From Eggerthella sp. (GTDB lineage: Bacteria; Actinomycetota; Coriobacteriia; Coriobacteriales; Eggerthellaceae): 64,000 bases of DNA. Location: assembly GCA_030540085.1 (NCBI GenBank), contig JAUNWY010000002.1, positions 245,072 through 309,071 on the forward strand, written 5' to 3'. The translations under genes and the position numbers were made by a program. The notes below the pieces were generated by a model. That model searched no databases. It saw only the letters and a program-made list of their open reading frames with translations, and was not told where the DNA came from. Below, in pieces: positions 1 to 64,000 of the stretch (positions are counted from its first letter, which is position 1; every line of letters starts with the position of its first letter).

Positions 1-2254
1 GTTCGGCCAGCTTGCGCGTGGGCGCGCTCTTCGAATCAAGGCGAAATTCACGAACAGCCGCAATGCGCTCGCGGCACAACGGCAGAACATTGAGCTTCGC
101 AGGCTCAGCATCCCCGAGCCATAGCGCGAAGCGCTTCTTCCCCTTGATGAACTCGTCGGAGCCAAGCCACGGGTGCACGAACTCGGCCGCACCCGGCTCT
201 TCCGCCAGAAACGCTTCGAGCTCGTCTGGTTTGAACAGGTAGTTTCCGCCATCGATGGGTTTGTTGCCGATGCCGATCTTCGGAACGCGGCACAGCGGCT
301 TGCTGAGATTTTGCACGAACGCATCGGGGGCGTCGGACAAGTAGGCATTGATGTTGCCGGGGAGCAGCTCCATCGCGGGCGCATCGGGGCCCGCGTGATG
401 GAAAAGCCGCTTCTCCCCGCCCAGCTTCGAGAACCCGACGATGATCACGAACACGTGGGCCTGGCCGTTTGCCTCGTTGGCCCATCGGAACGTATCATGC
501 GCGAAGTCGATGCGAATGCCCAAATCCCACAACGGCTTCCAAACATTAGCCACCTGCTCGCCTTGGCATATGCTGTTGGTGGAAACGAAGGCGCAGCGCA
601 TCGGGCAATCGCCTATATACTCCGCGGCTTTCATATACCAGCCTGCAACATAGTCCACGTTGCCGCTGTTTTTAGCGCCGCCGAATACATCCATGAGCTC
701 GGCCTTCTGCACCTTGGTTTGATTGCGCGCGCCCAGAAACGGTGGGTTACCGATGATATAGCTGCATTTCTCGGCAGGCAGCACTTCCTTCCAGTCCATA
801 CGAAGCGCGTTGCCCTCGTGGATATTGTCGTTGCTTTTCAGAGGCAGGAAGTCGAAGGGCTGCAGCAAAATCTCCTGCGTTGCCTCCATCATCTGCTCCT
901 CGGCTATCCACAGCGCCGTTTTTGCAACGCTGACCGCGAAGTCGTTTATCTCTATGCCGAAAAACTGATTGATGGAAACCTGTATGGGGCTGCTCTCCCC
1001 GTCGAAGCCGATGCTCATCTGATCGCCCTGCAAATCTTCGAGCACACGATTCTCAAGCTTGCGCAGGGAAAGGTAGCTTTCGGTGAGGAAGTTGCCGCTG
1101 CCGCATGCTGGGTCGAACACGTTTATGCTTGCGAGTTTTCGCTGGAACGCGCGCAACCTCACTTTGCGATTGCGCTCCACGCCGTCACTCTCAATCGCAG
1201 AAAGCTCGGCGCGCAAATTGTCCAGGAACAGCGGGTCGATGACCTTGTGGATGTTCTCAATACTGGTGTAGTGCATACCGCCCGCGCGGCGCGTGGCGGG
1301 GTTCAAAGTGCTCTCGAAGGCCGCGCCGAAGATGGTGGGGCTGATGTGGCTCCAGTCGAAGCTCTGCGACGCCTCCAGCAGCAGGTCGAGGCGGATCTGG
1401 TCGGTGAACTGCGGTACCACGATGCCGTCGTCGCCGAACAGCCCGCCGTTTACGTACGGGAAGGCCAGCAGGTAGGCGGGCAGATAAGGGTCGCGAGCGT
1501 CCGCCGGCGTGTCCAGCACGGCGAACAGGTCGATGACGGCCTGGCGCATCTGGTCGGCCGGGAAGCGCTTGAGGTAGTTCAGCAGCGCATCTTTCTCATG
1601 CAGCAAGCCGGAATCTTCGGCATACAGAAGGAACACCAGCCGCACAATGAGTACGTTCAAGCTACGCTGCTCGTGCGCGTCTGTTTCGATATTGCGATAC
1701 TGTTGCGAAAGCTGGGCATAGAGCCTTCCCACCAGCTCGCCGGCCTTCACCGAAAGCTCTTTCTCCTTCACCAGGCGAGAGTTGCGCCTATCGGAGAAAA
1801 ACGACAGCAAGTGCACCTGCTCGGGCAGCTCTTCCAAAGCAAGCGAAACGTACTGGTCGTCTGCGGCCTCCATGTCGTAGATGCGGAACTCGTCGAAATT
1901 GCACGTGATAATCCAACGCGGGCGTATGGAGTTCGGCAGATTGTCGGCGTACCACTTCGCTTGCTGGTAGGGCGTCTCCGGTCCAGCCTTTTTCGATCTC
2001 ACGGTTGCTTCGTCGAGGCTGATGCCGCGGCCTTTCATTTCTATGAGAATGCCCATATCCTCGTAGAACACGTCGATTTTGCGGCCCTTCACCTTGCGTT
2101 CGAATTCCAGCGCATGGGTGGCATTCTGCACGCCCAGCACATCCTGCAAAAGCTCTATCCAAAACGAACGCGAATGCTCCTCCTCTACGCATGGGAGGGA
2201 TTCCCACCTTGCTACGAAATACTTGGCGGCGCGTTTCTGCTCTGCTGGGGTCAT
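1..2254 (-). CDS. Type IIG (MmeI-like) restriction-modification enzyme, 3' end outside window
   Basis: The minus-strand frame stays open from about 2290 to the window edge, giving at least 751 residues. An N-terminal PD-(D/E)XK-type nuclease region carries Asp61, Glu72 and Lys74 (reading IEMKGRG). It is followed by an adenine-methyltransferase core with motif I DPACGSGNF at residues 381-389 and motif IV NPPFLG at 503-508. This order matches MmeI-like enzymes, which cut and methylate with one polypeptide; the family is about 900 residues long, so the target-recognition end is missing here. The ATG at 2254 is preferred over the in-frame ATG at 2290 because an AGAAAGAAG stretch precedes it. No specificity or restriction partner is visible. 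A fairly long plus-strand frame over the same DNA is an antisense artefact. Confidence 0.85.
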   Translation of the reverse strand, partial: MTPAEQKRAAKYFVARWESLPCVEEEHSRSFWIELLQDVLGVQNATHALEFERKVKGRKIDVFYEDMGILIEMKGRGISLDEATVRSKKAGPETPYQQAKWYADNLPNSIRPRWIITCNFDEFRIYDMEAADDQYVSLALEELPEQVHLLSFFSDRRNSRLVKEKELSVKAGELVGRLYAQLSQQYRNIETDAHEQRSLNVLIVRLVFLLYAEDSGLLHEKDALLNYLKRFPADQMRQAVIDLFAVLDTPADARDPYLPAYLLAFPYVNGGLFGDDGIVVPQFTDQIRLDLLLEASQSFDWSHISPTIFGAAFESTLNPATRRAGGMHYTSIENIHKVIDPLFLDNLRAELSAIESDGVERNRKVRLRAFQRKLASINVFDPACGSGNFLTESYLSLRKLENRVLEDLQGDQMSIGFDGESSPIQVSINQFFGIEINDFAVSVAKTALWIAEEQMMEATQEILLQPFDFLPLKSNDNIHEGNALRMDWKEVLPAEKCSYIIGNPPFLGARNQTKVQKAELMDVFGGAKNSGNVDYVAGWYMKAAEYIGDCPMRCAFVSTNSICQGEQVANVWKPLWDLGIRIDFAHDTFRWANEANGQAHVFVIIVGFSKLGGEKRLFHHAGPDAPAMELLPGNINAYLSDAPDAFVQNLSKPLCRVPKIGIGNKPIDGGNYLFKPDELEAFLAEEPGAAEFVHPWLGSDEFIKGKKRFALWLGDAEPAKLNVLPLCRERIAAVREFRLDSKSAPTRKLAE

Positions 2255-2488
2255 GAATGCTTCTTTCTCATAAATGCATCGAGGTTTCATTGTAATTCAG
2301 TTCAACAGTGACAGAAATCAAATGGACGCGTTAGACGCAATGGAAGGGTTCAACGACGTGAATATCTCCAAAATCAGGCCGAGATACTTGCCTTCATAAA
2401 ACATTCATGAAAAGTTTTGCCCATAATTTGCCCATGTACACAATGGAAATAAAAAAGGCCAGAAGCATAAGCCTCTGACCTGGGAATT

Positions 2489-2563
2489 TGGTGGGCCCAC
2501 CCGGATTCGAACCGAGAACCAAAGGATTATGAGTCCCCTGCTCCACCATTGAGCTATGGGCCC
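2489..2563 (-). tRNA. tRNA with CAU anticodon (Ile2 or elongator Met)
   Basis: The minus strand folds into a complete cloverleaf. The acceptor GGGCCCA pairs with TGGGCCC, the D stem is GCTC/GAGC, the anticodon loop is CTCATAA, the T arm contains TTCGAAT, and CCA is encoded at 2489-2491. The CAU anticodon could be elongator Met or the lysidine-modified Ile2. The GACTCATAATCC anticodon arm looks more like Ile2, but this was not resolved. Confidence 0.93.
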
Positions 2564-2810
2564 AATACAGCGTCTTCATCAGAAGCTGCGATTGATTATT
2601 CTAGCGTACTTTATGGCTTTTGCCACTTCCATTCCCAAGGATCGACACATTAACGTGCAAATGCCTTTCACGGCCGCTATACCCACAATGCCGCCATGGG
2701 AACTTGCGCTTGCGATAATACTGGCATTTTGCCCTCTGCTGCACCTATGAATGCTGGGCTTAGGTAGCACTTTTGTCGCACGGCCCTTACTTTATGCGAT
2801 ACCAACCAAC
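2564..2810. other. Intergenic stretch, no gene seen
   Basis: Only short frames without recognisable protein features occur between the CAU tRNA and the trpS terminator. A possible minus-strand -10 element (TAGAAT, complement of 2598-2603) could drive the tRNA. Nothing else stands out. Confidence 0.5.
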
Positions 2811-2844
2811 AAAAAAAACGGCTAGGCGTATATGCCTAGCCGTT
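2811..2844 (-). terminator. Intrinsic terminator of trpS
   Basis: An 11-bp stem (AACGGCTAGGC and its complement) with a 6-nt loop is followed on the minus strand by a run of eight T. It lies 24 bases past the trpS stop codon. Confidence 0.88.
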
Positions 2845-2867
2845 TTAAAACGCCAAAGGGGACGATT

Positions 2868-3917
2868 CTAGTAAACCATATGCATGGCTTCACGAACCTC
2901 GTCCAAGGTTTTATTAGCGATTTCGTTCGCTTTGCGATTGCCTTCATGCAGAATCTCTTCTACATAGCCGGGCTTTGCAGCGATAGCCTCACGACGCTCG
3001 CGGATAGGAGCGAGGTATTCGTTAACCGCTTCGGTGACATACTTCTTGAGCGTTCCGGAACCACCGTTGCCGATCTCTTCCGCGATCTCCACTTCAGTGC
3101 GGCCCGCGCACAAAGCAGCCGTAGTAAGAAGCGCAGATACACCAGGACGATTTTCCTTATCGAACGTAATGAATCGTTCGGAATCGGTCTTGGACTTCTT
3201 GATGATTTTGGCGGTTTCCTCTGCCGTAAACGAAAGGCTGATGGCATTGCCGTAGCTCTTCGACATCTTACGACCATCCAAACCGGGAATCTCGGGCGCA
3301 TCATCATTCAGAAGGCCTTCGGGCTCAGGGAACACATAGCCGTAACGCTCGTTAAAACGACGAGCAATTTGGCGAGTCTGTTCGATATGGGGCAACTGAT
3401 CCTTACCGCAGGGCACGATATTGCCCTTGCAGAACAAAATGTCGCATGCCTGATGCACAGGATAGGTCAGAAGAAGGCCGGTAAGGGCATGGCCCGAAGC
3501 TTCCTGCTCAGCCTTAACCGTTGGGTTGCGAAGGAGCTCTGCCTCAGATACCAGAGAAAGGAACGGAAGCATAAGCTGATTCAAGGCAGGAATCGCAGAA
3601 TGGGTGAAGATAATGGTTTTCTCCGGATCGATGCCGCAAGCAAGGTAATCAATTACCATGTTGCGAACATTGTCCTGAATGTTCTCCGTAGTATCACGGT
3701 CGGTAATTACCTGATAGTCAGCAATGATAACTCGCGTGGTTACGCCTTTATTCTGCAGAGCAACGCGTTCCTTAATGGTGCCGAAATAGTGGCCCAGGTG
3801 CAAACGACCCGTAGGACGATCGCCCGTAAGCATCGTGTACTTGCCGGGGTTTACCTCAAGGTCGGCGCGAATTGCCTCGCTGCGCTTCTGGCTTGCTTCA
3901 AAACTATTGGAGCTCAT
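2868..3917 (-). CDS. trpS: Tryptophan--tRNA ligase
   Basis: This 349-residue class I aminoacyl-tRNA synthetase charges tRNA-Trp in the cytoplasm. The HIGH-type signature appears as TGDRPTGRLHLGHYFG at residues 31-46 and the KMSKS loop as KMSKSYGNAI. Length and motif order are typical of bacterial TrpS. The frame continues upstream to 4157, but that part overlaps the divergent helicase gene and has no synthetase sequence. The ATG at 3917 has an AAAGAGG ribosome-binding site about 13 bases upstream, so it is preferred. The gene stands alone, divergent from the DEAD-box gene, with a clear terminator downstream. Confidence 0.97.
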   Translation of the reverse strand: MSSNSFEASQKRSEAIRADLEVNPGKYTMLTGDRPTGRLHLGHYFGTIKERVALQNKGVTTRVIIADYQVITDRDTTENIQDNVRNMVIDYLACGIDPEKTIIFTHSAIPALNQLMLPFLSLVSEAELLRNPTVKAEQEASGHALTGLLLTYPVHQACDILFCKGNIVPCGKDQLPHIEQTRQIARRFNERYGYVFPEPEGLLNDDAPEIPGLDGRKMSKSYGNAISLSFTAEETAKIIKKSKTDSERFITFDKENRPGVSALLTTAALCAGRTEVEIAEEIGNGGSGTLKKYVTEAVNEYLAPIRERREAIAAKPGYVEEILHEGNRKANEIANKTLDEVREAMHMVY

Positions 3918-4053
3918 AACGAACAGTGCCTCTTTCGTTTGATTCGTAAGGGTGATTGAGCCGCGCATAAACGGCATCAGATGTATTGGGAAAGTATACC
4001 ATTGCTTATCTTCCGCATAGACTATTGCCCTTTCGTCCCCTACACTGAAAGGC

Positions 4054-5292
4054 ATGACTACCTCAACTTTTAATACGCTTGGCTTGTCCAAGCCCTCATT
4101 GGAAGCCATCGATAATCTTGGCTTCACCGAACCCACCCCTGTACAGGCACTTTCCATTCCGCCGGGAATCGAAGGGAAAGATATCCTAGCTGCCGCACAA
4201 ACCGGAACAGGGAAGACGCTTGCCTATCTGCTTCCGATCTTCGACCAAATGGTGCGCCATTTTGGCTCAAAGCGCCCCAAAAAGGGGCCCTATGCGTTGG
4301 TTTTGGCACCGACGCGTGAGTTGGCTCAGCAAATTTCCGAATGTGCAAGCACTATTGCGCAAACCACCAAGTTCCGCACGCTTACCGTAATCGGCGGCAA
4401 GAAATACTCCACCCAGGTCGAAAAGCTCAAAAAGGGCTGCGATGTGCTTATTGCCACTCCGGGACGCTTGCTTGACTTGGCGCAACAGGGGCTTCTTTCC
4501 CTGGAAAACATCCACTACCTGGTGCTTGACGAAGTCGACCGTATGATGGATATGGGCTTTTGGCCCCCTGTGAATTCCATCGTTCGCATGACCCCGAAAG
4601 AACGCCAAACCTTCTTATTCAGTGCCACTCTGACACCTGACGTTCAGGCGAAAGCGAAGCTCGTTCAGACGGATCCAGAGGTCGTTGAGATCGCCCACAA
4701 AGGCAAAACCGCCGATACGGTTAACGAATACTTGCTGCCCGTTTCCGAGCGTCAAAAGCAGGATCTCCTTGTTGCCCTGCTTAAGGAGCAGGGGGCAGAA
4801 CGTGTCATCGTGTTTACCCGCACCAAGCAATCCGCGGATTCGTGCGCCACACGCCTGAAAGACGCAGGAGTGAAAGCGGACAGCATCCATGCAGACAAAC
4901 ATCAAGGAAAACGCGACCGTGCGCTAAAGAACTTCCGCGAAGGCAAGATCGATGTTCTGGTTGCTACCGATGTCCTAGCACGCGGCATCGATATCACTGA
5001 TGTAAGCTACGTCGTCAACCTCACCGTGCCCGACTCGCCCGAAGACTACATCCACCGCATTGGACGTACAGGCCGCGCAGGCGAATCGGGAGCTGCCTAC
5101 ACGTTCCTTTCCCCAGATCAGCTTCTTGATTTACGCGAAATTGAATACCACACGCAGCATTTGCTCGAAACTCACGACGTCGAAGGCTTCGAATACGCCG
5201 ACGATCGCCTGATCCCCAACCCCAAGCGTCCCACCAAGCGCCCATCGCGCACCGGCAGGGGTCGCAGGAGGCCATCGCTCCGTAGACGCTAA
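4054..5292 (+). CDS. DEAD-box RNA helicase (RhlE-like)
   Basis: This 412-residue ATP-dependent RNA helicase has the core motifs in order: a Q-motif region around residues 20-31, Walker A AQTGTGKT (48-55), PTRELA (86-91), TPGR (135-138), DEVD (159-162), SAT (190-192) and HRIGRTGRAG (334-343). Motif II reads DEVD rather than DEAD, a tolerated variant that keeps the catalytic Asp-Glu pair. The C-terminus ends in a short Arg/Pro-rich basic tail typical of RhlE-type proteins that bind structured RNA. It likely acts in RNA remodelling or ribosome assembly. It is transcribed divergently from trpS and appears monocistronic. Confidence 0.93.
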   Translation: MTTSTFNTLGLSKPSLEAIDNLGFTEPTPVQALSIPPGIEGKDILAAAQTGTGKTLAYLLPIFDQMVRHFGSKRPKKGPYALVLAPTRELAQQISECASTIAQTTKFRTLTVIGGKKYSTQVEKLKKGCDVLIATPGRLLDLAQQGLLSLENIHYLVLDEVDRMMDMGFWPPVNSIVRMTPKERQTFLFSATLTPDVQAKAKLVQTDPEVVEIAHKGKTADTVNEYLLPVSERQKQDLLVALLKEQGAERVIVFTRTKQSADSCATRLKDAGVKADSIHADKHQGKRDRALKNFREGKIDVLVATDVLARGIDITDVSYVVNLTVPDSPEDYIHRIGRTGRAGESGAAYTFLSPDQLLDLREIEYHTQHLLETHDVEGFEYADDRLIPNPKRPTKRPSRTGRGRRRPSLRRR

Positions 5293-5344
5293 TTCACCGT
5301 TTGCGCTGATGGGAATCGAGTTAAAACTTTTTTCAAAAAAGATG

Positions 5345-5372
5345 TTGCACCGATTTCCAAGATGCGTATAAT
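5345..5372 (+). promoter_or_regulatory. Sigma-70-type promoter of tRNA-Asn
   Basis: TTGCAC at 5345-5350 and a perfect TATAAT at 5367-5372 are separated by 16 bases and lie about 30 bases before the tRNA-Asn 5' end. Confidence 0.75.
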
Positions 5373-5403
5373 AAATTCCTGCGTCACGAAGAACGCACCG
5401 AAT

Positions 5404-5478
5404 TCCTCGGTAGCTCAACGGCAGAGCATCCGGCTGTTAACCGGAGGGTTGTAGGTTCGAATCCTACCCGGGGAGCCA
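5404..5478 (+). tRNA. tRNA-Asn (GUU)
   Basis: A complete cloverleaf is present. The acceptor TCCTCGG pairs with CCGGGGA, the anticodon loop CTGTTAA gives GUU, the T stem GTAGG/CCTAC surrounds TTCGAAT, and CCA is encoded at 5476-5478. Confidence 0.96.
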
Positions 5479-5485
5479 GAATTTC

Positions 5486-5519
5486 AAAGATCCGCTTCAT
5501 GCGGATCTTTTTTTATTTT
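5486..5519 (+). terminator. Terminator of tRNA-Asn
   Basis: A 10-bp hairpin (AAAGATCCGC, loop TTCAT) is followed by a T-rich tract directly after the tRNA. Confidence 0.88.
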
Positions 5520-5609
5520 CATGCTCTCCCCTCTCAGCTGCTCAAGCTTGCTAACACCACGAACCGCGCTATAGTTACTTCACCGCCGCAACTCACCGAA
5601 AGGCAACCC

Positions 5610-6074
5610 ATGATCAACATCCTCTTCGTTTGCCATGGCAACATCTGCCGCTCGCCTATGGCCGAATTCGTCATGAAAGAGCGTGTGCGCCAATCAGGAC
5701 TCGACGCTACCGTTTACGTAGAATCAGCAGCGATGCATCACGATGAGATCGGCAGCGACGTCCACTATGGAACGAAAGAAATCCTCGATCGATACGGCAT
5801 TCCCTATGAGCATCGTGCGGCACGCCTGGCAACCACCGCTGATTACGATAAGTTCGACTATATTGTGGGCATGGATCGCTACAACATGCGCGATATGATG
5901 CGCCTCTACCATAACGACCCCGAAGGAAAGCTAAGCCTCCTGATGGATTGGGTGGGTGCGTCGCGAGACGTCGCAGACCCGTGGTATACCGGCGATTTCG
6001 ACACTACCTATGAAGATGTCGACGCTGGCTGCCTGGCCCTCGTCGAACATCTCAAGCGAATCCTGGATCGCTAA
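5610..6074 (+). CDS. Low molecular weight protein-tyrosine phosphatase
   Basis: This 154-residue cytosolic phosphatase has the family P-loop near its N-terminus, CHGNICRS, with nucleophile Cys8 and Arg14 (CX5R). The general-acid aspartate is in DPWYTGDF (Asp123). Length is normal for the LMW-PTP family, which dephosphorylates tyrosine kinases or arginine residues; the substrate cannot be read here. The ATG at 5610 follows an AAAGG site. An upstream in-frame extension runs back into the tRNA terminator and is not believable. It is followed two bases later by a small ORF, suggesting a two-gene transcript. Confidence 0.92.
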   Translation: MINILFVCHGNICRSPMAEFVMKERVRQSGLDATVYVESAAMHHDEIGSDVHYGTKEILDRYGIPYEHRAARLATTADYDKFDYIVGMDRYNMRDMMRLYHNDPEGKLSLLMDWVGASRDVADPWYTGDFDTTYEDVDAGCLALVEHLKRILDR

Positions 6075-6076
6075 TT

Positions 6077-6310
6077 ATGGACAACGAATTCCAAAAACGT
6101 TGGGAGCGTATCCAGCAGGCCCTTGCTGTCGAGCTTTCCGGCGAAGTTAAGCCGCGCGTTTCAAGCGGGCGAACCCTATTCGGGATCAAAAGCGAAGGCG
6201 AAGCAAAGATGGACGAATTCGCCAAGCAGATCGAGGAAGAATACGCCGCAAAAAGGCGAGAAGAAAAAGAAACTCCATCCCAAAACAAGAACACCCCTCT
6301 GAGGGAATAA
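6077..6310 (+). CDS. Small hypothetical protein after LMW-PTP
   Basis: This 77-residue protein starts two bases after the phosphatase stop codon, which argues for translational coupling. It is hydrophilic and highly charged, with a probable helical, Glu/Lys-rich C-terminal half (AKQIEEEYAAKRREE). No family or catalytic motif was recognised. It may be a regulator or partner of the phosphatase, but that is inferred only from position. Confidence 0.6.
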   Translation: MDNEFQKRWERIQQALAVELSGEVKPRVSSGRTLFGIKSEGEAKMDEFAKQIEEEYAAKRREEKETPSQNKNTPLRE

Positions 6311-6359
6311 GAAAAGCCCTCAACACGCTATGATGGTCTCAAGGGGATAAGGGGGCATC

Positions 6360-7652
6360 ATGTACAGTCCGTTTCGCAATGAACAGGGCCGACCTAAGAG
6401 CCTTGACGAGGTAGCCTACGCCGACCTCGCGCAATTGAAGGATCTCGAAGAGGGTTTTGCGCTTGAATTCAAGCGCACGTGGAACGAAAACGTCCGCGCG
6501 AAAATTCCCAAGATCATCGCCTCGTTTGCCAATTCCCATGGCGGCTGGCTCGTCATCGGCATCGCCGACGACGACAAAACGGTATGCCCCGTGCCGAAAC
6601 AGTCGGCAGATTTCTCTCAGATATTCGGTGAGCTGTGCCGCCACCACGTATCCCCTACTCCGCGCTTTGACACACGCTTTATCGCCGATCCCGTAAACCC
6701 CAAACAAGGCGCTGTAGTGGTTCAGGTCCACGAAGGCGATTTCCCGCCCTATGTTGCCGACGGCATCGTCGAGATACGCGAAGGGTCAACCTCGGGCCCA
6801 GCACTCGGCTCGGCATTGGTGGAGCTCTACAGCAAGGCAACTAAGCGAAAGCAGGAAATCCGCGAGTTTTGCCAGCGCACCGTATGGTATCCGGCGGAAA
6901 CCCCGTGCACCTCGCAGAGCAACGCCACCGCTGAGGCTCCCTTGCCCCTGTTTAGCCTGTACTTGTATCGGATGGGCCGTCGCGCCGCCGACACACCCTC
7001 TAGAGCGGCTCAGGAAAGCCATGTGATGGCAATGCGCTCCGCCTTTGAGCAGCAAGGAATGGGTTGCCACGTTCAACACGCACACGATTCGCTGATATTC
7101 CGAACATCCAAAGGCATCCCGGGAAGCTCAGTCCATTCCGCCATCGAGCTGTTCCCCGATGAATCGTTGAAGCTCACGGTACCTGGCGTGATGCTCGATC
7201 CCCGCATGCAAGAAGAGGCTCTTCGTCAGATTTCGACGCTTGGCATCGAAGTGCCCGGCAACGCGCTGTTTATCGGCGCCACCGAAACGCTGCGCCGCGT
7301 TACCCGCATGGCATCGCTGCTTGACCGCTACGTACGACTACGAGCCATAAGCTGGAGCAATTACGCCGTAGCTTATGAGCTGGAGAATATGGCTGGCGTG
7401 ATGCTCTGGTCGGAAACGGAAACCTATGCGCACTACATCAGCAAGCACGGCATGCTGTTCTGCGGGACAACCGATTGCCGAAGCCGCATTCGCTATCTTG
7501 ACGACGGCATCCACGGCTCGTTCCGCGCCCGTCAATTCGCTGGCAGTCATTTCTTTGAAGCGTGCGGGCTGCCACTAGGCTCACCAAGCGAAGAGGACAA
7601 CGAATTGGTAGACGCCCTGCTTCGCGGAGAAAAGGCGAGCATGGGGCAATAA
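6360..7652 (+). CDS. AlbA_2 (Schlafen-type) domain protein
   Basis: This 430-residue protein has an N-terminal AlbA_2-like region. Residues 29-73 contain EGFALEFKR, a helix and the segment SFANSHGGWLVIGIADD, the usual signature of this nucleic-acid/ATP-binding fold. The remainder (about 150-430) resembles no family I can name and lacks the winged-helix/HATPase layout of the well-known AlbA_2 regulators. A GGGGG site precedes the ATG. The gene is about 50 bases downstream of the phosphatase pair and converges with the ion transporter. A role as DNA/RNA-binding regulator or defence factor is possible but not shown. Confidence 0.75.
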   Translation: MYSPFRNEQGRPKSLDEVAYADLAQLKDLEEGFALEFKRTWNENVRAKIPKIIASFANSHGGWLVIGIADDDKTVCPVPKQSADFSQIFGELCRHHVSPTPRFDTRFIADPVNPKQGAVVVQVHEGDFPPYVADGIVEIREGSTSGPALGSALVELYSKATKRKQEIREFCQRTVWYPAETPCTSQSNATAEAPLPLFSLYLYRMGRRAADTPSRAAQESHVMAMRSAFEQQGMGCHVQHAHDSLIFRTSKGIPGSSVHSAIELFPDESLKLTVPGVMLDPRMQEEALRQISTLGIEVPGNALFIGATETLRRVTRMASLLDRYVRLRAISWSNYAVAYELENMAGVMLWSETETYAHYISKHGMLFCGTTDCRSRIRYLDDGIHGSFRARQFAGSHFFEACGLPLGSPSEEDNELVDALLRGEKASMGQ

Positions 7653-7696
7653 CGCCTTCGAAAACGCCAGATCTGCAAAAACAGCCGCTTTCAGGC

Positions 7697-8836
7697 TCAA
7701 GCCCACCCGAATACCGCATTTGCCGCACATAGGACAGCAAGGAACACCACATTCCAGGCCGTGAACACCGCCAAGTAATGGCGTTTGCCCACCAAACCCG
7801 AAGCGGTGGCAATCTTGAGCGAGATAAGGCTTGCCATAGAAGCAATGGGCGTCCCCAGCCCGCCAAGGTTTGTTCCCACTATAAGGGCAGTCCAATCGTT
7901 GGTGAAGCCAGACAGCAGAACAGCAGCCGGAACATTGCTTATCACCTGGCTTGACCCCACTGCCGCATAAAACGGCGCGATGCCCACCAGAGCTGAAAGC
8001 GCCTCATGCACCGCAGGAACGCGAGCCATATTGCCCACGAATACAAACAGAGCTACAAACGTGAGCAAAAGACCATAATCAACCTTAGTCAACGTGCGTC
8101 TATCAAGAAAGAACAGCACAAGGGCAACGAGAACGGCAACAGGATAAGCGTCAATAAGCCCCACTACCGCCATAATGCTCAAGGCGAACAAAAGCAGGTA
8201 TGAGACGAACATGAGCCTTTGGCGCCCTGTAGGCCTTGCAAGGATCCCGTGAGATGCGCAATCGGAGTGCCCCTCCGCATTACCCCGGAACACAATCAGC
8301 AACGCAACAACCAGCATTGCCGCAGACAGGGCAACGATAGGTGCCATGATCAACACAAACTGAGGAAAGTCCATGCCCGATGCGCGATAGAGAAAGAGGT
8401 TCTGCGGATTCCCAACAGGCAGCAGCATACTGCCCAAATTTGCCGACACCGTCATGAGCACCACTACGGAAGCCGCGTACCGACCCTCCCCTGCCTCGGA
8501 GAGCACGACAAGGGCAAGAGGAACAAAGGTGATGAGCGCTACATCATTGGTTATCGCCATGGAACTGACGAAGGTTAGCGCAACCAGTGCGAACGCCAGG
8601 GCGCGCATAGAAGAGGCGCGCGACACGGCCCAACTGCCCAGCAGACGCATCACACCCATGAAACGCAACCCTGTTACAACCGCCATCAGACAAAACAGCA
8701 GAGCCAAAGTGCGCCAATCGACATATGAGGCGTAGCCTTCGTCAAAGGGCACCAGCGCACATGACGCCGCAGCCGCCAAAACCGCAACGACCAGCACCGC
8801 TTCCTTCGAAACGAAAGCCCTGATCTTTTCCAGCAT
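7697..8836 (-). CDS. Ion transporter (IT superfamily, SLC13/ArsB-NhaD-like)
   Basis: This 379-residue integral membrane protein has about ten hydrophobic segments. Two hallmark segments of the IT superfamily are visible: TNDVALITFVP, and PVGNPQNLFLY in a re-entrant loop. These occur in ArsB, NhaD and SLC13 dicarboxylate/anion carriers. It is somewhat shorter than typical 420-450-residue members, so the substrate is left open: anion, dicarboxylate, arsenite or Na+/H+. A GGAGC site sits before ATG 8836, and the start is 12 bases after the rlmKL stop, so the two may be co-transcribed. Confidence 0.85.
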   Translation of the reverse strand: MLEKIRAFVSKEAVLVVAVLAAAASCALVPFDEGYASYVDWRTLALLFCLMAVVTGLRFMGVMRLLGSWAVSRASSMRALAFALVALTFVSSMAITNDVALITFVPLALVVLSEAGEGRYAASVVVLMTVSANLGSMLLPVGNPQNLFLYRASGMDFPQFVLIMAPIVALSAAMLVVALLIVFRGNAEGHSDCASHGILARPTGRQRLMFVSYLLLFALSIMAVVGLIDAYPVAVLVALVLFFLDRRTLTKVDYGLLLTFVALFVFVGNMARVPAVHEALSALVGIAPFYAAVGSSQVISNVPAAVLLSGFTNDWTALIVGTNLGGLGTPIASMASLISLKIATASGLVGKRHYLAVFTAWNVVFLAVLCAANAVFGWA

Positions 8837-8848
8837 GCGTGGAAGCTC

Positions 8849-11128
8849 CTACCCGCGCAAATCGGTGAGCAAGCAGCAGAAATGGATGCGCGGATTACGG
8901 GAGAAATCTTCAGGAATAGTCTTTGCGGTAACGTCTTCGATGCCCAGCCCACAAGCGCGCACCTTCACTTCGTCGAGCTTAAACGAACGCAGGTTTCCAG
9001 AGAACACAATGGTGCCGCCAGGAGCAAGCAGACGACGCACCAGGCGCAAAAGCTCAGCGTGATCGCGCTGGATATCCCACGTGCGCTCACCCATGGTTTT
9101 CGAATTGGAGAACGTGGGCGGGTCAAGGAACACCAAATCGTAGCGACCAGATTCCTCTTCGGCAGCCTGCTCTATCCAGGAAAGGACGTCCGCGCGAACA
9201 AACTGGTGCTGGCGGCCCGTAAAGCCCGCATTCTTCATGTTGCGCTTCGCCCAATCAAGGTAGGTCTGGCTCATGTCGACCGTAGTGGTCGAGGCAGCGC
9301 CACCCACCGCAGCATAGACCGTTGCCGTGCCGGTATAGGCGAATAGGTTGAGGAAGCGCTTATCGGCTGCCATTTCACCCACCATACCGCGCGTAATGCG
9401 ATGGTCGAGGAACAGGCCTGTGTCCAAATAGCCCGAAAGATCGAGTTCGAAGGGATGCCCCGCTTCCTCGACGATGATGCGATGGGAGATATGCTCTTCG
9501 CGGCGATATTGCGATCCGCCTTTTGCCTGACGACGGACACGCGTGAACAGGCGCTCCTCGGGCACGCCCAAAAGCACAGGAGCAACGGTACAAGCGTCCC
9601 TGAAGCGGCGCGTTGCCTTCGCAGGGTCGATCTCTTTCGGCGCCTGATATTCGGTTATGAGCAAATTCATATCGCCCGAGCCTTGTTCTTCGAATACGTC
9701 GACGGCAACGGCATAATCGGGCAGGTCGGCATCGTAGACGCGGTATGCATGCACCTTGTTCTTTCGTGCCCACTTGCGACGCGCTTTGGCCATTTTGCGC
9801 AAACGAGCAGCAAATTGCAGTGCATGATCGGAGGTGACAGCAACCTTAACCTCAGCCCCCTCAAGCGTCACGAGTGGAACCTCGATGATGTTGGAATGGC
9901 CCAAGCGATAGCTGCGAAGCGTGGCCTCGATTGCGCCGTTATATACCGACAAGGTTCGTTGGGCCTCAAAGCCCACAGAGCCATCGAAATCAGCATCGGG
10001 CGTGATCACCGTCATGCTCCACGAGTCTGGCAACTCGCGGAGACCCTGGGAAAGATGCTCATAGAACCCGTCGAGCCCATGGGCTAAAAGGCGCATGCCG
10101 TACGGCGGATTGATGGCGATAAAGCCACGTTGGTCGAGCTCGATGCCGTTTTGATGCAAGCCAACAGGCAGGTCGGCGCAATCCGCGCAACCGAATGTCA
10201 CCAGCTTCGAAAGGCCCAGGCGCCGCGCGTTGCCGCGCGCAATGCCCACTGCCTGGGAGTCAATGTCGAAGCCGAACAACCGCGGTGCATCTTCCAGACC
10301 TCGCTCAAAACGTTCATCGGCATCTGCCAATAGGTCATCGAACTCATCTGCGTCGAAATCAGCGCAACCCTCAAAGCCCCAGTAATCACGGGAAAGGCCC
10401 GGGGCGCGATCGGTTGCCATCATGGCTGCTTCCAGAACCAGCGTTCCACTGCCACAGGCAGGATCGACAAACACCGGCGCCTCCACCGAACCATCGGCTC
10501 CAGCACGTTCCGCTTTAGCGCGACGCAAAGCGGGAGCTGCTACGCGATCCCATCCGCCCCACACCAGCATGCCAGCGGCAAGCGCTTCCTTCAGAGGGGC
10601 TTCTACATTTTCGCCAGGCACGCGATAGCCCCTGCGATGCAACGATTCGCCAGCATAATCGATGGAAACAGTTGCCTTCTTGCCGTGAATCGATACCCAA
10701 ATGGGTACGTCAGGGCGCTGAGGCTGGACATCGGGACGTTTGCCTCGCGCCTCGCGCAAACGGTCGCATACAGCGTCCTTCACCTTCAGCCCCGCAAACT
10801 GGGTGTTGCGCAAAGCATCATTGGTGCCACGTGCCGTAACGGCAATAGTGGCACCGTCACCAACCACCGTTGCCCAAGGCAATGCCTTTACGCCCTCATA
10901 GAGCGCCTCGGCACTATAAGCCTCAACGCGACCCATAACGCGCAGAACACGCGAAGCAATACGCGACCACAGACACGCACGATAACCATCCACCTTCGTT
11001 CCGAAGAACGCGACACCACCCTTCAGAGGGCGCACGCTCTGGGCACGCAGACGCTTCAGCTCATCGGCCAAGATATGCTCAAACCCCTGCGGGCATGTAG
11101 CGAAGAATTCAAGTTGATCGTTTGCCAT
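8849..11128 (-). CDS. rlmL: Bifunctional 23S rRNA methyltransferase RlmKL
   Basis: This 759-residue protein combines two rRNA methyltransferases. A THUMP RNA-binding region (about 45-160) precedes an N2-guanine methyltransferase (RlmL) with SAM motif DPACGSG (222-228) and NPPYG (340-344). The C-terminal half is an RlmK-type m7G methyltransferase with NLFAYTGT and the catalytic-loop DPPT (669-672). In E. coli the activities modify G2445 and G2069 of 23S rRNA. The ATG at 11128 has a strong GGAGGAG site; an upstream extension to 11221 has none. The fused form is best known from gammaproteobacteria, so its presence here may reflect transfer. Confidence 0.95.
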   Translation of the reverse strand: MANDQLEFFATCPQGFEHILADELKRLRAQSVRPLKGGVAFFGTKVDGYRACLWSRIASRVLRVMGRVEAYSAEALYEGVKALPWATVVGDGATIAVTARGTNDALRNTQFAGLKVKDAVCDRLREARGKRPDVQPQRPDVPIWVSIHGKKATVSIDYAGESLHRRGYRVPGENVEAPLKEALAAGMLVWGGWDRVAAPALRRAKAERAGADGSVEAPVFVDPACGSGTLVLEAAMMATDRAPGLSRDYWGFEGCADFDADEFDDLLADADERFERGLEDAPRLFGFDIDSQAVGIARGNARRLGLSKLVTFGCADCADLPVGLHQNGIELDQRGFIAINPPYGMRLLAHGLDGFYEHLSQGLRELPDSWSMTVITPDADFDGSVGFEAQRTLSVYNGAIEATLRSYRLGHSNIIEVPLVTLEGAEVKVAVTSDHALQFAARLRKMAKARRKWARKNKVHAYRVYDADLPDYAVAVDVFEEQGSGDMNLLITEYQAPKEIDPAKATRRFRDACTVAPVLLGVPEERLFTRVRRQAKGGSQYRREEHISHRIIVEEAGHPFELDLSGYLDTGLFLDHRITRGMVGEMAADKRFLNLFAYTGTATVYAAVGGAASTTTVDMSQTYLDWAKRNMKNAGFTGRQHQFVRADVLSWIEQAAEEESGRYDLVFLDPPTFSNSKTMGERTWDIQRDHAELLRLVRRLLAPGGTIVFSGNLRSFKLDEVKVRACGLGIEDVTAKTIPEDFSRNPRIHFCCLLTDLRG

Positions 11129-11176
11129 AGGGGGCTCCTCCGTTATCGGTGATGGTTGCTGAAGAATAGCCAAGAG

Positions 11177-11260
11177 GCAGCCAAAACGGGACAGTTTCTT
11201 TTGGCTGCTTATCTGGAACACATTCTAAGGTGTCTAAAAGGGACTGTCCCTCTTAGACAC
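11177..11260. repeat. Pair of REP-like palindromes with GGGACAG cores
   Basis: Two hairpins lie head to tail. The first (11177-11208) has GCAGCCAAAA arms around CGGGACAGTTTC. The second (11230-11260) has GTGTCTAA arms around an inner GGGAC/GTCCC palindrome. The GGGACNGTCCC core recurs at 26544-26676, 28762-28795 and 30392-30428. Confidence 0.7.
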
Positions 11261-11270
11261 CCAACAACGC

Positions 11271-11292
11271 AAAAAACGCCCGAAGGGGCGTT
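11271..11292 (-). terminator. Terminator downstream of rpoD
   Basis: On the minus strand a 7-bp stem AACGCCC/GGGCGTT with a CTTC loop is followed by six T, ahead of rlmKL. Confidence 0.8.
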
Positions 11293-11327
11293 AATGAGAA
11301 TCAGGGCATACGCCAGTGAGTCAGCGA

Positions 11328-11428
11328 GCGGAACTCTGACGAGTGCAGGAAAATTGAAAGGCCCATGGGGGCAGGCCTTCGCGCCGCCCCATGGGTCTTG
11401 AGATTTTCCCGTGCTGTCAGAGTTCCGC
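11328..11428. repeat. Long imperfect inverted repeat, possible MITE or structured RNA
   Basis: Perfect 13-base ends (GCGGAACTCTGAC and its complement) extend inward through GGAAAAT and CCCATGGGG blocks, giving arms of about 45 bases with scattered mismatches and a short centre. It lies 56 bases after the rpoD stop. Confidence 0.65.
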
Positions 11429-11484
11429 GCAACATCATTGCGTTTCATAAGTTCTGCGCTGTTCGGCAGAACGACGCAGAACGC

Positions 11485-12816
11485 TTAGTCTTCCAGATAG
11501 TCTTTCAGCTTCTGGGACCTGGAGGGATGACGCAGCTTAGCAAGCGTCTTCGACTCGATTTGGCGAATACGCTCACGCGTTACGCCAAATTCACGGCCAA
11601 CTTCCTCGAGCGTACGAGGATGCCCGTCTTCCAGACCGAAACGCAGGGAAATAACCTTGCGCTCGCGTTCGGCCAAGCCTTCCAGCGTTTTGGAAAGCTG
11701 CTCCTGCAGCATGCTGAAGGATGCCGCATCGGGAGGAACGATTGCTGCGTCGTCTTCGATGAAGTCGCCCAGCTGGGAATCTTCCTCTTCGCCGATGGGG
11801 GTTTCGAGGGAAACCGGTTCCTGGCTGATTTTCTGGATTTCACGAACACGCTCGGGCGTGAGGCCCATTTCCTCAGCAATTTCCTCAGGGGTAGGTTCGC
11901 GGCCCAGCGACTGCAGCAGCTGACGCTGGATACGAACGAGCTTGTTGATGGTTTCAACCATATGAACCGGAATGCGGATGGTGCGAGCCTGGTCGGCGAT
12001 AGCACGCGTGATTGCCTGGCGAATCCACCACGTAGCATACGTGGAGAACTTAAAGCCCTTAGTGTAGTCGAACTTCTCAACTGCACGGATAAGGCCCAGG
12101 TTGCCTTCCTGAATAAGGTCGAGGAACAGCATGCCGCGGCCAACGTAACGCTTCGCAATGGAAACAACCAGGCGGAGGTTTGCCTCGATGAGCTGCTGTT
12201 TTGCGTCAATACCCACCTGCTCTACGCGGGTAAGGCGACGACGCTCGCGGCGCTCAAGCTCGACGCCCTCTTCTTCGGCCTTTTCCAATTCAGCGGTAGC
12301 AGCAACACCCGCTTCGATCTTCATAGCAAGGTCGATTTCCTCTGCCGCAGTAAGCAAGGAGACCTTACCGATTTCCTTCAGGTACATACGCACCGGGTCG
12401 CCCGTAAGCAGGGCAACGGAAGAATCGGCAGAAGACTTGCGCGTGCTGCGCTTACGCGTGCTCTTGCTCTTATGGGAGACCTTAGGGACCGTGATTTCGG
12501 CAGCCGCCTTCAGCTCTTCCTCAGGCACACCTTCAAGCAGGCTTTCGTCCGTAAGATCGGAAGCCTTCACATCATGATGGTCGTCGTGCAGATCAGTGGG
12601 CTCAACGTCAGACTCCAAAATGTTTTCGGTGTCGTCTTCCTCGAGATCATGGGCCTCTGCCGCTTCGGCTTCGACCGCCTTCTTCTTGGAAGCTGCGGCG
12701 CTTTTAGCCTTTGCCGTTTCCTTCTTGGGAGCCGCCTTCTTGGCTGGCGCTTTCTTGGCCGTACTCTTCGTCGTCTTTTCCTTGGATTCAGACTGTTGTG
12801 AGGAAGCCTTTGCCAC
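11485..12816 (-). CDS. rpoD: Primary RNA polymerase sigma factor RpoD
   Basis: This 443-residue sigma-70 factor directs housekeeping transcription. The N-terminal 110 residues are Lys/Ala- then Glu/Asp-rich low complexity, as in actinobacterial primary sigma factors. The conserved core follows: region 2 with [19 protein letters not shown] and the promoter-melting segment [13 protein letters not shown], region 3, and region 4.2 with the helix-turn-helix [15 protein letters not shown] near the C-terminus. The start is a GTG at 12816 with an AAGGAAA site. It is a single-gene unit upstream of rlmKL, separated from it by a terminator. Confidence 0.97.
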
Positions 12817-12969
12817 GTCGTTTCCTTCCCACGCTTCTACAAAATCAGGCTAGAGCCTGTTGAAAACATCATGCCATTATAACGCCAATGGCGCTTTATA
12901 GATACCCTCAAGTTTCCGCATCGGTTTATACGACTCATAGCCCTTGAGACGGGCTGCAGGGAATGCCGA

Positions 12970-15501
12970 TCACAGAAGGTTAATGGGATCGATGTCGATC
13001 GAAACGCGCACATCCTGCCGCGGTTTCCGCTCGCGGAAATAAGAGGCGAAGCATTCCGCAATGTTTTCCTTCAGCGGAGCCTTCACCACAACATGGTAGC
13101 GCCAAGACCCCTTCAATCGCTCAAGGACGCATGGCGTGGGCGGCAAAACCAGCCAACCGGCGCCCTTGCCAGGCACTAGCTGCAAAAGGTCACGATACAG
13201 GCCCTTCGCTACGGTTTGCACAGCGTCTTCGTCGCGACCCCACACCAAGACATTGGCAAGACGAACGTAGGGCGGATAGCCCAATCCCTCGCGCAGCTCT
13301 AATTCCTCTGCCAAAAATCGCTCGCGGTCGTAAGAGGCGGCCGCACGGATTGCGACATCATGTGCGCTATAGGTTTGCACTACCACTCGCCCTGGCTTGT
13401 CTGCTCGGCCAGCACGTCCCGCCACCTGCTCAATAAGGTCGAAAGTGCGCTCCGAACTGCGAAAATCAGGCAGTTTCAACATGGTATCGGCGTTGATGAC
13501 GCCTACCAGGGTTACATCGTCGAAGTCGAGTCCCTTGGCTATCATCTGCGTGCCCAGAAGCACTGCGGCACCCGGAGCCGCAAAACGCTCCAGCAGGCGC
13601 TGGTGGTCGCCCTTCCTTGCAGTCGTATCGGCGTCCATGCGAATGACGCGACATTCGCGATCGGAAACAAGCGACAAAAGCTCACTTTCAACGCGCTGGG
13701 TTCCGGCACCGAAACGCTTTAAGTACGGGCTTCCGCATTCGGGGCACACCGCAGGCACCGGACGCGTAGCGCCGCAATGGTGGCACACCAGCTTCGCGGC
13801 GCGCTCGTGGTACGTCAGCGACGTTGAGCATGAATCGCATTCGGGCACGAACCCGCAATCGCGACACAGCAGAAACTGGGCAAATCCGCGCTGGTTCAGC
13901 AGCAGGACCGCTTTCTCGCCTTTGTCCAACACCTCAAAAAGAGCGGTCTGCAGATCACGAGAGAACATGGAACGATTGCCGCCACCAAATTCGCACGCCA
14001 TGTCTACCACTTTGATATTCGGCAGCGGCTTTCCGTTGGCACGGCCGGGCATTTCAACGCGACTCCATGAAGGCTCCACCGCGCAACGATGCAATGCCTC
14101 GAGCGAAGGCGTTGCAGAACCGAGCACCAGCACGGCGCCATGAGAGCGCACCATCCACTCGGCCACATCGCGGGTCACATAGCGCGGAGCCTGATCCTGC
14201 TTATAGCTGGATTCGTGCTCTTCGTCGATGATGACAATGCCCACGTTTTCCATAGGGGCGAACAACGCACTGCGGGCGCCAACCACCACACGGGTACGTC
14301 CCTCGCGGATAAGATCCCACTGGTCGAAGCGCTCACCCTGCGACATGCGGGAATGCAGCACCGCCACCGTGTCGCCGAAACGACCACGAAAGCGGGCAAC
14401 CGTTTGCGGCGTCAGCGAAATCTCGGGAACCAGCACAATAGCGCCGCGGCCCTGCTCGAGCTCATTTTCGATGGCGCGTAAGTACACCTCGGTCTTGCCC
14501 GATCCGGTAACGCCATCAACCAGAACCACGTGCCCATCTCGTTCCGCGGAGGCGCAGGTTATAGCGGCAAGCGCTTCTTCCTGATGGGGAGTAAGCACGG
14601 GTCGCTCTCCCGCCCGCTTGGAAAATGCGGCGCTCGGCTGGTCGCATTCGCGCATGCGGCGGCGATGCTCAATGCGGATAACGCCTTTCTTCTCAAGCGA
14701 TTTCAGCGTGGAAGAAACCGATCCGTATTCGGCCGTAAGCTCTGCAACGCGCAAATCGCCCTGCCCGAGCGCCTGCAGCACGAGCTCCTGCTTAACGGCG
14801 CCCTTGCGCGGCTTGAATTCATCTGCTTCAGGAGTGCGCGTCACCCAACGCTCGTCGACCTCGGAAACCATGGGTCGCGTTACTTGCCAGGTGCCATTGA
14901 TGCGCTCCATGCGCGGCACACCGCCGGGCGGCATGAACAGGCGTATGCAAGAAGAAAACGGCGCAAGGTAACGATCTGCCAAGAATTGCGCGCACTGGGC
15001 GCCAATCTCAGTAAAGCAAGGCTTGCCCAACACTTCTTCTACAGCCTTGAGCTTCGAGAAATCAAGGCCGTCGGGAGCATCCGCACTCAAACCAACCACG
15101 AAACCCACGGCTTTGCGCCCCCCGAAAGGGACCAGAACCGCGCAACCAACCCGAACAGATGAGCCCAATGAAGGAGCACAGGAATTGGCTGCTTTTTCCT
15201 CGGAAAAAGCCTGCAGGGCTTTGTCGGCAGAACGCATCTCGGCGCCAAGGCCCTTTGCCCCCGCCTCATGGCCCGCCTGCGCCAACCCTACGGCAAGCAG
15301 GCCATTGGGTGATACCTGCACCGAATCCGCAGCCAGCAAATCGTCAAGCGATACCTGCATCGCTTTTTTTGCAGGCGTCTTGGCGGAGGGCTTCTTGGCC
15401 ATTACCCGCGCCTGCTCTTCGGTGGTTTCGGGCACCGCATAGGTATAGGGGGTTTCAAGCGCAGCAGTTGGTATGTCGAGAATCACGGAGGCGAATTTCA
15501 T
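12970..15501 (-). CDS. priA: Primosomal protein N' (replication restart helicase PriA)
   Basis: This 843-residue superfamily 2 helicase reloads the replisome at stalled forks. The PriA start reads MKFASVILDI. Walker A is GVTGSGKT (330-337) and Walker B is DEEH (426-429). Zinc-binding cysteine pairs lie at 546/549, 555/558, 573/576 and 586/589, all present. The ATG at 15501 is chosen because the DNA-binding domain begins there, although no strong ribosome-binding site is seen. An oddity is about 85 extra Lys/Ala-rich residues (roughly 31-115), splitting the N-terminal domain between YTYAVPE and VRVGCAVLVPFG, which are usually nearly adjacent. Confidence 0.95.
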   Translation of the reverse strand: MKFASVILDIPTAALETPYTYAVPETTEEQARVMAKKPSAKTPAKKAMQVSLDDLLAADSVQVSPNGLLAVGLAQAGHEAGAKGLGAEMRSADKALQAFSEEKAANSCAPSLGSSVRVGCAVLVPFGGRKAVGFVVGLSADAPDGLDFSKLKAVEEVLGKPCFTEIGAQCAQFLADRYLAPFSSCIRLFMPPGGVPRMERINGTWQVTRPMVSEVDERWVTRTPEADEFKPRKGAVKQELVLQALGQGDLRVAELTAEYGSVSSTLKSLEKKGVIRIEHRRRMRECDQPSAAFSKRAGERPVLTPHQEEALAAITCASAERDGHVVLVDGVTGSGKTEVYLRAIENELEQGRGAIVLVPEISLTPQTVARFRGRFGDTVAVLHSRMSQGERFDQWDLIREGRTRVVVGARSALFAPMENVGIVIIDEEHESSYKQDQAPRYVTRDVAEWMVRSHGAVLVLGSATPSLEALHRCAVEPSWSRVEMPGRANGKPLPNIKVVDMACEFGGGNRSMFSRDLQTALFEVLDKGEKAVLLLNQRGFAQFLLCRDCGFVPECDSCSTSLTYHERAAKLVCHHCGATRPVPAVCPECGSPYLKRFGAGTQRVESELLSLVSDRECRVIRMDADTTARKGDHQRLLERFAAPGAAVLLGTQMIAKGLDFDDVTLVGVINADTMLKLPDFRSSERTFDLIEQVAGRAGRADKPGRVVVQTYSAHDVAIRAAASYDRERFLAEELELREGLGYPPYVRLANVLVWGRDEDAVQTVAKGLYRDLLQLVPGKGAGWLVLPPTPCVLERLKGSWRYHVVVKAPLKENIAECFASYFRERKPRQDVRVSIDIDPINLL

Positions 15502-15581
15502 GCTGAAAAGTATAAGGGGTCGGCGATCGACTTCCCAAGCAAACCAGCCAAGCGCGACCAAACCTCCAGCAATGCACCGAG

Positions 15582-15611
15582 CACAAAAGAAGGGGTGCTC
15601 AAAAAGCGCCC
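15582..15611 (-). terminator. Terminator of the cooS-ABC operon
   Basis: On the minus strand, an 8-bp stem (GGGGTGCT and its complement, one G-T pair) is followed by TTCTTTTGTG, 12 bases after the ATPase stop. Confidence 0.75.
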
Positions 15612-15622
15612 CCGCCGAAAGG

Positions 15623-16396
15623 CTAGATCACATACTCGACATTCCAATTCGGCTTCATACCGAACACATCGAACACATGGTCGCGCACCGCAAGAAAATC
15701 ATCTGCTGTTCGCAAGCGATCAGGACCCAGCTCGACTTTGATTACTTCCTTCACCCTGCCAGGATTGGGCGTCAGCACCACGATTCGATCGGCCAAGGCA
15801 ACCGCTTCCTCGATATCATGGGTAACAAACACCACCGTTACCCCTTCTTCCTCGGCAATTCGGTGGATATCGTCTTGCATCTTCAAACGGGTAATGGCAT
15901 CGAGCGCCGCAAAAGGCTCGTCCATGAACAGAACATCGGGCTGCACCGCCAGCCCACGTGCAATGGACACGCGCTGCTGCATGCCACCAGAAAGCTGCGC
16001 AGGGCGCACATGCTCAAAGCCTGAAAGCCCCACCAAGTCGATATACTTTGCAGCAGTGGCACGCGCTTGCTCTTTGGGCATTTTCTTTGCCAGAAGCCCC
16101 AGCATCACATTCTTTTCCACGGTCTGCCAAGGCAAAAGTCCGTAATGCTGGAAGATAGTAACGCGATTGGGCACCGGGCCCTTAACCCTTTCTCCCCCTA
16201 TAAGCACCTGACCCTCATCGGGATCCTCAAAACCGGCAAGCGTATTCAGCAACGTTGTTTTTCCGCAGCCCGAAGGGCCCAGAAGGCAGATGAACTCGCC
16301 GCGCTCGATTTCCAGGGATACATGACTCAACGCATGGAACGGCTCGCCTTCGCGTTGATACACCTTCGATACATCGTTGATCTCGATATACGCCAT
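15623..16396 (-). CDS. ABC transporter ATP-binding protein (SsuB/TauB/NrtD type)
   Basis: This 257-residue ATPase powers the importer encoded upstream. Walker A is GPSGCGKT (40-47), the signature LSGGMQQR (135-142) and Walker B VLFMDE (155-160), followed by the H-loop VTHD. It belongs to the nitrate/sulfonate/taurine/thiamine-precursor group. Its ATG overlaps the permease stop by one base (TAATG), showing tight coupling, and a terminator follows. Confidence 0.95.
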   Translation of the reverse strand: MAYIEINDVSKVYQREGEPFHALSHVSLEIERGEFICLLGPSGCGKTTLLNTLAGFEDPDEGQVLIGGERVKGPVPNRVTIFQHYGLLPWQTVEKNVMLGLLAKKMPKEQARATAAKYIDLVGLSGFEHVRPAQLSGGMQQRVSIARGLAVQPDVLFMDEPFAALDAITRLKMQDDIHRIAEEEGVTVVFVTHDIEEAVALADRIVVLTPNPGRVKEVIKVELGPDRLRTADDFLAVRDHVFDVFGMKPNWNVEYVI

Positions 16397-17172
16397 TATT
16401 GTTCAGCTCCTTGCGCACCAGTGCCCCATATGCGGCTCACGGTTTCCTCGAATTGCTTGATGGTCCAGTCCAGCAGCACGCCTAAAATGCCGATAGCGAC
16501 AATGGCTGCCAGAAGCTCGTCGGTGCGCAGGTTGTTTCGCGCATCCACGATAAGGAAGCCCAAGCCCGATTGCGTGCCCGCCATTTCGCCGGCAACCAAG
16601 AAGATCCACGCCGTACCCAAAGCAATGTGAAGCGCATTGGCAATAACGGGAAACACCGCCGGTAACACAATTTTGAACAGGGTCTGAGCACTGCCCAAAC
16701 CGAAGTTCTTCGACACTTTCAAATACACTGGATCAATGCGGCGCACTGCGCCCACCGTAGAGAGCAATACCGGGAAGAACGCCGCCAAGAAAATAACGAC
16801 GATGGCGGGGGTATCTCCAATGCCAAGCCATAGCACGATGAACGGAAGCCATGCCACCGGCGAAATCGGCCGAAGGAATTGCACTACTGGGTTTAGGAAT
16901 TCCCAAGCTCGCGTGCACCAGCCCATTACCAGCCCTAGCAGAACCGCCGACACGCATGCCACCACATACCCGATAAAGAATCGGTACATGCTGGCGCCTA
17001 CGTCCAACAGCAATTGACCGCTTTCAGCTCGCTCGACCAGGGCACCCGCAACAGAGCCCGGACCTGGGAACAGCGACGAGGGAAACGCACCCGAAACTGC
17101 CAGCACTTGCCATACCGCAAGCAGCACCGCAAACGAAACCGCTCCTTTAAGAACTTTGCTCACAATACACAC
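16396..17172 (-). CDS. ABC transporter permease (SsuC type)
   Basis: This 258-residue inner-membrane permease has about six transmembrane segments. The cytoplasmic EAA-like coupling segment, beginning GLGSAQTLFKIVLPAVFP, contacts the ATPase. It is 6 bases downstream of the substrate-binding protein gene and overlaps the ATPase start. The family moves nitrate, sulfonates, bicarbonate or pyrimidine precursors; nothing in this protein fixes the substrate. Confidence 0.95.
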   Translation of the reverse strand: MCIVSKVLKGAVSFAVLLAVWQVLAVSGAFPSSLFPGPGSVAGALVERAESGQLLLDVGASMYRFFIGYVVACVSAVLLGLVMGWCTRAWEFLNPVVQFLRPISPVAWLPFIVLWLGIGDTPAIVVIFLAAFFPVLLSTVGAVRRIDPVYLKVSKNFGLGSAQTLFKIVLPAVFPVIANALHIALGTAWIFLVAGEMAGTQSGLGFLIVDARNNLRTDELLAAIVAIGILGVLLDWTIKQFEETVSRIWGTGAQGAEQ

Positions 17173-17178
17173 TCCCCT

Positions 17179-18135
17179 TTAGTTTTTCGCCACAAACTCG
17201 TCGTACGTGGGCGGGTTGTCGTTCAGGCCATACTCGATAACTTCCTGACGAAGCCTTCCGTATGCTTCTTCGGTCACGCTCAAATCGTTGAAGGAAATCC
17301 ATTGAAGCGACTGCTGGCTGGTTGCTTCGTCCTGACCCAGGTTGTTCACCGCTATCTGCACTGCTTCGTCTTTAGTCAGCGAATTGCCTGCAGAAAGGTA
17401 GGCCTGCTTGAAGGTTTTCAGTGCTTCCTGCTTCTCGGCAGTTGCCTGTGTGTTAAACACGATGCCGCAGCAAATGGAGTTCTCCCACAGCTCATCGGAA
17501 GTAGCCAACACGTGACCTACGCCGGTCTCTACCGCTTTGGCGCCGAAGGGTTCGGCTACGCAATAGCCGTCAATCTGCCCCGATTTCAAACCAGCAGGCA
17601 TTTCGGCGGGAGCCATCTCGACCAACGTCACATCTTTTTCGCTCATGCCATACTTGTTAAGTAGCTGTTGAACCAAGATGTTGTGCGAAGACTGCTCGTT
17701 TGGAATGGCAATGGTTTTACCCTTCAGCTGCGCAGGCGAAGTAATGTCGTTACCCGCGATGATCACGTTGCCGTCGCGGTGACCCAAAAGGGATAGCTCC
17801 AACGGAATCCCTTGGCTCTTCGCCTCCATAGCCATTTCGATAAGAACCGAAGCACCATCGACACGTCCCGAGTCAAGCGCGTCCATAAGCTCCGCCCATC
17901 CACCGTATTTGACCAGTTCAACATGGACGTTACTATTTTGCTGCCCAAGCTGCTCAGCAGCTTTGAACAACGGTACCGCATGGGTAATGGGCAAATAGGC
18001 AATGGTTATGGTGGTCTGTTCCTCAGAAGCGCCGATGCCCGATTCGTCAACCTTGTAATACACGGCCGTCGCAACAAGCGCCAACGTGGCCAAGAGTGCC
18101 ACCAACGCACGCAACGTACCCTTTGCGAGTTTCAT
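17179..18135 (-). CDS. NMT1/SsuA-type ABC substrate-binding protein
   Basis: This 318-residue periplasmic-type binding protein has an N-terminal hydrophobic signal or anchor (residues 9-27) and no lipobox cysteine, so it may stay tethered by that segment. The rest matches the NMT1/THI5-like fold: TITIAYLPITHAVPLF at the start, GKTIAIPNEQSSHN in the hinge region and IDGYCVAEPFGAKA in the ligand lobe. Its start codon directly follows the cooS stop (TAAATG), so it is translated as part of the cooS operon. The ligand is unknown; adjacency to cooS suggests it supplies that enzyme's substrate or cofactor. Confidence 0.93.
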   Translation of the reverse strand: MKLAKGTLRALVALLATLALVATAVYYKVDESGIGASEEQTTITIAYLPITHAVPLFKAAEQLGQQNSNVHVELVKYGGWAELMDALDSGRVDGASVLIEMAMEAKSQGIPLELSLLGHRDGNVIIAGNDITSPAQLKGKTIAIPNEQSSHNILVQQLLNKYGMSEKDVTLVEMAPAEMPAGLKSGQIDGYCVAEPFGAKAVETGVGHVLATSDELWENSICCGIVFNTQATAEKQEALKTFKQAYLSAGNSLTKDEAVQIAVNNLGQDEATSQQSLQWISFNDLSVTEEAYGRLRQEVIEYGLNDNPPTYDEFVAKN

Positions 18136-20202
18136 TTACCCGTTCACCTTCCATCCCAATGCGCGTCTACGCGCATCCATGTCTTCAACGATTCGCTTCG
18201 CCAATGCCTGGTGGTCAACATCAACCACCATCTCGGAACCCAACAGGGGCTTGGTGCCATGCTCCATAAACTCAGTTACCTTTTCCGAACCCTGCGTAGG
18301 TGCATATACGCTGTGATACGAATTCATGCCCAGCAGGCGAAATGCCAAGGCGGCACAAATACCTTTTTCGTTTGACCATTCGGGACTTGCGAACGCAAAG
18401 GGTAAATCTTTGATAGCGTGCCCCGATTCGGCAGCAACCCCACAGAACAGCGCCGAAGCGCGAGCATTATCCAGGCATTCGCCCATCTGCCACACGGGCG
18501 GCACATCGCCCAGAAAACCGCGCAGCCCCTCCCCTGCCTGGTCCAAAGCCTTTTTCGAGCAGTAACCCAGTTTCATCAGAGGGAACGAAGCGCAGCCGTT
18601 TGTCATAACCAACACATCGTGTTTGATGAGGTAATCGGCCACTTCGACAATGGCTTTTTCGTAGACAATGCGGGGATTGTTGCAACCCACCAAATTCACG
18701 ATGCCGCGGATACGCCCTTCGCGCAAAGCATCGGCGATTGAACCAAAGCCATACTGCTGCTGAGCAAATTCAGCAGAAAAGCCCACTTCGACCTCGGCTT
18801 CATACTGGGGAATAACCACGGGGACCCCACGCCGATTGGTATGGCTCTCAATACCGCGCTCGACGATTTTCACAGCAAGCTCGTGAATCTCATCCAAGTT
18901 GGCATGATGATGGTCAAAGTCGTAATGCTCGGCGCCTGGCAACCGCGCAGAGTCGCTGGTCGTCACCACTGTGGTTTTGAAACACCGTGCAACATCCATA
19001 ATCGAGGGGAACACATCCTGCACATCGGCAACCCACAAGTCGAGTGCGCCAGTACCCAGCACCAATTCGGCACCAACCGCATTGGAGAGGGGAATAACCC
19101 CACCGTAGCGGTACATCGCCGAAAGTCCTGAACAGCAAATGCCATAGAACTGGATGCCTTCGGCTCCTGCAGCACGTGCCTTTTCCTGATATTCGGTAGA
19201 ACGCCCTACACGCACAATCTCGCTCACCATAAGCGGTGAATGGCCATGCACCGCAATGTTCACCCATCCCTTTTTCAACGCACCAAGGTTCATGGTGGTT
19301 TTGCGACGTTCCGGCAGGCCGAACAAGCTGTCCATCGCGATAGACGAGCCCAAACAGCTCGTCCAAGCAAAGGCAACGCCCGTGCGCAGGAACTGCTGCA
19401 TAACATGACGCCAGTCGCCATCGGTCCCGACGCTGGTCTTGTGCAAGCTTTCGAATACCTCGTGGTACACGCTGATGGGCAAGATACCCAGTTTTTCCCA
19501 GGTATCTAAACGCTCCTGCGGCGCAAAGGCGTGGACGGTTTTATGGTCGTCGGGCACCGTACGAGAAAGATCCTCCAGCAAAGTATCAGCCACCTCTACC
19601 GCAAGCTGATTGAGGGGTTTGCCGGAGCCATCAATCCCGAACTTTTGACATACGGTACGAATCTTTGCCTCACCTTCAATGGGAAGATTCAGCACGCCTT
19701 CGCCAGCGCGTTTCAGCGCCAACATGCTCTCGCGGCCGCGGGCGCCATGCGCTGCAGCACCTGAGGCAAGAGAGCGCAGCATGTTGCGAGCAACGATCAA
19801 ATCAGCATCAGCCCCGCATACACCACGCGGTGCCTTCTTGGTTATCTTGCACGGGCCCATAAAGCAATTCTTACAGCAGATGCCCGCAATGCCGAACGAA
19901 CACTGCGGCTGCTGGGCATCGAAACGGTCGAACACCGTATCGATGCCCAGCTCCTGCATACGCAAAAGCATGTCGCGCACAGCTGGATCGGGCGTCTGCT
20001 CGATAACCTGCTGTTTATTCGCAAACGTCTTCTTGTATTCACGCACAGCCTGCGTGTAGTCGTGAAAATCCGCACTATCGTGGCTGTGATGGCCATGCTC
20101 ATGTTCGTGCTTGCTGTGCGCTATGGCGCGGGCAAGCTCTTTTTCGTTTATCCCATCCGCATTTCGGCTTGCTGGCGCGGACGTAAGGTTGGCGTTGCTC
20201 AT
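18136..20202 (-). CDS. cooS: CooS-family protein (Ni-CO dehydrogenase homologue with altered C-cluster)
   Basis: This 688-residue protein follows the anaerobic CODH catalytic-subunit fold. Cys101 and Cys109 match the D-cluster, and Cys110, 113, 118 and 129 the B-cluster. Active-site positions retained are the VHGH histidine region (318-321), GICC (354-357), Cys507, Cys537, Cys576 and Lys613. However, the residue matching the C-cluster cysteine of canonical CODHs (DYQC in C. hydrogenoformans CODH-II, recalled) is Asp396 in DVQD. Only the first His (152) of the histidine proton channel is kept. Residues 29-47 are His-rich (HEHEHGHHSHDS). These changes recall the hybrid-cluster enzyme CooS-V, which lacks CO activity, so the CODH label should be treated with caution. 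No cooC, cooF or ACS gene is nearby. An AAAGGA site precedes ATG 20202. Confidence 0.9.
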   Translation of the reverse strand: MSNANLTSAPASRNADGINEKELARAIAHSKHEHEHGHHSHDSADFHDYTQAVREYKKTFANKQQVIEQTPDPAVRDMLLRMQELGIDTVFDRFDAQQPQCSFGIAGICCKNCFMGPCKITKKAPRGVCGADADLIVARNMLRSLASGAAAHGARGRESMLALKRAGEGVLNLPIEGEAKIRTVCQKFGIDGSGKPLNQLAVEVADTLLEDLSRTVPDDHKTVHAFAPQERLDTWEKLGILPISVYHEVFESLHKTSVGTDGDWRHVMQQFLRTGVAFAWTSCLGSSIAMDSLFGLPERRKTTMNLGALKKGWVNIAVHGHSPLMVSEIVRVGRSTEYQEKARAAGAEGIQFYGICCSGLSAMYRYGGVIPLSNAVGAELVLGTGALDLWVADVQDVFPSIMDVARCFKTTVVTTSDSARLPGAEHYDFDHHHANLDEIHELAVKIVERGIESHTNRRGVPVVIPQYEAEVEVGFSAEFAQQQYGFGSIADALREGRIRGIVNLVGCNNPRIVYEKAIVEVADYLIKHDVLVMTNGCASFPLMKLGYCSKKALDQAGEGLRGFLGDVPPVWQMGECLDNARASALFCGVAAESGHAIKDLPFAFASPEWSNEKGICAALAFRLLGMNSYHSVYAPTQGSEKVTEFMEHGTKPLLGSEMVVDVDHQALAKRIVEDMDARRRALGWKVNG

Positions 20203-20219
20203 GCTCTGTCCTTTTCTTT

Positions 20220-20245
20220 CCTAGTTTTCCTACTAGGTTTCTAGG
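20220..20245. promoter_or_regulatory. Candidate operator: CCTAG/CTAGG repeats before cooS
   Basis: One CCTAG and two CTAGG copies are spaced 13 and 8 bases apart, 18-43 bases upstream of the cooS start codon. They are positioned to bind a regulator or form a leader hairpin. No experimental or family support was found. Confidence 0.3.
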
Positions 20246-20346
20246 CTTAAAGAGGATAAAGCAATAACCCTTAATGGCAAGAGGTTTAGTGGGATTTAAT
20301 TCGACTACAATTATCGAGATACCCGAACGCCCGCTATCCACATGCG

Positions 20347-20374
20347 CTATAACCCTGTTTAGCTGGGGTTATAG
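20347..20374. promoter_or_regulatory. Inverted repeat CTATAACCC...GGGTTATAG upstream of cooS
   Basis: A perfect 9-base inverted repeat with a 10-base spacer lies 145 bases upstream of cooS. It could be an operator or a leader hairpin. Confidence 0.35.
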
Positions 20375-20593
20375 GAGGTCTTGGCATGCTGAAGGGACAG
20401 CTTGATGCTGCAACCCTCTTCTTGCTTTGCCGGGTAATGATTGAAACGCCCCACCTCAAATTGGGCCGCCTTGTCCCACCGCCTTACCTCGTCCCACCGC
20501 CTTTTCTTCGCCTCACCGCCTCGCCTCAATGAGGAAATCGCAATTTGCCCGCTCAAAAGAACCGATCTCACCACGCTTAGCGAAACGACCGCA

Positions 20594-20620
20594 CAAAAAA
20601 GCCCCGTCGAAACGGGGCTT
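20594..20620 (-). terminator. Terminator of metK
   Basis: A 9-bp stem (AAGCCCCGT, loop CGAA on the plus strand) is followed on the minus strand by six T, 32 bases past the metK stop. Confidence 0.88.
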
Positions 20621-20651
20621 AAAGTAATTGATTCGGTTTGCAAAAAACGCT

Positions 20652-21914
20652 TTACGCAATACCGCAAGCTGCTTTCAGCTCTTCGGCCTTGTCGGTCTTT
20701 TCCCAAGTGAACTCGGGGAGCTCGCGACCAAAGTGACCGTACGCCGCAGTGTTGCGATAGATGGGACGGCGCAAATCAAGCTCATCGATGATGGCGCCAG
20801 GACGCAGGTCGAACACTTTGTTTACCGCCGCTTCAATGTCAGACGCAGGAACAACGCCTGTGCCAAATGTGTCGACCATTACAGAAACAGGACGTGCAAC
20901 GCCAATGGCGTACGCAATCTGAACCTCGCAGCGCGTTGCCAAGCCGGCAGCAACCACATTCTTGGCAACCCAACGCGCAGCATAGGCGCCCGAGCGGTCT
21001 ACCTTAGTGCAGTCCTTACCCGAAAAGGCACCGCCACCGTGACGTCCCATACCGCCATAAGTGTCGACGATGATCTTACGACCGGTAAGACCAGCATCGC
21101 CCATGGGGCCACCCACCACAAAACGACCAGTGGGATTTACATACAACTCCAGATCGTCAGCAACCGTTACCCCCTCTGCCTCAAACACGGGGTCGATAAC
21201 GTTGCGTTTGAGCGCTTCGCGTAATTCAGCAGGATCGGTTTCCTCGGAGTGCTGGGTAGACACAACCACTTTTTCGACCTGAGTCGGAACACCGTCAACG
21301 TAACGAACGCTGACCTGGGTCTTGCCGTCGGGACGCAGGTTCGGCATGGTGCCATCTTTGCGCACCTTCGAAAGACGCTCGGCCAAACGGCTGGCAAGAT
21401 AATGCGGCAAAGGCATAAGGGTCTTCGTCTCGTTGCAAGCGTAACCGAACATCATGCCCTGATCACCTGCACCGATTTGGTCGTACGGATCAACGGCTTC
21501 GCCGTTCTGCGTTTCCCACGATTCATCAACGCCTTGCGCAATATCGGGAGACTGTTCGTGGATGGTATTCAGCACACCACAGGTATCGCAATCGAAGCCG
21601 TATTTGGCGCGATCGTAGCCGATTTCGCGAAGCACCTCACGAGCGATCCCCGGCACATCGACGTAAGCCTGGGTGCGTACTTCACCGGTAACCATGATAA
21701 GACCAGTGGTAGCCATGGTTTCCACCGCGCAGCGAACCTCTTTCGGGTTAGCAGGAATTCCGCCTGGAGCAACATAACCCTCTGCTGCCAGCTCGGTTTC
21801 CTTGGCAAGGATGGCATCGAGGATGGCATCGGAGATCTGGTCGCAAATCTTATCGGGGTGACCTTCAGTTACCGATTCGCTCGTAAACAGGTACGAATGC
21901 TGTTCTTCTTGCAT
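20652..21914 (-). CDS. metK: S-adenosylmethionine synthetase
   Basis: This 420-residue cytosolic enzyme makes SAM from methionine and ATP. Family signatures are present: [15 protein letters not shown] at the N-terminus, [12 protein letters not shown] in the middle and [20 protein letters not shown] toward the C-terminus. Length is slightly above the usual 380-400. An AAGGAAAC site precedes the ATG. No SAM riboswitch is visible in the short gap to the radical-SAM gene. Confidence 0.97.
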
Positions 21915-21938
21915 CTATCGTTTCCTTCCGGGAAAACA

Positions 21939-21960
21939 GGAGGCAGCCAAAGCTGCCTCC
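21939..21960 (-). terminator. Hairpin between the radical-SAM gene and metK
   Basis: A perfect 9-bp stem (GGAGGCAGC, loop CAAA) is followed on the minus strand by TGTTTTCCC. It is a probable weak terminator or attenuator ahead of metK. Confidence 0.6.
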
Positions 21961-22047
21961 CCACAACTTTTCGATAGTACTATACCGTCCCTCTGCCCCA
22001 TGCTGCGCTGTCAACAGAAAACACCAACAGGTTATGGGGCAAGCGGA

Positions 22048-23490
22048 CTATTTATCTTGCGTCATTGGGTGACGGGTACGACCCAAACGCTCGAATTTTG
22101 TCATATCGGTTGCCGCCATTCCCTGGGTAACATCGTGGCGCTTCTCGAACAAAGGATCGTTCGGGTCGTTCCAAATGCGTTCGGAAACCGGCTTCCATGC
22201 TGCGGCAGCGTCCTTGGTTTTCGCACACAGCTCTTCAGCGGTTTCCTGCTCCTGCAGATCGGAAGAATGGGCGCCTGCGCGCTCAACCATTTCGGTCAGC
22301 TTGCCACTGTTTTCCAGGATAGGACACGGGCGGAGCAGATTGTCGCTGAAAGGCTGCTCGCGGTAGTACTCCATGAAAATGGGCGATTGCAACGCTTCAA
22401 GCAGGGAAACCTCACGAATATTAGCGTTGGAGTAATGAGCGAAGACGCACGGGTCGACGTCGCCCGCCGCATTGATGTGAAGGTAACGGCGTCCGCCGGC
22501 AATGCAGCCGCCCACGAATTCGCCGTCATTCTGGAAATCAAGCGTAAACAGGGGTTTCTTCTGGCGCATTTCACGGACGAAGCGATACAGATGCTCACGC
22601 TGCTCGGGGCTGGCCATAAGATCGTGCGTAGACCCAGCACCTACCGGCATGAACGAGAAAATCCAGGCAAAGAGCGCGCCCTGGTCGATGAGGTAATCGA
22701 AGTATTCCTCCGAGGCAATCGATTCAGCATTCTGCGAGGTGTAGCAGCATGAAACGCCGAAGGGCAAACCGTTTCGCTTCAGCAGCTGCATGGCCTTTTG
22801 CACCTTGGCATACGTTCCCACACCACGGCGACTATCGGTTGCTTCCTCGAAGCCTTCAGCGCTGATGGCAGGAACGAAGTTCTTCACACGAATCATTTCC
22901 TGGCAGAACGCCTCATCGATCAGCGTGCCATTGGTAAACGAAAGGAACACGCAATCGGGGTGCATCTCGCACAGCTTGATGAGGTCTTTCTTGCGCACCA
23001 GAGGTTCGCCACCCGTGTAGATATATACATGCGTGCCTAGCTCTTTACCCTGCTTGATGATGGAATCAATCTCTTCCAAGCTCAGATTCAGTTTGTTACC
23101 GTATTCCGCCGCCCAGCAGCCTGTGCAGTGAAGATTGCAAGCACTAGTAGGGTCAAGAAGGATAGCCCAGGGGATATTGCATTCGTATTTATCGCGGTTG
23201 GCTTCCTGCACCGGCCATGCCATCAGGTTGCCATCGATGATAAGCGTTTTCACGAGATCGTCGCGCACTTCAGGGTTGGTGTCATTCATGATATGCATGA
23301 TCAGACGATACCAGTTGCTTTGGTCGTCGATGGCACCGCGAAACGCTGCTCGCTGAGATGCAAACAAATCCTTTGGCGCCACTTTATCCAGCAAATCCAT
23401 AATTTTTACGATGTTATGTTCAGGATCTGCCAGAAAGTAGTCCACGGCTTTTTCGAAAGCCGCCTTCTTGATGTGATCACTTGCCTTCAT
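22048..23490 (-). CDS. Radical SAM protein with SPASM-like C-terminus
   Basis: This 480-residue enzyme carries the radical-SAM cluster motif CNLHCTGC (Cys118, 122, 125), followed by the SAM-binding YTGGEP segment. The C-terminal part has further cysteines, in GGCIAGGRR, DPCVFAHY and LLRPCPI, that could bind an auxiliary Fe-S cluster as in SPASM proteins. The substrate is unknown and no peptide precursor is seen beside it. The N-terminal 100 residues are helical and unassigned. It is divergent from a TetR regulator 145 bases away, which probably controls it. Confidence 0.9.
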   Translation of the reverse strand: MKASDHIKKAAFEKAVDYFLADPEHNIVKIMDLLDKVAPKDLFASQRAAFRGAIDDQSNWYRLIMHIMNDTNPEVRDDLVKTLIIDGNLMAWPVQEANRDKYECNIPWAILLDPTSACNLHCTGCWAAEYGNKLNLSLEEIDSIIKQGKELGTHVYIYTGGEPLVRKKDLIKLCEMHPDCVFLSFTNGTLIDEAFCQEMIRVKNFVPAISAEGFEEATDSRRGVGTYAKVQKAMQLLKRNGLPFGVSCCYTSQNAESIASEEYFDYLIDQGALFAWIFSFMPVGAGSTHDLMASPEQREHLYRFVREMRQKKPLFTLDFQNDGEFVGGCIAGGRRYLHINAAGDVDPCVFAHYSNANIREVSLLEALQSPIFMEYYREQPFSDNLLRPCPILENSGKLTEMVERAGAHSSDLQEQETAEELCAKTKDAAAAWKPVSERIWNDPNDPLFEKRHDVTQGMAATDMTKFERLGRTRHPMTQDK

Positions 23491-23515
23491 CGTTGCCCCT
23501 CTTCTCTATATTAAG

Positions 23516-23607
23516 TATCATACGTTGATTTTTCCACATTTGTAGATTATATTAGCTTCAAAGAGGGGCTCAATGCCCAAGAGGTAAAGACCTGTATCAT
23601 AAGATAC
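23516..23607. promoter_or_regulatory. Candidate TetR operators between radical-SAM and tetR genes
   Basis: The motif GTATCATA occurs twice in the divergent intergenic region, near 23516 and at 23594. The second lies inside the perfect inverted repeat GTATC-ATAA-GATAC (23594-23607). Such duplicated palindromic half-sites are typical of TetR-family binding. Confidence 0.45.
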
Positions 23608-23635
23608 GTATCGGCAATGATTGGGGATTATTTTT

Positions 23636-24244
23636 ATGGCTACGATCGAAGCTAAAAAGACTGATAGACGCGTAATTCGCACCCGAAGCGCCATACGTAA
23701 AGCCTTTACCGACCTACTTGCCGAAACGGCCTATAGCAAGATCACCATCACCGCACTTGCCAAGCGCGCCGATGTCGACCGAAAGACGTTCTACACCCAC
23801 TATTCATCGGTGGACAATCTGCTCGAAGACGTGATTCGCATCCAAACCGAAAAAAGCTTGGAGGGGATCGATTTTCGTGACTTCTTTGCCGATCCTCCTG
23901 CCTGCACCAAACGCTTCCTGACCGCCATCGAAGCCTCACTGCCCTTCACCCGCGAACAGCTGCGCGCAGTTGCCGAGCATGTGCCCCTCGACGAGTACCT
24001 CACCTATTGGACGGCTGCCGCAAAAGAGCACATCCACAACGAGGCGGGATTGCTTCCCGCCGTGGCTGAACGCAACCTCGACATCATGCTTGAATTCTAT
24101 CTAGGCGGCATTCTTAACGCCTACCTATATTGGCTCCGCAACTGCCACGACATGCCTCTTGATGAATTACTGGCGCTGATATCGGACAACGTGGCGTATG
24201 GCCTTCCCGGAACCCTTGCCCGCCGAGCCAAAGTTCAGCACTAA
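23636..24244 (+). CDS. TetR/AcrR family transcriptional regulator
   Basis: This 202-residue protein has an N-terminal helix-turn-helix around residues 15-65 (ITALAKRADVDRKTFYTHY) and a helical ligand-binding C-terminal domain of unknown specificity. The ATG at 23636 has a GGGGA site; an in-frame TTG at 23621 adds only five residues. The gene is divergent from the radical-SAM gene and is followed by a strong terminator, so it likely regulates that neighbour and itself. Confidence 0.92.
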   Translation: MATIEAKKTDRRVIRTRSAIRKAFTDLLAETAYSKITITALAKRADVDRKTFYTHYSSVDNLLEDVIRIQTEKSLEGIDFRDFFADPPACTKRFLTAIEASLPFTREQLRAVAEHVPLDEYLTYWTAAAKEHIHNEAGLLPAVAERNLDIMLEFYLGGILNAYLYWLRNCHDMPLDELLALISDNVAYGLPGTLARRAKVQH

Positions 24245-24257
24245 AGCCAAATCCGCC

Positions 24258-24305
24258 AATCGCCTTCAGGATCCCCCTTGCACCTCCTGAAGGCGATTGC
24301 CTTTC
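24258..24305 (+). terminator. Terminator of the tetR gene
   Basis: A perfect 14-bp stem (AATCGCCTTCAGGA and its complement) is followed by GCCTTTCG, 14 bases after the stop codon. Confidence 0.75.
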
Positions 24306-24399
24306 GGGCGTCATATTTCCCGCATTTTTCCTGCAGCAAAGCACAGATGCCCCGCCCAACGGGTACACTTTCGCTGAAACCAACGCGAAAGGAAGCTCC

Positions 24400-25767
24400 A
24401 TGAAAAGCAACGCTGAGCTCACCGAAGAATATTTTGCCTGCGCTGAAGAGCTCGACGGCGATATCGCCGGCCGCCGAAGCGCGTACGAATACATGAAAAA
24501 CTCCACCGCCATCGTGCACGAAAAGGTGGTTGCCTCTTCATTCATTCCCCGACTCTACAACGACGAGAGCTGGGAAACGTTACGCTCCATAGCCGAGACA
24601 ACGCATCGAATCTTGTGCAAAGTCATCGAACATTACTGCGAAACGCCCGAATATCGCGACGTGTTCACCTTCGATGAGCGCCTGCGCGAACTGGTGCTTT
24701 TGCCTCGCGGCTACGCCGACCCGCTACCCTTCGCCCGCATCGACGTTTTCCTGAACGAAGACGATCTCAGCTGCGGCTTCTGCGAGTTCAACGGCGACGG
24801 TTCTGCAGGCATGAATGAGAACCGAGAGATCACCAACAGCATCGACCAAACAGAAACATTCAAGCTTTTCTCCCAGAAGCACCCCCTTGAAGCCTGCGAG
24901 CTCTTCGATTCATGGGTGCGAGAGTTCATTCGCATCTTCGAGCATTCAAAGCACTTTGTTCCTGGTGCTCGATTCGCCATCTGCGATTACCTTGAGTGCG
25001 GCGTAGTCGACGAGTTCAAGGTGTTCTCCTCTTTCTTTGCACGCTACGGCTACGAATGCGTTGTATGCGACGTGCGCGATCTGAAGTTCGACGGCGGCGC
25101 CCTGTACGATGCCGACGGGCTGCCCGTTCATGCCATTTGGCGCCGCAGCGTAACAAACGACGTGCTTGATCACTGGGACGAGTCGCAAGACCTTATCGAG
25201 GCGGTACGTCACGAAGCCGTAGCCTTGATTGGCAGCTTTGCCGGTCATCTGGTTCACGACAAGCAGATTTTCGAAGTACTGCGCCACCCCAAAACCAAGG
25301 CAATCCTAACTCCCGAGGAAAACGAATTCGTAGAGCGCCATGTTCCCCGCACCCTTTTCCTCGACGAAAAGGAAATCGATCTCAACGAGGTACGCACCAA
25401 CAAGAACGCCTGGATCATCAAGCCCACAGACAATTACGGCGCCAAAGATGTATATGCCGGCGTTTCCTCCACCCAGGAAGAATGGGAGGATCTTATTGCC
25501 CGATTCGCAAACGGGGCATCAGGCGCGCCTTTTATTGTGCAGACGTACCTCACCCCGTACAAAACCCACACCTTGCCTCCTGATGAAGATATCGAGAACC
25601 TGACCGATGATGAAGTTGATCGAACAGGGGCCTTATACAACAACCTCAGCGGCCTCTACCTGTACAACGGGCATTTTCAGGGCATTTTCTCCCGCCTAGG
25701 ACCCTTCCCCACCATCAGCAAGGACCTGAAGGGCATCACCGCCGCCACCATCCGCGTTCGAGGGTAG
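24400..25767 (+). CDS. ATP-grasp-like protein (circularly permuted / glutathionylspermidine-synthase type)
   Basis: This 455-residue cytosolic protein resembles the permuted ATP-grasp/GSP-synthase group, which ligates carboxylates to amines. Supporting segments are LSCGFCEFNGDGSAGMNENR at about residues 126-145 and AWIIKPTDNYGAKDVYAG at about 337-354. The latter matches the nucleotide-binding K-P-x(4)-G region. Substrate specificity cannot be read from the sequence. It is followed after 4 bases by the TIGR01906-type membrane protein, so the two form an operon. Confidence 0.7.
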   Translation: MKSNAELTEEYFACAEELDGDIAGRRSAYEYMKNSTAIVHEKVVASSFIPRLYNDESWETLRSIAETTHRILCKVIEHYCETPEYRDVFTFDERLRELVLLPRGYADPLPFARIDVFLNEDDLSCGFCEFNGDGSAGMNENREITNSIDQTETFKLFSQKHPLEACELFDSWVREFIRIFEHSKHFVPGARFAICDYLECGVVDEFKVFSSFFARYGYECVVCDVRDLKFDGGALYDADGLPVHAIWRRSVTNDVLDHWDESQDLIEAVRHEAVALIGSFAGHLVHDKQIFEVLRHPKTKAILTPEENEFVERHVPRTLFLDEKEIDLNEVRTNKNAWIIKPTDNYGAKDVYAGVSSTQEEWEDLIARFANGASGAPFIVQTYLTPYKTHTLPPDEDIENLTDDEVDRTGALYNNLSGLYLYNGHFQGIFSRLGPFPTISKDLKGITAATIRVRG

Positions 25768-25771
25768 CGCC

Positions 25772-26542
25772 GTGAGTATCATGCGTCGCGCGCTTGCCCC
25801 TCTTCTTACGCTCGCAACCAGCATAGCCCTGGCCTACACCCTGTTCGGATTGGGATTCGTTGCCTGCACCACCCCGCAGGCAACCGCCGCCATTGGCGGC
25901 ACCTTCTCTGGCTGGGAGAATTCGGTGTTCCCCGAAGAAGACATGGCGGCCATCGCTGAGGCAACGCGCGCTTTCTCTATCGAAGGAGCACCAATCGACG
26001 AACTCTCCGATGCGATCCGTTCAGCGCTCGAAGACTCAAACCCTCAACTTGCCGAGGCGTTTGCCGCAAGCGGACTCGACATCGCCACAAACCAGGACAA
26101 AGCCGCTTCGGTGGCGGGCGCGCTTTCCGATCGCTACACCCTGCCGCAAAACGCGCTTTCCCACCTGCAGGACTGCACGCCCATTTTCACCACGGGCCGC
26201 ATTTCGGTGGGAGTTGTGGGGGGATTCGCCCTCGTAGGACTTATAGCGCTGGGTTTTCTAGCAGGACGCAAGGCAGCAGGTCGTGCAATGCAGCTCGGCG
26301 CAGTCCTAGTCGCCGTAACGCTGTTGGCTCTAGCCGCATGGGCGATCACCGATTTCGATGGCCTCTTCACTTGGATGCATCAGATGCTGTTTTCGCAGGG
26401 AAACTGGACGTTTAGCGCGAGCTCGCTTTTGATTCAGCTGTTCCCTGAGGCCTTCTGGGCAGCCATGGCGGCACTTTGGGTTATCTGCAGCCTTATCTGT
26501 GCCGTTCTATGCGGGCTTCTGGGGAAGGTTATCGCGCACTAG
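25772..26542 (+). CDS. TIGR01906/DUF1461 family integral membrane protein
   Basis: This 256-residue protein has one N-terminal and three C-terminal membrane segments around an extracytoplasmic domain of about 120 residues. The family hallmark is clear near the end: HQMLFSQGNWTF, then LIQLFPEAFW. Function of the family is unknown. The GTG at 25772, 4 bases after the ATP-grasp stop, is the likely start, with an ATG nine bases further as alternative. It converges with the yqeY gene. Confidence 0.88.
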   Translation: MSIMRRALAPLLTLATSIALAYTLFGLGFVACTTPQATAAIGGTFSGWENSVFPEEDMAAIAEATRAFSIEGAPIDELSDAIRSALEDSNPQLAEAFAASGLDIATNQDKAASVAGALSDRYTLPQNALSHLQDCTPIFTTGRISVGVVGGFALVGLIALGFLAGRKAAGRAMQLGAVLVAVTLLALAAWAITDFDGLFTWMHQMLFSQGNWTFSASSLLIQLFPEAFWAAMAALWVICSLICAVLCGLLGKVIAH

Positions 26543-26543
26543 C

Positions 26544-26676
26544 TGGGAATATAGGGACAGGTCCCATTTTCCCACCTGGGTATTACGAATAAAAAGAGAA
26601 CCCTGCTTGCGCAAACCAGCCGCAAGCAGGGTTCTGTTCGTTAGGTGGGAAACTGGGACCTGTCCCTATATTCCCA
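26544..26676. repeat. Inverted pair of 34-base REP-like repeats flanking a terminator
   Basis: Copies at 26544-26577 and 26643-26676 are inverted and match at 33 of 34 positions. Each contains a GGGACAGGTCCC palindrome flanked by TGGGAATATA- and TTTCCCACCT-type ends. They enclose the yqeY terminator, between two convergent genes. Confidence 0.8.
26592..26635 (-). terminator. Terminator of yqeY
   Basis: A perfect 15-bp stem (26597-26611 with 26621-26635) with a 9-base loop is followed on the minus strand by CTTTTTATTCG. It may also stop plus-strand transcription. Confidence 0.85.
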
Positions 26677-26684
26677 CCGCATGG

Positions 26685-27128
26685 CTATGCCAAACGGCCC
26701 TGAAGCTCTTTCGCAGCTGCAGCCTTGTCGAAGTTGCCTCCCGTTTTCTGGGTGAGGGCACCCATGACACGACCCATTTCTTTCTTGGTAGTTGCGCCGG
26801 TTTCAGCGAGCACCTCATCAATCAAGGCCAAAAGCTCTTCGCCGCTGACTTGCTTCGGAAGATACTCCTCCAGAATCTTCACCTGCTCGGTGAGGGTATC
26901 GGTGCGCTCCTGGTCGTTGCCCGCCTTGATGGAACCATCAAGGGTTTCCTTCGTCTGCTTGATGGTGCGCTTCAACATGGCGTCAACATCGGCGTCGGTA
27001 ATCTCGCGACGCTCATTTACCTCAATATTCTTAATCTCGCCCAGAACCTGGCGAAGGATGGCCAAGCGGGCCTTTTCCTTTGCCTTCATGGCCGCTTTGA
27101 TCTCATCACGCAATTCCTGGTAGTTCAT
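26685..27128 (-). CDS. GatB/YqeY domain protein
   Basis: This 147-residue protein matches the stand-alone YqeY family, related to the tRNA-binding tail domain of GatB amidotransferase. Typical segments are LRDEIKAAMKAKEK at the start and KEMGRVMGAL near the end. The exact role is unknown; a tRNA-linked function is assumed from the domain. The ATG at 27128 has a strong AAGGAGG site. A frame extension to 27173 lacks one. Confidence 0.92.
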   Translation of the reverse strand: MNYQELRDEIKAAMKAKEKARLAILRQVLGEIKNIEVNERREITDADVDAMLKRTIKQTKETLDGSIKAGNDQERTDTLTEQVKILEEYLPKQVSGEELLALIDEVLAETGATTKKEMGRVMGALTQKTGGNFDKAAAAKELQGRLA

Positions 27129-27267
27129 ATGTTCCTCCTTTGTTGACCGTTCCCCATTATACGCGCGGGGCAAAATAGACAGCAGGAATCACTGAACCCC
27201 TACCTTTGAGGAGTACAATCACCTAGCCGCAAGCAAACGTACGAGCACATCAGAGAAAGGGACCCCC

Positions 27268-28671
27268 ATGAGCCTGGCAGATCGCTGGATCACGTTTTTC
27301 AATAAGCCCATCCCCAACGTTATCCTTCGTCTGGTGGTGTTGTTCGGAGGGTTTCTTTCCATGGCCATGTCTATTGCGCTGATGCGAACAACCGGCCTGG
27401 GAAACTCCCCTATCTCATGTATTCCCGCAACGCTTTCCTACCTCATACCGCTTACGCTTGGCACTATTACCTTCATCATGAACACCTGCTTTTTGGTAGT
27501 TCAGGCAATTTTGCTACGCCGTGATTTCAATCCCGTGCAGCTCCTGCAAATCCCCTTCACGTTCGTGTTTGCCCTGATGATCGACCAGCTTTTACCTTTC
27601 TGCGAATCACTGCCCATGCAGTACTACCCCGAGCAACTGGGATGGAACATCCTGGGTTGCTTCCTGCTTGCCATGGGAGTGTTCTTGCAGGTCAAGGCAA
27701 GCTTCATCACCCTTCCCGGAGAAGGCATCGTTCTTGCCATCGCCAAAGCGGCGAATAAGCCCTTCCCTAAATGCAAGATCGCATTCGACAGCTCCATGGT
27801 TGTGGTTTCCGTTGCCATATCCTTCATAGGGCTGGGGTATCTCCAGGGCGTTCGCGAAGGCACCATCATCACCGCCCTTGCCGCGGGATCCATTGTTGCC
27901 CTTATCGGCAAACTATTCCCCCACTTCGACCGTTTCTGCCCCGTCGAAGGCCACATCAGCTTCATTATCAATGTGCCTATGAGCAACGACGAGCAGCCAA
28001 ACGCCCCAGAAAACGAGGGGCAACCTCCTCTGGTTGTCGCCATCGAGCGCCAATACGGCTCAGGCGGACGCGAAATCGGCGCCTTGGTAGGCAAGGAGCT
28101 CGGCATACCCTCATTCGACCACACGCTTATCGACCTCACCGCGCAGGAATCCGGCTTTCCCCCCGCATACGTCAAACAGCACGAGCAAGAGGTACGCCGC
28201 GGCCTGCTGTACAACCTTTATATGCAGAACTACCGCAGCGTTGGCGCTGAGCCAGAGCAGATGGACGACATGTGGCTTGCACAAGCACGTGCCATCACCA
28301 AGCTGGCAGACGAAGGATCCTGCGTTATCGTAGGGCGGTGTGCTGGCGCCATCCTGCGAGGCCGAAAGAACGTGCTTACCGTGTTCGTTCATGCTCCGTT
28401 GGAAGTGTGCGTCAAACACGTCATGGAGCGCGATAACCTTAACGCAAAAGAGGCAGAAGAGCGCATCAAGACCATTGACCACGAGCGCGCCGAACATAGC
28501 CTCCGCTTTGCAAACGCAACATGGGGCGCCGCGGAGACCCATCATCTTGTATTGGATTCGTCGATCCAGAGTCCGAAGGATACGGCAAAGCTCATTGCCA
28601 ACCTTGCAGAGAAAGCCTTCCCTGAAGCGCCCCTTTCGCCCTGCCCCGAAAAGCCCAGGAAGAAAAGCTAG
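27268..28671 (+). CDS. YczE-like membrane domain fused to cytidylate-kinase-like domain (copy 1)
   Basis: This 467-residue protein has two parts. Residues 15-230 hold about six membrane segments with YczE/YyaS/YitT-family features (TTGLGNSPISCIPATLSY, RRDFNPVQLLQIPF). Residues 254-467 are a cytidylate-kinase-like P-loop domain with SGGREIG in the loop at 264-271, FDHTLIDL, and VIVGRCAGAIL for the next conserved segment. The kinase half lies on one face of the membrane, presumably cytosolic. Substrate and function are unknown. A close paralogue follows immediately downstream. A GAAAGGG-type site precedes the ATG. Confidence 0.85.
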   Translation: MSLADRWITFFNKPIPNVILRLVVLFGGFLSMAMSIALMRTTGLGNSPISCIPATLSYLIPLTLGTITFIMNTCFLVVQAILLRRDFNPVQLLQIPFTFVFALMIDQLLPFCESLPMQYYPEQLGWNILGCFLLAMGVFLQVKASFITLPGEGIVLAIAKAANKPFPKCKIAFDSSMVVVSVAISFIGLGYLQGVREGTIITALAAGSIVALIGKLFPHFDRFCPVEGHISFIINVPMSNDEQPNAPENEGQPPLVVAIERQYGSGGREIGALVGKELGIPSFDHTLIDLTAQESGFPPAYVKQHEQEVRRGLLYNLYMQNYRSVGAEPEQMDDMWLAQARAITKLADEGSCVIVGRCAGAILRGRKNVLTVFVHAPLEVCVKHVMERDNLNAKEAEERIKTIDHERAEHSLRFANATWGAAETHHLVLDSSIQSPKDTAKLIANLAEKAFPEAPLSPCPEKPRKKS

Positions 28672-28761
28672 CGAAACAGGCCTTCCCGCGCGAGCGGCGA
28701 GGTGCGCACTGCTGCTCGTATGGTGCGACGAATGCGCACCTCTCCGCACACTGACGGCGAA

Positions 28762-28795
28762 GCGGGAAAATGGTACCTGTCCCTCTTTTCCCAAC
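28762..28795. repeat. REP-like palindrome between the two fusion genes
   Basis: GGGAAAATGGTACC and TGTCCCTCTTTTCCC form an imperfect palindrome with the same GGTACCTGTCCC-type core as the repeats at 26544-26676 and 30392-30428. Confidence 0.65.
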
Positions 28796-28896
28796 ACATT
28801 TCCTCTATGTTCGAGAGCTAACATAAGGTTGTAATCCATTTATTGCATATGTTGCAGCGCCCACTTCTGTGGGCTTTTCTGCGTGAAAGGAGACCC

Positions 28897-30303
28897 GTGA
28901 GATTCACCCAGACCTGGCACTCTTTTTTCGATAGGCCCACTCCCAATGTCGTGCTCCGACTTATCGTTATGCTTGCAGGCGTCGCCATCGCTTCGGCGTC
29001 AGTGGCGCTCACACGCGCAACGGGGCTCGGCACGTCTCCCGTATCGTGCTTCCCCGCCACGCTTTCGTATCTCACGCCTCTCACCATCGGCACGTGGACC
29101 TTCATCATGAACGTCGTCTTTGTGCTGATCCAGGTCGTCCTGCTGCGCCGCGATTTCAACCCCGTGCAGCTGTTGCAGATTCCCTACGTTTTCGTGTTCT
29201 CGGCGCTCATCGATGCGTTCGTGCCTCTCTGCGAGCTTATTCCCATGGGAAACTACGCGCTGCAGATCACCTGGAGCGTCATTGGCTGCTTCATGACGGC
29301 ATTCGGTGTATTCCTGCAGGTAAAAGCAAGCTTCCTTACCCTTCCTGGAGAAGGCATCAGCCTGGCAATATCACGCGTTACCAAAATCGCATTCCCTAAG
29401 GTCAAGGTTGCCTTCGACTGCACCAATGTAGTGGTGGCTGCCGCAGTTTCACTAGCATGCTCTGGCGCTTTGTACGGCGTGCGCGAAGGCACCATCCTGG
29501 CGGCGTTGGCGGTGGGCAGCATCGTGGCGCTGTTCAACAAGCTGCTGCCCCGGTTTGAGCGTTTTTGCCCCACCCGCGGGCACATCACCCTCACCGCAGC
29601 CACCATGGCTGTCCCCGATGAAAAAGCAGCCCCCGTTTCCGAAGAAGGCAGCAACACGCCACTCGTCATTACTATTTCGCGTCAGTTTGGCTCAGGTGGA
29701 CGCGAAATCGGACAAGCGCTCGGAAAAAAGCTCAACATTCCCGTGTTCGACGAAACGCTTATCGAGCTCACCGCGCAGGAGGCAGGACTCACTTCTGCCT
29801 ACGTCCGCAAGCATGAGCAGGCGGTACGCAAAGGGGTGCTGTACAACCTCTACATGCAGAATTACCAAAGTATCGGCGTAGAACCAAACCAGCTCGATGA
29901 CCTATGGCTGGCTCAAGCCCACACGATCACGAAGCTCGCAAATCAAGGAAGCTGCGTTATCGTTGGCCGCTGCGCAAACGCGATTTTGAAAGAACGCCCC
30001 TGCACCTTCAACGTATTCATTCACGCACCTCTCGTACCCCGCATCGGCCGCGTCATGAAACGCGAAAACATCGACCATATGGATGCCGCCGCCGCAATCG
30101 AACGCATCGATGCTGAACGAGCAGAACACTGCGAGCGCTTCACTGGCACCATTTGGGGCAAGGCGGATGTCTACCACCTCTCGCTCGATTCCTCGCTCGA
30201 ACCAAGCGAAGAGAATGCCAAGATCATCGCCAGCCTGGCTCGCACCGCTTTCCCCGAAGCACCGCTTTCTCCCTGCCCCAAAAAACCAAAGGGGAAGAAC
30301 TAG
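28897..30303 (+). CDS. YczE-like membrane domain fused to cytidylate-kinase-like domain (copy 2)
   Basis: This 468-residue paralogue of the preceding gene has the same layout. The membrane part carries ATGLGTSPVSCFPATLSY and RRDFNPVQLLQIPY. The kinase-like half has SRQFGSGGREIG (261-272) and VIVGRCANAIL. The GTG at 28897, with AAAGGAG five bases upstream, gives a length almost equal to copy 1 and is preferred over ATGs at 28843 and 28849. The similarity, including the 3' flanks, points to tandem duplication. Function is unknown. Confidence 0.85.
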   Translation: MRFTQTWHSFFDRPTPNVVLRLIVMLAGVAIASASVALTRATGLGTSPVSCFPATLSYLTPLTIGTWTFIMNVVFVLIQVVLLRRDFNPVQLLQIPYVFVFSALIDAFVPLCELIPMGNYALQITWSVIGCFMTAFGVFLQVKASFLTLPGEGISLAISRVTKIAFPKVKVAFDCTNVVVAAAVSLACSGALYGVREGTILAALAVGSIVALFNKLLPRFERFCPTRGHITLTAATMAVPDEKAAPVSEEGSNTPLVITISRQFGSGGREIGQALGKKLNIPVFDETLIELTAQEAGLTSAYVRKHEQAVRKGVLYNLYMQNYQSIGVEPNQLDDLWLAQAHTITKLANQGSCVIVGRCANAILKERPCTFNVFIHAPLVPRIGRVMKRENIDHMDAAAAIERIDAERAEHCERFTGTIWGKADVYHLSLDSSLEPSEENAKIIASLARTAFPEAPLSPCPKKPKGKN

Positions 30304-30391
30304 CGAAACGCACCCCCCCGCGAACGGTGACACGGCGCGCTGCCGCTCGCGTGGCGGGACGAATGTGCACCTCCACCGCGCACTGACGGCG

Positions 30392-30428
30392 AAGTGGGAA
30401 TATGGGACCCGTCCCCATATTCCCACTT
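30392..30428. repeat. REP-like palindrome after copy 2
   Basis: AAGTGGGAATATGGGAC is followed by its near-perfect complement, with only two unpaired C. This is the same repeat family as at 26544-26676; it may also act as a terminator. Confidence 0.7.
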
Positions 30429-30567
30429 CACTTCTTCCGCACGCACGGACGATGCTCACGCCGAATCCAAAGAAACCGCAGCACAAATAGGAGCGCCGCT
30501 TTGACTCGTTTATCGGTGTCTCTTCGTTTATCATTTAGACCATACGACTTGAAAGGAAATGAGCTTG

Positions 30568-32064
30568 ATGACAGACCAGTCTAAGCCTGTTCGTGTCCGT
30601 TTCGCCCCCTCGCCCACCGGCGAGCTGCACATCGGCGGAGCACGCACCGCTATCTATAACTGGGCGTTCGCCCGCGCCATGGGCGGCACCTTCATTCTTC
30701 GCATCGAAGACACCGACCCCGAGCGCTCCACCGAGGAAAACAAGCAGGTTATCCTGCGTTCGATGAAGTGGCTCGGCTTGGATTGGGACGAAGGCCCCGA
30801 AGTTGGTGGCGAGTTCGGCCCCTACTTGCAAACCGAGCGTTTCGACACCTACAAGGCCGCTCTTGAAAAACTGAAGGAAAAGGGCGCCGTATATCCCTGC
30901 TTCTGTACCCAGGAAGAAATCGCCGCAAAACGCGCTGAAGCCGAAAAGACCGAAGGCGGCTACTCCGGCTACGACCGCACCTGTCGCGGCATTGACCCCG
31001 AAGAAGCACAACGTCGCATCGATGCAGGCGAACCCCACGTATGGCGCCTCAAGGTTCCCGAGAACCACGGCCCCATCGAATTCGACGATGCCGTATACGG
31101 CCATATGTCTTTCCCTGCCGACGTCATGGACGACATGATCCTGGTTCGCACCGATGGCACACCCACCTACAACTTCGCAGTAGTGTGCGACGACGCAAAC
31201 ATGCAGATCAGCCACGTTGTCCGCGGCGACGACCATCTTTCCAACACCCCACGTCAGATTCTTATCTACGAAGCTTTGGGCTACGACATTCCCGTATTCG
31301 CTCATCTTTCCATGATCTTGGGCGCCGATGGACGCAAGCTCTCCAAGCGCCGTAACGCCACTTCAGTTGAGCAGTACAAGGAAATGGGCTACCTGCCCGA
31401 CGCCCTGGTGAATTTCCTCGCGCTTCTGGGTTGGTCCCTCGACGGAGAAACCACCATCATCCCGCGTGACGTACTGTGCCGCGAGTTCAGCCTCGATCGC
31501 ATCACGCGCAAGGATGCCATCCTCGACGAAACCAAGCTCGACTGGATGAACGGTGAATACATCAAGGGCATGGGCGCTGCGGCATGGGTTGACGCCACCG
31601 CTCCCTTCCTGATTGCCGCTGGCCTTACCACCGAAGAAGAGGTTGCCGCCAAGCATGATTGGTTCGAGAAGCTCTATCCTCTTGTTGCCGAGCGCATGAA
31701 GCGCTTCACCGAGGCCCCGGAAAAACTGGCATTTATCTTCGACGGCCCCAAGGTTACGCTCGACGAAAAGTCGGTTAAGAAGAATCTGCTGAAAGAAGGC
31801 TGCCGCGCCGACGAGGTTCTTGCGGAAGTGCGCGCCATCCTGGCTGACGAATCCATCGAGTGGGCATGTGACCCACTGCAGGATGCCTGCCGTGAGCTCA
31901 CCGAAAAGCTCGACCTGAAGGCAAAGCTGGTATTCCAGCCCATTCGCGTTGCAGTCACCGGCTCCCAGGTTTCCCCGCCGCTCTTCGAGTCCATCGAGCT
32001 GATGGATCGCGCCGATGTGGTTGCCCGCCTCGACTACACCATCAACGAGGTATTTGGTGCCTAA
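30568..32064 (+). CDS. gltX: Glutamate--tRNA ligase
   Basis: This 498-residue class I synthetase charges tRNA-Glu (and possibly tRNA-Gln). The HIGH motif is PSPTGELHIGGART (14-27), the KMSKS loop is KLSKRRNATS in the middle, and FILRIEDTDPERS follows the N-terminal motif as expected. The ATG at 30568 sits 11 bases after GAAAGGAA; the ATG at 30559 lies too close to that site to be used well. Two perfect hairpins immediately follow the stop codon. Confidence 0.97.
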   Translation: MTDQSKPVRVRFAPSPTGELHIGGARTAIYNWAFARAMGGTFILRIEDTDPERSTEENKQVILRSMKWLGLDWDEGPEVGGEFGPYLQTERFDTYKAALEKLKEKGAVYPCFCTQEEIAAKRAEAEKTEGGYSGYDRTCRGIDPEEAQRRIDAGEPHVWRLKVPENHGPIEFDDAVYGHMSFPADVMDDMILVRTDGTPTYNFAVVCDDANMQISHVVRGDDHLSNTPRQILIYEALGYDIPVFAHLSMILGADGRKLSKRRNATSVEQYKEMGYLPDALVNFLALLGWSLDGETTIIPRDVLCREFSLDRITRKDAILDETKLDWMNGEYIKGMGAAAWVDATAPFLIAAGLTTEEEVAAKHDWFEKLYPLVAERMKRFTEAPEKLAFIFDGPKVTLDEKSVKKNLLKEGCRADEVLAEVRAILADESIEWACDPLQDACRELTEKLDLKAKLVFQPIRVAVTGSQVSPPLFESIELMDRADVVARLDYTINEVFGA

Positions 32065-32086
32065 GGCCCCAGAACAAATCTTTATA

Positions 32087-32123
32087 TCCAGCGATAGCAA
32101 CAGCAAGACGGCTATCGCTGGAT
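32087..32123 (+). other. Perfect 13-bp hairpin after gltX
   Basis: ATCCAGCGATAGC and its exact complement are separated by a short spacer, 23 bases after the gltX stop. There is no T tract, so it is not a classical terminator. Confidence 0.75.
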
Positions 32124-32128
32124 TTGCG

Positions 32129-32163
32129 ATGCCCGAAAGCGAACATCCTTCGCTTTCGGGCAT
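32129..32163 (+). other. Perfect 15-bp hairpin covering the ferredoxin-gene ATG
   Basis: The stem begins exactly at an ATG (ATGCCCGAAAGCGAA), has loop CATCC and closes with the exact complement. It would hide that start codon from the ribosome if formed. Confidence 0.8.
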
Positions 32164-33325
32164 CGACCTTTCGCAGCTCTCGGAAGAGGAGCTGATTGAC
32201 GCCATAGCGTCGGCTCACGAAGAGAAGCTCGCGCTGGAATCCAATGACGGAAGCGATGCGGAAAGCCCCTCCGAAAACGAGACTGAGGCAGAAGAAGATA
32301 TCGACCCCTTCCCCCGTGAGAAAGTTGTGGCTTTGGAGTCGTGGTGCACCGCCCTGCATGGTTCAGGCTGCACGCGATGCCAGGCGGTATGCCCCACCGG
32401 TGCGCTTTCCCTCGAAAACGGCACGCCCCACATCAACACAGACCTTTGCACCCGTTGCGGTATGTGCGCAGGCATCTGCGACGCCTTCGCCTTCACCCGC
32501 ATCACGCTCGAAGATCTCTTTGCCCGCGCGGAACGCGAAGCAAAAGAAGAAGGCGCCGTGTGCTTCACCTGCAACGACCACTTGTTTGAAGGGGTTGCAC
32601 CACGCAGCAACGTTATTGCGCTTCCCTGCCTAGCCGCTGTTCCCCCCGAGTTTTGGACAGCGCTTTTGGCGGACGATATTCCCGTACAGCTGTACCTGGA
32701 CGAATCGTATTGCGAAAGCTGCGCTGCGGCAGGTCCCATGGGTCCTGCGCTTTACGCCCATGCGCTCGACCAGGCGCAAGACTGGACTGGCAAAGCCATC
32801 GAACGCGTAACCGAACTTCCCGAACGCGAGTATCTTCTTGCTGCCTGGTCAAACGTCGACGCCACCGACCGACGGGGCATGCTGGCAAAAATCGCAAAAG
32901 AAAGCTTTGATGTTGCCGACGGATCGCATCGAAAACGCATCGATGGTACCGTCGCCGATTTCCATGAGCAACAGGAACGCCTGCGCGCACAAGGCCGCAT
33001 CAGCGCTGAAACGCTCATAGGCACCCCCCTTGCCCCCGCCAAACGCCCCTCGCCCCGCTTGGCACTAATGGTGAAAGCCGCGCAAGCCATGCCCGAACGA
33101 TCTGCAAGTATAGAACGCTATACTTCCGTCACTGACGCACAACAGTGCAATGGATGCCAAGCCTGCATCGAAGCATGCCCCACAGGTGCTCGCTCCTTCA
33201 ACGAAGAAACAGGTTTGCCCCATGTCAACGCATCGCTTTGCACCGCATGCGGTTGCTGCATAGGCACCTGCCCGGTCGGAGCATGCGATTTCCTTTCAAT
33301 CACGGCAAAGGCATACTGCGAATAA
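32129..33325 (+). CDS. 4Fe-4S ferredoxin-type protein with four-cluster layout
   Basis: Read from the ATG at 32129 this is a 398-residue cytosolic Fe-S protein. A Glu/Asp-rich N-terminus is followed by a first ferredoxin domain (CTRCQAVC, CTRCGMCAGIC) and a second near the C-terminus (CNGCQACIEACPTG, CTACGCCIGTCPVGAC), giving up to four [4Fe-4S] clusters. A central region with CFTCNDH and SYCESCAAAG may bind metal. The start is uncertain: that ATG lies in a perfect hairpin and lacks a ribosome-binding site. A GTG at 32057, overlapping gltX and six bases after GAGG, would give 422 residues. It is probably an electron carrier, with unknown partner. Confidence 0.8.
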   Translation: MPESEHPSLSGIDLSQLSEEELIDAIASAHEEKLALESNDGSDAESPSENETEAEEDIDPFPREKVVALESWCTALHGSGCTRCQAVCPTGALSLENGTPHINTDLCTRCGMCAGICDAFAFTRITLEDLFARAEREAKEEGAVCFTCNDHLFEGVAPRSNVIALPCLAAVPPEFWTALLADDIPVQLYLDESYCESCAAAGPMGPALYAHALDQAQDWTGKAIERVTELPEREYLLAAWSNVDATDRRGMLAKIAKESFDVADGSHRKRIDGTVADFHEQQERLRAQGRISAETLIGTPLAPAKRPSPRLALMVKAAQAMPERSASIERYTSVTDAQQCNGCQACIEACPTGARSFNEETGLPHVNASLCTACGCCIGTCPVGACDFLSITAKAYCE

Positions 33326-33413
33326 GGCAACGCCTCCGTAACTGTTTGCGCCTTCCTGCCTAGAGCGGCATACCATTCAGCATGTGTAAACAGCACCACC
33401 AGAAAGGTTGGCC

Positions 33414-34508
33414 ATGCCCAGCGCACCCGATCCAAACTACTGGGGCAACCCACCTCAAACGCCCCGTTCCAGCAATATTCCCCAGCAGCCAGCGCACCAT
33501 GAATCGCCCGAACCGCCCATGGGGGCGCAGTCCGCTATGCCGATGCAAAACGGCGCAGCGCCTCAACAAGCACCGTTCGTCCCCACCAATGGCAACGGAG
33601 CCACACAGACAGGCGCCAACTTCCAGCAGGCTCCCCAAGGGGGCTTCATCCCTCCCGCTCCCGCTGCCCCACCGGCACCGATTCGCCCCGAAAAGAAGAA
33701 AACGGGCATCATCGTTGCGATTGCGATTATCGCCACTTTGCTCGTCGGGATGGGCGGCTGCGCAGCATGCGCTGCTGTGCTGTCGACAACGCTTGACGAC
33801 GCAGACGATGCCTGGCACGCACATAACGACTTCAGCCAGGAATACCAGAACTACAGCACGCCCATAAGCGAGCAGGAGTTCCTGAATAGGGAAACCCGAA
33901 CTGACTTCGGTCTTGTAGGCAGCACTGCCCTCGACAGCGCTGAACTCGATGCTGTTCAATCGAGCTACTTCGGCAATGCCAGCAAAGCCCCCGACGCAAA
34001 TGGCAATTATGCCGCAGGGGTCTATCGCGTAGGCACTGATATACCCGCCGGAAACTATTGGTTTACCGGCAACAAATCCAGCCTTTCCACCTTCTATATC
34101 CTTCAGCCAACTTCTGCGGGAGCTACCACCTACGACACCGTACACATCAATAGCTATTACGGCCACAATCTGATGGACTTGCGCGAAGGCGAAGTGTTCA
34201 TCCTCGACAACGAGGGCACCATGCTCCCTCTCGATCAAGTAACTGAATCGTTCACACCGCCTTACGGCAGCGGCGTATACCGCATTGGCGTCGATATCCC
34301 CGAGGGTACCTACCAACTTGTGGTGGGAGATGGTGCTGACGATTACAGCTCATGCACCGTAATGGCCGATCTGGATTTCGACGAGGATTCAAGCTACCTC
34401 TACCGGAATTATTTCATAAAGGGAGATAAACCTGACACCATCACGCTAGAAGCCGGCACCTTCGTCGAGCTTTACAACATGCAGATGAAGCCCACAGGAT
34501 TGACGTAG
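33414..34508 (+). CDS. Pro-rich membrane-anchored protein with two repeat domains
   Basis: This 364-residue protein has a Pro/Gln/Asn-rich cytosolic N-terminus (1-92), a single membrane segment (98-124) and an extracytoplasmic part. The latter holds two repeats starting VYRVGTDIPAGNYWF (203-217) and VYRIGVDIPEGTYQL (288-302). This repeat type occurs in many Gram-positive surface proteins without known function. The ATG at 33414 has an AAAGG site; the frame can be read from a TTG six bases earlier. It is monocistronic, with a strong terminator. Confidence 0.8.
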   Translation: MPSAPDPNYWGNPPQTPRSSNIPQQPAHHESPEPPMGAQSAMPMQNGAAPQQAPFVPTNGNGATQTGANFQQAPQGGFIPPAPAAPPAPIRPEKKKTGIIVAIAIIATLLVGMGGCAACAAVLSTTLDDADDAWHAHNDFSQEYQNYSTPISEQEFLNRETRTDFGLVGSTALDSAELDAVQSSYFGNASKAPDANGNYAAGVYRVGTDIPAGNYWFTGNKSSLSTFYILQPTSAGATTYDTVHINSYYGHNLMDLREGEVFILDNEGTMLPLDQVTESFTPPYGSGVYRIGVDIPEGTYQLVVGDGADDYSSCTVMADLDFDEDSSYLYRNYFIKGDKPDTITLEAGTFVELYNMQMKPTGLT

Positions 34509-34541
34509 TCTCCCCAAGGCTTTACCGCACTCTCTGAAAGC

Positions 34542-34580
34542 AAAATGGGATGAGGCACCGTAAACCTCATCCCATTTTTT
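34542..34580. terminator. Bidirectional terminator between surface-protein gene and mfd
   Basis: A perfect 14-bp stem (AAAATGGGATGAGG and its complement) with a 9-base loop ends in T-runs on both strands. It serves two convergent genes. Confidence 0.9.
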
Positions 34581-34588
34581 GTTGGCTC

Positions 34589-37500
34589 CTATCGCCTTGA
34601 TCCTCGACGCCCCACATAGTTGGTAACGCCCAAACTCTGCGCGCGCGTACTACGAGAAGTCGATCGACGCGAAGTAGAACCTGCCGTCGAAGAACCCTTG
34701 CGCGAAGAGCGCGCAGAATGGCTCGAGGCCGTCGAAGCAGAACTGCTGCGCGGAGCTTCACCGCGTCCCGATGCTGGACGTTCCCCGCTTTCCTTCCCCT
34801 CTTCCACCAATTTCTGCAGATAGGCAAGCACGTTTGTCAGCATGCCCGCATCGCCCGCCTCCTCTTCTTTGCCATAGCCGGGGACCACGACACGCAAAGG
34901 AACTGCCATCTTTTTCTTATCAGCCAAGTAGCGACCTGCCTTGCGGCGCAAGCTCGAAGCCTGCGATTTCGTCAGCGTGAACGGCTCCACGGTAAGCTTA
35001 CCCGCCGAAACGGAAATAAGCTTGATGCCATGCTCATTGGCAAACGCCTTAAGACGTGCTTTCTCGAACTGGTTGATGGAAGCCTGAGGCATCTCAGGAT
35101 GCTTTGCCAGCAATTCTTCGTAGATATCATTTACCGCATCGATGGTATCGGCACTGGCGATCTTTCGGTAATACAGCACGCGCTCGTCAGCATCGGGCAG
35201 GTATTCCTCGGGGAAATACGTGTGGTCGGGCACGTTCACCACAATATCCGACAGGGCGGGCGGCAAGAACTCCTTAGCCGACGAATTGCCCTCACGCGCA
35301 TTGTTCACCGCCGTGGACAGCATCTGGGCAAACAGATCGAAGCCTACCGCCGACATATTGCCGCTCTGCTCGGCGCCCAACAGGCTACCAGCCCCGCGGA
35401 TTTCCAGGTCGCGCATAGCCACGCGCATACCGCTTCCCAGATCGGTATGTTCACCGAGTGCAGTAAGACGTGCCACCGCTTCTTCAGTGAGAGGGATATT
35501 GTCAGGGAACAAGAAATACGCATACGCTTGGGTGGAAGAACGCCCAACACGGCCTTTCAACTGGTACATCTGAGCTAGCCCCAAACGTTGAGAGTCTTCG
35601 ATAATGAGCGTGTTGGTATGAGGATTGTCGATGCCCGATTCGATGATGGTGGTTGCCACCAATACATCAAGCTCGCCAGCCGCGAAGTTCTCCATAACGT
35701 CTTCCAGCTGTTCTTTGGTCATCTTGCCATGAGCAACGCCAACACGCGCCTCACCCGCAGCAGCTTGCACGCGCTTCACCGCTTCGTCGATAGAGCGAAC
35801 ACGATTGCTTACATAGTAGATTTGCCCGCCGCGGGCCATCTCTCGGCGTATAGCATCGCTCACCACGTCGGGATCCCACTCGCCAACATGCACTTCCACG
35901 GGACGCCTGTCATCGGGCGGGGTCAGGATCAAGCTCATATCGCGCACGCCCGAAAGACCCATCTGCATAGTACGCGGAATAGGAGTCGCGGAAAGCGTGA
36001 GGACGTCGATCGATTCGCGCATGTTCTTCAGCTGCTCTTTATGGGCAACACCAAAGCGCTGTTCCTCGTCAATAATGACGAGACCCAGATCGTGAGGATT
36101 GACATCACGCGAAAGGAGGCGATGCGTCCCAACCAGCACCGAAACCGTTCCCTCTGAAAAATCAGCCAGAGCCTGCTTCTGCTGAGCTGGGGTACGGAAG
36201 CGCGAAAGCACTTCGACTTTTACGCCAAAAGGCTCGAATCGATCCTTGAACGTAGAGTAGTGCTGCTGGGCCAAAATGGTGGTCGGGCACAGCACCATAA
36301 CCTGCTTGTTGTCCTGCGTTGCTTTGAAGGCAGCGCGCAACGCCACCTCGGTTTTGCCGAAACCAACGTCGCCACAGACCAGGCGGTCCATGGGGCGTGG
36401 AGATTGCATATCAGCCTTGATATCGGCAATAGCGGCCAGCTGATCAGGCGTTTCTTGATAGGGGAAGCTTTCCTCCATCTCATGCTGCCAAGGAGTATCT
36501 TCCTTGTAACGATACCCTTGGGTCGATGCGCGGCGCGTATACACATCAACCAGGTCGAACGCCAGCTGCTTGGTTGCCTTGCGCGCCTTGGCCATGGCGC
36601 GACTCCAGTCAGACGTGTTCAGGCGCGTCAAACGAGGCGACGATCCTTCCGGCCCTACATAGCGGGTAACACGATCCAGCTGTTCTACCGGAACATACAG
36701 TTTATCGCCCTCGGCGTATTCCAAAAGCAGATAGTCTCGCTCAGACCCACCCACATCTTGGCGCACGATATCACGAAAGAAAGCAACACCATGAGCCGCA
36801 TGCACTACGTAGTCGCCTGGCTTGAAAGGGAACGTGATCTCCGTCACATCGATACGGCTCCGTTTGCGCGTTGCCATGGCACCTTGCGTGTCCGAAAGGG
36901 AGACAAGCGCCATCTTTGCCGCAGGAAAGATCATGCCAAGAGGAATATCCACATCGACGATGTTGACCTGACCCCGCTTGAGCTTAGGCGATGCATCCCC
37001 CACCACATCAAGAACCTCATTGATAGGAATTCCCAGATCAACCAAGGAAAGCTTCATTTCTTGACGAGCGCGGAAATGAGGCACGGAAAAGACCACCGTA
37101 AAGCCCATTTCAGCCAAAGAGCGCAATCGACCAAAGAGTTTCTCCGGATCACCAGCCACATCGACGCGCTTCACTACCAGCTCGCTATCGAGCTGCACGC
37201 CCACGCGCATGATAGAAACATAGGTTGCACGCGGGTTTGCGCCGAAATCAAGTTCGTTGGGACCCATGTACAGATCCGATACGGGGATCGAAGTGCCTAC
37301 GCAGCGTTTTGAAAGCTCGTCATAAGCATGCAAAGCATCATCGACCAGCGAACGCGGCTCAATAAGCACCGTAAGGGCATCTGCAGGCAGATAATCACCC
37401 ACAGCCGCTGTTTTTTCCAGCAGGTATGCCGCCATCAGATCGGGCAGCTCACGAGAGTCGTCTTCAAGACGCTCCAACAATTCACGCTGTGCGGCGTTTG

Positions 37501-38275
37501 TTTCCGCACTTTTCGAAATGGCACGCTTAGCGCGAAGCAGCGCCGCATCCGTCTGAGCGAACTCGCGCACAGGGAAGATATCAACCTGCTCCAATGAAGA
37601 AATGGTCTGCCCTGTTGAAGGGAGGAAACGGCGAATCTCGTCCAACTCATCACCAAAGAAATCGAGACGCACAGGATACGCAAGATTTCCGGGATACACA
37701 TCGATAGCACCACCTTGCACGCTAAAGGTGCCAGGGCCATCGAGTTTTCCGCTGTTTTCGTAGCCCATAGACACCAGGCAATGTTCCAAATCCTCGAAAC
37801 AGGCAATGCCACGCTGGGGGTTCTCAGAAAGATCGGACCCTGCCACCAGGGCAAGAGGGCGCGCCACTTCTTCTTTAGCAGGGGCGATGCGACGCAGCAA
37901 GGCTCGAGCCGAAGCAACTACCACAGCAGGCTTTCCCTGCTGAAGCGACCAGAGGGCTTCGAGCCTGCGGCCGTGGAGACGCGGCTGGAGCGGAGCGTCG
38001 AGCGAGAACGGGTTGCCCTCGTAATCGGGCAAACGCAAAACGCGCTCCTCGCCCACGAAGGCGCCCACCGTACGTGCAAAAGTATCGGCGGCTTCTTCCC
38101 CCGCCGTCACCACAAGCGTAGCCCTGGGGTCTGCCGCAAAACGCGCCGCAACCAAAAACGGACGAGCGGAAGAAGCCACGCCCACCGTAGCATCCTGCCC
38201 TGAATCGAGCTTCGCCCAAGCATCCTCGAGCGCACCCGACTTGGCAAGCGACGCAGACAGCATATCTATCAACAT
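34589..38275 (-). CDS. mfd: Transcription-repair coupling factor
   Basis: This 1228-residue ATP-dependent translocase removes stalled RNA polymerase and recruits UvrA. The N-terminal UvrB-like region is followed by the RNA-polymerase interaction domain and the RecG-like helicase: Walker A GDVGFGKTE, DEEQRFGV and SATPIPRTMQM. The C-terminus ends in a Ser/Arg-rich basic tail of about 60 residues. ATG 38275 has AAAGGA at good spacing; the frame extends upstream to 38395 without a ribosome-binding site. Length is slightly above the usual 1150-1180. Confidence 0.96.
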   Translation of the reverse strand: MLIDMLSASLAKSGALEDAWAKLDSGQDATVGVASSARPFLVAARFAADPRATLVVTAGEEAADTFARTVGAFVGEERVLRLPDYEGNPFSLDAPLQPRLHGRRLEALWSLQQGKPAVVVASARALLRRIAPAKEEVARPLALVAGSDLSENPQRGIACFEDLEHCLVSMGYENSGKLDGPGTFSVQGGAIDVYPGNLAYPVRLDFFGDELDEIRRFLPSTGQTISSLEQVDIFPVREFAQTDAALLRAKRAISKSAETNAAQRELLERLEDDSRELPDLMAAYLLEKTAAVGDYLPADALTVLIEPRSLVDDALHAYDELSKRCVGTSIPVSDLYMGPNELDFGANPRATYVSIMRVGVQLDSELVVKRVDVAGDPEKLFGRLRSLAEMGFTVVFSVPHFRARQEMKLSLVDLGIPINEVLDVVGDASPKLKRGQVNIVDVDIPLGMIFPAAKMALVSLSDTQGAMATRKRSRIDVTEITFPFKPGDYVVHAAHGVAFFRDIVRQDVGGSERDYLLLEYAEGDKLYVPVEQLDRVTRYVGPEGSSPRLTRLNTSDWSRAMAKARKATKQLAFDLVDVYTRRASTQGYRYKEDTPWQHEMEESFPYQETPDQLAAIADIKADMQSPRPMDRLVCGDVGFGKTEVALRAAFKATQDNKQVMVLCPTTILAQQHYSTFKDRFEPFGVKVEVLSRFRTPAQQKQALADFSEGTVSVLVGTHRLLSRDVNPHDLGLVIIDEEQRFGVAHKEQLKNMRESIDVLTLSATPIPRTMQMGLSGVRDMSLILTPPDDRRPVEVHVGEWDPDVVSDAIRREMARGGQIYYVSNRVRSIDEAVKRVQAAAGEARVGVAHGKMTKEQLEDVMENFAAGELDVLVATTIIESGIDNPHTNTLIIEDSQRLGLAQMYQLKGRVGRSSTQAYAYFLFPDNIPLTEEAVARLTALGEHTDLGSGMRVAMRDLEIRGAGSLLGAEQSGNMSAVGFDLFAQMLSTAVNNAREGNSSAKEFLPPALSDIVVNVPDHTYFPEEYLPDADERVLYYRKIASADTIDAVNDIYEELLAKHPEMPQASINQFEKARLKAFANEHGIKLISVSAGKLTVEPFTLTKSQASSLRRKAGRYLADKKKMAVPLRVVVPGYGKEEEAGDAGMLTNVLAYLQKLVEEGKESGERPASGRGEAPRSSSASTASSHSARSSRKGSSTAGSTSRRSTSRSTRAQSLGVTNYVGRRGSRR

Positions 38276-38581
38276 GTCCGTTCCTTTCGGTAAGTGCCGC
38301 CCCCACCGCCAGCAAACCAAGGACAGGGGTCCGGGCTCCACCACATCAGTAAAATGGCAGACGTCAAGGCATCCTTCGGCAGCACCTGTTGGCATATAGC
38401 GTCAAGGGGGCTGGGGGCAATCGGCCCTGCTGCAGGACACCACAACCTCAACAAGCCCGAAAGCAAGGACTTCGGGCGTTTTCTCTCGTTTATTCTAATA
38501 TCCGCATGAGGTAATTCACGCCAAGAATCGGCGTTACCATAAGGCAAGCGTAACCAACCGCAGTCACCGAAGGGAAATGCC
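38276..38581. other. Intergenic region between mfd and nth
   Basis: No protein gene is supported. The region has several short GC-rich complementary segments and a terminator-like hairpin (GCCCGAA/TTCGGGC at 38455-38477, then GTTTTCTCTCG). A structured small RNA was considered, but no SRP, 6S or riboswitch signature was found. Confidence 0.5.
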
Positions 38582-39271
38582 ATGGCACGCGAAAAGAAAG
38601 CCGACAAGCTCGCCCGCGCCCTAGCTGTTGCCGAGCGCATGAACAGCCATTACGGAGAGGCAACCTGTGCGCTTCACTATTCCACGCCTTTCACGCTAAC
38701 CATTGCTGTTCTGCTCTCCGCTCAAACCACCGATGCGGGGGTAAACAAGGTAACACCCGAGCTCTTTGCGAAATACGGAACGCCCCAGGCCATGGCACAA
38801 GCCGACCCCGAAGACATCGCACAGATCATCCGATCGATTGGGTTTTATCGCACCAAAGCAAAAAACTGCATCGCCTGTGCACAGATGATCATGTCTGATT
38901 TCGGCGGCGAGATCCCCCGCGACATCGACCAGATGCAAAAGCTTCCCGGAGTAGGGCGCAAAACCGCAAATGTGGTACTCAACGAAGCCTTCGGCATTGT
39001 CGAAGGCATTGCCGTTGACACCCATGTATTTCGTATCGCCCACAAACTGAAGTTCGCTGGCCCCTCCGCCGATACTCCCGCAAAAACAGAGAACGCCCTT
39101 CTTTCGCTGTACCCGCGCGAATACTGGGGGCCCATCAATCACCAATGGGTGCTGTTTGGGCGCGAGACCTGCATAGCCCGTCGACCCAAATGCGCTGATT
39201 GTTTCATTCGCGACCTCTGCCCCAGCTGCCCCAAAGAACTCGCAGGAAATCTAGAAGACCTCCAGGATTAG
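38582..39271 (+). CDS. nth: Endonuclease III
   Basis: This 229-residue DNA glycosylase/AP lyase removes oxidised pyrimidines. The helix-hairpin-helix reads LPGVGRKTANVV with catalytic Lys127, and the catalytic aspartate is Asp146 in VDTHVFR. The Fe-S ligands Cys197, 204, 207 and 213 follow the CX6CX2CX5C rule. Length is typical. It is divergent from mfd, consistent with a repair neighbourhood. Confidence 0.96.
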   Translation: MAREKKADKLARALAVAERMNSHYGEATCALHYSTPFTLTIAVLLSAQTTDAGVNKVTPELFAKYGTPQAMAQADPEDIAQIIRSIGFYRTKAKNCIACAQMIMSDFGGEIPRDIDQMQKLPGVGRKTANVVLNEAFGIVEGIAVDTHVFRIAHKLKFAGPSADTPAKTENALLSLYPREYWGPINHQWVLFGRETCIARRPKCADCFIRDLCPSCPKELAGNLEDLQD

Positions 39272-39432
39272 CCAAACAGATTGAAAAGGCAGCATCCGAT
39301 ACCGAAAATAGCGCCATCATCCGTAAATTCCCTGTGCTGTTTGAGTAAAATCAACAAGCGTTTGTTATCCTCAAATAATCATGGGAAGACGGCACTTTAA
39401 CAAAGGGCTGACATCGAAAGCAAGGAATAACA

Positions 39433-40377
39433 ATGAACCTCTCTCATTTGAGATATTTCATTAGCTTGGCAGATTCGAAGCACTTCGCAAACACGGCAAA
39501 GTCACTGTCTATTGCGCGCTCAACACTTTCTCTTGCAATCTCAAATCTCGAGCAGGACCTGGGCGCTCCCTTGTTTACCAAAAACGGAAGCACATTCCTC
39601 CTTACCCCTTATGGCAAGGAGTTCTATCGCTACGCTTCTCTTGCGCTGAAGAACATCGAAACGGGACGCCAACGCGTTCGGATCATGGTCAACAGCAAGG
39701 TTGAAACGCTTCGTATCGGTGTGCCGTTCTCCATCCAGAACGAAGACTGGTCCCGTATGATGCGCGCTTTCCGTGCCCATCTCGACGAAAACACGTCGGT
39801 AAAAGTTTTGCAGGGTTTCAGCGCTGGGCTTTTGCGCGATCTGGCCGCAGGCACGCTCGACGTCACGTTTGCCACAAAACTCGAAGACGCACCCGAAGGC
39901 TTGAACTACATCCCCTTCTGGTCACAGGAGCTAGTTCTTGCGGTGAACGAAAGCAACCCCTTGGCGAATCGCAAATCCATCAAGCTTGAGGAACTGGAAG
40001 GCACGAAGGTGCTTTCCTATGCCGTCGACTGCCCTCCCCATGATCTGGTTATGGAACATACCAAGCATTTCGACATTCAGGTTGAAGAGCGCTTCCGCGA
40101 GGAAATTACTGCGTGCTCCATCGTTTCCGCCAGCGATGAAGCCATGGCGCTTGTAGACTACTCGTTCTTAATGAAGGCTTTCAGCGATGTAGTCTGCATT
40201 CCCATCGACGATCTACCGCGAGACTTCCACAAGATTTACCTGATCCACCGCGCCGACGACGAACTCACTGATGCCCAGCGCGATTTCATCAACTACGCTT
40301 GCAATCATCGCGTTTTGCCAGCCTGGTTGCCCCGCGAAAACGAGGATGAAACCCAATTCCAAATCGGATACAAGTAG
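39433..40377 (+). CDS. LysR family transcriptional regulator
   Basis: This 314-residue regulator has an N-terminal winged helix (1-60: FANTAKSLSIARSTLSLAIS) and a LysR substrate-binding domain (about 90-300). The target is not evident. It stands alone between nth and the hydrogenase-protease pair and could control the convergent pair, but no operator was identified. Confidence 0.92.
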   Translation: MNLSHLRYFISLADSKHFANTAKSLSIARSTLSLAISNLEQDLGAPLFTKNGSTFLLTPYGKEFYRYASLALKNIETGRQRVRIMVNSKVETLRIGVPFSIQNEDWSRMMRAFRAHLDENTSVKVLQGFSAGLLRDLAAGTLDVTFATKLEDAPEGLNYIPFWSQELVLAVNESNPLANRKSIKLEELEGTKVLSYAVDCPPHDLVMEHTKHFDIQVEERFREEITACSIVSASDEAMALVDYSFLMKAFSDVVCIPIDDLPRDFHKIYLIHRADDELTDAQRDFINYACNHRVLPAWLPRENEDETQFQIGYK

Positions 40378-40570
40378 CATCGCGCCAAGCGCCGCAACGA
40401 AACCGAGTAACGCTCAACAGCAGTCGCTATTAGACTATCTCGGCTTTATAGGGCCAGTGCGCCCCAAGCCTCCGCCCAAAGACGCACGCGGTTCGCCTAG
40501 AGGCATCCCAACACAGCAAAGGAACGGAAAGCTCCAGTACCACCTTTCGGGGCGGTAGTGCCGAATGCGC

Positions 40571-41089
40571 CTATGACAGCAACTCTGGCAGCGGAACACC
40601 GTCTTTGCGTTCGACGCTACAACCCTGACGCACCAGCTCAGCTATAACCGACTCGGCCAAAAAAGGCAGCCTATCTGCGACAGGCTGCGTAAGGCCCTCC
40701 ATAAACTCCGCAGGCTCCAGGTTCAAAACCTGCATGCCGTAGCACATGCCTTCGCTGCTGTATCCAAGCAATGCTGCCGCATCGAACAGATCGGCGAGCT
40801 TCGTGTCGTGCAGGGAAGTGCGGGCGCCGCAGGTTCGCGCAATATCGTGCGGCCGATAGCGAAATACCGTACCGGGCTCCGAGCCTGATTCATCAACGGC
40901 ATCAACCGTGATCATGAAGTCATATTCATTGACTTTGGAAATCATGTCCAGGCTCATACAGCCCACATCGAACATATCGACATTATCCGGAATAAGATAT
41001 TCTTTCCGGATCAGATCGTAAGCAGCGGGTCCAACACCGTCATCAAGCATCAAACGATTACCCACAAAGAAAACTGCGATGCGTTTCAT
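40571..41089 (-). CDS. Hydrogenase maturation protease (HyaD/HybD family)
   Basis: This 172-residue endopeptidase of the HycI/HybD fold cleaves the C-terminal tail of a [NiFe]-hydrogenase large subunit after nickel insertion. The nucleotide-free fold starts IAVFFVGNRLMLDDGVG. The probable nickel-sensing ligands by analogy to HybD are Asp16, Asp63 and His94. The natural partner is the large subunit encoded about 13 kb away at 54202-55890. It is adjacent to a small membrane protein (TAAATG junction), so the two are co-transcribed. Confidence 0.9.
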   Translation of the reverse strand: MKRIAVFFVGNRLMLDDGVGPAAYDLIRKEYLIPDNVDMFDVGCMSLDMISKVNEYDFMITVDAVDESGSEPGTVFRYRPHDIARTCGARTSLHDTKLADLFDAAALLGYSSEGMCYGMQVLNLEPAEFMEGLTQPVADRLPFLAESVIAELVRQGCSVERKDGVPLPELLS

Positions 41090-41527
41090 TTATGCACCAA
41101 CCGTCGGACGAATGACCAAGTTGTAATACGTTGCCGCAGCGATCATTATCACCGCAACCAAGACCATGGCAACGGCCCACTTCTTCTGGCTTTTCACATA
41201 CTGTTCCTTGGTTTTGCCCATGGATAAAGCACGCTGACACGCATAGCCCTGACCGGCACGGGCAAATACGATGGTCACGAACGCGAGGACCAATGCCGCA
41301 ATGATGCTCAAGCCCACCGTGAGAGGACGAGGATCGAGGTAGACGCTATAGAAAAGGTTGTCGGCCAAAAGCCATGCTGGATAATACAAGATTGCCAGCC
41401 AAATACCGTTGGCAGCGCCCCAAATAGGAGGCATGAAAAGAGCTCCTATGTTGACGGGAGGCAAGCCTTCCATGATCTGTTCCTGGCTAAGCTGACGGGG
41501 ACTTTTTTCCTGCTTCGACACGAGCAT
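41090..41527 (-). CDS. Small membrane protein beside the hydrogenase protease
   Basis: This 145-residue protein has about three membrane segments and conserved-looking MPPIWGAANGIWLAIL. Its stop directly precedes the protease start. The ATG at 41527 is uncertain: a GTG at 41542 is possible, and no strong ribosome-binding site is visible for either. No family was recognised. A link to hydrogenase assembly is only positional. Confidence 0.65.
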   Translation of the reverse strand: MLVSKQEKSPRQLSQEQIMEGLPPVNIGALFMPPIWGAANGIWLAILYYPAWLLADNLFYSVYLDPRPLTVGLSIIAALVLAFVTIVFARAGQGYACQRALSMGKTKEQYVKSQKKWAVAMVLVAVIMIAAATYYNLVIRPTVGA

Positions 41528-41588
41528 CTCGCTTTCACTGACGTTATTCCGCTGAAAAGTATAGAGGAAAGCGCCTTGGCGCTCTCTT

Positions 41589-43463
41589 CTATTCGGCAAA
41601 CTGCGAATTATACAATTCCGCATAGGCGCCGCCCTTGGCAAGCAGTTCGTCGTGAGTTCCCTGCTCTACGATGTCGCCCTCCTGGAGAACCAGAATCAGG
41701 TCGGCGTTACGGATGGTAGAAAGGCGATGGGCAATGACAAACGAGGTACGCCCTTCCATCAGATTATCCATAGCCATCTGGATACGCTCTTCGGTGCGCG
41801 TATCCACCGAGCTGGTTGCCTCGTCCAAAATCAGCATGCGCCTGTCAGCCAAAATGGCACGGGCAATGGTCAAAAGCTGACGTTGCCCCTGACTGATATT
41901 GCTTGCATCCTCATTAATCTCCATATCGTAGCCACCAGGCAGGGTACGGATGAAATGATCGGCAAATGCCGCCTTGGCTGCCGCTTCAACCTCTTCATCG
42001 GTTGCATTAAGACGACCGTACCGTATATTTTCCCGGATCGTTCCTTTGAACAGCCAGGTATCCTGCAGAACCATGCCGAATAGCGAGCGCAAATCGTTGC
42101 GATCAAACTCGCGCACATCATGGCCGCCTACGCGGATCGAGCCGCTTTCGACATCATAGAAACGCATCAGCAGTTTGACGATGGTTGTTTTGCCGGCGCC
42201 AGTCGGTCCAACCAATGCAACAGTTTGCCCGCGTTGAACTGTTGCCGAGAAATCCTTGATGATGGGTTTGCCGGCTTCGTAGCCAAAATGCACGTGGTCG
42301 AACTCCACACCACCCGAAATCTCCGAAGTCTTCGCCGCCACCGCAGTCTTCGGCTCCTCTTCAGCTTCAAGGAACGCAAACACGCGCTCGGCCGAAGCGG
42401 CCATTTGCTGCAGCACATTGGACACCTGAGCGAGTTGGGTAATAGGCTGCGTGAAGTTTTTCACATACTGGATAAAAGCTTGAATGTCGCCAACGGTAAT
42501 ACGTCCGCCAATGGCAAACAACGCACCCGCAATGGCAACGGCAACGTAGCCCAGGTTGCTCACAAAGTTCATCACAGGCATCATCAAGCCCGAAAGGAAC
42601 TGCGACTTCCACGCCGATTCATACAATTCTGCGTTCGTTTTCTTGAACTGAGCCAGCACATCGCCCTCTTTGTTGAAGGCGCGCACCACGGCCTGCCCGG
42701 AAAATGCCTCTTCAACCTGCCCGTTGATGGCTCCCAGACGGTTTTGCTGCATTCGGAAGTACTTCTGGCTTCGGTCAACCACCACTTTCACCAAGATAGC
42801 CGAAAGGGGAATCACCAGCAGGGCAATGAGCGTCATGGGCACGTTGATGGAAAGCATCATAACCAGCACGCCTATTACGGTAGCAATGGAGGTGATCAGC
42901 TGTGTTACACCCTGGTTGAGGCTCTGCCCCAGCGTATCGATGTCATTGGTGATGCGCGAAAGCACGTCGCCGGTGCTGGTACGCTCAAAATACCCCATAG
43001 GCAACGCATCGATCTTCTGGGCAATACGCTGTCGCAAAAGGTAGCAGGTTTTCTGCGTGACATGGGTCATCAACCAGCCTTGAACAAACGAGCACAGGGC
43101 AGAAAAGCCATAGAGTGCAAGGGTCGTGAGCAGGATAGCACCCACAACGTCAAAGCGAATGCCGCCTGTGCCAGCGATTTTCGCCGTAACGCCCTCGAAG
43201 AGCTCAGTGGTAGCTGTCGAGAGAACCTTCGGACCCACAATATTGAACACAGTCGAGGCGATGGCGAACACGAACACCGCCCCCAGCGCAAACTTGAACT
43301 TGCCCATAAATGCCAGCAGCTTCAGCATGGAGCCCTTGAAATCTCCCGCCTTTTCGCCAGGCATCATGCCCCCACGCCCCATCGGCCCATGACGACGAGG
43401 CTGGGTGTTGGCACGCGCAGCAATTGGCTCGCTTTCTTGTTTTGCTTCCTCGTCGATTCTCAT
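41589..43463 (-). CDS. ABC exporter, ATP-binding/permease half-transporter (subunit 2)
   Basis: This 624-residue protein has six membrane segments in the first 350 residues and an ATPase domain with Walker A GPTGAGKT, signature ISQGQRQ and Walker B MLILDEATSSVD with the catalytic Glu retained. It overlaps the upstream partner by 4 bases. It forms the active-site half of a probable heterodimeric drug or lipid exporter. The short N-terminus is Pro/Gly/Arg-rich. Confidence 0.93.
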   Translation of the reverse strand: MRIDEEAKQESEPIAARANTQPRRHGPMGRGGMMPGEKAGDFKGSMLKLLAFMGKFKFALGAVFVFAIASTVFNIVGPKVLSTATTELFEGVTAKIAGTGGIRFDVVGAILLTTLALYGFSALCSFVQGWLMTHVTQKTCYLLRQRIAQKIDALPMGYFERTSTGDVLSRITNDIDTLGQSLNQGVTQLITSIATVIGVLVMMLSINVPMTLIALLVIPLSAILVKVVVDRSQKYFRMQQNRLGAINGQVEEAFSGQAVVRAFNKEGDVLAQFKKTNAELYESAWKSQFLSGLMMPVMNFVSNLGYVAVAIAGALFAIGGRITVGDIQAFIQYVKNFTQPITQLAQVSNVLQQMAASAERVFAFLEAEEEPKTAVAAKTSEISGGVEFDHVHFGYEAGKPIIKDFSATVQRGQTVALVGPTGAGKTTIVKLLMRFYDVESGSIRVGGHDVREFDRNDLRSLFGMVLQDTWLFKGTIRENIRYGRLNATDEEVEAAAKAAFADHFIRTLPGGYDMEINEDASNISQGQRQLLTIARAILADRRMLILDEATSSVDTRTEERIQMAMDNLMEGRTSFVIAHRLSTIRNADLILVLQEGDIVEQGTHDELLAKGGAYAELYNSQFAE

Positions 43464-45682
43464 TGCTCATCCCCTCCTTTCAGTTCTTCCTCTGACAACT
43501 GGGATTCGGCAATCTCGCGATACGTCGGACAGGCCTTCATCAATTCCGAGTGGGTACCGCAACCAACCATCTTTCCCTCCTCAAGTACCACGATCTTGTC
43601 GGCGTTGAGAACCGTAGAAATGCGCTGTGCCACCACGATCACCGTTTTACCGGCAGCGTTCTGCGACAAGGCATGACGCAGCTTGGCGTCGGTTGCGTAA
43701 TCGAGCGCAGAAAAGCTGTCGTCAAACAGCAGCACACGGGCATCGGTTGCCAAGGCGCGCGCAATCGAAAGACGTTGGCGTTGACCACCCGAAACATTGG
43801 TGCCGCCTTGGCTGATTGCAGCTTGCATGCCTTCGGCCTTGGCATCAATGAACTCGGTTGCTTGTGCAATTTCAGCTGCAGACCGAATGCGCTTCTCATC
43901 CATTGCCTCATCGGAATACGCAATGGTCGACCCTATGGTGCCTGAGAACAGGAACGCCTTTTGAGGTACGTAGCCAAGCTCTTTCCGCAGTTCACCCTGC
44001 TTCATATCGCGGACATCGACACCGCCTACGCGAACCGCTCCATCCGCCACGTCATAGAAACGCTCGACAAGTTTTATGATGCTCGATTTTCCTGACCCTG
44101 TAGGGCCGATGATGGCCGTAGTCTGACCTGGCTCAGCCGTGAAATCAATGTTCTCCAGAACAGGACTGCTGTCCTTGTCGTAGGCAAAGGTGACATGATC
44201 GAACTGGACGGTAAGACCTTCCGCGCCCGAATCGAGCTCGCACGCTTTCGACTGAACGGGGTCTGCAATGGAGCTTTCCGTTTCCAGGACCTCGTTAACG
44301 CGACGGGCGGCAACGTCGGCGCGCGGCAACATGATCGCAATCATGCCAATCATCAAGAACGACATAACGATAACCATGGAATAGGTGATGAAGGCAATCA
44401 TGTCACCGGTCTGAATCGTGCCCGCATCAATGTAGGTTCCGCCCACCCACACGATAAGAACCGAAACAGCATTCATAACCAACATCATCGTGGGCATCAT
44501 GAATGCCATGGTCCGGTTCGTGAACAGCTGCGTACGATACAGTGCCGTGCTTGCCTTGTCGAAGCGCTCTTCCTCATACTGCTGTCGGTCGAATGCGCGG
44601 ATTACCGATAGACCAGTTAGCATCTCGCGCGAAACCAAGTTCACGCGGTCGATCAATTTCTGCATCATCTTGAACTTCGGCATGGCAACGGCCATAAGAA
44701 TGCCGATGATGATGGCGATTACCACTACCGCAAGCACGATGATCCAACTCATCGAAACGTTCGTCTGCGAAACCATGACGATACCGCCAATGGCAAGAAT
44801 CGGCGAATACAGCACCATACGCAGAAGCATCACCATCACCATCTGGATTTGCTGGATATCGTTAGTGCCGCGCGTGATGAGAGAAGCCGCGGAAAACGAT
44901 TGAACCTCGGCATCCGAGAAGGAAATAACTTTCTCGAAAAGACGCTCACGCAAACCTCGAGCGGTTTTTGCCGCCGTTCGCGATGCAATGAAGCCAACCG
45001 CGATCGAGGCAACCATCATCAATGCCGCAACCCCAAGCATCTGAGCTCCCAGCCGGACCAGGTAGTTCATCTGCATGGCTCCCATATCGATGCCAAGCTG
45101 CTCATATTCGGCTTTGGTTGCCATTATTGCCTGCTGCTGGATAAGGGATTCATCGATGGACCCGAATGCCTTTTGAGCCTGGGTCATCGCCTCTTCAACC
45201 TGGTCCTTGCTAATGGCTCCCGCCTGATATGCGGCATACAGCTGGGGCAAATCGAAATCCCCTGAGACATCGGAAACCCCATCGAATGCTGGCGAACCTT
45301 CTCCTTGCTGGCCCCCCAAGGACTCTGCCATCTGATCGGAAAAATGAACCACCACAAGGGGAAGGGCGATGGCGGAATCAAGCTCTTTGCGCTGCTCTGT
45401 GCCCTGCTTGGCTAGGGTAAAGTTCCCATCCGAATCCTGCTCGTATGAACTGCGCAACAGCTGCTCGTCATCGTCAGACGCCAGCATGCAGATGTAGTTG
45501 AACGTATCGGAGCTCATAACACTGGGCGAACAATCTTCAATACCACCCTGCTGAATGCCAACATCAACCAAGTCGGACGTGTAGCGAGGAAGCGACAAAT
45601 CGGCAAATGCCTGCACGATAAGAAGAGCCACAATCAGAGCAACGGCAACCTTTGATTGTTTCAAATACCCGATTATGCGCAT
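43460..45682 (-). CDS. ABC exporter, ATP-binding/permease half-transporter (subunit 1)
   Basis: This 740-residue partner of the downstream transporter has an unusually large extracytoplasmic loop of about 110 residues after the first membrane segment (near 45-160). Its ATPase domain has Walker A GPTGSGKS and signature VSGGQRQR. Walker B reads LLFDDSFSALD, with Asp instead of the catalytic Glu, a degenerate site typical of heterodimeric exporters. ATG 45682 has a GGAGG site; its start overlaps the marR end by 10 bases. Confidence 0.93.
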   Translation of the reverse strand: MRIIGYLKQSKVAVALIVALLIVQAFADLSLPRYTSDLVDVGIQQGGIEDCSPSVMSSDTFNYICMLASDDDEQLLRSSYEQDSDGNFTLAKQGTEQRKELDSAIALPLVVVHFSDQMAESLGGQQGEGSPAFDGVSDVSGDFDLPQLYAAYQAGAISKDQVEEAMTQAQKAFGSIDESLIQQQAIMATKAEYEQLGIDMGAMQMNYLVRLGAQMLGVAALMMVASIAVGFIASRTAAKTARGLRERLFEKVISFSDAEVQSFSAASLITRGTNDIQQIQMVMVMLLRMVLYSPILAIGGIVMVSQTNVSMSWIIVLAVVVIAIIIGILMAVAMPKFKMMQKLIDRVNLVSREMLTGLSVIRAFDRQQYEEERFDKASTALYRTQLFTNRTMAFMMPTMMLVMNAVSVLIVWVGGTYIDAGTIQTGDMIAFITYSMVIVMSFLMIGMIAIMLPRADVAARRVNEVLETESSIADPVQSKACELDSGAEGLTVQFDHVTFAYDKDSSPVLENIDFTAEPGQTTAIIGPTGSGKSSIIKLVERFYDVADGAVRVGGVDVRDMKQGELRKELGYVPQKAFLFSGTIGSTIAYSDEAMDEKRIRSAAEIAQATEFIDAKAEGMQAAISQGGTNVSGGQRQRLSIARALATDARVLLFDDSFSALDYATDAKLRHALSQNAAGKTVIVVAQRISTVLNADKIVVLEEGKMVGCGTHSELMKACPTYREIAESQLSEEELKGGDEQ

Positions 45683-46191
45683 GGAACCCCCCTCCCAGGA
45701 ATACCGCACTCATGGGAAACGGGAACAAACGAATCCGACCCTTCTGCGTAATCGCAGATTTTTTCCAAGATCACTATCAATTGATTCATATTGTCAACGC
45801 CAACGCTTTCGACCATATCCATAAACTGCTTACTGCGTTCACGGCGAAGCTGAGCAGAAAGGGATTGGCCTTTTTCCGTGAGGCCTATGCAAACCGAGCG
45901 CGAATCGCTCTCGGCACGTGTGCGCACGATGAAGCCCTTCCGCTCAAGGCTTTTCAGGAACTGGGATACCGCACTGGGGGAAACGCGCAGATGACGTGCG
46001 ATGTCGGAAGGCTTGACGCTGCGCCGCTTTTCATCGGCACAAAACAGAAGCACAAGGGCGTGAACCTCCATCGGAGTAAGCCCATCCATGCTTGGAGATA
46101 ACGCAGGGCGCAAACGCTTAAGCCGATGGGTCAATGCGATAATCTCGTTCTCCAACGATTCGGGAGAACGGTCGCGGGCAGTTTCGTTCAT
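45673..46191 (-). CDS. MarR family transcriptional regulator
   Basis: This 172-residue regulator has the MarR winged helix (KPSDIARHLRVSPSAVSQFL, then KGFIVRTRAESDSRSVCIGLTEKG for the wing). It heads a three-gene operon with the two exporter halves, so it probably represses the transporter in response to its substrates. A GGAG site precedes ATG 46191. Confidence 0.93.
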   Translation of the reverse strand: MNETARDRSPESLENEIIALTHRLKRLRPALSPSMDGLTPMEVHALVLLFCADEKRRSVKPSDIARHLRVSPSAVSQFLKSLERKGFIVRTRAESDSRSVCIGLTEKGQSLSAQLRRERSKQFMDMVESVGVDNMNQLIVILEKICDYAEGSDSFVPVSHECGIPGRGVPCA

Positions 46192-46207
46192 AGATGAAGC
46201 TCCTTAA

Positions 46208-46241
46208 CCATTTAATGGCTTAATAGTTTAGGTGCTTAATC
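46208..46241. promoter_or_regulatory. Candidate MarR operator
   Basis: The palindrome CCATTTAATGG (46208-46218) and nearby repeats of CTTAAT lie just upstream of marR. They are positioned for autoregulation. Confidence 0.45.
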
Positions 46242-46258
46242 AATTTCTCGAAAAAGAA

Positions 46259-46304
46259 AACGCCGGACACATGCGACAAACATAAATCCGGCGTTAGCTT
46301 ATTT
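46259..46304 (+). terminator. Hairpin with T tract between marR and thrH
   Basis: A 9-bp stem (AACGCCGGA and its complement) is followed on the plus strand by AGCTTATTTTTT. No plus-strand gene ends here, so its use is unclear. On the minus strand it is followed by TTTTCTTTTTCG and could separate thrH from marR. Confidence 0.5.
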
Positions 46305-46428
46305 TTTGGTACGGCAAAACCGTGCAGGTTAGCGAAACAGCAGGCTTGAGCCCGAATGGATAGAAGCCTCGGGACGGCGTCATGGGAGGATGCCCCAGCA
46401 GCAGCTCAACAGATTTCGGCTCCGACGA

Positions 46429-47028
46429 TTAAAGGGCAGTCTTGATACCCGCCATCAGCTCAGAATACTCTTCGAATGCAGGTATGGTGGGATTGTCAGC
46501 CTTAATGGAATCGGTGCTCTTGAACAGGAAGCCCGCCTTGCTGGCTTTGATCATGCCCAGATCGTTAAAGCTATCGCCTGCGGCAATGGTTTCCAACCCT
46601 GCCTGATGCAATGCCTTGACAGTGGTGAGCTTCGATTGCTCACAGCGCATCTTGAAGCCTGTAACCGTGCCGTCTTCGGCAACCTCAAGTTCATTGCAGA
46701 ACAGCGTAGGCCAGCCGAGCTTCTTCATAAGGGGCTGAGCAAACTGGGTAAACGTGTCAGAGATGATGATTACCTGGGTAAGCTCGCGCAGCTCATCCAA
46801 GAACTCCTTTGCACCGGGCATAGGGTCGATGGTGGCAATGACATCCTGGATCTCTTTCAACCCCAAGCCATGCTCCTTGAGGATGTCGAGGCGATAGTTC
46901 ATGAGCTTGTCGTAGTCAGGTTCGTCGCGCGTGGTTTTCTTCAATTCGGGAATGTTGGTTGCCTCAGCAAAGGCAATCCAAATCTCAGGAACCAAAACTC
47001 CCTCAAGATCCAAGCACACTACGTTCAT
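46429..47028 (-). CDS. thrH: Phosphoserine phosphatase / homoserine phosphotransferase (ThrH)
   Basis: This 199-residue HAD-superfamily enzyme begins MNVVCLDLEGVLVPEIW, the ThrH signature. The later motifs include IIISDTFTQF and GDSFNDLGM. The family dephosphorylates phosphoserine and can transfer phosphate to homoserine. ATG 47028 has an AGAGG site; an upstream extension to 47112 has none. Confidence 0.92.
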   Translation of the reverse strand: MNVVCLDLEGVLVPEIWIAFAEATNIPELKKTTRDEPDYDKLMNYRLDILKEHGLGLKEIQDVIATIDPMPGAKEFLDELRELTQVIIISDTFTQFAQPLMKKLGWPTLFCNELEVAEDGTVTGFKMRCEQSKLTTVKALHQAGLETIAAGDSFNDLGMIKASKAGFLFKSTDSIKADNPTIPAFEEYSELMAGIKTAL

Positions 47029-47144
47029 CGCAACCTCTTTCCATGCGCAGGTATTTTCTTTTCGTTTGCAGAATACCCGAAACACCCACGCTCGCAACGC
47101 ACACTTTTGCATACGGCCAAAGCAGTACCGCCTCTACCGCCCTT

Positions 47145-49073
47145 TTATAGCGATACCGCTAACTCGTAGGCTTCACGTAAAGCATCGATAGCACGACGGG
47201 CTTTTACGGCATCGCCAACCACGTGAACCGAAATGCCGCGCTGCACCAATGCTTCCGAAAGATGATCATCGGCAACGTATCCCAGAGCAAGCACTACCGA
47301 ATCAAACCCGCGCAGTTCATGCAATTGGCCGTTTAGCACATTCTCGTATTCCACACCATCGGCGTAGAAGCGGCAGATCTTGGCATTTGGCACCTGGCGC
47401 ACACCATGCTCAGCAAAGCTGCGTATCAAAACGCTACGATGCTCCGCCACCATATCAGCCGCCAAATTGTCACGGTATTCGGCTACGGTAACGCTATGCC
47501 CCAATTCGGCAAGCAAATCGGCAATCTCGCAACCGACCATCCCTCCACCAGCAACCAACACGTTCTTCCCTGGATAAGCCTTTCCAGCCAAAACATCTCC
47601 CCCTCGCAGGATCGCAGGGCAGTCGATGCCTTCAATGGGAAGCAGCAAAGCTCGGGCGCCCGTAGCCACCACCACTTCATCGGGCCGCAGAGCGGCAATA
47701 TCGTCAGGCAGCGCTTTTACACCAAGACGCACTTCGACGCCCGCTTTTTGCGCGCGCACCACCCACGAACGAACCATATCTGCAATAAGGCCTTTGCCAG
47801 GTGGAAACGATGCCAGACGCATGTTCCCGCCCAGCGTGGGCGCCTCTTCAAGCAGAATCACGTCATGTCCGCGCTCGGAACTGATGGTAGCTGCTGCCAG
47901 CCCCGCAACACCACCGCCGACCACGACAATGCGCTTAGCCGCAACTGCAGCTGGCACGGTTTCGCACTCATGCCCCAAACGGGGATTTACCAAACAACGT
48001 ATGGGCTTACCTGCATACATATTGGCAACGCACCCCTGAAGGCAAGCGATGCACGGCATTGTATCCTCTTCGCGGCCTTCGGCGTATTTGCGAGGCATCT
48101 CGGGGTCTGCCAAGCTCTGACGGCCGAACGCCACAAGATCGCACTTTCCCTGTTCGATCAAAAGCTCGGGCAAATACGGATCGGTAAAACGGCCCACGGA
48201 AATAACCGGAATGCTAATGCACTCTTTGATCTTTGCCACCAAATCAGCGTTGAATCCAGCGTGCACCGAAGTGGGGGCCCACATAAACTCATCTCGCAAA
48301 TGAACCGCACGAGAAATGTGCAACGCATCAGCGCCGCATTCCTCAAGGTAACGGGCAATAACGCACGCATCGTTTACATCGATGCCGCCTGGCTCTTCGT
48401 CAGCCGCGTTGATGCGGCAGAGCACCGCCATCCTGTCCCCAACACGTCTTCGTATCTCTTCCAAGATCAAGCGGGGAAAGCGCATTCGATTCTCAAACGA
48501 TCCGCCAAACTCGTCGATACGTTTATTGGTTCGCGGGGAAATAAACGAACCGACCAGGTAGCCATGGGCCATATGCACTTCCACCGCGTCAACACCCGCT
48601 CGAAGAGCGCGCTCGGCAGCATCTCCGTAGCCTTGAACCAACTCATATACCTTCCTGGTTGGCACCTCTTCAGGAACATCGCGCCCGCATGCCGCAGGAA
48701 TGGGAGATGCCGCCTGCAATGGCGCTCCTGCGTTTCTCGCATTGCCCTCCGCGCCAGCGTTTTGCAGCTGCACCGAGACCTTGGCTCCGTGCCTATGGCA
48801 GGCATCGACAACGGCACGCAGGCTGGGAATGGAACCATCACTATAGAGGCAAGGCTTCAAGGGTCCGCCCTTCGCGCCGCGATGCACCACCGTAGCCTCG
48901 ATGGTTATCAAACCGAAGCCGCCAGCCGCTCGCACCTCATAGTAAGCACGCGACTGGTCAGACCAACTCCCATCAGAGTTGGCGAAGTTGTTTCCCATCG
49001 GGGGAACCACAAAGCGATTCGGCACTTCCATTGGGCCGATCATGATAGGCGAATATAGACAGCGGTATGGCAT
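47145..49073 (-). CDS. Old yellow enzyme-type NAD(P)H:flavin oxidoreductase (FadH/BaiCD-like)
   Basis: This 642-residue multidomain flavoenzyme has an FMN TIM-barrel (1-340), a [4Fe-4S] region with CIACLQGCVANMYAGKPIRC, and FAD/NAD(P)H binding domains (VVVGGGVAGLAAAT and VLVAGGGMVGCEIADLL). Enzymes of this type reduce enoyl double bonds (2,4-dienoyl-CoA, bile-acid intermediates, drugs). The substrate is not identified. It is a stand-alone gene, divergent from the lactate permease. Confidence 0.93.
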   Translation of the reverse strand: MPYRCLYSPIMIGPMEVPNRFVVPPMGNNFANSDGSWSDQSRAYYEVRAAGGFGLITIEATVVHRGAKGGPLKPCLYSDGSIPSLRAVVDACHRHGAKVSVQLQNAGAEGNARNAGAPLQAASPIPAACGRDVPEEVPTRKVYELVQGYGDAAERALRAGVDAVEVHMAHGYLVGSFISPRTNKRIDEFGGSFENRMRFPRLILEEIRRRVGDRMAVLCRINAADEEPGGIDVNDACVIARYLEECGADALHISRAVHLRDEFMWAPTSVHAGFNADLVAKIKECISIPVISVGRFTDPYLPELLIEQGKCDLVAFGRQSLADPEMPRKYAEGREEDTMPCIACLQGCVANMYAGKPIRCLVNPRLGHECETVPAAVAAKRIVVVGGGVAGLAAATISSERGHDVILLEEAPTLGGNMRLASFPPGKGLIADMVRSWVVRAQKAGVEVRLGVKALPDDIAALRPDEVVVATGARALLLPIEGIDCPAILRGGDVLAGKAYPGKNVLVAGGGMVGCEIADLLAELGHSVTVAEYRDNLAADMVAEHRSVLIRSFAEHGVRQVPNAKICRFYADGVEYENVLNGQLHELRGFDSVVLALGYVADDHLSEALVQRGISVHVVGDAVKARRAIDALREAYELAVSL

Positions 49074-49433
49074 GAGGCACTCCTTCGCTTACGCTCGCTA
49101 ACACGATTCAAGAAAACGTTTGGGCAGAGACAAGGCTCTACGAAGGCAGGGCGGGACCTGTTGAGCCTTTGTAAAACCAACAGATGCATCAGGAGACATT
49201 CGCACCCAGCAACGCTTTCGTCTATCTGCGATCATAGCGGTTTTACCTGCTCGGCGAACGGCGTTCACTATACGTTTGTGATGCATTTTTCAAAAAAACG
49301 GCTCCCTTTATTCCCTAGATTTGCCCGTTTGACAGATTCACAGTGCCAGCGAAACTCGAATCCCTAGTATTGGGATGTTCTATTTTTTGCATAAGCAAGA
49401 GCAGAGTGTCCCCTATTCGAAAGAGAGAAACCT
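49074..49433. other. Divergent promoter region: flavoenzyme / lactate permease
   Basis: No gene is seen in 360 bases. The right half is AT-richer and probably carries the lactate-permease promoter; the permease start follows an AGAGAG site. No clear operator was recognised. Confidence 0.5.
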
Positions 49434-51110
49434 ATGTTCCAAGCTGTGGTCGATCCAGTCGCAGGCAGTCTTGCCCTGTCGGCCTTGGTTGCCTGCATTC
49501 CACTCGCGGCATTCTTCGTTATGCTGGTGGGCGTAAAGGCAAAAGCGCACGTTTCCGCGCTCGTTGCGCTGGTAGTTGCGCTGGTAGTTGCAATATTCGC
49601 GTTCGGCATGCCTGCTAACCTCGCTGCCCTTTCCGGCTTGCAGGGTGCCTGCTATGGCGCATTCCCCATCGTATTCATCATCATCATGGCCGTATGGTTC
49701 TACGAGGTTACGGTTGTTTCCGGACGCTCTGAAGACCTGAAGAGCCTGTTCGATATCGTTGGCGGCGGCGACATCCGCATCCAGGCAGTCCTCGTTGCCT
49801 TCTGCTTCGGCGGTCTGCTCGAAGCACTTGCTGGCTTCGGTGCCCCCATCGCCATCACCGCTACCATGATCCTCGCCCTAGGTGTCAAGCCCTCCAAGGC
49901 AGCTCTGGCAGTTCTCATCGCGAACACCGCTCCTGTTGCCTATGGCGCAGCCGGTACCCCCATCACCACCGCAGGTAACATGGTTGCTGGCGGCGATGCC
50001 TCTGTTGCCCTCGAATCGGCTCAGCACGTTGCCGCTATCGTTGGCTATCAGGCACCGCTCTTCGCTCTCTTTGTTCCTTTGCTGGTTGTTCTGATCCTGG
50101 ACGGCAAGAAAGGCCTGCGCGACTGCTGGATGCACGCTCTGGTTATCGGTGCCTCCTTCGCAATCACCCAGTGGTGGTGCTCCAACCACTTCGCTTACGA
50201 ACTTACCGACGTGGTTGCTTCCCTTGTTTCTCTTGGCATCAGCGTTATCTTCCTGCACTTCGTTAAGCCCAAGAACGTCAACGACGCTCGCGAACGCTTC
50301 GGTATGGAGCCCATCTCCGAGGGCAAAGTTACAGAACTCGCTCCCGTACGCGCCTGGATGGCCCTGGTTCCCTACATCATCGTTGTAGTAGTATTCGCTA
50401 TCTGCAAGCTGGGCATTCCTGCACTGCTCGCAAGCACCGACATCAAGATCCCCTTCCCCGGCCTCGCAGGCAATGTCTTGAATGCCGCAGGCAAGGATCC
50501 TGGCACCACTTACAACCTGAACCTGCTCTCTAACCCCGGCACCATGCTCCTTATCGCTGGCTTGATCACCACCATCGTATACGGCATCTTCAACGAGAAG
50601 GGCAAGTATCGCATCACCCTGGGCATGTCCGGCAAACAGCTCTGTCAGACCTTCTGGGCAATGCGCTTCTCTTCCTTGACCATCGTTATGGTTCTGGGTC
50701 TGGCTTACGTCATGAATTTCTCGGGCATGACCATTTCCATCGGTCAGTTCCTTGCCCACACTGGCTCCCTCTTCGCGCTGCTTTCCCCGGTACTTGGCTG
50801 GGTCGGAACCGCGGTTACCGGCTCCGATACATCCGCAAACGCCCTGTTCTCCAGCTTGCAGTATGAAGCTGCGCAGTCAAACGCTTCGCTTGCCCACGTT
50901 TCTCCCGATTTGTTCCTTGCCGCCAATACCATGGGTGGCGTTATCGGCAAGATGATCTCGCCTCAGTCCTTGGCTATTGCTGCCGTTACCACAGGCGAGC
51001 ACGAGTCGAGCCTGTTCAAGAAGGTTATCCCTTGGAGTATCGGCATGCTGGCAGTTCTCTGCGTACTGGTATTCGCAGAATCCAGCGTTCTCTCCTTTAT
51101 CCTTCCGTAG
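49434..51110 (+). CDS. lctP: L-lactate permease
   Basis: This 558-residue integral membrane protein of the LctP family has about 13 hydrophobic segments and strong family sequence, such as FGGLLEALAGFGAPIAIT and TGSDTSANALFSSLQ. It imports lactate or glycolate with protons. No lactate dehydrogenase is adjacent in this window. A terminator follows. Confidence 0.96.
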   Translation: MFQAVVDPVAGSLALSALVACIPLAAFFVMLVGVKAKAHVSALVALVVALVVAIFAFGMPANLAALSGLQGACYGAFPIVFIIIMAVWFYEVTVVSGRSEDLKSLFDIVGGGDIRIQAVLVAFCFGGLLEALAGFGAPIAITATMILALGVKPSKAALAVLIANTAPVAYGAAGTPITTAGNMVAGGDASVALESAQHVAAIVGYQAPLFALFVPLLVVLILDGKKGLRDCWMHALVIGASFAITQWWCSNHFAYELTDVVASLVSLGISVIFLHFVKPKNVNDARERFGMEPISEGKVTELAPVRAWMALVPYIIVVVVFAICKLGIPALLASTDIKIPFPGLAGNVLNAAGKDPGTTYNLNLLSNPGTMLLIAGLITTIVYGIFNEKGKYRITLGMSGKQLCQTFWAMRFSSLTIVMVLGLAYVMNFSGMTISIGQFLAHTGSLFALLSPVLGWVGTAVTGSDTSANALFSSLQYEAAQSNASLAHVSPDLFLAANTMGGVIGKMISPQSLAIAAVTTGEHESSLFKKVIPWSIGMLAVLCVLVFAESSVLSFILP

Positions 51111-51133
51111 CATTCGGATAAAGCTTGTTTCAA

Positions 51134-51170
51134 AGAAGGCTCAGTTCAATGGACTGAGCCTTCTTTTTTT
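51134..51170 (+). terminator. Terminator of lctP
   Basis: A 12-bp stem (AGAAGGCTCAGT and its complement) is followed by a T tract, 24 bases past the stop. Confidence 0.9.
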
Positions 51171-52140
51171 AATTGTCGCTCAATACCCGTTTGCGCAGCT
51201 CAGCCTGCCTGACGACAAAGTCGTACTGCAAATCGTTGCGAAGGTGGCGCCCGTGGCATCGGGCTACCGCATTGGCAACTTCATCTAGTCTTTCGACATA
51301 CCTGAAATCTCGATTGGTTATATGAAGCACCCTTGATCCAGAAGATCCCAAAGAAGTTTGCCGTTGATTCCGTTTCCGCTCATCAACATCCCCTCTACCC
51401 GTTCGGTCTCCATACCTTAACGACACACCAGCATCAGGCCAATGCAGATCAAAGGCAGCGCTCTTTCCCGATAAAAACAGCAGCACATCGCTCGAAGTGG
51501 CAAATTCATGCCGAATTTCCGGCTTCTCAAGGCCATACCCACCTAATTTCCGAGGAAAGACCATCAACATGCTCAACTCTGTTTCTCTCGGCGAAGCGGA
51601 GCCGTCAAGCACATAACGAAGCGCCCATCGGGCTTTTTTGACACTCCGATTGCTGCCCTGCGATGCAACATGGGCCGTTAACCTCTCAACGGAAGTGAGC
51701 GCCTTCCTCCTGGAAAATCCGCGAGGCGTTCCTGCATAGTTGGGCTGAGACATGGGAAGCGAATACACCCCGCACAGCTCATAACCAAGCTTCACCAGCT
51801 CAATCCCAGAAAGCTGCGCAGCCATTTCCAAAAACAGCACCTCAGGTGAAACAACGCAGAGGAAAGACTCATCCATGCTTTTATGCAGACGGATTGCGTT
51901 CATTTCACCGCCGAACACATGGCAATGACCATCTTTAATATTTCTACGGTTCCTTGGCTTGGGTACAACGCAATGAAGCGGTATATGGGAAGTGCGAATT
52001 GGCAAAGCACGATAGCACTCGACGTCATTACGCGTTGGAACCGAAAGCGAGAGGAAAGGCACCTTTTCATAACCAGAAACGGGCATCATCGAAGAGCGAT
52101 ACAATTCCAGTGCCGTTCTATGACTCAAAACCAAACTCAT
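51169..52140 (-). CDS. Hypothetical protein, possible PD-(D/E)XK/DUF559-like remnant
   Basis: This 323-residue protein has no certain family. The C-terminal part (SPRETELSMLM, then AFDLHWPDAGVSLRYG) is faintly like the DUF559/Vsr nuclease fold, but the second acidic residue of that motif is not seen, so it may be inactive or unrelated. The N-terminal half carries HVFGGEMNAIRLH. ATG 52140 has AAGGAG; an extension to 52224 lacks one. It is convergent with lctP and sits alone. Confidence 0.65.
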   Translation of the reverse strand: MSLVLSHRTALELYRSSMMPVSGYEKVPFLSLSVPTRNDVECYRALPIRTSHIPLHCVVPKPRNRRNIKDGHCHVFGGEMNAIRLHKSMDESFLCVVSPEVLFLEMAAQLSGIELVKLGYELCGVYSLPMSQPNYAGTPRGFSRRKALTSVERLTAHVASQGSNRSVKKARWALRYVLDGSASPRETELSMLMVFPRKLGGYGLEKPEIRHEFATSSDVLLFLSGKSAAFDLHWPDAGVSLRYGDRTGRGDVDERKRNQRQTSLGSSGSRVLHITNRDFRYVERLDEVANAVARCHGRHLRNDLQYDFVVRQAELRKRVLSDN

Positions 52141-52571
52141 ATGCTGCTCCTTTTCGCGAAAACGCTTATAAGTCAACGATATTGAGCAGATGAGAAAGAG
52201 ATGAGAAAGCGATGCGAAAAGCAAGCTAAAGTAATGCGAAAATAAGCTTAATGCGCAAGCTGATTTAGTGGGCTCGCTCTACCGCAGCAGAACCGAAGCC
52301 CCGCCCCTCGTCTGCGGAGACGTGACCAAGAAACCGCCGATAGTGCGCGAACAGACACGTTACCTCCCTCGCTTGCGGGGATGCAATGCGCGCCCACGTC
52401 TCAGGCTTCCTGCGTTCAGGCAGCAACCATAGACGCCCTCGGGCGCTTGCTGTTCGCTAGATTCCCCGCACGCGAAGGCTGGCACAGCCTGTCGGCCGCA
52501 GGCAGAGCATGCAAATTGAGCACATGGGCACTGCCCCTAGCACTAAAGACAAACCAACAAGAAAGGCAACC
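52141..52571. other. Intergenic region before methyltransferase gene
   Basis: No gene is supported. A short AT-rich part next to 52141-52260 gives way to GC-rich DNA with several short complementary segments. No named element was recognised. Confidence 0.4.
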
Positions 52572-53363
52572 ATGGATCCTTTATTCGCCCAAGAACTCTG
52601 CGAGCTGAACAATCGCTTTTACCGCACATGGGCGAATTCATTTTCCGATACCCGCCACAACACCTGGCCAGGCTGGAATCGCTGCCTTGAGGAATCAGGG
52701 TTAGCCATTCATCTGCACTCTCTTCAGGAGCAATTCCATTTACTTGATGTCGCCTGCGGAAATCTTCGCTTCGAAAAGCATTTGGCTCACTTTGCGCCAA
52801 ATGCCGCCATCAAAGTCCAGGCACTTGACGCCTGCGACGAACTTGCTCAAAACGGCGTTCAGCTTCCCTCGAACGTTTCCGTCTCGTTCACTCACTGTGA
52901 TGTCATGAAAGAGCTGCAATCAGGCACCTTAGCCGATGTGCTCCGATTCGATGCGCAGGCGGATTTAAGCGTATCGTTCGGCTTTCTGCACCATATCCCC
53001 CTCCCGGAATGGCGTGCAACGTTCCTGCAGGCGTTGATAAGGGCAACTAAGCCAGGCGGTTTTGCCTTTGTTTCCCTTTGGCGCTTCTTGACCGACGAGG
53101 GGCTTGCCAGCAAGGCAAAAGCAATCACCGCATCAGGCATTGCAGAGCTTGGATACGCCAAAGAGCAATTCGACAAAGGCGATTGCCTGTTGGGCTGGAA
53201 AAAAGAAACAGGAGCCTACCGCTATTGCCATAGTTTTTCAGATGAAGAGATCGGTGCTCTTACAAGTGCCGTTACGAACGAAGGCCGTTTAAAGGCTCGC
53301 TTTCAAGCAGATGGACGCACAGGCACTCTCAACGAATACCTGGTATTCCAAAGAACGCGGTAG
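52572..53363 (+). CDS. Class I SAM-dependent methyltransferase
   Basis: This 263-residue methyltransferase has motif I LLDVACGNLRFE (57-68) and a central SFGFLHHIP segment like those of Trm9/UbiE-type enzymes. The substrate is unknown. The ATG at 52572 has AAAGG six bases upstream; an extension to 52509 is not supported. It is a single gene, convergent with the hydrogenase operon. Confidence 0.85.
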   Translation: MDPLFAQELCELNNRFYRTWANSFSDTRHNTWPGWNRCLEESGLAIHLHSLQEQFHLLDVACGNLRFEKHLAHFAPNAAIKVQALDACDELAQNGVQLPSNVSVSFTHCDVMKELQSGTLADVLRFDAQADLSVSFGFLHHIPLPEWRATFLQALIRATKPGGFAFVSLWRFLTDEGLASKAKAITASGIAELGYAKEQFDKGDCLLGWKKETGAYRYCHSFSDEEIGALTSAVTNEGRLKARFQADGRTGTLNEYLVFQRTR

Positions 53364-53440
53364 TTGATTCATCTCGGTTTCTTTCGCTCAACCGATCCAC
53401 CGCCACCTCGGTTGTTTTCACCTGACAAAAAAGTAGCCAA

Positions 53441-53478
53441 AATGAAAAAAAAGAGCCCAGCCTTACGGCTGGGCTCTT
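53441..53478 (-). terminator. Terminator of the hydrogenase operon
   Basis: A 12-bp stem (AAGAGCCCAGCC and its complement, loop TTAC) is followed on the minus strand by eight T, 30 bases past the hyaC stop. Confidence 0.92.
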
Positions 53479-53508
53479 AAATTAAGCGCTTCTACCTTGC
53501 GGTATTGC

Positions 53509-54201
53509 TTAGTGCTGGTCTACGGAATGATCCTCGCCAACGATAACGTGACGGTTGGGATCGTAAACCAGGCCACCATGCTCCTTACCGAAGAACATGA
53601 GGTTTGCATTAGCAGTGCCCTCGATGAATACGAGGTAACCATGCAGCATGGTGAAGATGATGAATACGAACATCATGAAGTAGTGGATGATGCGCATAGA
53701 CATCGCACCACCAACAAAAGCGGTACCAGCTGCGAAGAAGGTCCACTCAGAGGTGGGGATCCACAGACAGAAACCTGTGTAGGCCATGATAAGGATCAGG
53801 ATACCGATGGCAAAGTAGGAAATCTTCTGAGGAACACCGAGCTTTGCAGAAAGCGGATGATCCTTCTTCATGAAGAGGTAGTACTTGATCCAAGGAATAA
53901 GCTGATGCTTATTGTCGTCCTGGGGCATCCAGGTCTTGTAGTCGCGGATACGGTTACGCGTGCCACCCGTAGGAGCAGAGGTAACCAGGAATGCCAGCAC
54001 ATAGCGCACGATGCAGTTGACAAGCAATACAATGCCACAGAATACGTGCAGACCACGAGCAACACCCGTAAGGGCTGCCCAGAACGGGAAGTGGATCAGG
54101 AAGCCAGAAAGGATAAGAAGAACCATGCAGCTAAGGTTGATCCAATGGGTGATACGCATCGGCAGAGGATGCGCTTCACGGTAATGAGCCAAATGTGCCA
54201 T
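53509..54201 (-). CDS. hyaC: [NiFe]-hydrogenase cytochrome b subunit
   Basis: This 230-residue membrane protein has about five hydrophobic segments of the cytochrome b561/HyaC type. Candidate heme histidines lie in RITHWIN, GLHVFCG and the final membrane helices (RIIHYF, MLHGY). It anchors the hydrogenase and passes electrons to the quinone pool. Its ATG directly follows the large-subunit stop (TAAATG). Confidence 0.93.
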   Translation of the reverse strand: MAHLAHYREAHPLPMRITHWINLSCMVLLILSGFLIHFPFWAALTGVARGLHVFCGIVLLVNCIVRYVLAFLVTSAPTGGTRNRIRDYKTWMPQDDNKHQLIPWIKYYLFMKKDHPLSAKLGVPQKISYFAIGILILIMAYTGFCLWIPTSEWTFFAAGTAFVGGAMSMRIIHYFMMFVFIIFTMLHGYLVFIEGTANANLMFFGKEHGGLVYDPNRHVIVGEDHSVDQH

Positions 54202-55890
54202 TTACTTCACCCCCCAAGGGCTGGTAACGGTTTCAAAGTGCTTACCGGTGGAAGGCTCGGTCACATGCACTGCGCAAGCGGTGCAGGGGTCGAAGCTGTG
54301 TACCGTACGCAGGGCATTGATAGGCATATCAACGTCAGCAACGGGAGTGCCGATAAGAGCCTGCTCCAACGGGCCCTGTACGCCTTCGGCGTTGCGGGGA
54401 GCGATGTTCCAGGTGGTAGGAATAATGATCTGGTAATCGGTGATCTTGCCGTTGTTAACCTTTTCGGTGTGCAACAGTGCGCCACGAGGTGCTTCCCAAA
54501 GGCCCGTGCCTTCGCCCGTGATGGTTTCGGGAGTGCGGAAGTACTCGGAGTCGCCGCCCTTAACAGCCTCGATGAGCTCGTCAACCCATTCAACCATGCA
54601 TTCGGCGATGTAGATGGGCTCGATGTTACGAGCAGCTACGCGACCAAGGGTGCTCTGCAGCTGAGGAATGGTAAGACCGAGGTCGGCGCACAGACCGTCA
54701 ACAGCAGGCTTGATGAACTCGTTGCCACGCAGGTAAGCAGCCAGAACACGGGAGAACGGACCAGCTTCCATGCACTTACCATCGTAGGAAGGTGCCTTCG
54801 ACCAAGAGTAGCGATCGTTGATATCGCCGATCTCGTGACCATTTTCCTCGCGCAGGGTGCCAGCCTTGTAGTACTCAGTGAACTCAGGCTCGGTGATGCC
54901 TTCGCGGGGGTTGAGATCGGAGTCGCCCACATACCAGGAATGACCGATGTATTCCTTGATAAGGTCAACGTCAACCTCGGAAAGATTAAGGTTCTCATCG
55001 ATAACGCCAGAAGGCAGGTAGCGATCAGCCAGAGCGAAGCTCGGACGCTCGAAAACGCCCCAAGCAACATAACGACCGCAGCCCTTACCGAAGGAAAGAG
55101 CTTCCTTGTAATAAGGAGCAATAGCCTTGGTGTCGGGAATGATGGTTGCCTTGATCCAGTCACGCAGCTCGTGAACGAGAGACCACAGATCGTCGAGCTT
55201 TTCTTCCGTGGGAACGAAAGAGGTACCGCCGGGAACGATGGTCATAACATGAGGCATCTTGCCGCCGAGAAGACCGCAAACCTCAGATGCCTTGGACTGC
55301 ATGGTAAGAGCCTCGATGTAATGAGCGGTAGCGATAAGGTCGAGTTCGGCAGGAAGCTTAAACTCGGTATCGGACTGACCGTTCTTCCACCAGTTGCCGG
55401 AGAAGATGGACAGCTGACCATTTTCTGCGAACTTGGCGAGGCGCTCCTGAAGGGCCTTCAGGTCGGACTGGCAGGAAGTGCCTGCAGCCTCTACCAGGTC
55501 GTAGGCGCTGCCTACGTTTGCCTTCAGAGCGTTCAGGGGGTTTACGTAGTCCAGAGCAGCCAAGGTGTAGAACCACAGAATATGGCTGTGCAGGAACTGT
55601 GCGCCCTCGATGAGGTTACGGATGATACGGGCATTGTTGGAAATGGTGATGCCGTATGCCTTTTCAGCAGCAATGGTTGCAGCGTGGGAGTGGGATACGG
55701 GGCAAACACCGCAGATGCGCTGCACGATGTGAGCAGCATCTTCAGGCGTGCGATCCTTAACTACGAGCTCCATGCCGCGGAAGCAGCCGCCGGAAACCCA
55801 AGCATCGGAAACAACACCGTTTTCAACCTCCATCTCTACGCGGAGATGACCCTCAATACGGGTTACGGGATCGATTACGGAACGTGCCAT
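54202..55890 (-). CDS. hyaB: [NiFe]-hydrogenase large subunit
   Basis: This 562-residue subunit holds the Ni-Fe active site. The N-terminal ligand motif is RICGVCPVSH (Cys60, Cys63), the C-terminal one DPCTACAVH (Cys536, Cys539, His542). A 20-residue tail after His542 is the predicted propeptide, to be removed by the maturation protease encoded at 40571-41089. It starts 3 bases after the small subunit. The gene order small-large-cytochrome matches hyaABC and Coriobacteria-type group 1 uptake hydrogenases. Confidence 0.96.
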   Translation of the reverse strand: MARSVIDPVTRIEGHLRVEMEVENGVVSDAWVSGGCFRGMELVVKDRTPEDAAHIVQRICGVCPVSHSHAATIAAEKAYGITISNNARIIRNLIEGAQFLHSHILWFYTLAALDYVNPLNALKANVGSAYDLVEAAGTSCQSDLKALQERLAKFAENGQLSIFSGNWWKNGQSDTEFKLPAELDLIATAHYIEALTMQSKASEVCGLLGGKMPHVMTIVPGGTSFVPTEEKLDDLWSLVHELRDWIKATIIPDTKAIAPYYKEALSFGKGCGRYVAWGVFERPSFALADRYLPSGVIDENLNLSEVDVDLIKEYIGHSWYVGDSDLNPREGITEPEFTEYYKAGTLREENGHEIGDINDRYSWSKAPSYDGKCMEAGPFSRVLAAYLRGNEFIKPAVDGLCADLGLTIPQLQSTLGRVAARNIEPIYIAECMVEWVDELIEAVKGGDSEYFRTPETITGEGTGLWEAPRGALLHTEKVNNGKITDYQIIIPTTWNIAPRNAEGVQGPLEQALIGTPVADVDMPINALRTVHSFDPCTACAVHVTEPSTGKHFETVTSPWGVK

Positions 55891-55893
55891 AGG

Positions 55894-57111
55894 TTACTTG
55901 CCTCCCTTCAGAACTTCTTCGTCGTACTGGCCGATGGACTCGTTGGGATGCTTCTTATCCCATTCGCGGATAGGCTCGAAGTCTGCGCCACCGTCGGTGC
56001 GGCCCATCTTCTTCATGCCGAAGCCGTGGATAACGAGTGCGGCAGCCACAACGCCCGTGAGCGTCCAAGCAATTGCCTCAGGCTGGACAACCAAGCCACC
56101 AATGCGCAGATCGCGGAAGCGTGCGCGGAAGGGGGTGTTGGTTTCAACCCAGTTCTCACCGGGGTCGTTGGGGTTGGCCGTGCAGCAACCGATGCAGGGA
56201 CCACCAGATGCGACACACCAAGAACGACGATGGTTCCAACGAACAACACCGCAGTTAGCCTTGGTCTGAGGACCGCGGCAGCCCATGGGATACAGACAGT
56301 AGCCCTTGGCTTCTTCTTCGGTGCCAAATGCGTAAACGAATTCGCCATTCTCGAAGTGACCACGACGCTCGCAGTTGTCGTGAATGGTCTGGTTGAAGAT
56401 GACCTTGGGCTTGTTGTCAGCGGTGAGCTCAGGGAGCTTGCCAACAAGGATTGCGTCTACGAGAACAGCCTCGAGCCATTCAGGGTTAGCAGGGCAGCCG
56501 GGGATGTTGATAACCGGGGTATCGATACCCTGCTTCTTCAGGTACTGCTGAACGCCCAGCGCACCAGCGGAATTGGGGTTTGCACCCATCCAGCCACCGT
56601 TTACTGCGCAAGAACCAAGAGCAACAACTGCATTTGCGTTCTCTGCAGCATGGACCAAGTGGTCGGTACCGGGCTCATTGGCAACACGCAGCGCCTCGCC
56701 GTTCCAACCTTCCAGAACTGCACCTTCGTAAATGAGGATGTAGTTTCCGGCCTCGATCGTCTGTGCCTTTGCTTCTTCCATGGACCAACCTGCAGCAGCG
56801 GAAAGGGTCTCACAATAGTTGAGGGAAACCATTTCCAACACTACGGTTGCGGGATCAGGGGCATCTACCTGTGCGAACGACTCCGTACAACCAGTGCAAG
56901 AAGCGCCCTCGATCCAGATTGCGGGATACAGGCCGCCAGATTCTGCGCCGATAACGGAATCCTCGATCGCGCGAGCAACGCGAGGTGCTGCCAGCTCAGA
57001 CAAGCCTGCAGCCACGGCAAGAGAGCCACAGAGCTTCATGAAGCTACGACGAGAAACACCGCGTGCCTCGAGCTTGCTCAGAAACTCCGGACTAATAGCC
57101 TCTGTTACCAT
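55894..57111 (-). CDS. hyaA: [NiFe]-hydrogenase small subunit, Tat-exported
   Basis: This 405-residue subunit carries a twin-arginine signal (SRRSFMKLC, Arg21-Arg22) and hydrophobic segment, then the proximal-cluster motif CTGC (72-75). Further cysteines for the medial and distal clusters are seen (YCLYPMGCRGP, WCVASGGPCIGC). A C-terminal membrane helix lies near residues 350-375. The proximal site is CTGC, not the extra-cysteine CTCC type, so an O2-tolerant cluster is not expected. ATG 57111 follows a strong GGAGG; a GTG six bases earlier is the alternative. Confidence 0.95.
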   Translation of the reverse strand: MVTEAISPEFLSKLEARGVSRRSFMKLCGSLAVAAGLSELAAPRVARAIEDSVIGAESGGLYPAIWIEGASCTGCTESFAQVDAPDPATVVLEMVSLNYCETLSAAAGWSMEEAKAQTIEAGNYILIYEGAVLEGWNGEALRVANEPGTDHLVHAAENANAVVALGSCAVNGGWMGANPNSAGALGVQQYLKKQGIDTPVINIPGCPANPEWLEAVLVDAILVGKLPELTADNKPKVIFNQTIHDNCERRGHFENGEFVYAFGTEEEAKGYCLYPMGCRGPQTKANCGVVRWNHRRSWCVASGGPCIGCCTANPNDPGENWVETNTPFRARFRDLRIGGLVVQPEAIAWTLTGVVAAALVIHGFGMKKMGRTDGGADFEPIREWDKKHPNESIGQYDEEVLKGGK

Positions 57112-57810
57112 GTGCACACCTCCTTAAGGGTGTCTTTGTCCTACAAAACTTCTGATGCATATTCTCGTTGATTTGTTCCCAAAAAAGACTGGTTAATTGC
57201 CGAATATCGAGTAATTCCCGCCAATGGTCAGAAAATGTTACTGCCTTATTTTCGAGTAACACATTATTTCTCCACTTTTCAGCGATTAAAACTGATTCCT
57301 TGGCTGTTTTAGGTCATTTCGACTATTTTGACCGTTCTATTCTTTAAATAATGCGAGTTTGGACTGAATTAATGCTCGGCAATCAACAATAGTTCTTCAA
57401 ATAATGGACATATTTTGCTGTTCGTCCTATCCGTTTTTTTGGATAGATGTTTTTCTTTAATACCCATAGTTTGTTTTTTATCCATCGGCATTTTGGCGAA
57501 AATCCCGCCTTATAGCCGCGCTGGTGCATCCACTTCAGAATTGGAAGTTCTCGGCAACAATGCCTTGCTTTTACGCAGACAACATGTTTGCCTACGCCTG
57601 GACTGAGGCAACAACTTCAATACCTCCCTACCGGTCGCAACGGGTAATCGAGCCCACCACCGGCAACAACACCCACGCAGACTGCCAAAACAGCACCACC
57701 GCCCTGTTAAGGCGGCATTAAATCCAAAGGCTAGAAGCACGAGCATCACAGCGTTTTCTTAATAAAGCGTTATCATAGGCAAATTATCGTTATCCCAGAA
57801 AGGACGCTCT
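57112..57810. other. AT-rich upstream region of hyaABC
   Basis: No gene is seen in about 700 bases. The first 350 bases next to hyaA are clearly more AT-rich than the surroundings and contain a repeated TCGAGTAA (near 57209 and 57253) and a CTATCC/GGATAG hairpin with a T loop (57427-57446). A long regulatory leader or acquired segment is likely. Confidence 0.6.
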
Positions 57811-58656
57811 ATGAGCAACGCAACCATCGCCTACCTCGGACCGCAAGGAACCTACTCCGACGAGGCTGCCCGTCTTTTTGCAAAGAAGATGGGCTGCGAA
57901 AACCCCGAATTCGTGGAGTGTCCTTCCTTTAACGAAGTCCATGAAGCGGTTGATCGCGGTCGTTGCGAATTCGGAGTTATGCCGATCGAAAACTCACTTG
58001 AAGGCGTGGTTACCGCCACGCTCGACACCTTGGCATTCAAGGGCGGCGTGAGCATCATGGGTTCGACCGTGCTTAACATCCACCACTGCCTCATGGTGAA
58101 CCCGGAATCCTCCCTTGATGAGATAACCACTATCGCCAGCCACCCGCAAGCGTTAGCGCAATGCCGTCGCTGGCTCGATGCCCACTTCCCCTCCGTGCCG
58201 CGCTTGGCCGTTTCGTCCACCGCAGAAGGTGCGCGCAAGGCAGCTCAAGACAAAACGGTGGCGGGAATTTCCAGCAAATTTGCAGGACAGCTGTTCGACT
58301 GTACCATTGCCGAAGAAGGCATTGAAGATCATTACGGCAACCAGACGCGCTTCGTGCTCATTGCCCGCCAAGGCCACGAACCGGTACTCGAGAGCGACAA
58401 CATGAAAACCACACTGGCTCTTTCGCTGAACGCCGATAAGCCTGGTTCCCTGCTGATGATCCTCTCCGAGCTGAACTACGCCAACGTAAACTTGACCATG
58501 ATCCAGAGCCGTCCTACCAAACAAGGGCTGGGAGATTACCTCTTCTTCATCGACATCGAAGGCACACCGGCCAATCCCGCCATCAAAACCGCACTCGATT
58601 GCCTCCGCCTGAAGCTCCGCGAAGTTAAAGTGCTTGGATCCTATCCCGCCGAGTAA
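57811..58656 (+). CDS. pheA: Prephenate dehydratase
   Basis: This 281-residue enzyme makes phenylpyruvate in phenylalanine synthesis. The catalytic domain begins YLGPQGTYSDEAA and contains the NQTRF motif. A C-terminal ACT domain gives feedback control. The usual ESRP of the Phe-binding ACT site reads QSRPTK here, a change that could alter allostery. AAAGGA precedes the ATG. Confidence 0.95.
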   Translation: MSNATIAYLGPQGTYSDEAARLFAKKMGCENPEFVECPSFNEVHEAVDRGRCEFGVMPIENSLEGVVTATLDTLAFKGGVSIMGSTVLNIHHCLMVNPESSLDEITTIASHPQALAQCRRWLDAHFPSVPRLAVSSTAEGARKAAQDKTVAGISSKFAGQLFDCTIAEEGIEDHYGNQTRFVLIARQGHEPVLESDNMKTTLALSLNADKPGSLLMILSELNYANVNLTMIQSRPTKQGLGDYLFFIDIEGTPANPAIKTALDCLRLKLREVKVLGSYPAE

Positions 58657-58680
58657 ACCCACCCTATCGCAATCAAAAGC

Positions 58681-58757
58681 GCCCGCTGCCTCCAAACGAA
58701 CTGCCTCCCATTTCTCATGTCCAAGAAATGGGAGGCAGTTCAAAACGGCAGCGGGCA
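58681..58757 (+). terminator. Nested long hairpin downstream of pheA
   Basis: A perfect 17-bp inner stem (58699-58715 with 58724-58740) sits within an outer GCCCGCTGCC/GGCAGCGGGC pair. It probably terminates pheA but is much longer than needed. Confidence 0.65.
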
Positions 58758-58904
58758 GTTTGCTTATAACATCAAGGGTCTTTGCTTCGAGCCCACCGCG
58801 AAGCTGACGCTACGCAATGCTCTTGCAAACCCTAAGCGGCAAAGTACCGAGCGCTTTCCTCATGTTTGCGCACGCGATTGTCCGGCTCACTGCTCTAGCA
58901 AGTC

Positions 58905-59792
58905 TTAATCAGCAAAGTACCGAGCATTCTCCCCTTCGCCTTCCTGGGAGAAGAATCCCTCGGCAACCAAATCGTTCGCAATAGAGCGGACCAGATCCTC
59001 TTCGGGTGCTTCCCTGCCCTGCTTCTTTTCGAAGGCAGAAAGAGCGGAAACAAGCTCGCAGAAACCTGCTTCGCGTTGAGCAAGAACGAAACGAACCAGT
59101 TCCGCCCGCTTCTGTCGCCGCGACCCTTCAAATTTCGATTGCTTCGTATGGTGCTTCGACCGTCGAGAGGGGTTGGGCATCGTTGATTTCAGGTAGTTGC
59201 CATAATCGAGCAGAGCGTAATACCAACCGCGAGGGTCTGTCGTGGAGCACGTACGCCGCACCAAAGGCTCCAATTCTTTATCGGAAACCTTTTCGCGCCC
59301 CGGAAACAATTCGTGGATGAACACCGTGCGCACGTTTGTCTCCAGGTACATTGAGGGCTTCTGGTAGGCGAACGCCATGATGCCTCCCGCCGTAGCCTTT
59401 CCGATGCCAGGAAGTGCCAGCAGCTCTTCCGAAGACTCGGGGAGCAGCCCATTGAATTCACGTGAGCATATTTCCGCCGTACCTTTCAACGCCAATGCAC
59501 GGCGGTTGTACCCAAGCCCTTGCCACATTTCCAAAACAAGGGACGTCTCGGCGCTTGCCAATGCATCCAGGGTCGGAAACAACGCCATAAAACGCTGCCA
59601 ATACTTTTCAACACGTGCAACCTGGGTTTGCTGAAGCATGATCTCGGAAACCATAACGGCATAGGGGTCGTCCACGTTGCGCCAAGGCAAATCGCGATAT
59701 AGGCGTGCGCCTTCGTTCCATACTTTAGCGACAAGAGCTTGTTCTTCGGGGCTCAGCTCGTCAGAACAGGTTGATGGAATTTGGGAAACCAT
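58905..59792 (-). CDS. mutY: MutY-type adenine DNA glycosylase, clusterless
   Basis: This 295-residue HhH-GPD protein of the MutY branch repairs A:oxoG mispairs. The catalytic Glu50 is in SEIMLQQTQV and the hairpin reads LPGIGKATAGG. The usual catalytic Asp is Glu151 (LETNVRT), and the four Fe-S cysteines expected after residue 195 are absent. The C-terminal NUDIX-like domain is also missing. Such clusterless variants are known, but activity cannot be assumed. The ATG at 59792 follows the rrf2 stop by one base. Confidence 0.85.
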   Translation of the reverse strand: MVSQIPSTCSDELSPEEQALVAKVWNEGARLYRDLPWRNVDDPYAVMVSEIMLQQTQVARVEKYWQRFMALFPTLDALASAETSLVLEMWQGLGYNRRALALKGTAEICSREFNGLLPESSEELLALPGIGKATAGGIMAFAYQKPSMYLETNVRTVFIHELFPGREKVSDKELEPLVRRTCSTTDPRGWYYALLDYGNYLKSTMPNPSRRSKHHTKQSKFEGSRRQKRAELVRFVLAQREAGFCELVSALSAFEKKQGREAPEEDLVRSIANDLVAEGFFSQEGEGENARYFAD

Positions 59793-59793
59793 G

Positions 59794-60255
59794 TTACTCG
59801 GCAACCGGCGCATTTTCACATGAAGCAAATGCCGCCTGAATAGCAGGATGGTTTGCGCCTTGGGTAAAAAGCCCCTCCAAGGTAACGGAAGCAAAAAGAT
59901 GACTTATCAACGCATTCGACGCACACCACAAGGCATTGAATGAACAGCAATCCTTATGGACGCACGGGTAATCAGCGCACGTGCAATCTGCTATGCTTAT
60001 GCCGCCATTTACCCCTTCGAGAACATCAAGCACAGTGGTTTTCGAGGGGTCGCACGCCAGAGCAAGGCCGCCTTTCACGCCGCGAATGGTTTTCAGCAGG
60101 CCCGCTTTCACCAATTCGTGCTGGATGCTGCGAGCAAAAGAATAGGGAATGCTCTCCTGTTCAGCCACCTCCGCGATGGAGATATACGTGTCGCCGCTAC
60201 GATAAGCGGCGCGAATGATGCGACATGCATAGTCGCAACGACGCGTAATGCTCAT
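59794..60255 (-). CDS. Rrf2 family transcriptional regulator
   Basis: This 153-residue winged-helix regulator has the Rrf2 start (ITRRCDYACRIIRAAY) and a Cys-rich C-terminus (CTCADYPCVHKDCC) able to bind an Fe-S cluster, as in IscR/NsrR-type sensors. It is coupled to mutY downstream and sits just after the AAA-like gene. Targets are unknown. Confidence 0.92.
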   Translation of the reverse strand: MSITRRCDYACRIIRAAYRSGDTYISIAEVAEQESIPYSFARSIQHELVKAGLLKTIRGVKGGLALACDPSKTTVLDVLEGVNGGISIADCTCADYPCVHKDCCSFNALWCASNALISHLFASVTLEGLFTQGANHPAIQAAFASCENAPVAE

Positions 60256-60261
60256 TAGCCG

Positions 60262-61824
60262 TTAGTCCTCCAGCAGATCGTCGAAATCGGAAGTACTCCG
60301 GCGCAGCTCTTCAACCGCCATATCCTCCATGCAACGATACTCCGCAGAATCCAATGGCTGGAAGTTGGCCAAACGAGAAACCATCGCGCCGGTCTCAACT
60401 GCGCAGAAGCGATTTTCGGCAATGCTCTTCCGATAAGCCTCCTCGACCGCCTCGCTTGCAATGGCAAGGATCTCAAAACGAGAAAGACCACGAGAGAGCT
60501 CCACCATACGAGTAGCATCCAAGCCTCGAGTAGAAGGATGCTGCGCCTGGACTTCTCGCCAAATCTCGCGACGTTCACGTGCGCTGGGAAGTTCGATATC
60601 AATGATCTGATACTGAGACCCGATAAGTTCCCAAAAAAACGGATCGATATCGCTTGGCTCGGATGCGGAAATGAGAACCGTTGCCTCGGGGCTTTCAAGG
60701 GCTGTCTGGATAAGCGCCAAAGCTTCACGGGCACCACGGGACAACTGCATCTGAAGAAGGCCCTGCACGGGATTCTCGGCAAGCTGCGGATCAAAATCGG
60801 GAAGATCCCACAAATCGAAATCTTCGAGGATAACCACAGTCGGCGACTCGAAGCCGGCACGCGGCACACCAGAGATGCGCGATTTGAAATCGGCTGACGC
60901 CATTACACACAGCACCGCTTGGCCCTGCGCATTTTGATCGAGGCGCATACGTATTGCGGGCATATTCAATTCGCCAGCGGTAGCAACCATAAAGTAGTTG
61001 GAATCTTCGCGAGCGGGGCAGCGGAACAGCAAGGTGCCCAGTCGTGGAATGCCAGGCAAGCCATGGCGGGCATTGAGCGTGGCGACGAAGCGCGCAAACT
61101 CAGGGTCACGTGAACGACCAACGCCCAACTCTCCCATAGTTGCGATAGCATTGCCAAATCCAACCAGCGATCGATAGTCGAAGCGCTGCTCGGGCACCGC
61201 AGGCTCAGCTTTCGCCTCGGAGGTCTGGCCGAAGATGAGCGAGGTGAGGTCTTTCACTGCCTGCTCACGATTGGCGTCAGCCGAAGACTGGTTGGCCTCC
61301 GCCGAAGCCGAAGCATTCTGCGCAGAACCCACAGCAGCCTGGGGAGCTTCAGCAGGAGCCGAAGCCGGCGCCGCAGCGGGGGCGCTTTCCTCAAAGCGGC
61401 ACAGCATATCGGGCGCAGCATCCATAAGATCCTGATTTACCATGTCGGCCATGCCTTCAATTGCGTCACGGTCGAAGCCGTATTCTTCGAGCTTGTCGAA
61501 AGCCAAACGCTGAAGTTCGTCGGCATGTCGGGAAACTTCATTGCTGTCCCAATAAGGCTCGAGTTTTTCAAAGATATATTCAGCAAGGGAACGTTGCTTG
61601 GTTTTGATAGCCAAATCCCACGCCTTGCTCATGCCCTCAAGCACTTCTTCGCCCGGCATGATGCTTTCGCGCAATGCGCGCTCATAAGCAGCAAGATATA
61701 GGTGGATACCGAGAACGCTATCCCCTTCCGCAACCGCGGAAGCGGCACGCTTAAGGTATGCCTGAGAAGAATTGGAGCGACTGTCCTGGAAGGGAACTTG
61801 GCCACTTGCGGTATCTTCACTCAT
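60262..61824 (-). CDS. AAA-like protein lacking Walker A
   Basis: This 520-residue protein has an N-terminal helical region (20-135), an Ala/Pro-rich linker (147-185) and a C-terminal AAA-like module. The latter contains a Walker B-like VVILEDFD (330-337) and a lid-type helical end. No GxxxxGK[ST] is present where Walker A would be (about 265-276), so ATP binding is doubtful. It is followed by rrf2-mutY 6 bases on, suggesting an operon. AAGGAGG lies upstream of ATG 61824. Confidence 0.7.
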   Translation of the reverse strand: MSEDTASGQVPFQDSRSNSSQAYLKRAASAVAEGDSVLGIHLYLAAYERALRESIMPGEEVLEGMSKAWDLAIKTKQRSLAEYIFEKLEPYWDSNEVSRHADELQRLAFDKLEEYGFDRDAIEGMADMVNQDLMDAAPDMLCRFEESAPAAAPASAPAEAPQAAVGSAQNASASAEANQSSADANREQAVKDLTSLIFGQTSEAKAEPAVPEQRFDYRSLVGFGNAIATMGELGVGRSRDPEFARFVATLNARHGLPGIPRLGTLLFRCPAREDSNYFMVATAGELNMPAIRMRLDQNAQGQAVLCVMASADFKSRISGVPRAGFESPTVVILEDFDLWDLPDFDPQLAENPVQGLLQMQLSRGAREALALIQTALESPEATVLISASEPSDIDPFFWELIGSQYQIIDIELPSARERREIWREVQAQHPSTRGLDATRMVELSRGLSRFEILAIASEAVEEAYRKSIAENRFCAVETGAMVSRLANFQPLDSAEYRCMEDMAVEELRRSTSDFDDLLED

Positions 61825-62102
61825 CCTGGTGCACCTCCTTGGCAGGTAACAATAGTTGCAAACGTGCTCAACCGGCGAAGGGGAGCACGCTGATATGTGA
61901 GTTCGTTAATCGCACTTAATTGTATTCCGCCCCCATGCAGGCTGCTCAAACAAACCCATTATCCGTCAAATTCCCATAGGGTGAACGGCGGACCGGACTC
62001 TGTTACAAAGCGTTAAGCCAACGTTGCCGCAGTCGCAATACTCGATGAAACTGCACAAACAACGCACTGGGCACTTATGCAATTTGGCAAAAATGAGAAG
62101 AC

Positions 62103-62792
62103 CTAACGCCAGTTCAAAATGGGCCAGTTCCGATTGTGCGCAGTGCGACGCAGGGGTCTATCGGGAGTAACCGCAAAAGGGTGCTCGGCTGCGGCGAGCA
62201 GGGTTCGATCGGAATGATGGTCACCATAAGCATGGGTTAGGACCCAATTCCCTTCCCCGAATCGGGCATTGGCCTCACGGGTAAGAACCTCGAGCTTCTG
62301 GCTTCCCTCCACCGGCAAGCCTTCCACCTCACGCGTATAGCGACCATCGGAATCGGTTTTCATTCGGGTGGAAAACGCCTGGGTATAGCCATGTTTCGTC
62401 ATTGCCTGCTGGATAAGGGGCTCAAACGTTGCCGTTACCGCCCACACCTCACGACCCGCAGCGCGATGTTCCTCAATTACTTCGTTAGCCTGAACGCGGA
62501 AGATTTTTTCCAGGTGGCTATCGTAGAAGTCACGCAGGTATTCGTCGACTTCTTCCTTCTTCTTGCCCTCAAAGGCGGAGAACACTGCACCGCGAACCCA
62601 GCTTTCATTCTGCGGCAGACGGAGCTTGTAGGCAGCGCCCCAGCAAAGAATGCGCAAAAGGGTGCCCTTTCCCAAGAGGCCCTTTCGAACCAGATGGCTC
62701 ACCAAGATAACTGGAGAATTGCCCGATATGCAGGTACCGTCGAAGTCGAACGCAGCAATTTCTACTGGCTTCGTCTGACGAGAATCGCCCAT
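62103..62792 (-). CDS. HAD-IB family phosphatase
   Basis: This 229-residue protein has HAD motif I DFDGT (Asp16, Asp18), motif II-type VTATFE and motif III-like YGDHHSD. It resembles phosphoserine-phosphatase-like and acyl-phosphate enzymes of subclass IB. The substrate is unknown. GGAGG precedes ATG 62792. It stands alone between the AAA gene and tRNA-Asp. Confidence 0.88.
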   Translation of the reverse strand: MGDSRQTKPVEIAAFDFDGTCISGNSPVILVSHLVRKGLLGKGTLLRILCWGAAYKLRLPQNESWVRGAVFSAFEGKKKEEVDEYLRDFYDSHLEKIFRVQANEVIEEHRAAGREVWAVTATFEPLIQQAMTKHGYTQAFSTRMKTDSDGRYTREVEGLPVEGSQKLEVLTREANARFGEGNWVLTHAYGDHHSDRTLLAAAEHPFAVTPDRPLRRTAHNRNWPILNWR

Positions 62793-62957
62793 CGCGTTTC
62801 CACCCTCCTGGTATCGATTGCAACATTTGCCGTACGCAATTTAAAGTCGAACTTGCTTACTATACACCATGCAAGAAACGATAAGAAACATGCCAACGTG
62901 GGGATTGGACTTAACTAGAGACATGTTCTTTAGCCGGTCGAATACCAGCAGCCAGAA

Positions 62958-62987
62958 AGCAAAAAGGCTTGCCTTGCGGCAAGCCTT
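62958..62987 (-). terminator. Terminator of tRNA-Asp
   Basis: A perfect 10-bp stem (AAGGCTTGCC, loop TTGC) is followed on the minus strand by TTTTTGC, 10 bases past the tRNA. Confidence 0.85.
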
Positions 62988-62997
62988 ACATGCAAAG

Positions 62998-63074
<77 letters not shown>

Positions 63075-63095
63075 ATGTCTTAAGCGACTTGCGAT

Positions 63096-63124
63096 AGTTT
63101 ACTAGCAATCAAAACTGAGCACAA
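63096..63124 (-). promoter_or_regulatory. Probable promoter of tRNA-Asp
   Basis: On the minus strand TTGTGC and TAAACT are separated by 17 bases, about 22 bases before the tRNA. Confidence 0.5.
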
Positions 63125-63189
63125 GACCCTATTTGAAATTATTTTAGACGCATCCAATTGATCGCCTCAAAGTCGCAAACCCTTTGCCG

Positions 63190-63430
63190 TTGACTCAGAA
63201 ATCCTGCTCATAGCTCGCAGCAAAAGCAACTGTCGCAAAACGCAACGACGATGCCGAGCTGCCGCTCCCCTTCATCCCTTTTTCACGGGATTTTCCCTGC
63301 TGCCGTCGCTTCGCGTGATCCGCTCCACTACCGTCGCAACCCCGCACCTTTCCATAGATCCGCCCCGTTGCCGTCACTGGCCTCGCACGTTTTTCGCCGA
63401 ATCTGTCCCGTTGCAGTACTCAACCCGTTG
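63190..63430. repeat. Degenerate tandem repeats (about 30-40-base units)
   Basis: The minus strand shows recurring blocks of the form GGGNCNGAT...GACGG, such as AACGGGACAGATT, AACGGGGCGGATC and AGTGGAGCGGATC. The spacing is irregular, so no stable reading frame exists. Confidence 0.5.
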
Positions 63431-63619
63431 CGAAAACAATAATCCCGACTTTCTTGCAACTTTTTTGCGATTGGGGATTCCCTTCCACCCTGACAAGGCA
63501 GCAATAAGCCTCTACACAGCCATTTTCGCCGCTTTTTTGGGCAGCAATCCGCGATTGAGGAGCTTGCAACAATCCCTAATCGCAAAAAAGTTGCAACCAA
63601 GGCGGAATTTTTGTTTCTG
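63431..63619. repeat. Inverted repeat element with 49-base arms
   Basis: Arms at 63431-63479 and 63571-63619 are inverted and roughly 80% alike, with an identical TTGCAACTTTTTTGCGATT core. The 91-base centre is unique. It may be a MITE-like or structured non-coding element. Confidence 0.65.
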
Positions 63620-63785
63620 AGCTCCCGAGGCAACTTCGGGATGGCGCTGTAAGCAAGGTTTGCCCAGCAGCACTTCGAGCAGCATCGGGAATGCGCTATA
63701 AATGGGTGGATTTGGAACATGGCTACGAGCGGCGATGGATACGATGGGGCGGGCTCAGCACTGCATAGCGATGTCCGGAACAGTC

Positions 63786-63895
63786 CTATGGGGGGGGTCA
63801 TAGGCAAAAGGAGCTCTAGGACAAAAAATGTCTGGCTAGCCGATAGCATATGAGCCCGAATCAGCGCAAAACCCCTTTTGCCCATAACCCCCCAA
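63786..63895. repeat. Terminal inverted repeat pair near window end
   Basis: GGGGGGTCATAGGCAAAAGG near 63786-63813 is matched in inverted form by CCTTTTGCCCATAACCCCCC near 63873-63892, with two mismatches. The unit is about 110 bases and has no gene. Confidence 0.55.
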
Positions 63896-63953
63896 TTGCG
63901 CAGAAAGGCATCATGAGGCGCAGAGAGATGAACTCGATACCAGAGAAATCATG

Positions 63954-63976
63954 ACCACCCGCATAGCGGGTGGTTT
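63954..63976 (+). other. Hairpin ACCACCCGC/GCGGGTGGT near window end
   Basis: A perfect 9-bp stem with ATA loop is followed by TTGCTCTT, and an ATG lies at 63994. It could be a terminator or the left-end hairpin of an IS200/IS605-type element starting outside the window. Confidence 0.4.
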
Positions 63977-64000
63977 GCTCTTAGGGTATAACCCATGGAA

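Follow-up and report, generated by a model that had tools for sequence, protein, structure and literature searches.

A CODH-family enzyme of structural group B-1 in an Eggerthella genome, its transporter cassette and a possible link of clade B to sulfur acquisition

Nickel-containing carbon monoxide dehydrogenases (Ni-CODHs) have been sorted into 24 structural groups by Inoue et al. 2019 (PMC6344411). Group B-1 of this scheme is characterized by Asp or Glu at the second C-cluster cysteine (Cys2), a type II D-cluster, a His/Lys pair and an N-terminal His-rich region, and NitT/TauT ABC transporters have been linked with clade B Ni-CODHs in general, while CooS-V was placed in group D-1 with Glu at the first C-cluster cysteine (Cys1) (PMC6344411). 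More recently, Bohm and Land 2026 (PMC13056359) reported that 64% of clade B CODHs are accompanied by ABC transporter genes and that maturases are almost absent; these authors considered clade B, which has no characterised member, to be a group whose function is not deducible from the genomic environment, and raised a degenerated function as a possibility. A gut survey published in 2024, which retained only CODHs without motif substitutions, showed a cysteine synthase adjoining cooS in 11 of 12 Megasphaera genomes (PMC11338639). In addition, the CymR cysteine regulon of S. aureus includes an operon that is repressed by sulfide and encodes a transporter of the type found beside clade B genes (PMC5480029).

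In the present study, a stretch of 64,000 nucleotides from Eggerthella sp., referred to as the window, was found to carry a CODH-family gene followed downstream on the same strand by genes for a binding protein, a permease and an ATPase. The features of this four-gene cassette and its border are as follows.

18136..20202, minus strand: CODH-family enzyme, clade B (group B-1 type), 688 aa, identified from the open reading frame, profile match, alignment and tree
20080..20118, minus strand: N-terminal His-rich stretch, residues 29-41, with 7 His, the eighth being H47 (translation)
19015..19017, minus strand: codon GAT, encoding Asp396, the counterpart of the second C-cluster cysteine, Cys2 (alignment)
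17179..18135, minus strand: NitT/TauT-type substrate-binding protein, with H52, H119, E178, M179, C222 and C223
16396..17172, minus strand: ABC permease of the CODH cassette
15623..16396, minus strand: ABC ATPase of the CODH cassette
20599..20620, minus strand: terminator-like hairpin between metK and the cassette, a consensus match only (2 sites found, 0.8 expected)

The CODH reading frame scored 493.4 bits with TIGR01702, against a curated cut-off of 478. Residues 392-400 read ADVQDVFPS, and the solved CODHs shown in our alignment have Cys at the place of D396, as do all 27 loci of other CODHs. The first-pass annotation of this DNA had noted Asp at a C-cluster cysteine position with the remaining cluster cysteines kept, and both observations were borne out, since the alignment places no cysteine at D396 and the other C-, B- and D-cluster cysteines, together with H152 and K613, are kept in all 29 aligned Asp/Glu-form enzymes. 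A sequencing error at codon 19015-19017, which the annotation had allowed for, is excluded because the residue is conserved: Asp was present in 120/120 homologues listed, which are the 120 best of 4129, and, among 53 relatives obtained by a DNA scan, in 52, with L039 having Glu instead. Thus, the substitution at residue 396 is real; it is not new, having been described in 2019 as a group B-1 feature (PMC6344411). The canonical Ni-CODH C-cluster ligand set of His and five Cys is broken at D396. Cys1 (C357) is retained in place of the Glu of the HCP and CooS-V type, and N611 occurs in 29/29 Asp/Glu forms, so that Glu is likewise absent two residues before the catalytic Lys. The other features of group B-1 were also observed in the window enzyme, namely a type II D-cluster of the pattern Cys-(X)7-13-Cys-Cys (C101, C109 and C110), the acid-base residues H152 and K613, eight His before the core, and NitT/TauT ABC genes in the same directon. 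By these sequence features, the window gene belongs to clade B, structural group B-1. The annotation had further described the proton-channel histidines as mostly lost. The residues were read correctly, but they are weak evidence: R155 of the window enzyme is His in 13 of the 29 aligned Asp/Glu forms, and at channel position 158, His occurs in just 7 of the 27 other CODH loci, while the solved enzymes of D. vulgaris and Thermococcus have a different residue. The loss of channel histidines was therefore rejected as functional evidence, as other CODHs vary there too.

For comparison, 82 clade B loci were assembled, comprising 53 from a CODH-based DNA scan, 28 found via the binding protein, and the window. 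ABC genes were observed in 35 of the 53 scanned loci; in the Cys-form loci and 18 further loci found through the binding protein, they are present by construction. As controls, 27 loci of other CODHs were used; most of these are CooC-linked, and they do not represent all CODH clades. L144 was left out, as its piece has no CODH; L181, whose CODH fragment lacks position 396, was assigned to the ABC-linked Asp/Glu-form loci; and genes split over frames in L013 (CODH), L017 and L185 (binding protein, 7349-8337) were left split. A tree was built from 57 rows of our own loci. Of the 71 Asp/Glu forms, 29 were included, together with all 11 Cys forms; 13 of the 27 control loci and a further four CODHs made up the 17 other CODHs. 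The Asp/Glu form constituted one clade (support 100/100) and the Cys form a separate clade (100/99), and the two together were split from the 17 other CODHs (100/100). S539 and N611, the latter lying two positions ahead of the catalytic Lys, are common to both clade B forms and occur in 0/17 other CODHs. The His-rich tail was present in 63/69 Asp/Glu forms (two of the 71 loci lack the motif used for counting) versus 0/11 Cys forms and 0/27 other CODHs.

The neighbours of these genes were clustered with no preset families, using ORFs of 150 aa or more that lie within 10 kb. The commonest neighbours at the 82 clade B loci were the ATPase (65), the binding protein (64) and the permease (63); cysteine synthase came next with 19 loci and other Cys/Met PLP enzymes with 14, ahead of a further family with 7. 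At the 27 other CODH loci, a CooC-like protein was the commonest (21/27), and cysteine synthase and Cys/Met PLP enzymes were found at 0/27. A CooC-like ATPase was near one clade B locus, L143. Sulfur PLP genes were present at 11/11 Cys-form loci and 15/53 Asp/Glu-form loci with ABC genes, and at 0/18 Asp/Glu-form loci without ABC genes and 0/27 other CODH loci (15/53 versus 0/27, Fisher p 0.0016; neither this value nor the counts are corrected for relatedness). The remaining 38 of the 53 ABC-linked Asp/Glu-form loci, the window and 37 of the other 52, have no sulfur PLP gene nearby.

In the transporter-linked Cys form, cysK is found upstream in the same orientation, at a distance of 10-193 bp, at 11/11 loci; the one cysK tested scored 480 bits (cut-off 351). 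At L140, a SAM riboswitch (RF00162, 87.5 bits) directly precedes two cystathionine-lyase-type genes, which are followed in the same orientation by cysK, CODH, binding protein, permease and ATPase; in that organism, the CODH-transporter pair is thereby linked to the control of sulfur amino acids. This was the only riboswitch among the 11 Cys-form loci scanned; none was found in 21 Asp/Glu-form loci scanned or in the window. Sulfur genes also lie close by and on the same strand at the Asp-form loci L007, L017, L018, L048, L173, L175 and L176. Two lyase-type genes are upstream at L017, L018 and L048, the nearer at about 200 bp (L018 and L048 being from Caldicoprobacter species); a cystathionine-lyase-type and a PatB-type gene are present at L173 and L175, with TIGR04350 over cut-off in L173; and an O-acetylhomoserine sulfhydrylase gene (TIGR01326 over cut-off) lies 145 bp upstream at L007. 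At L176, cysK, OAHS-like, MoeB/ThiF-like, sulfite-reductase-like and siroheme genes are all on the same strand. NifD/NifK-like genes accompany cysK at L178 and L180, where the NifH-type protein of L180 is over cut-off and its NifD- and NifK-like proteins are far below theirs. Close homologues of the nitrogenase-like MarHDK sit with sulfur genes in other clusters, according to a 2023 preprint (PMC10418091).

H52, H119, E178, M179, C222 and C223 are conserved in 34/34 aligned CODH-linked binding proteins; the binding proteins of the Cys-form loci retain the Cys-Cys pair but often differ in the P-x-E-M motif, and H52 is Asp in three of these loci (L142 and its like). The nearest solved structure is 3un6 from S. 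aureus, titled 'with Zinc bound', which has the motifs YLPITH, LGH, PAEMP and CC in common with the window-type protein and which may be the product of the S. aureus NWMN_0115-0119 operon. The next structure matches bind nitrate, bicarbonate, taurine or sulfonates. At the 18 loci without ABC genes, a SLAC1-family anion channel over the Pfam cut-off lies beside the CODH in seven (L038, L040, L042, L043, L046, L053 and L054), a SLAC1-like protein was detected by BLAST with no Pfam match in L045 and L050, and two Mitsuokella loci, one of them tested, have an MFS carrier of the lactate/oxalate type. Unrelated anion transporters thus occupy the same place, and a small anion is therefore favoured as the cargo; a nickel/peptide-type ABC set downstream at L046, with most parts below family cut-offs, counts against this, and L053 has the same neighbours.

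Several related arrangements were also observed. Frames of about 595 aa that are partly binding-protein-like and carry the Cys-Cys pair occur with no CODH nearby in L126 (589-2370) and L127 (1489-3279). A distant relative of the binding protein with this pair, also at a locus with no CODH, is near a frame judged by eye to be nitrogenase-like (L129 1-2421). A same-family transporter with neither the Cys-Cys pair nor a CODH (L145 4136-8886) lies near an acyl-CoA dehydrogenase N-terminal-domain protein and a PF14026 'nickel responsive' protein. In Bacteroidota-type loci such as L003 (4983-6061), the ATPase gene precedes those for a 170-aa protein with no Pfam match (family in 7 loci) and an FmdE-like protein (family in 6 loci).

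In the window, the cassette lies between priA and metK, and these two genes adjoin in the congeners L194 and L197. Among four genomes of the genus, a CODH match was obtained in the window's genome only, the other three being 81, 63 and 99% complete. Because priA and metK are adjacent in congeners without the cassette, the cassette appears to have been inserted between them, presumably acquired as a unit. For the same reason of host synteny, and because a terminator-like hairpin separates the two, metK was rejected as an operon partner. No cysK, other Cys/Met biosynthesis gene or SAM riboswitch was found beside the window cassette; the arrangement of a sulfur-assimilation operon, with sulfur genes or a riboswitch next to the cassette, is found in relatives. 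A single cysteine synthase was identified in the window's genome (80% complete), and no NIR_SIR match was obtained in this genome or its 99% complete congener; if the cassette feeds host sulfur, the product would therefore be sulfide rather than sulfite. Elsewhere around metK, a radical SAM/SPASM protein and a TetR-type regulator (22048-24244) lie between metK and an ATP-grasp-like gene; both are missing there in L194 and L197, and a related radical SAM gene adjoins metK in L196, from another genus. The ATP-grasp-like protein (PF14403 below cut-off) and the Lit-family protein after it (24400-26542) stay next to metK in congeners. In the same order, genome G038 has an Asp-form CODH (L111 1315-3354) besides Cys-type ones.

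Herein, we propose that the clade B enzyme of the window and its anion-family ABC transporter serve sulfur acquisition rather than CO metabolism, a reading to which we give close to an even chance. The observed facts are the residues, the presence of the four-gene cassette and its position between priA and metK, the Asp/Glu clade in the tree and the sulfur genes beside relatives. The sulfur role is put forward because many related genes adjoin cysteine-making genes, and as no sulfur gene lies beside the window cassette, we infer its role from these relatives. The transporter would import a small sulfur-containing anion. Electrons, probably from ferredoxin, would pass through the conserved D- and B-clusters to the C-site, where Asp396 is a predicted iron ligand and where the substrate would be cleaved reductively with release of sulfide, and the cysteine synthase of the host would then capture the sulfide. 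The His-rich N-terminus would help metal loading in place of a CooC-type maturase. The CODH of R. rubrum reduces COS to CO and sulfide. More tentatively, with the chances somewhat against it, the clade B 'CODHs' as a whole may be anaerobic sulfur-liberating reductases, in which a CODH fold supplies cysteine synthesis with sulfide stripped from an imported small sulfur anion (thiocarboxylate, thiosulfate or sulfonate type). The Asp/Glu form could then represent a maturase-free version with a built-in metal loader, carried as a self-contained cassette across anaerobes of several phyla and forming a counterpart of the nitrogenase-like sulfur-scavenging enzymes.

A different role for the same transporter follows from Inoue et al. 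2019 (PMC6344411), according to which the ABC proteins import Ni2+ and the His-rich tail hands it to the active site of an enzyme that is a Ni-CODH despite the Asp. The tail of 63/69 Asp/Glu forms, the conserved His and Cys-Cys residues of the binding proteins, the zinc held by 3un6, the nickel/peptide-type set at L046 and the PF14026 neighbour at L145 are all consistent with metal import. However, the Cys forms with the same transporter have cysK (11/11) and no such tail (0/11), anion channels replace the ABC genes at 7/18 loci, and, among 22 genomes with the Asp/Glu form, just 11 had HypA over its cut-off, although this last result decides nothing alone and nickel machinery was rejected as a test. 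We therefore regard nickel import as unlikely. It is less probable still that the protein functions as a CODH, oxidizing CO and thereby providing electrons with which another enzyme reduces a sulfur compound. H152, K613 and the B- and D-clusters are indeed kept, and sulfite-reductase-like genes occur in L137, L141 and L176 with a partial match in L185; but a sulfite-reductase-like gene occurs at just 4/82 loci, Cys2 is Asp, the window's genome lacks a NIR_SIR match, and other CO genes are unlinked in most genomes. ACS beta was found in 2 of the 22 genomes, and isolated cases were HypD/HypE following L043 and a partial ACS-like match preceding L037.

The first-pass annotation had suggested a non-CODH enzyme by analogy with CooS-V. 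This interpretation is partly supported by the present results, but the analogy with CooS-V and HCP was set aside, as it is poor at the ligand positions: CooS-V is altered at Cys1 and the window enzyme at Cys2. An enzyme of this kind, having an Fe-S-O cluster and using hydroxylamine or related nitrogen compounds as substrates, would agree with the replaced C-cluster cysteine and with the hydroxylamine reductase activity gained by the C295E variant of CODH-II (PMC6344411). Yet neither HCP-type Glu is present, no nitrogen-oxide genes are among the commonest neighbours of the 82 loci, and another prismane-family protein of any type already exists in 18 of the 22 genomes (the window's is among the four with none), and we hold this explanation to be very improbable. 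The degenerated clade B function raised in the 2026 survey (PMC13056359) and the His-rich tail would fit a non-catalytic metal store, sensor or chaperone, but all the cluster cysteines, like H152 and K613, are invariant among 29 distantly related Asp/Glu forms, which makes such a protein the least probable of the explanations weighed.

The sulfur link of clade B is the new part of the present study, and the gene itself is a member of a described group; no proposal of a sulfur role for clade B was found in the main-text passages searched, which included two CODH surveys and the gut survey of 2024. If the link is true, 'CO dehydrogenase' genes in many anaerobes are no evidence of CO metabolism, and the CODH/HCP superfamily gains a further job. 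The link also offers a substrate class, a SAM-riboswitch operon (L140) and a Cys/Asp enzyme pair for comparison.

Among known systems, group B-1 agrees with the window gene in every sequence feature tested, and the sulfur-gene company of the clade is unmentioned in the passages of PMC6344411 considered. The S. aureus TauABC-type operon (NWMN_0115-0119) resembles the cassette in its annotation as a sulfonate-type importer and its membership in the CymR regulon, and differs in that no CODH is among the genes listed for it (PMC5480029). The hybrid cluster proteins belong to the same superfamily (PF03063) as the window enzyme. CooS-V of C. hydrogenoformans (group D-1; PDB 7b7q) shares the CODH fold and a changed C-cluster ligand, whereas its Glu is at Cys1 rather than Asp at Cys2, its D-cluster is of type III, and the identity is 27%. 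Finally, the Cys form, assigned to group B-4 by features and not by the sequences of the original paper, stands beside the Asp/Glu form in the tree and has the same transporter type, N611 and S539, but it combines complete C-cluster cysteines and a tail-free N-terminus with cysK directly upstream.
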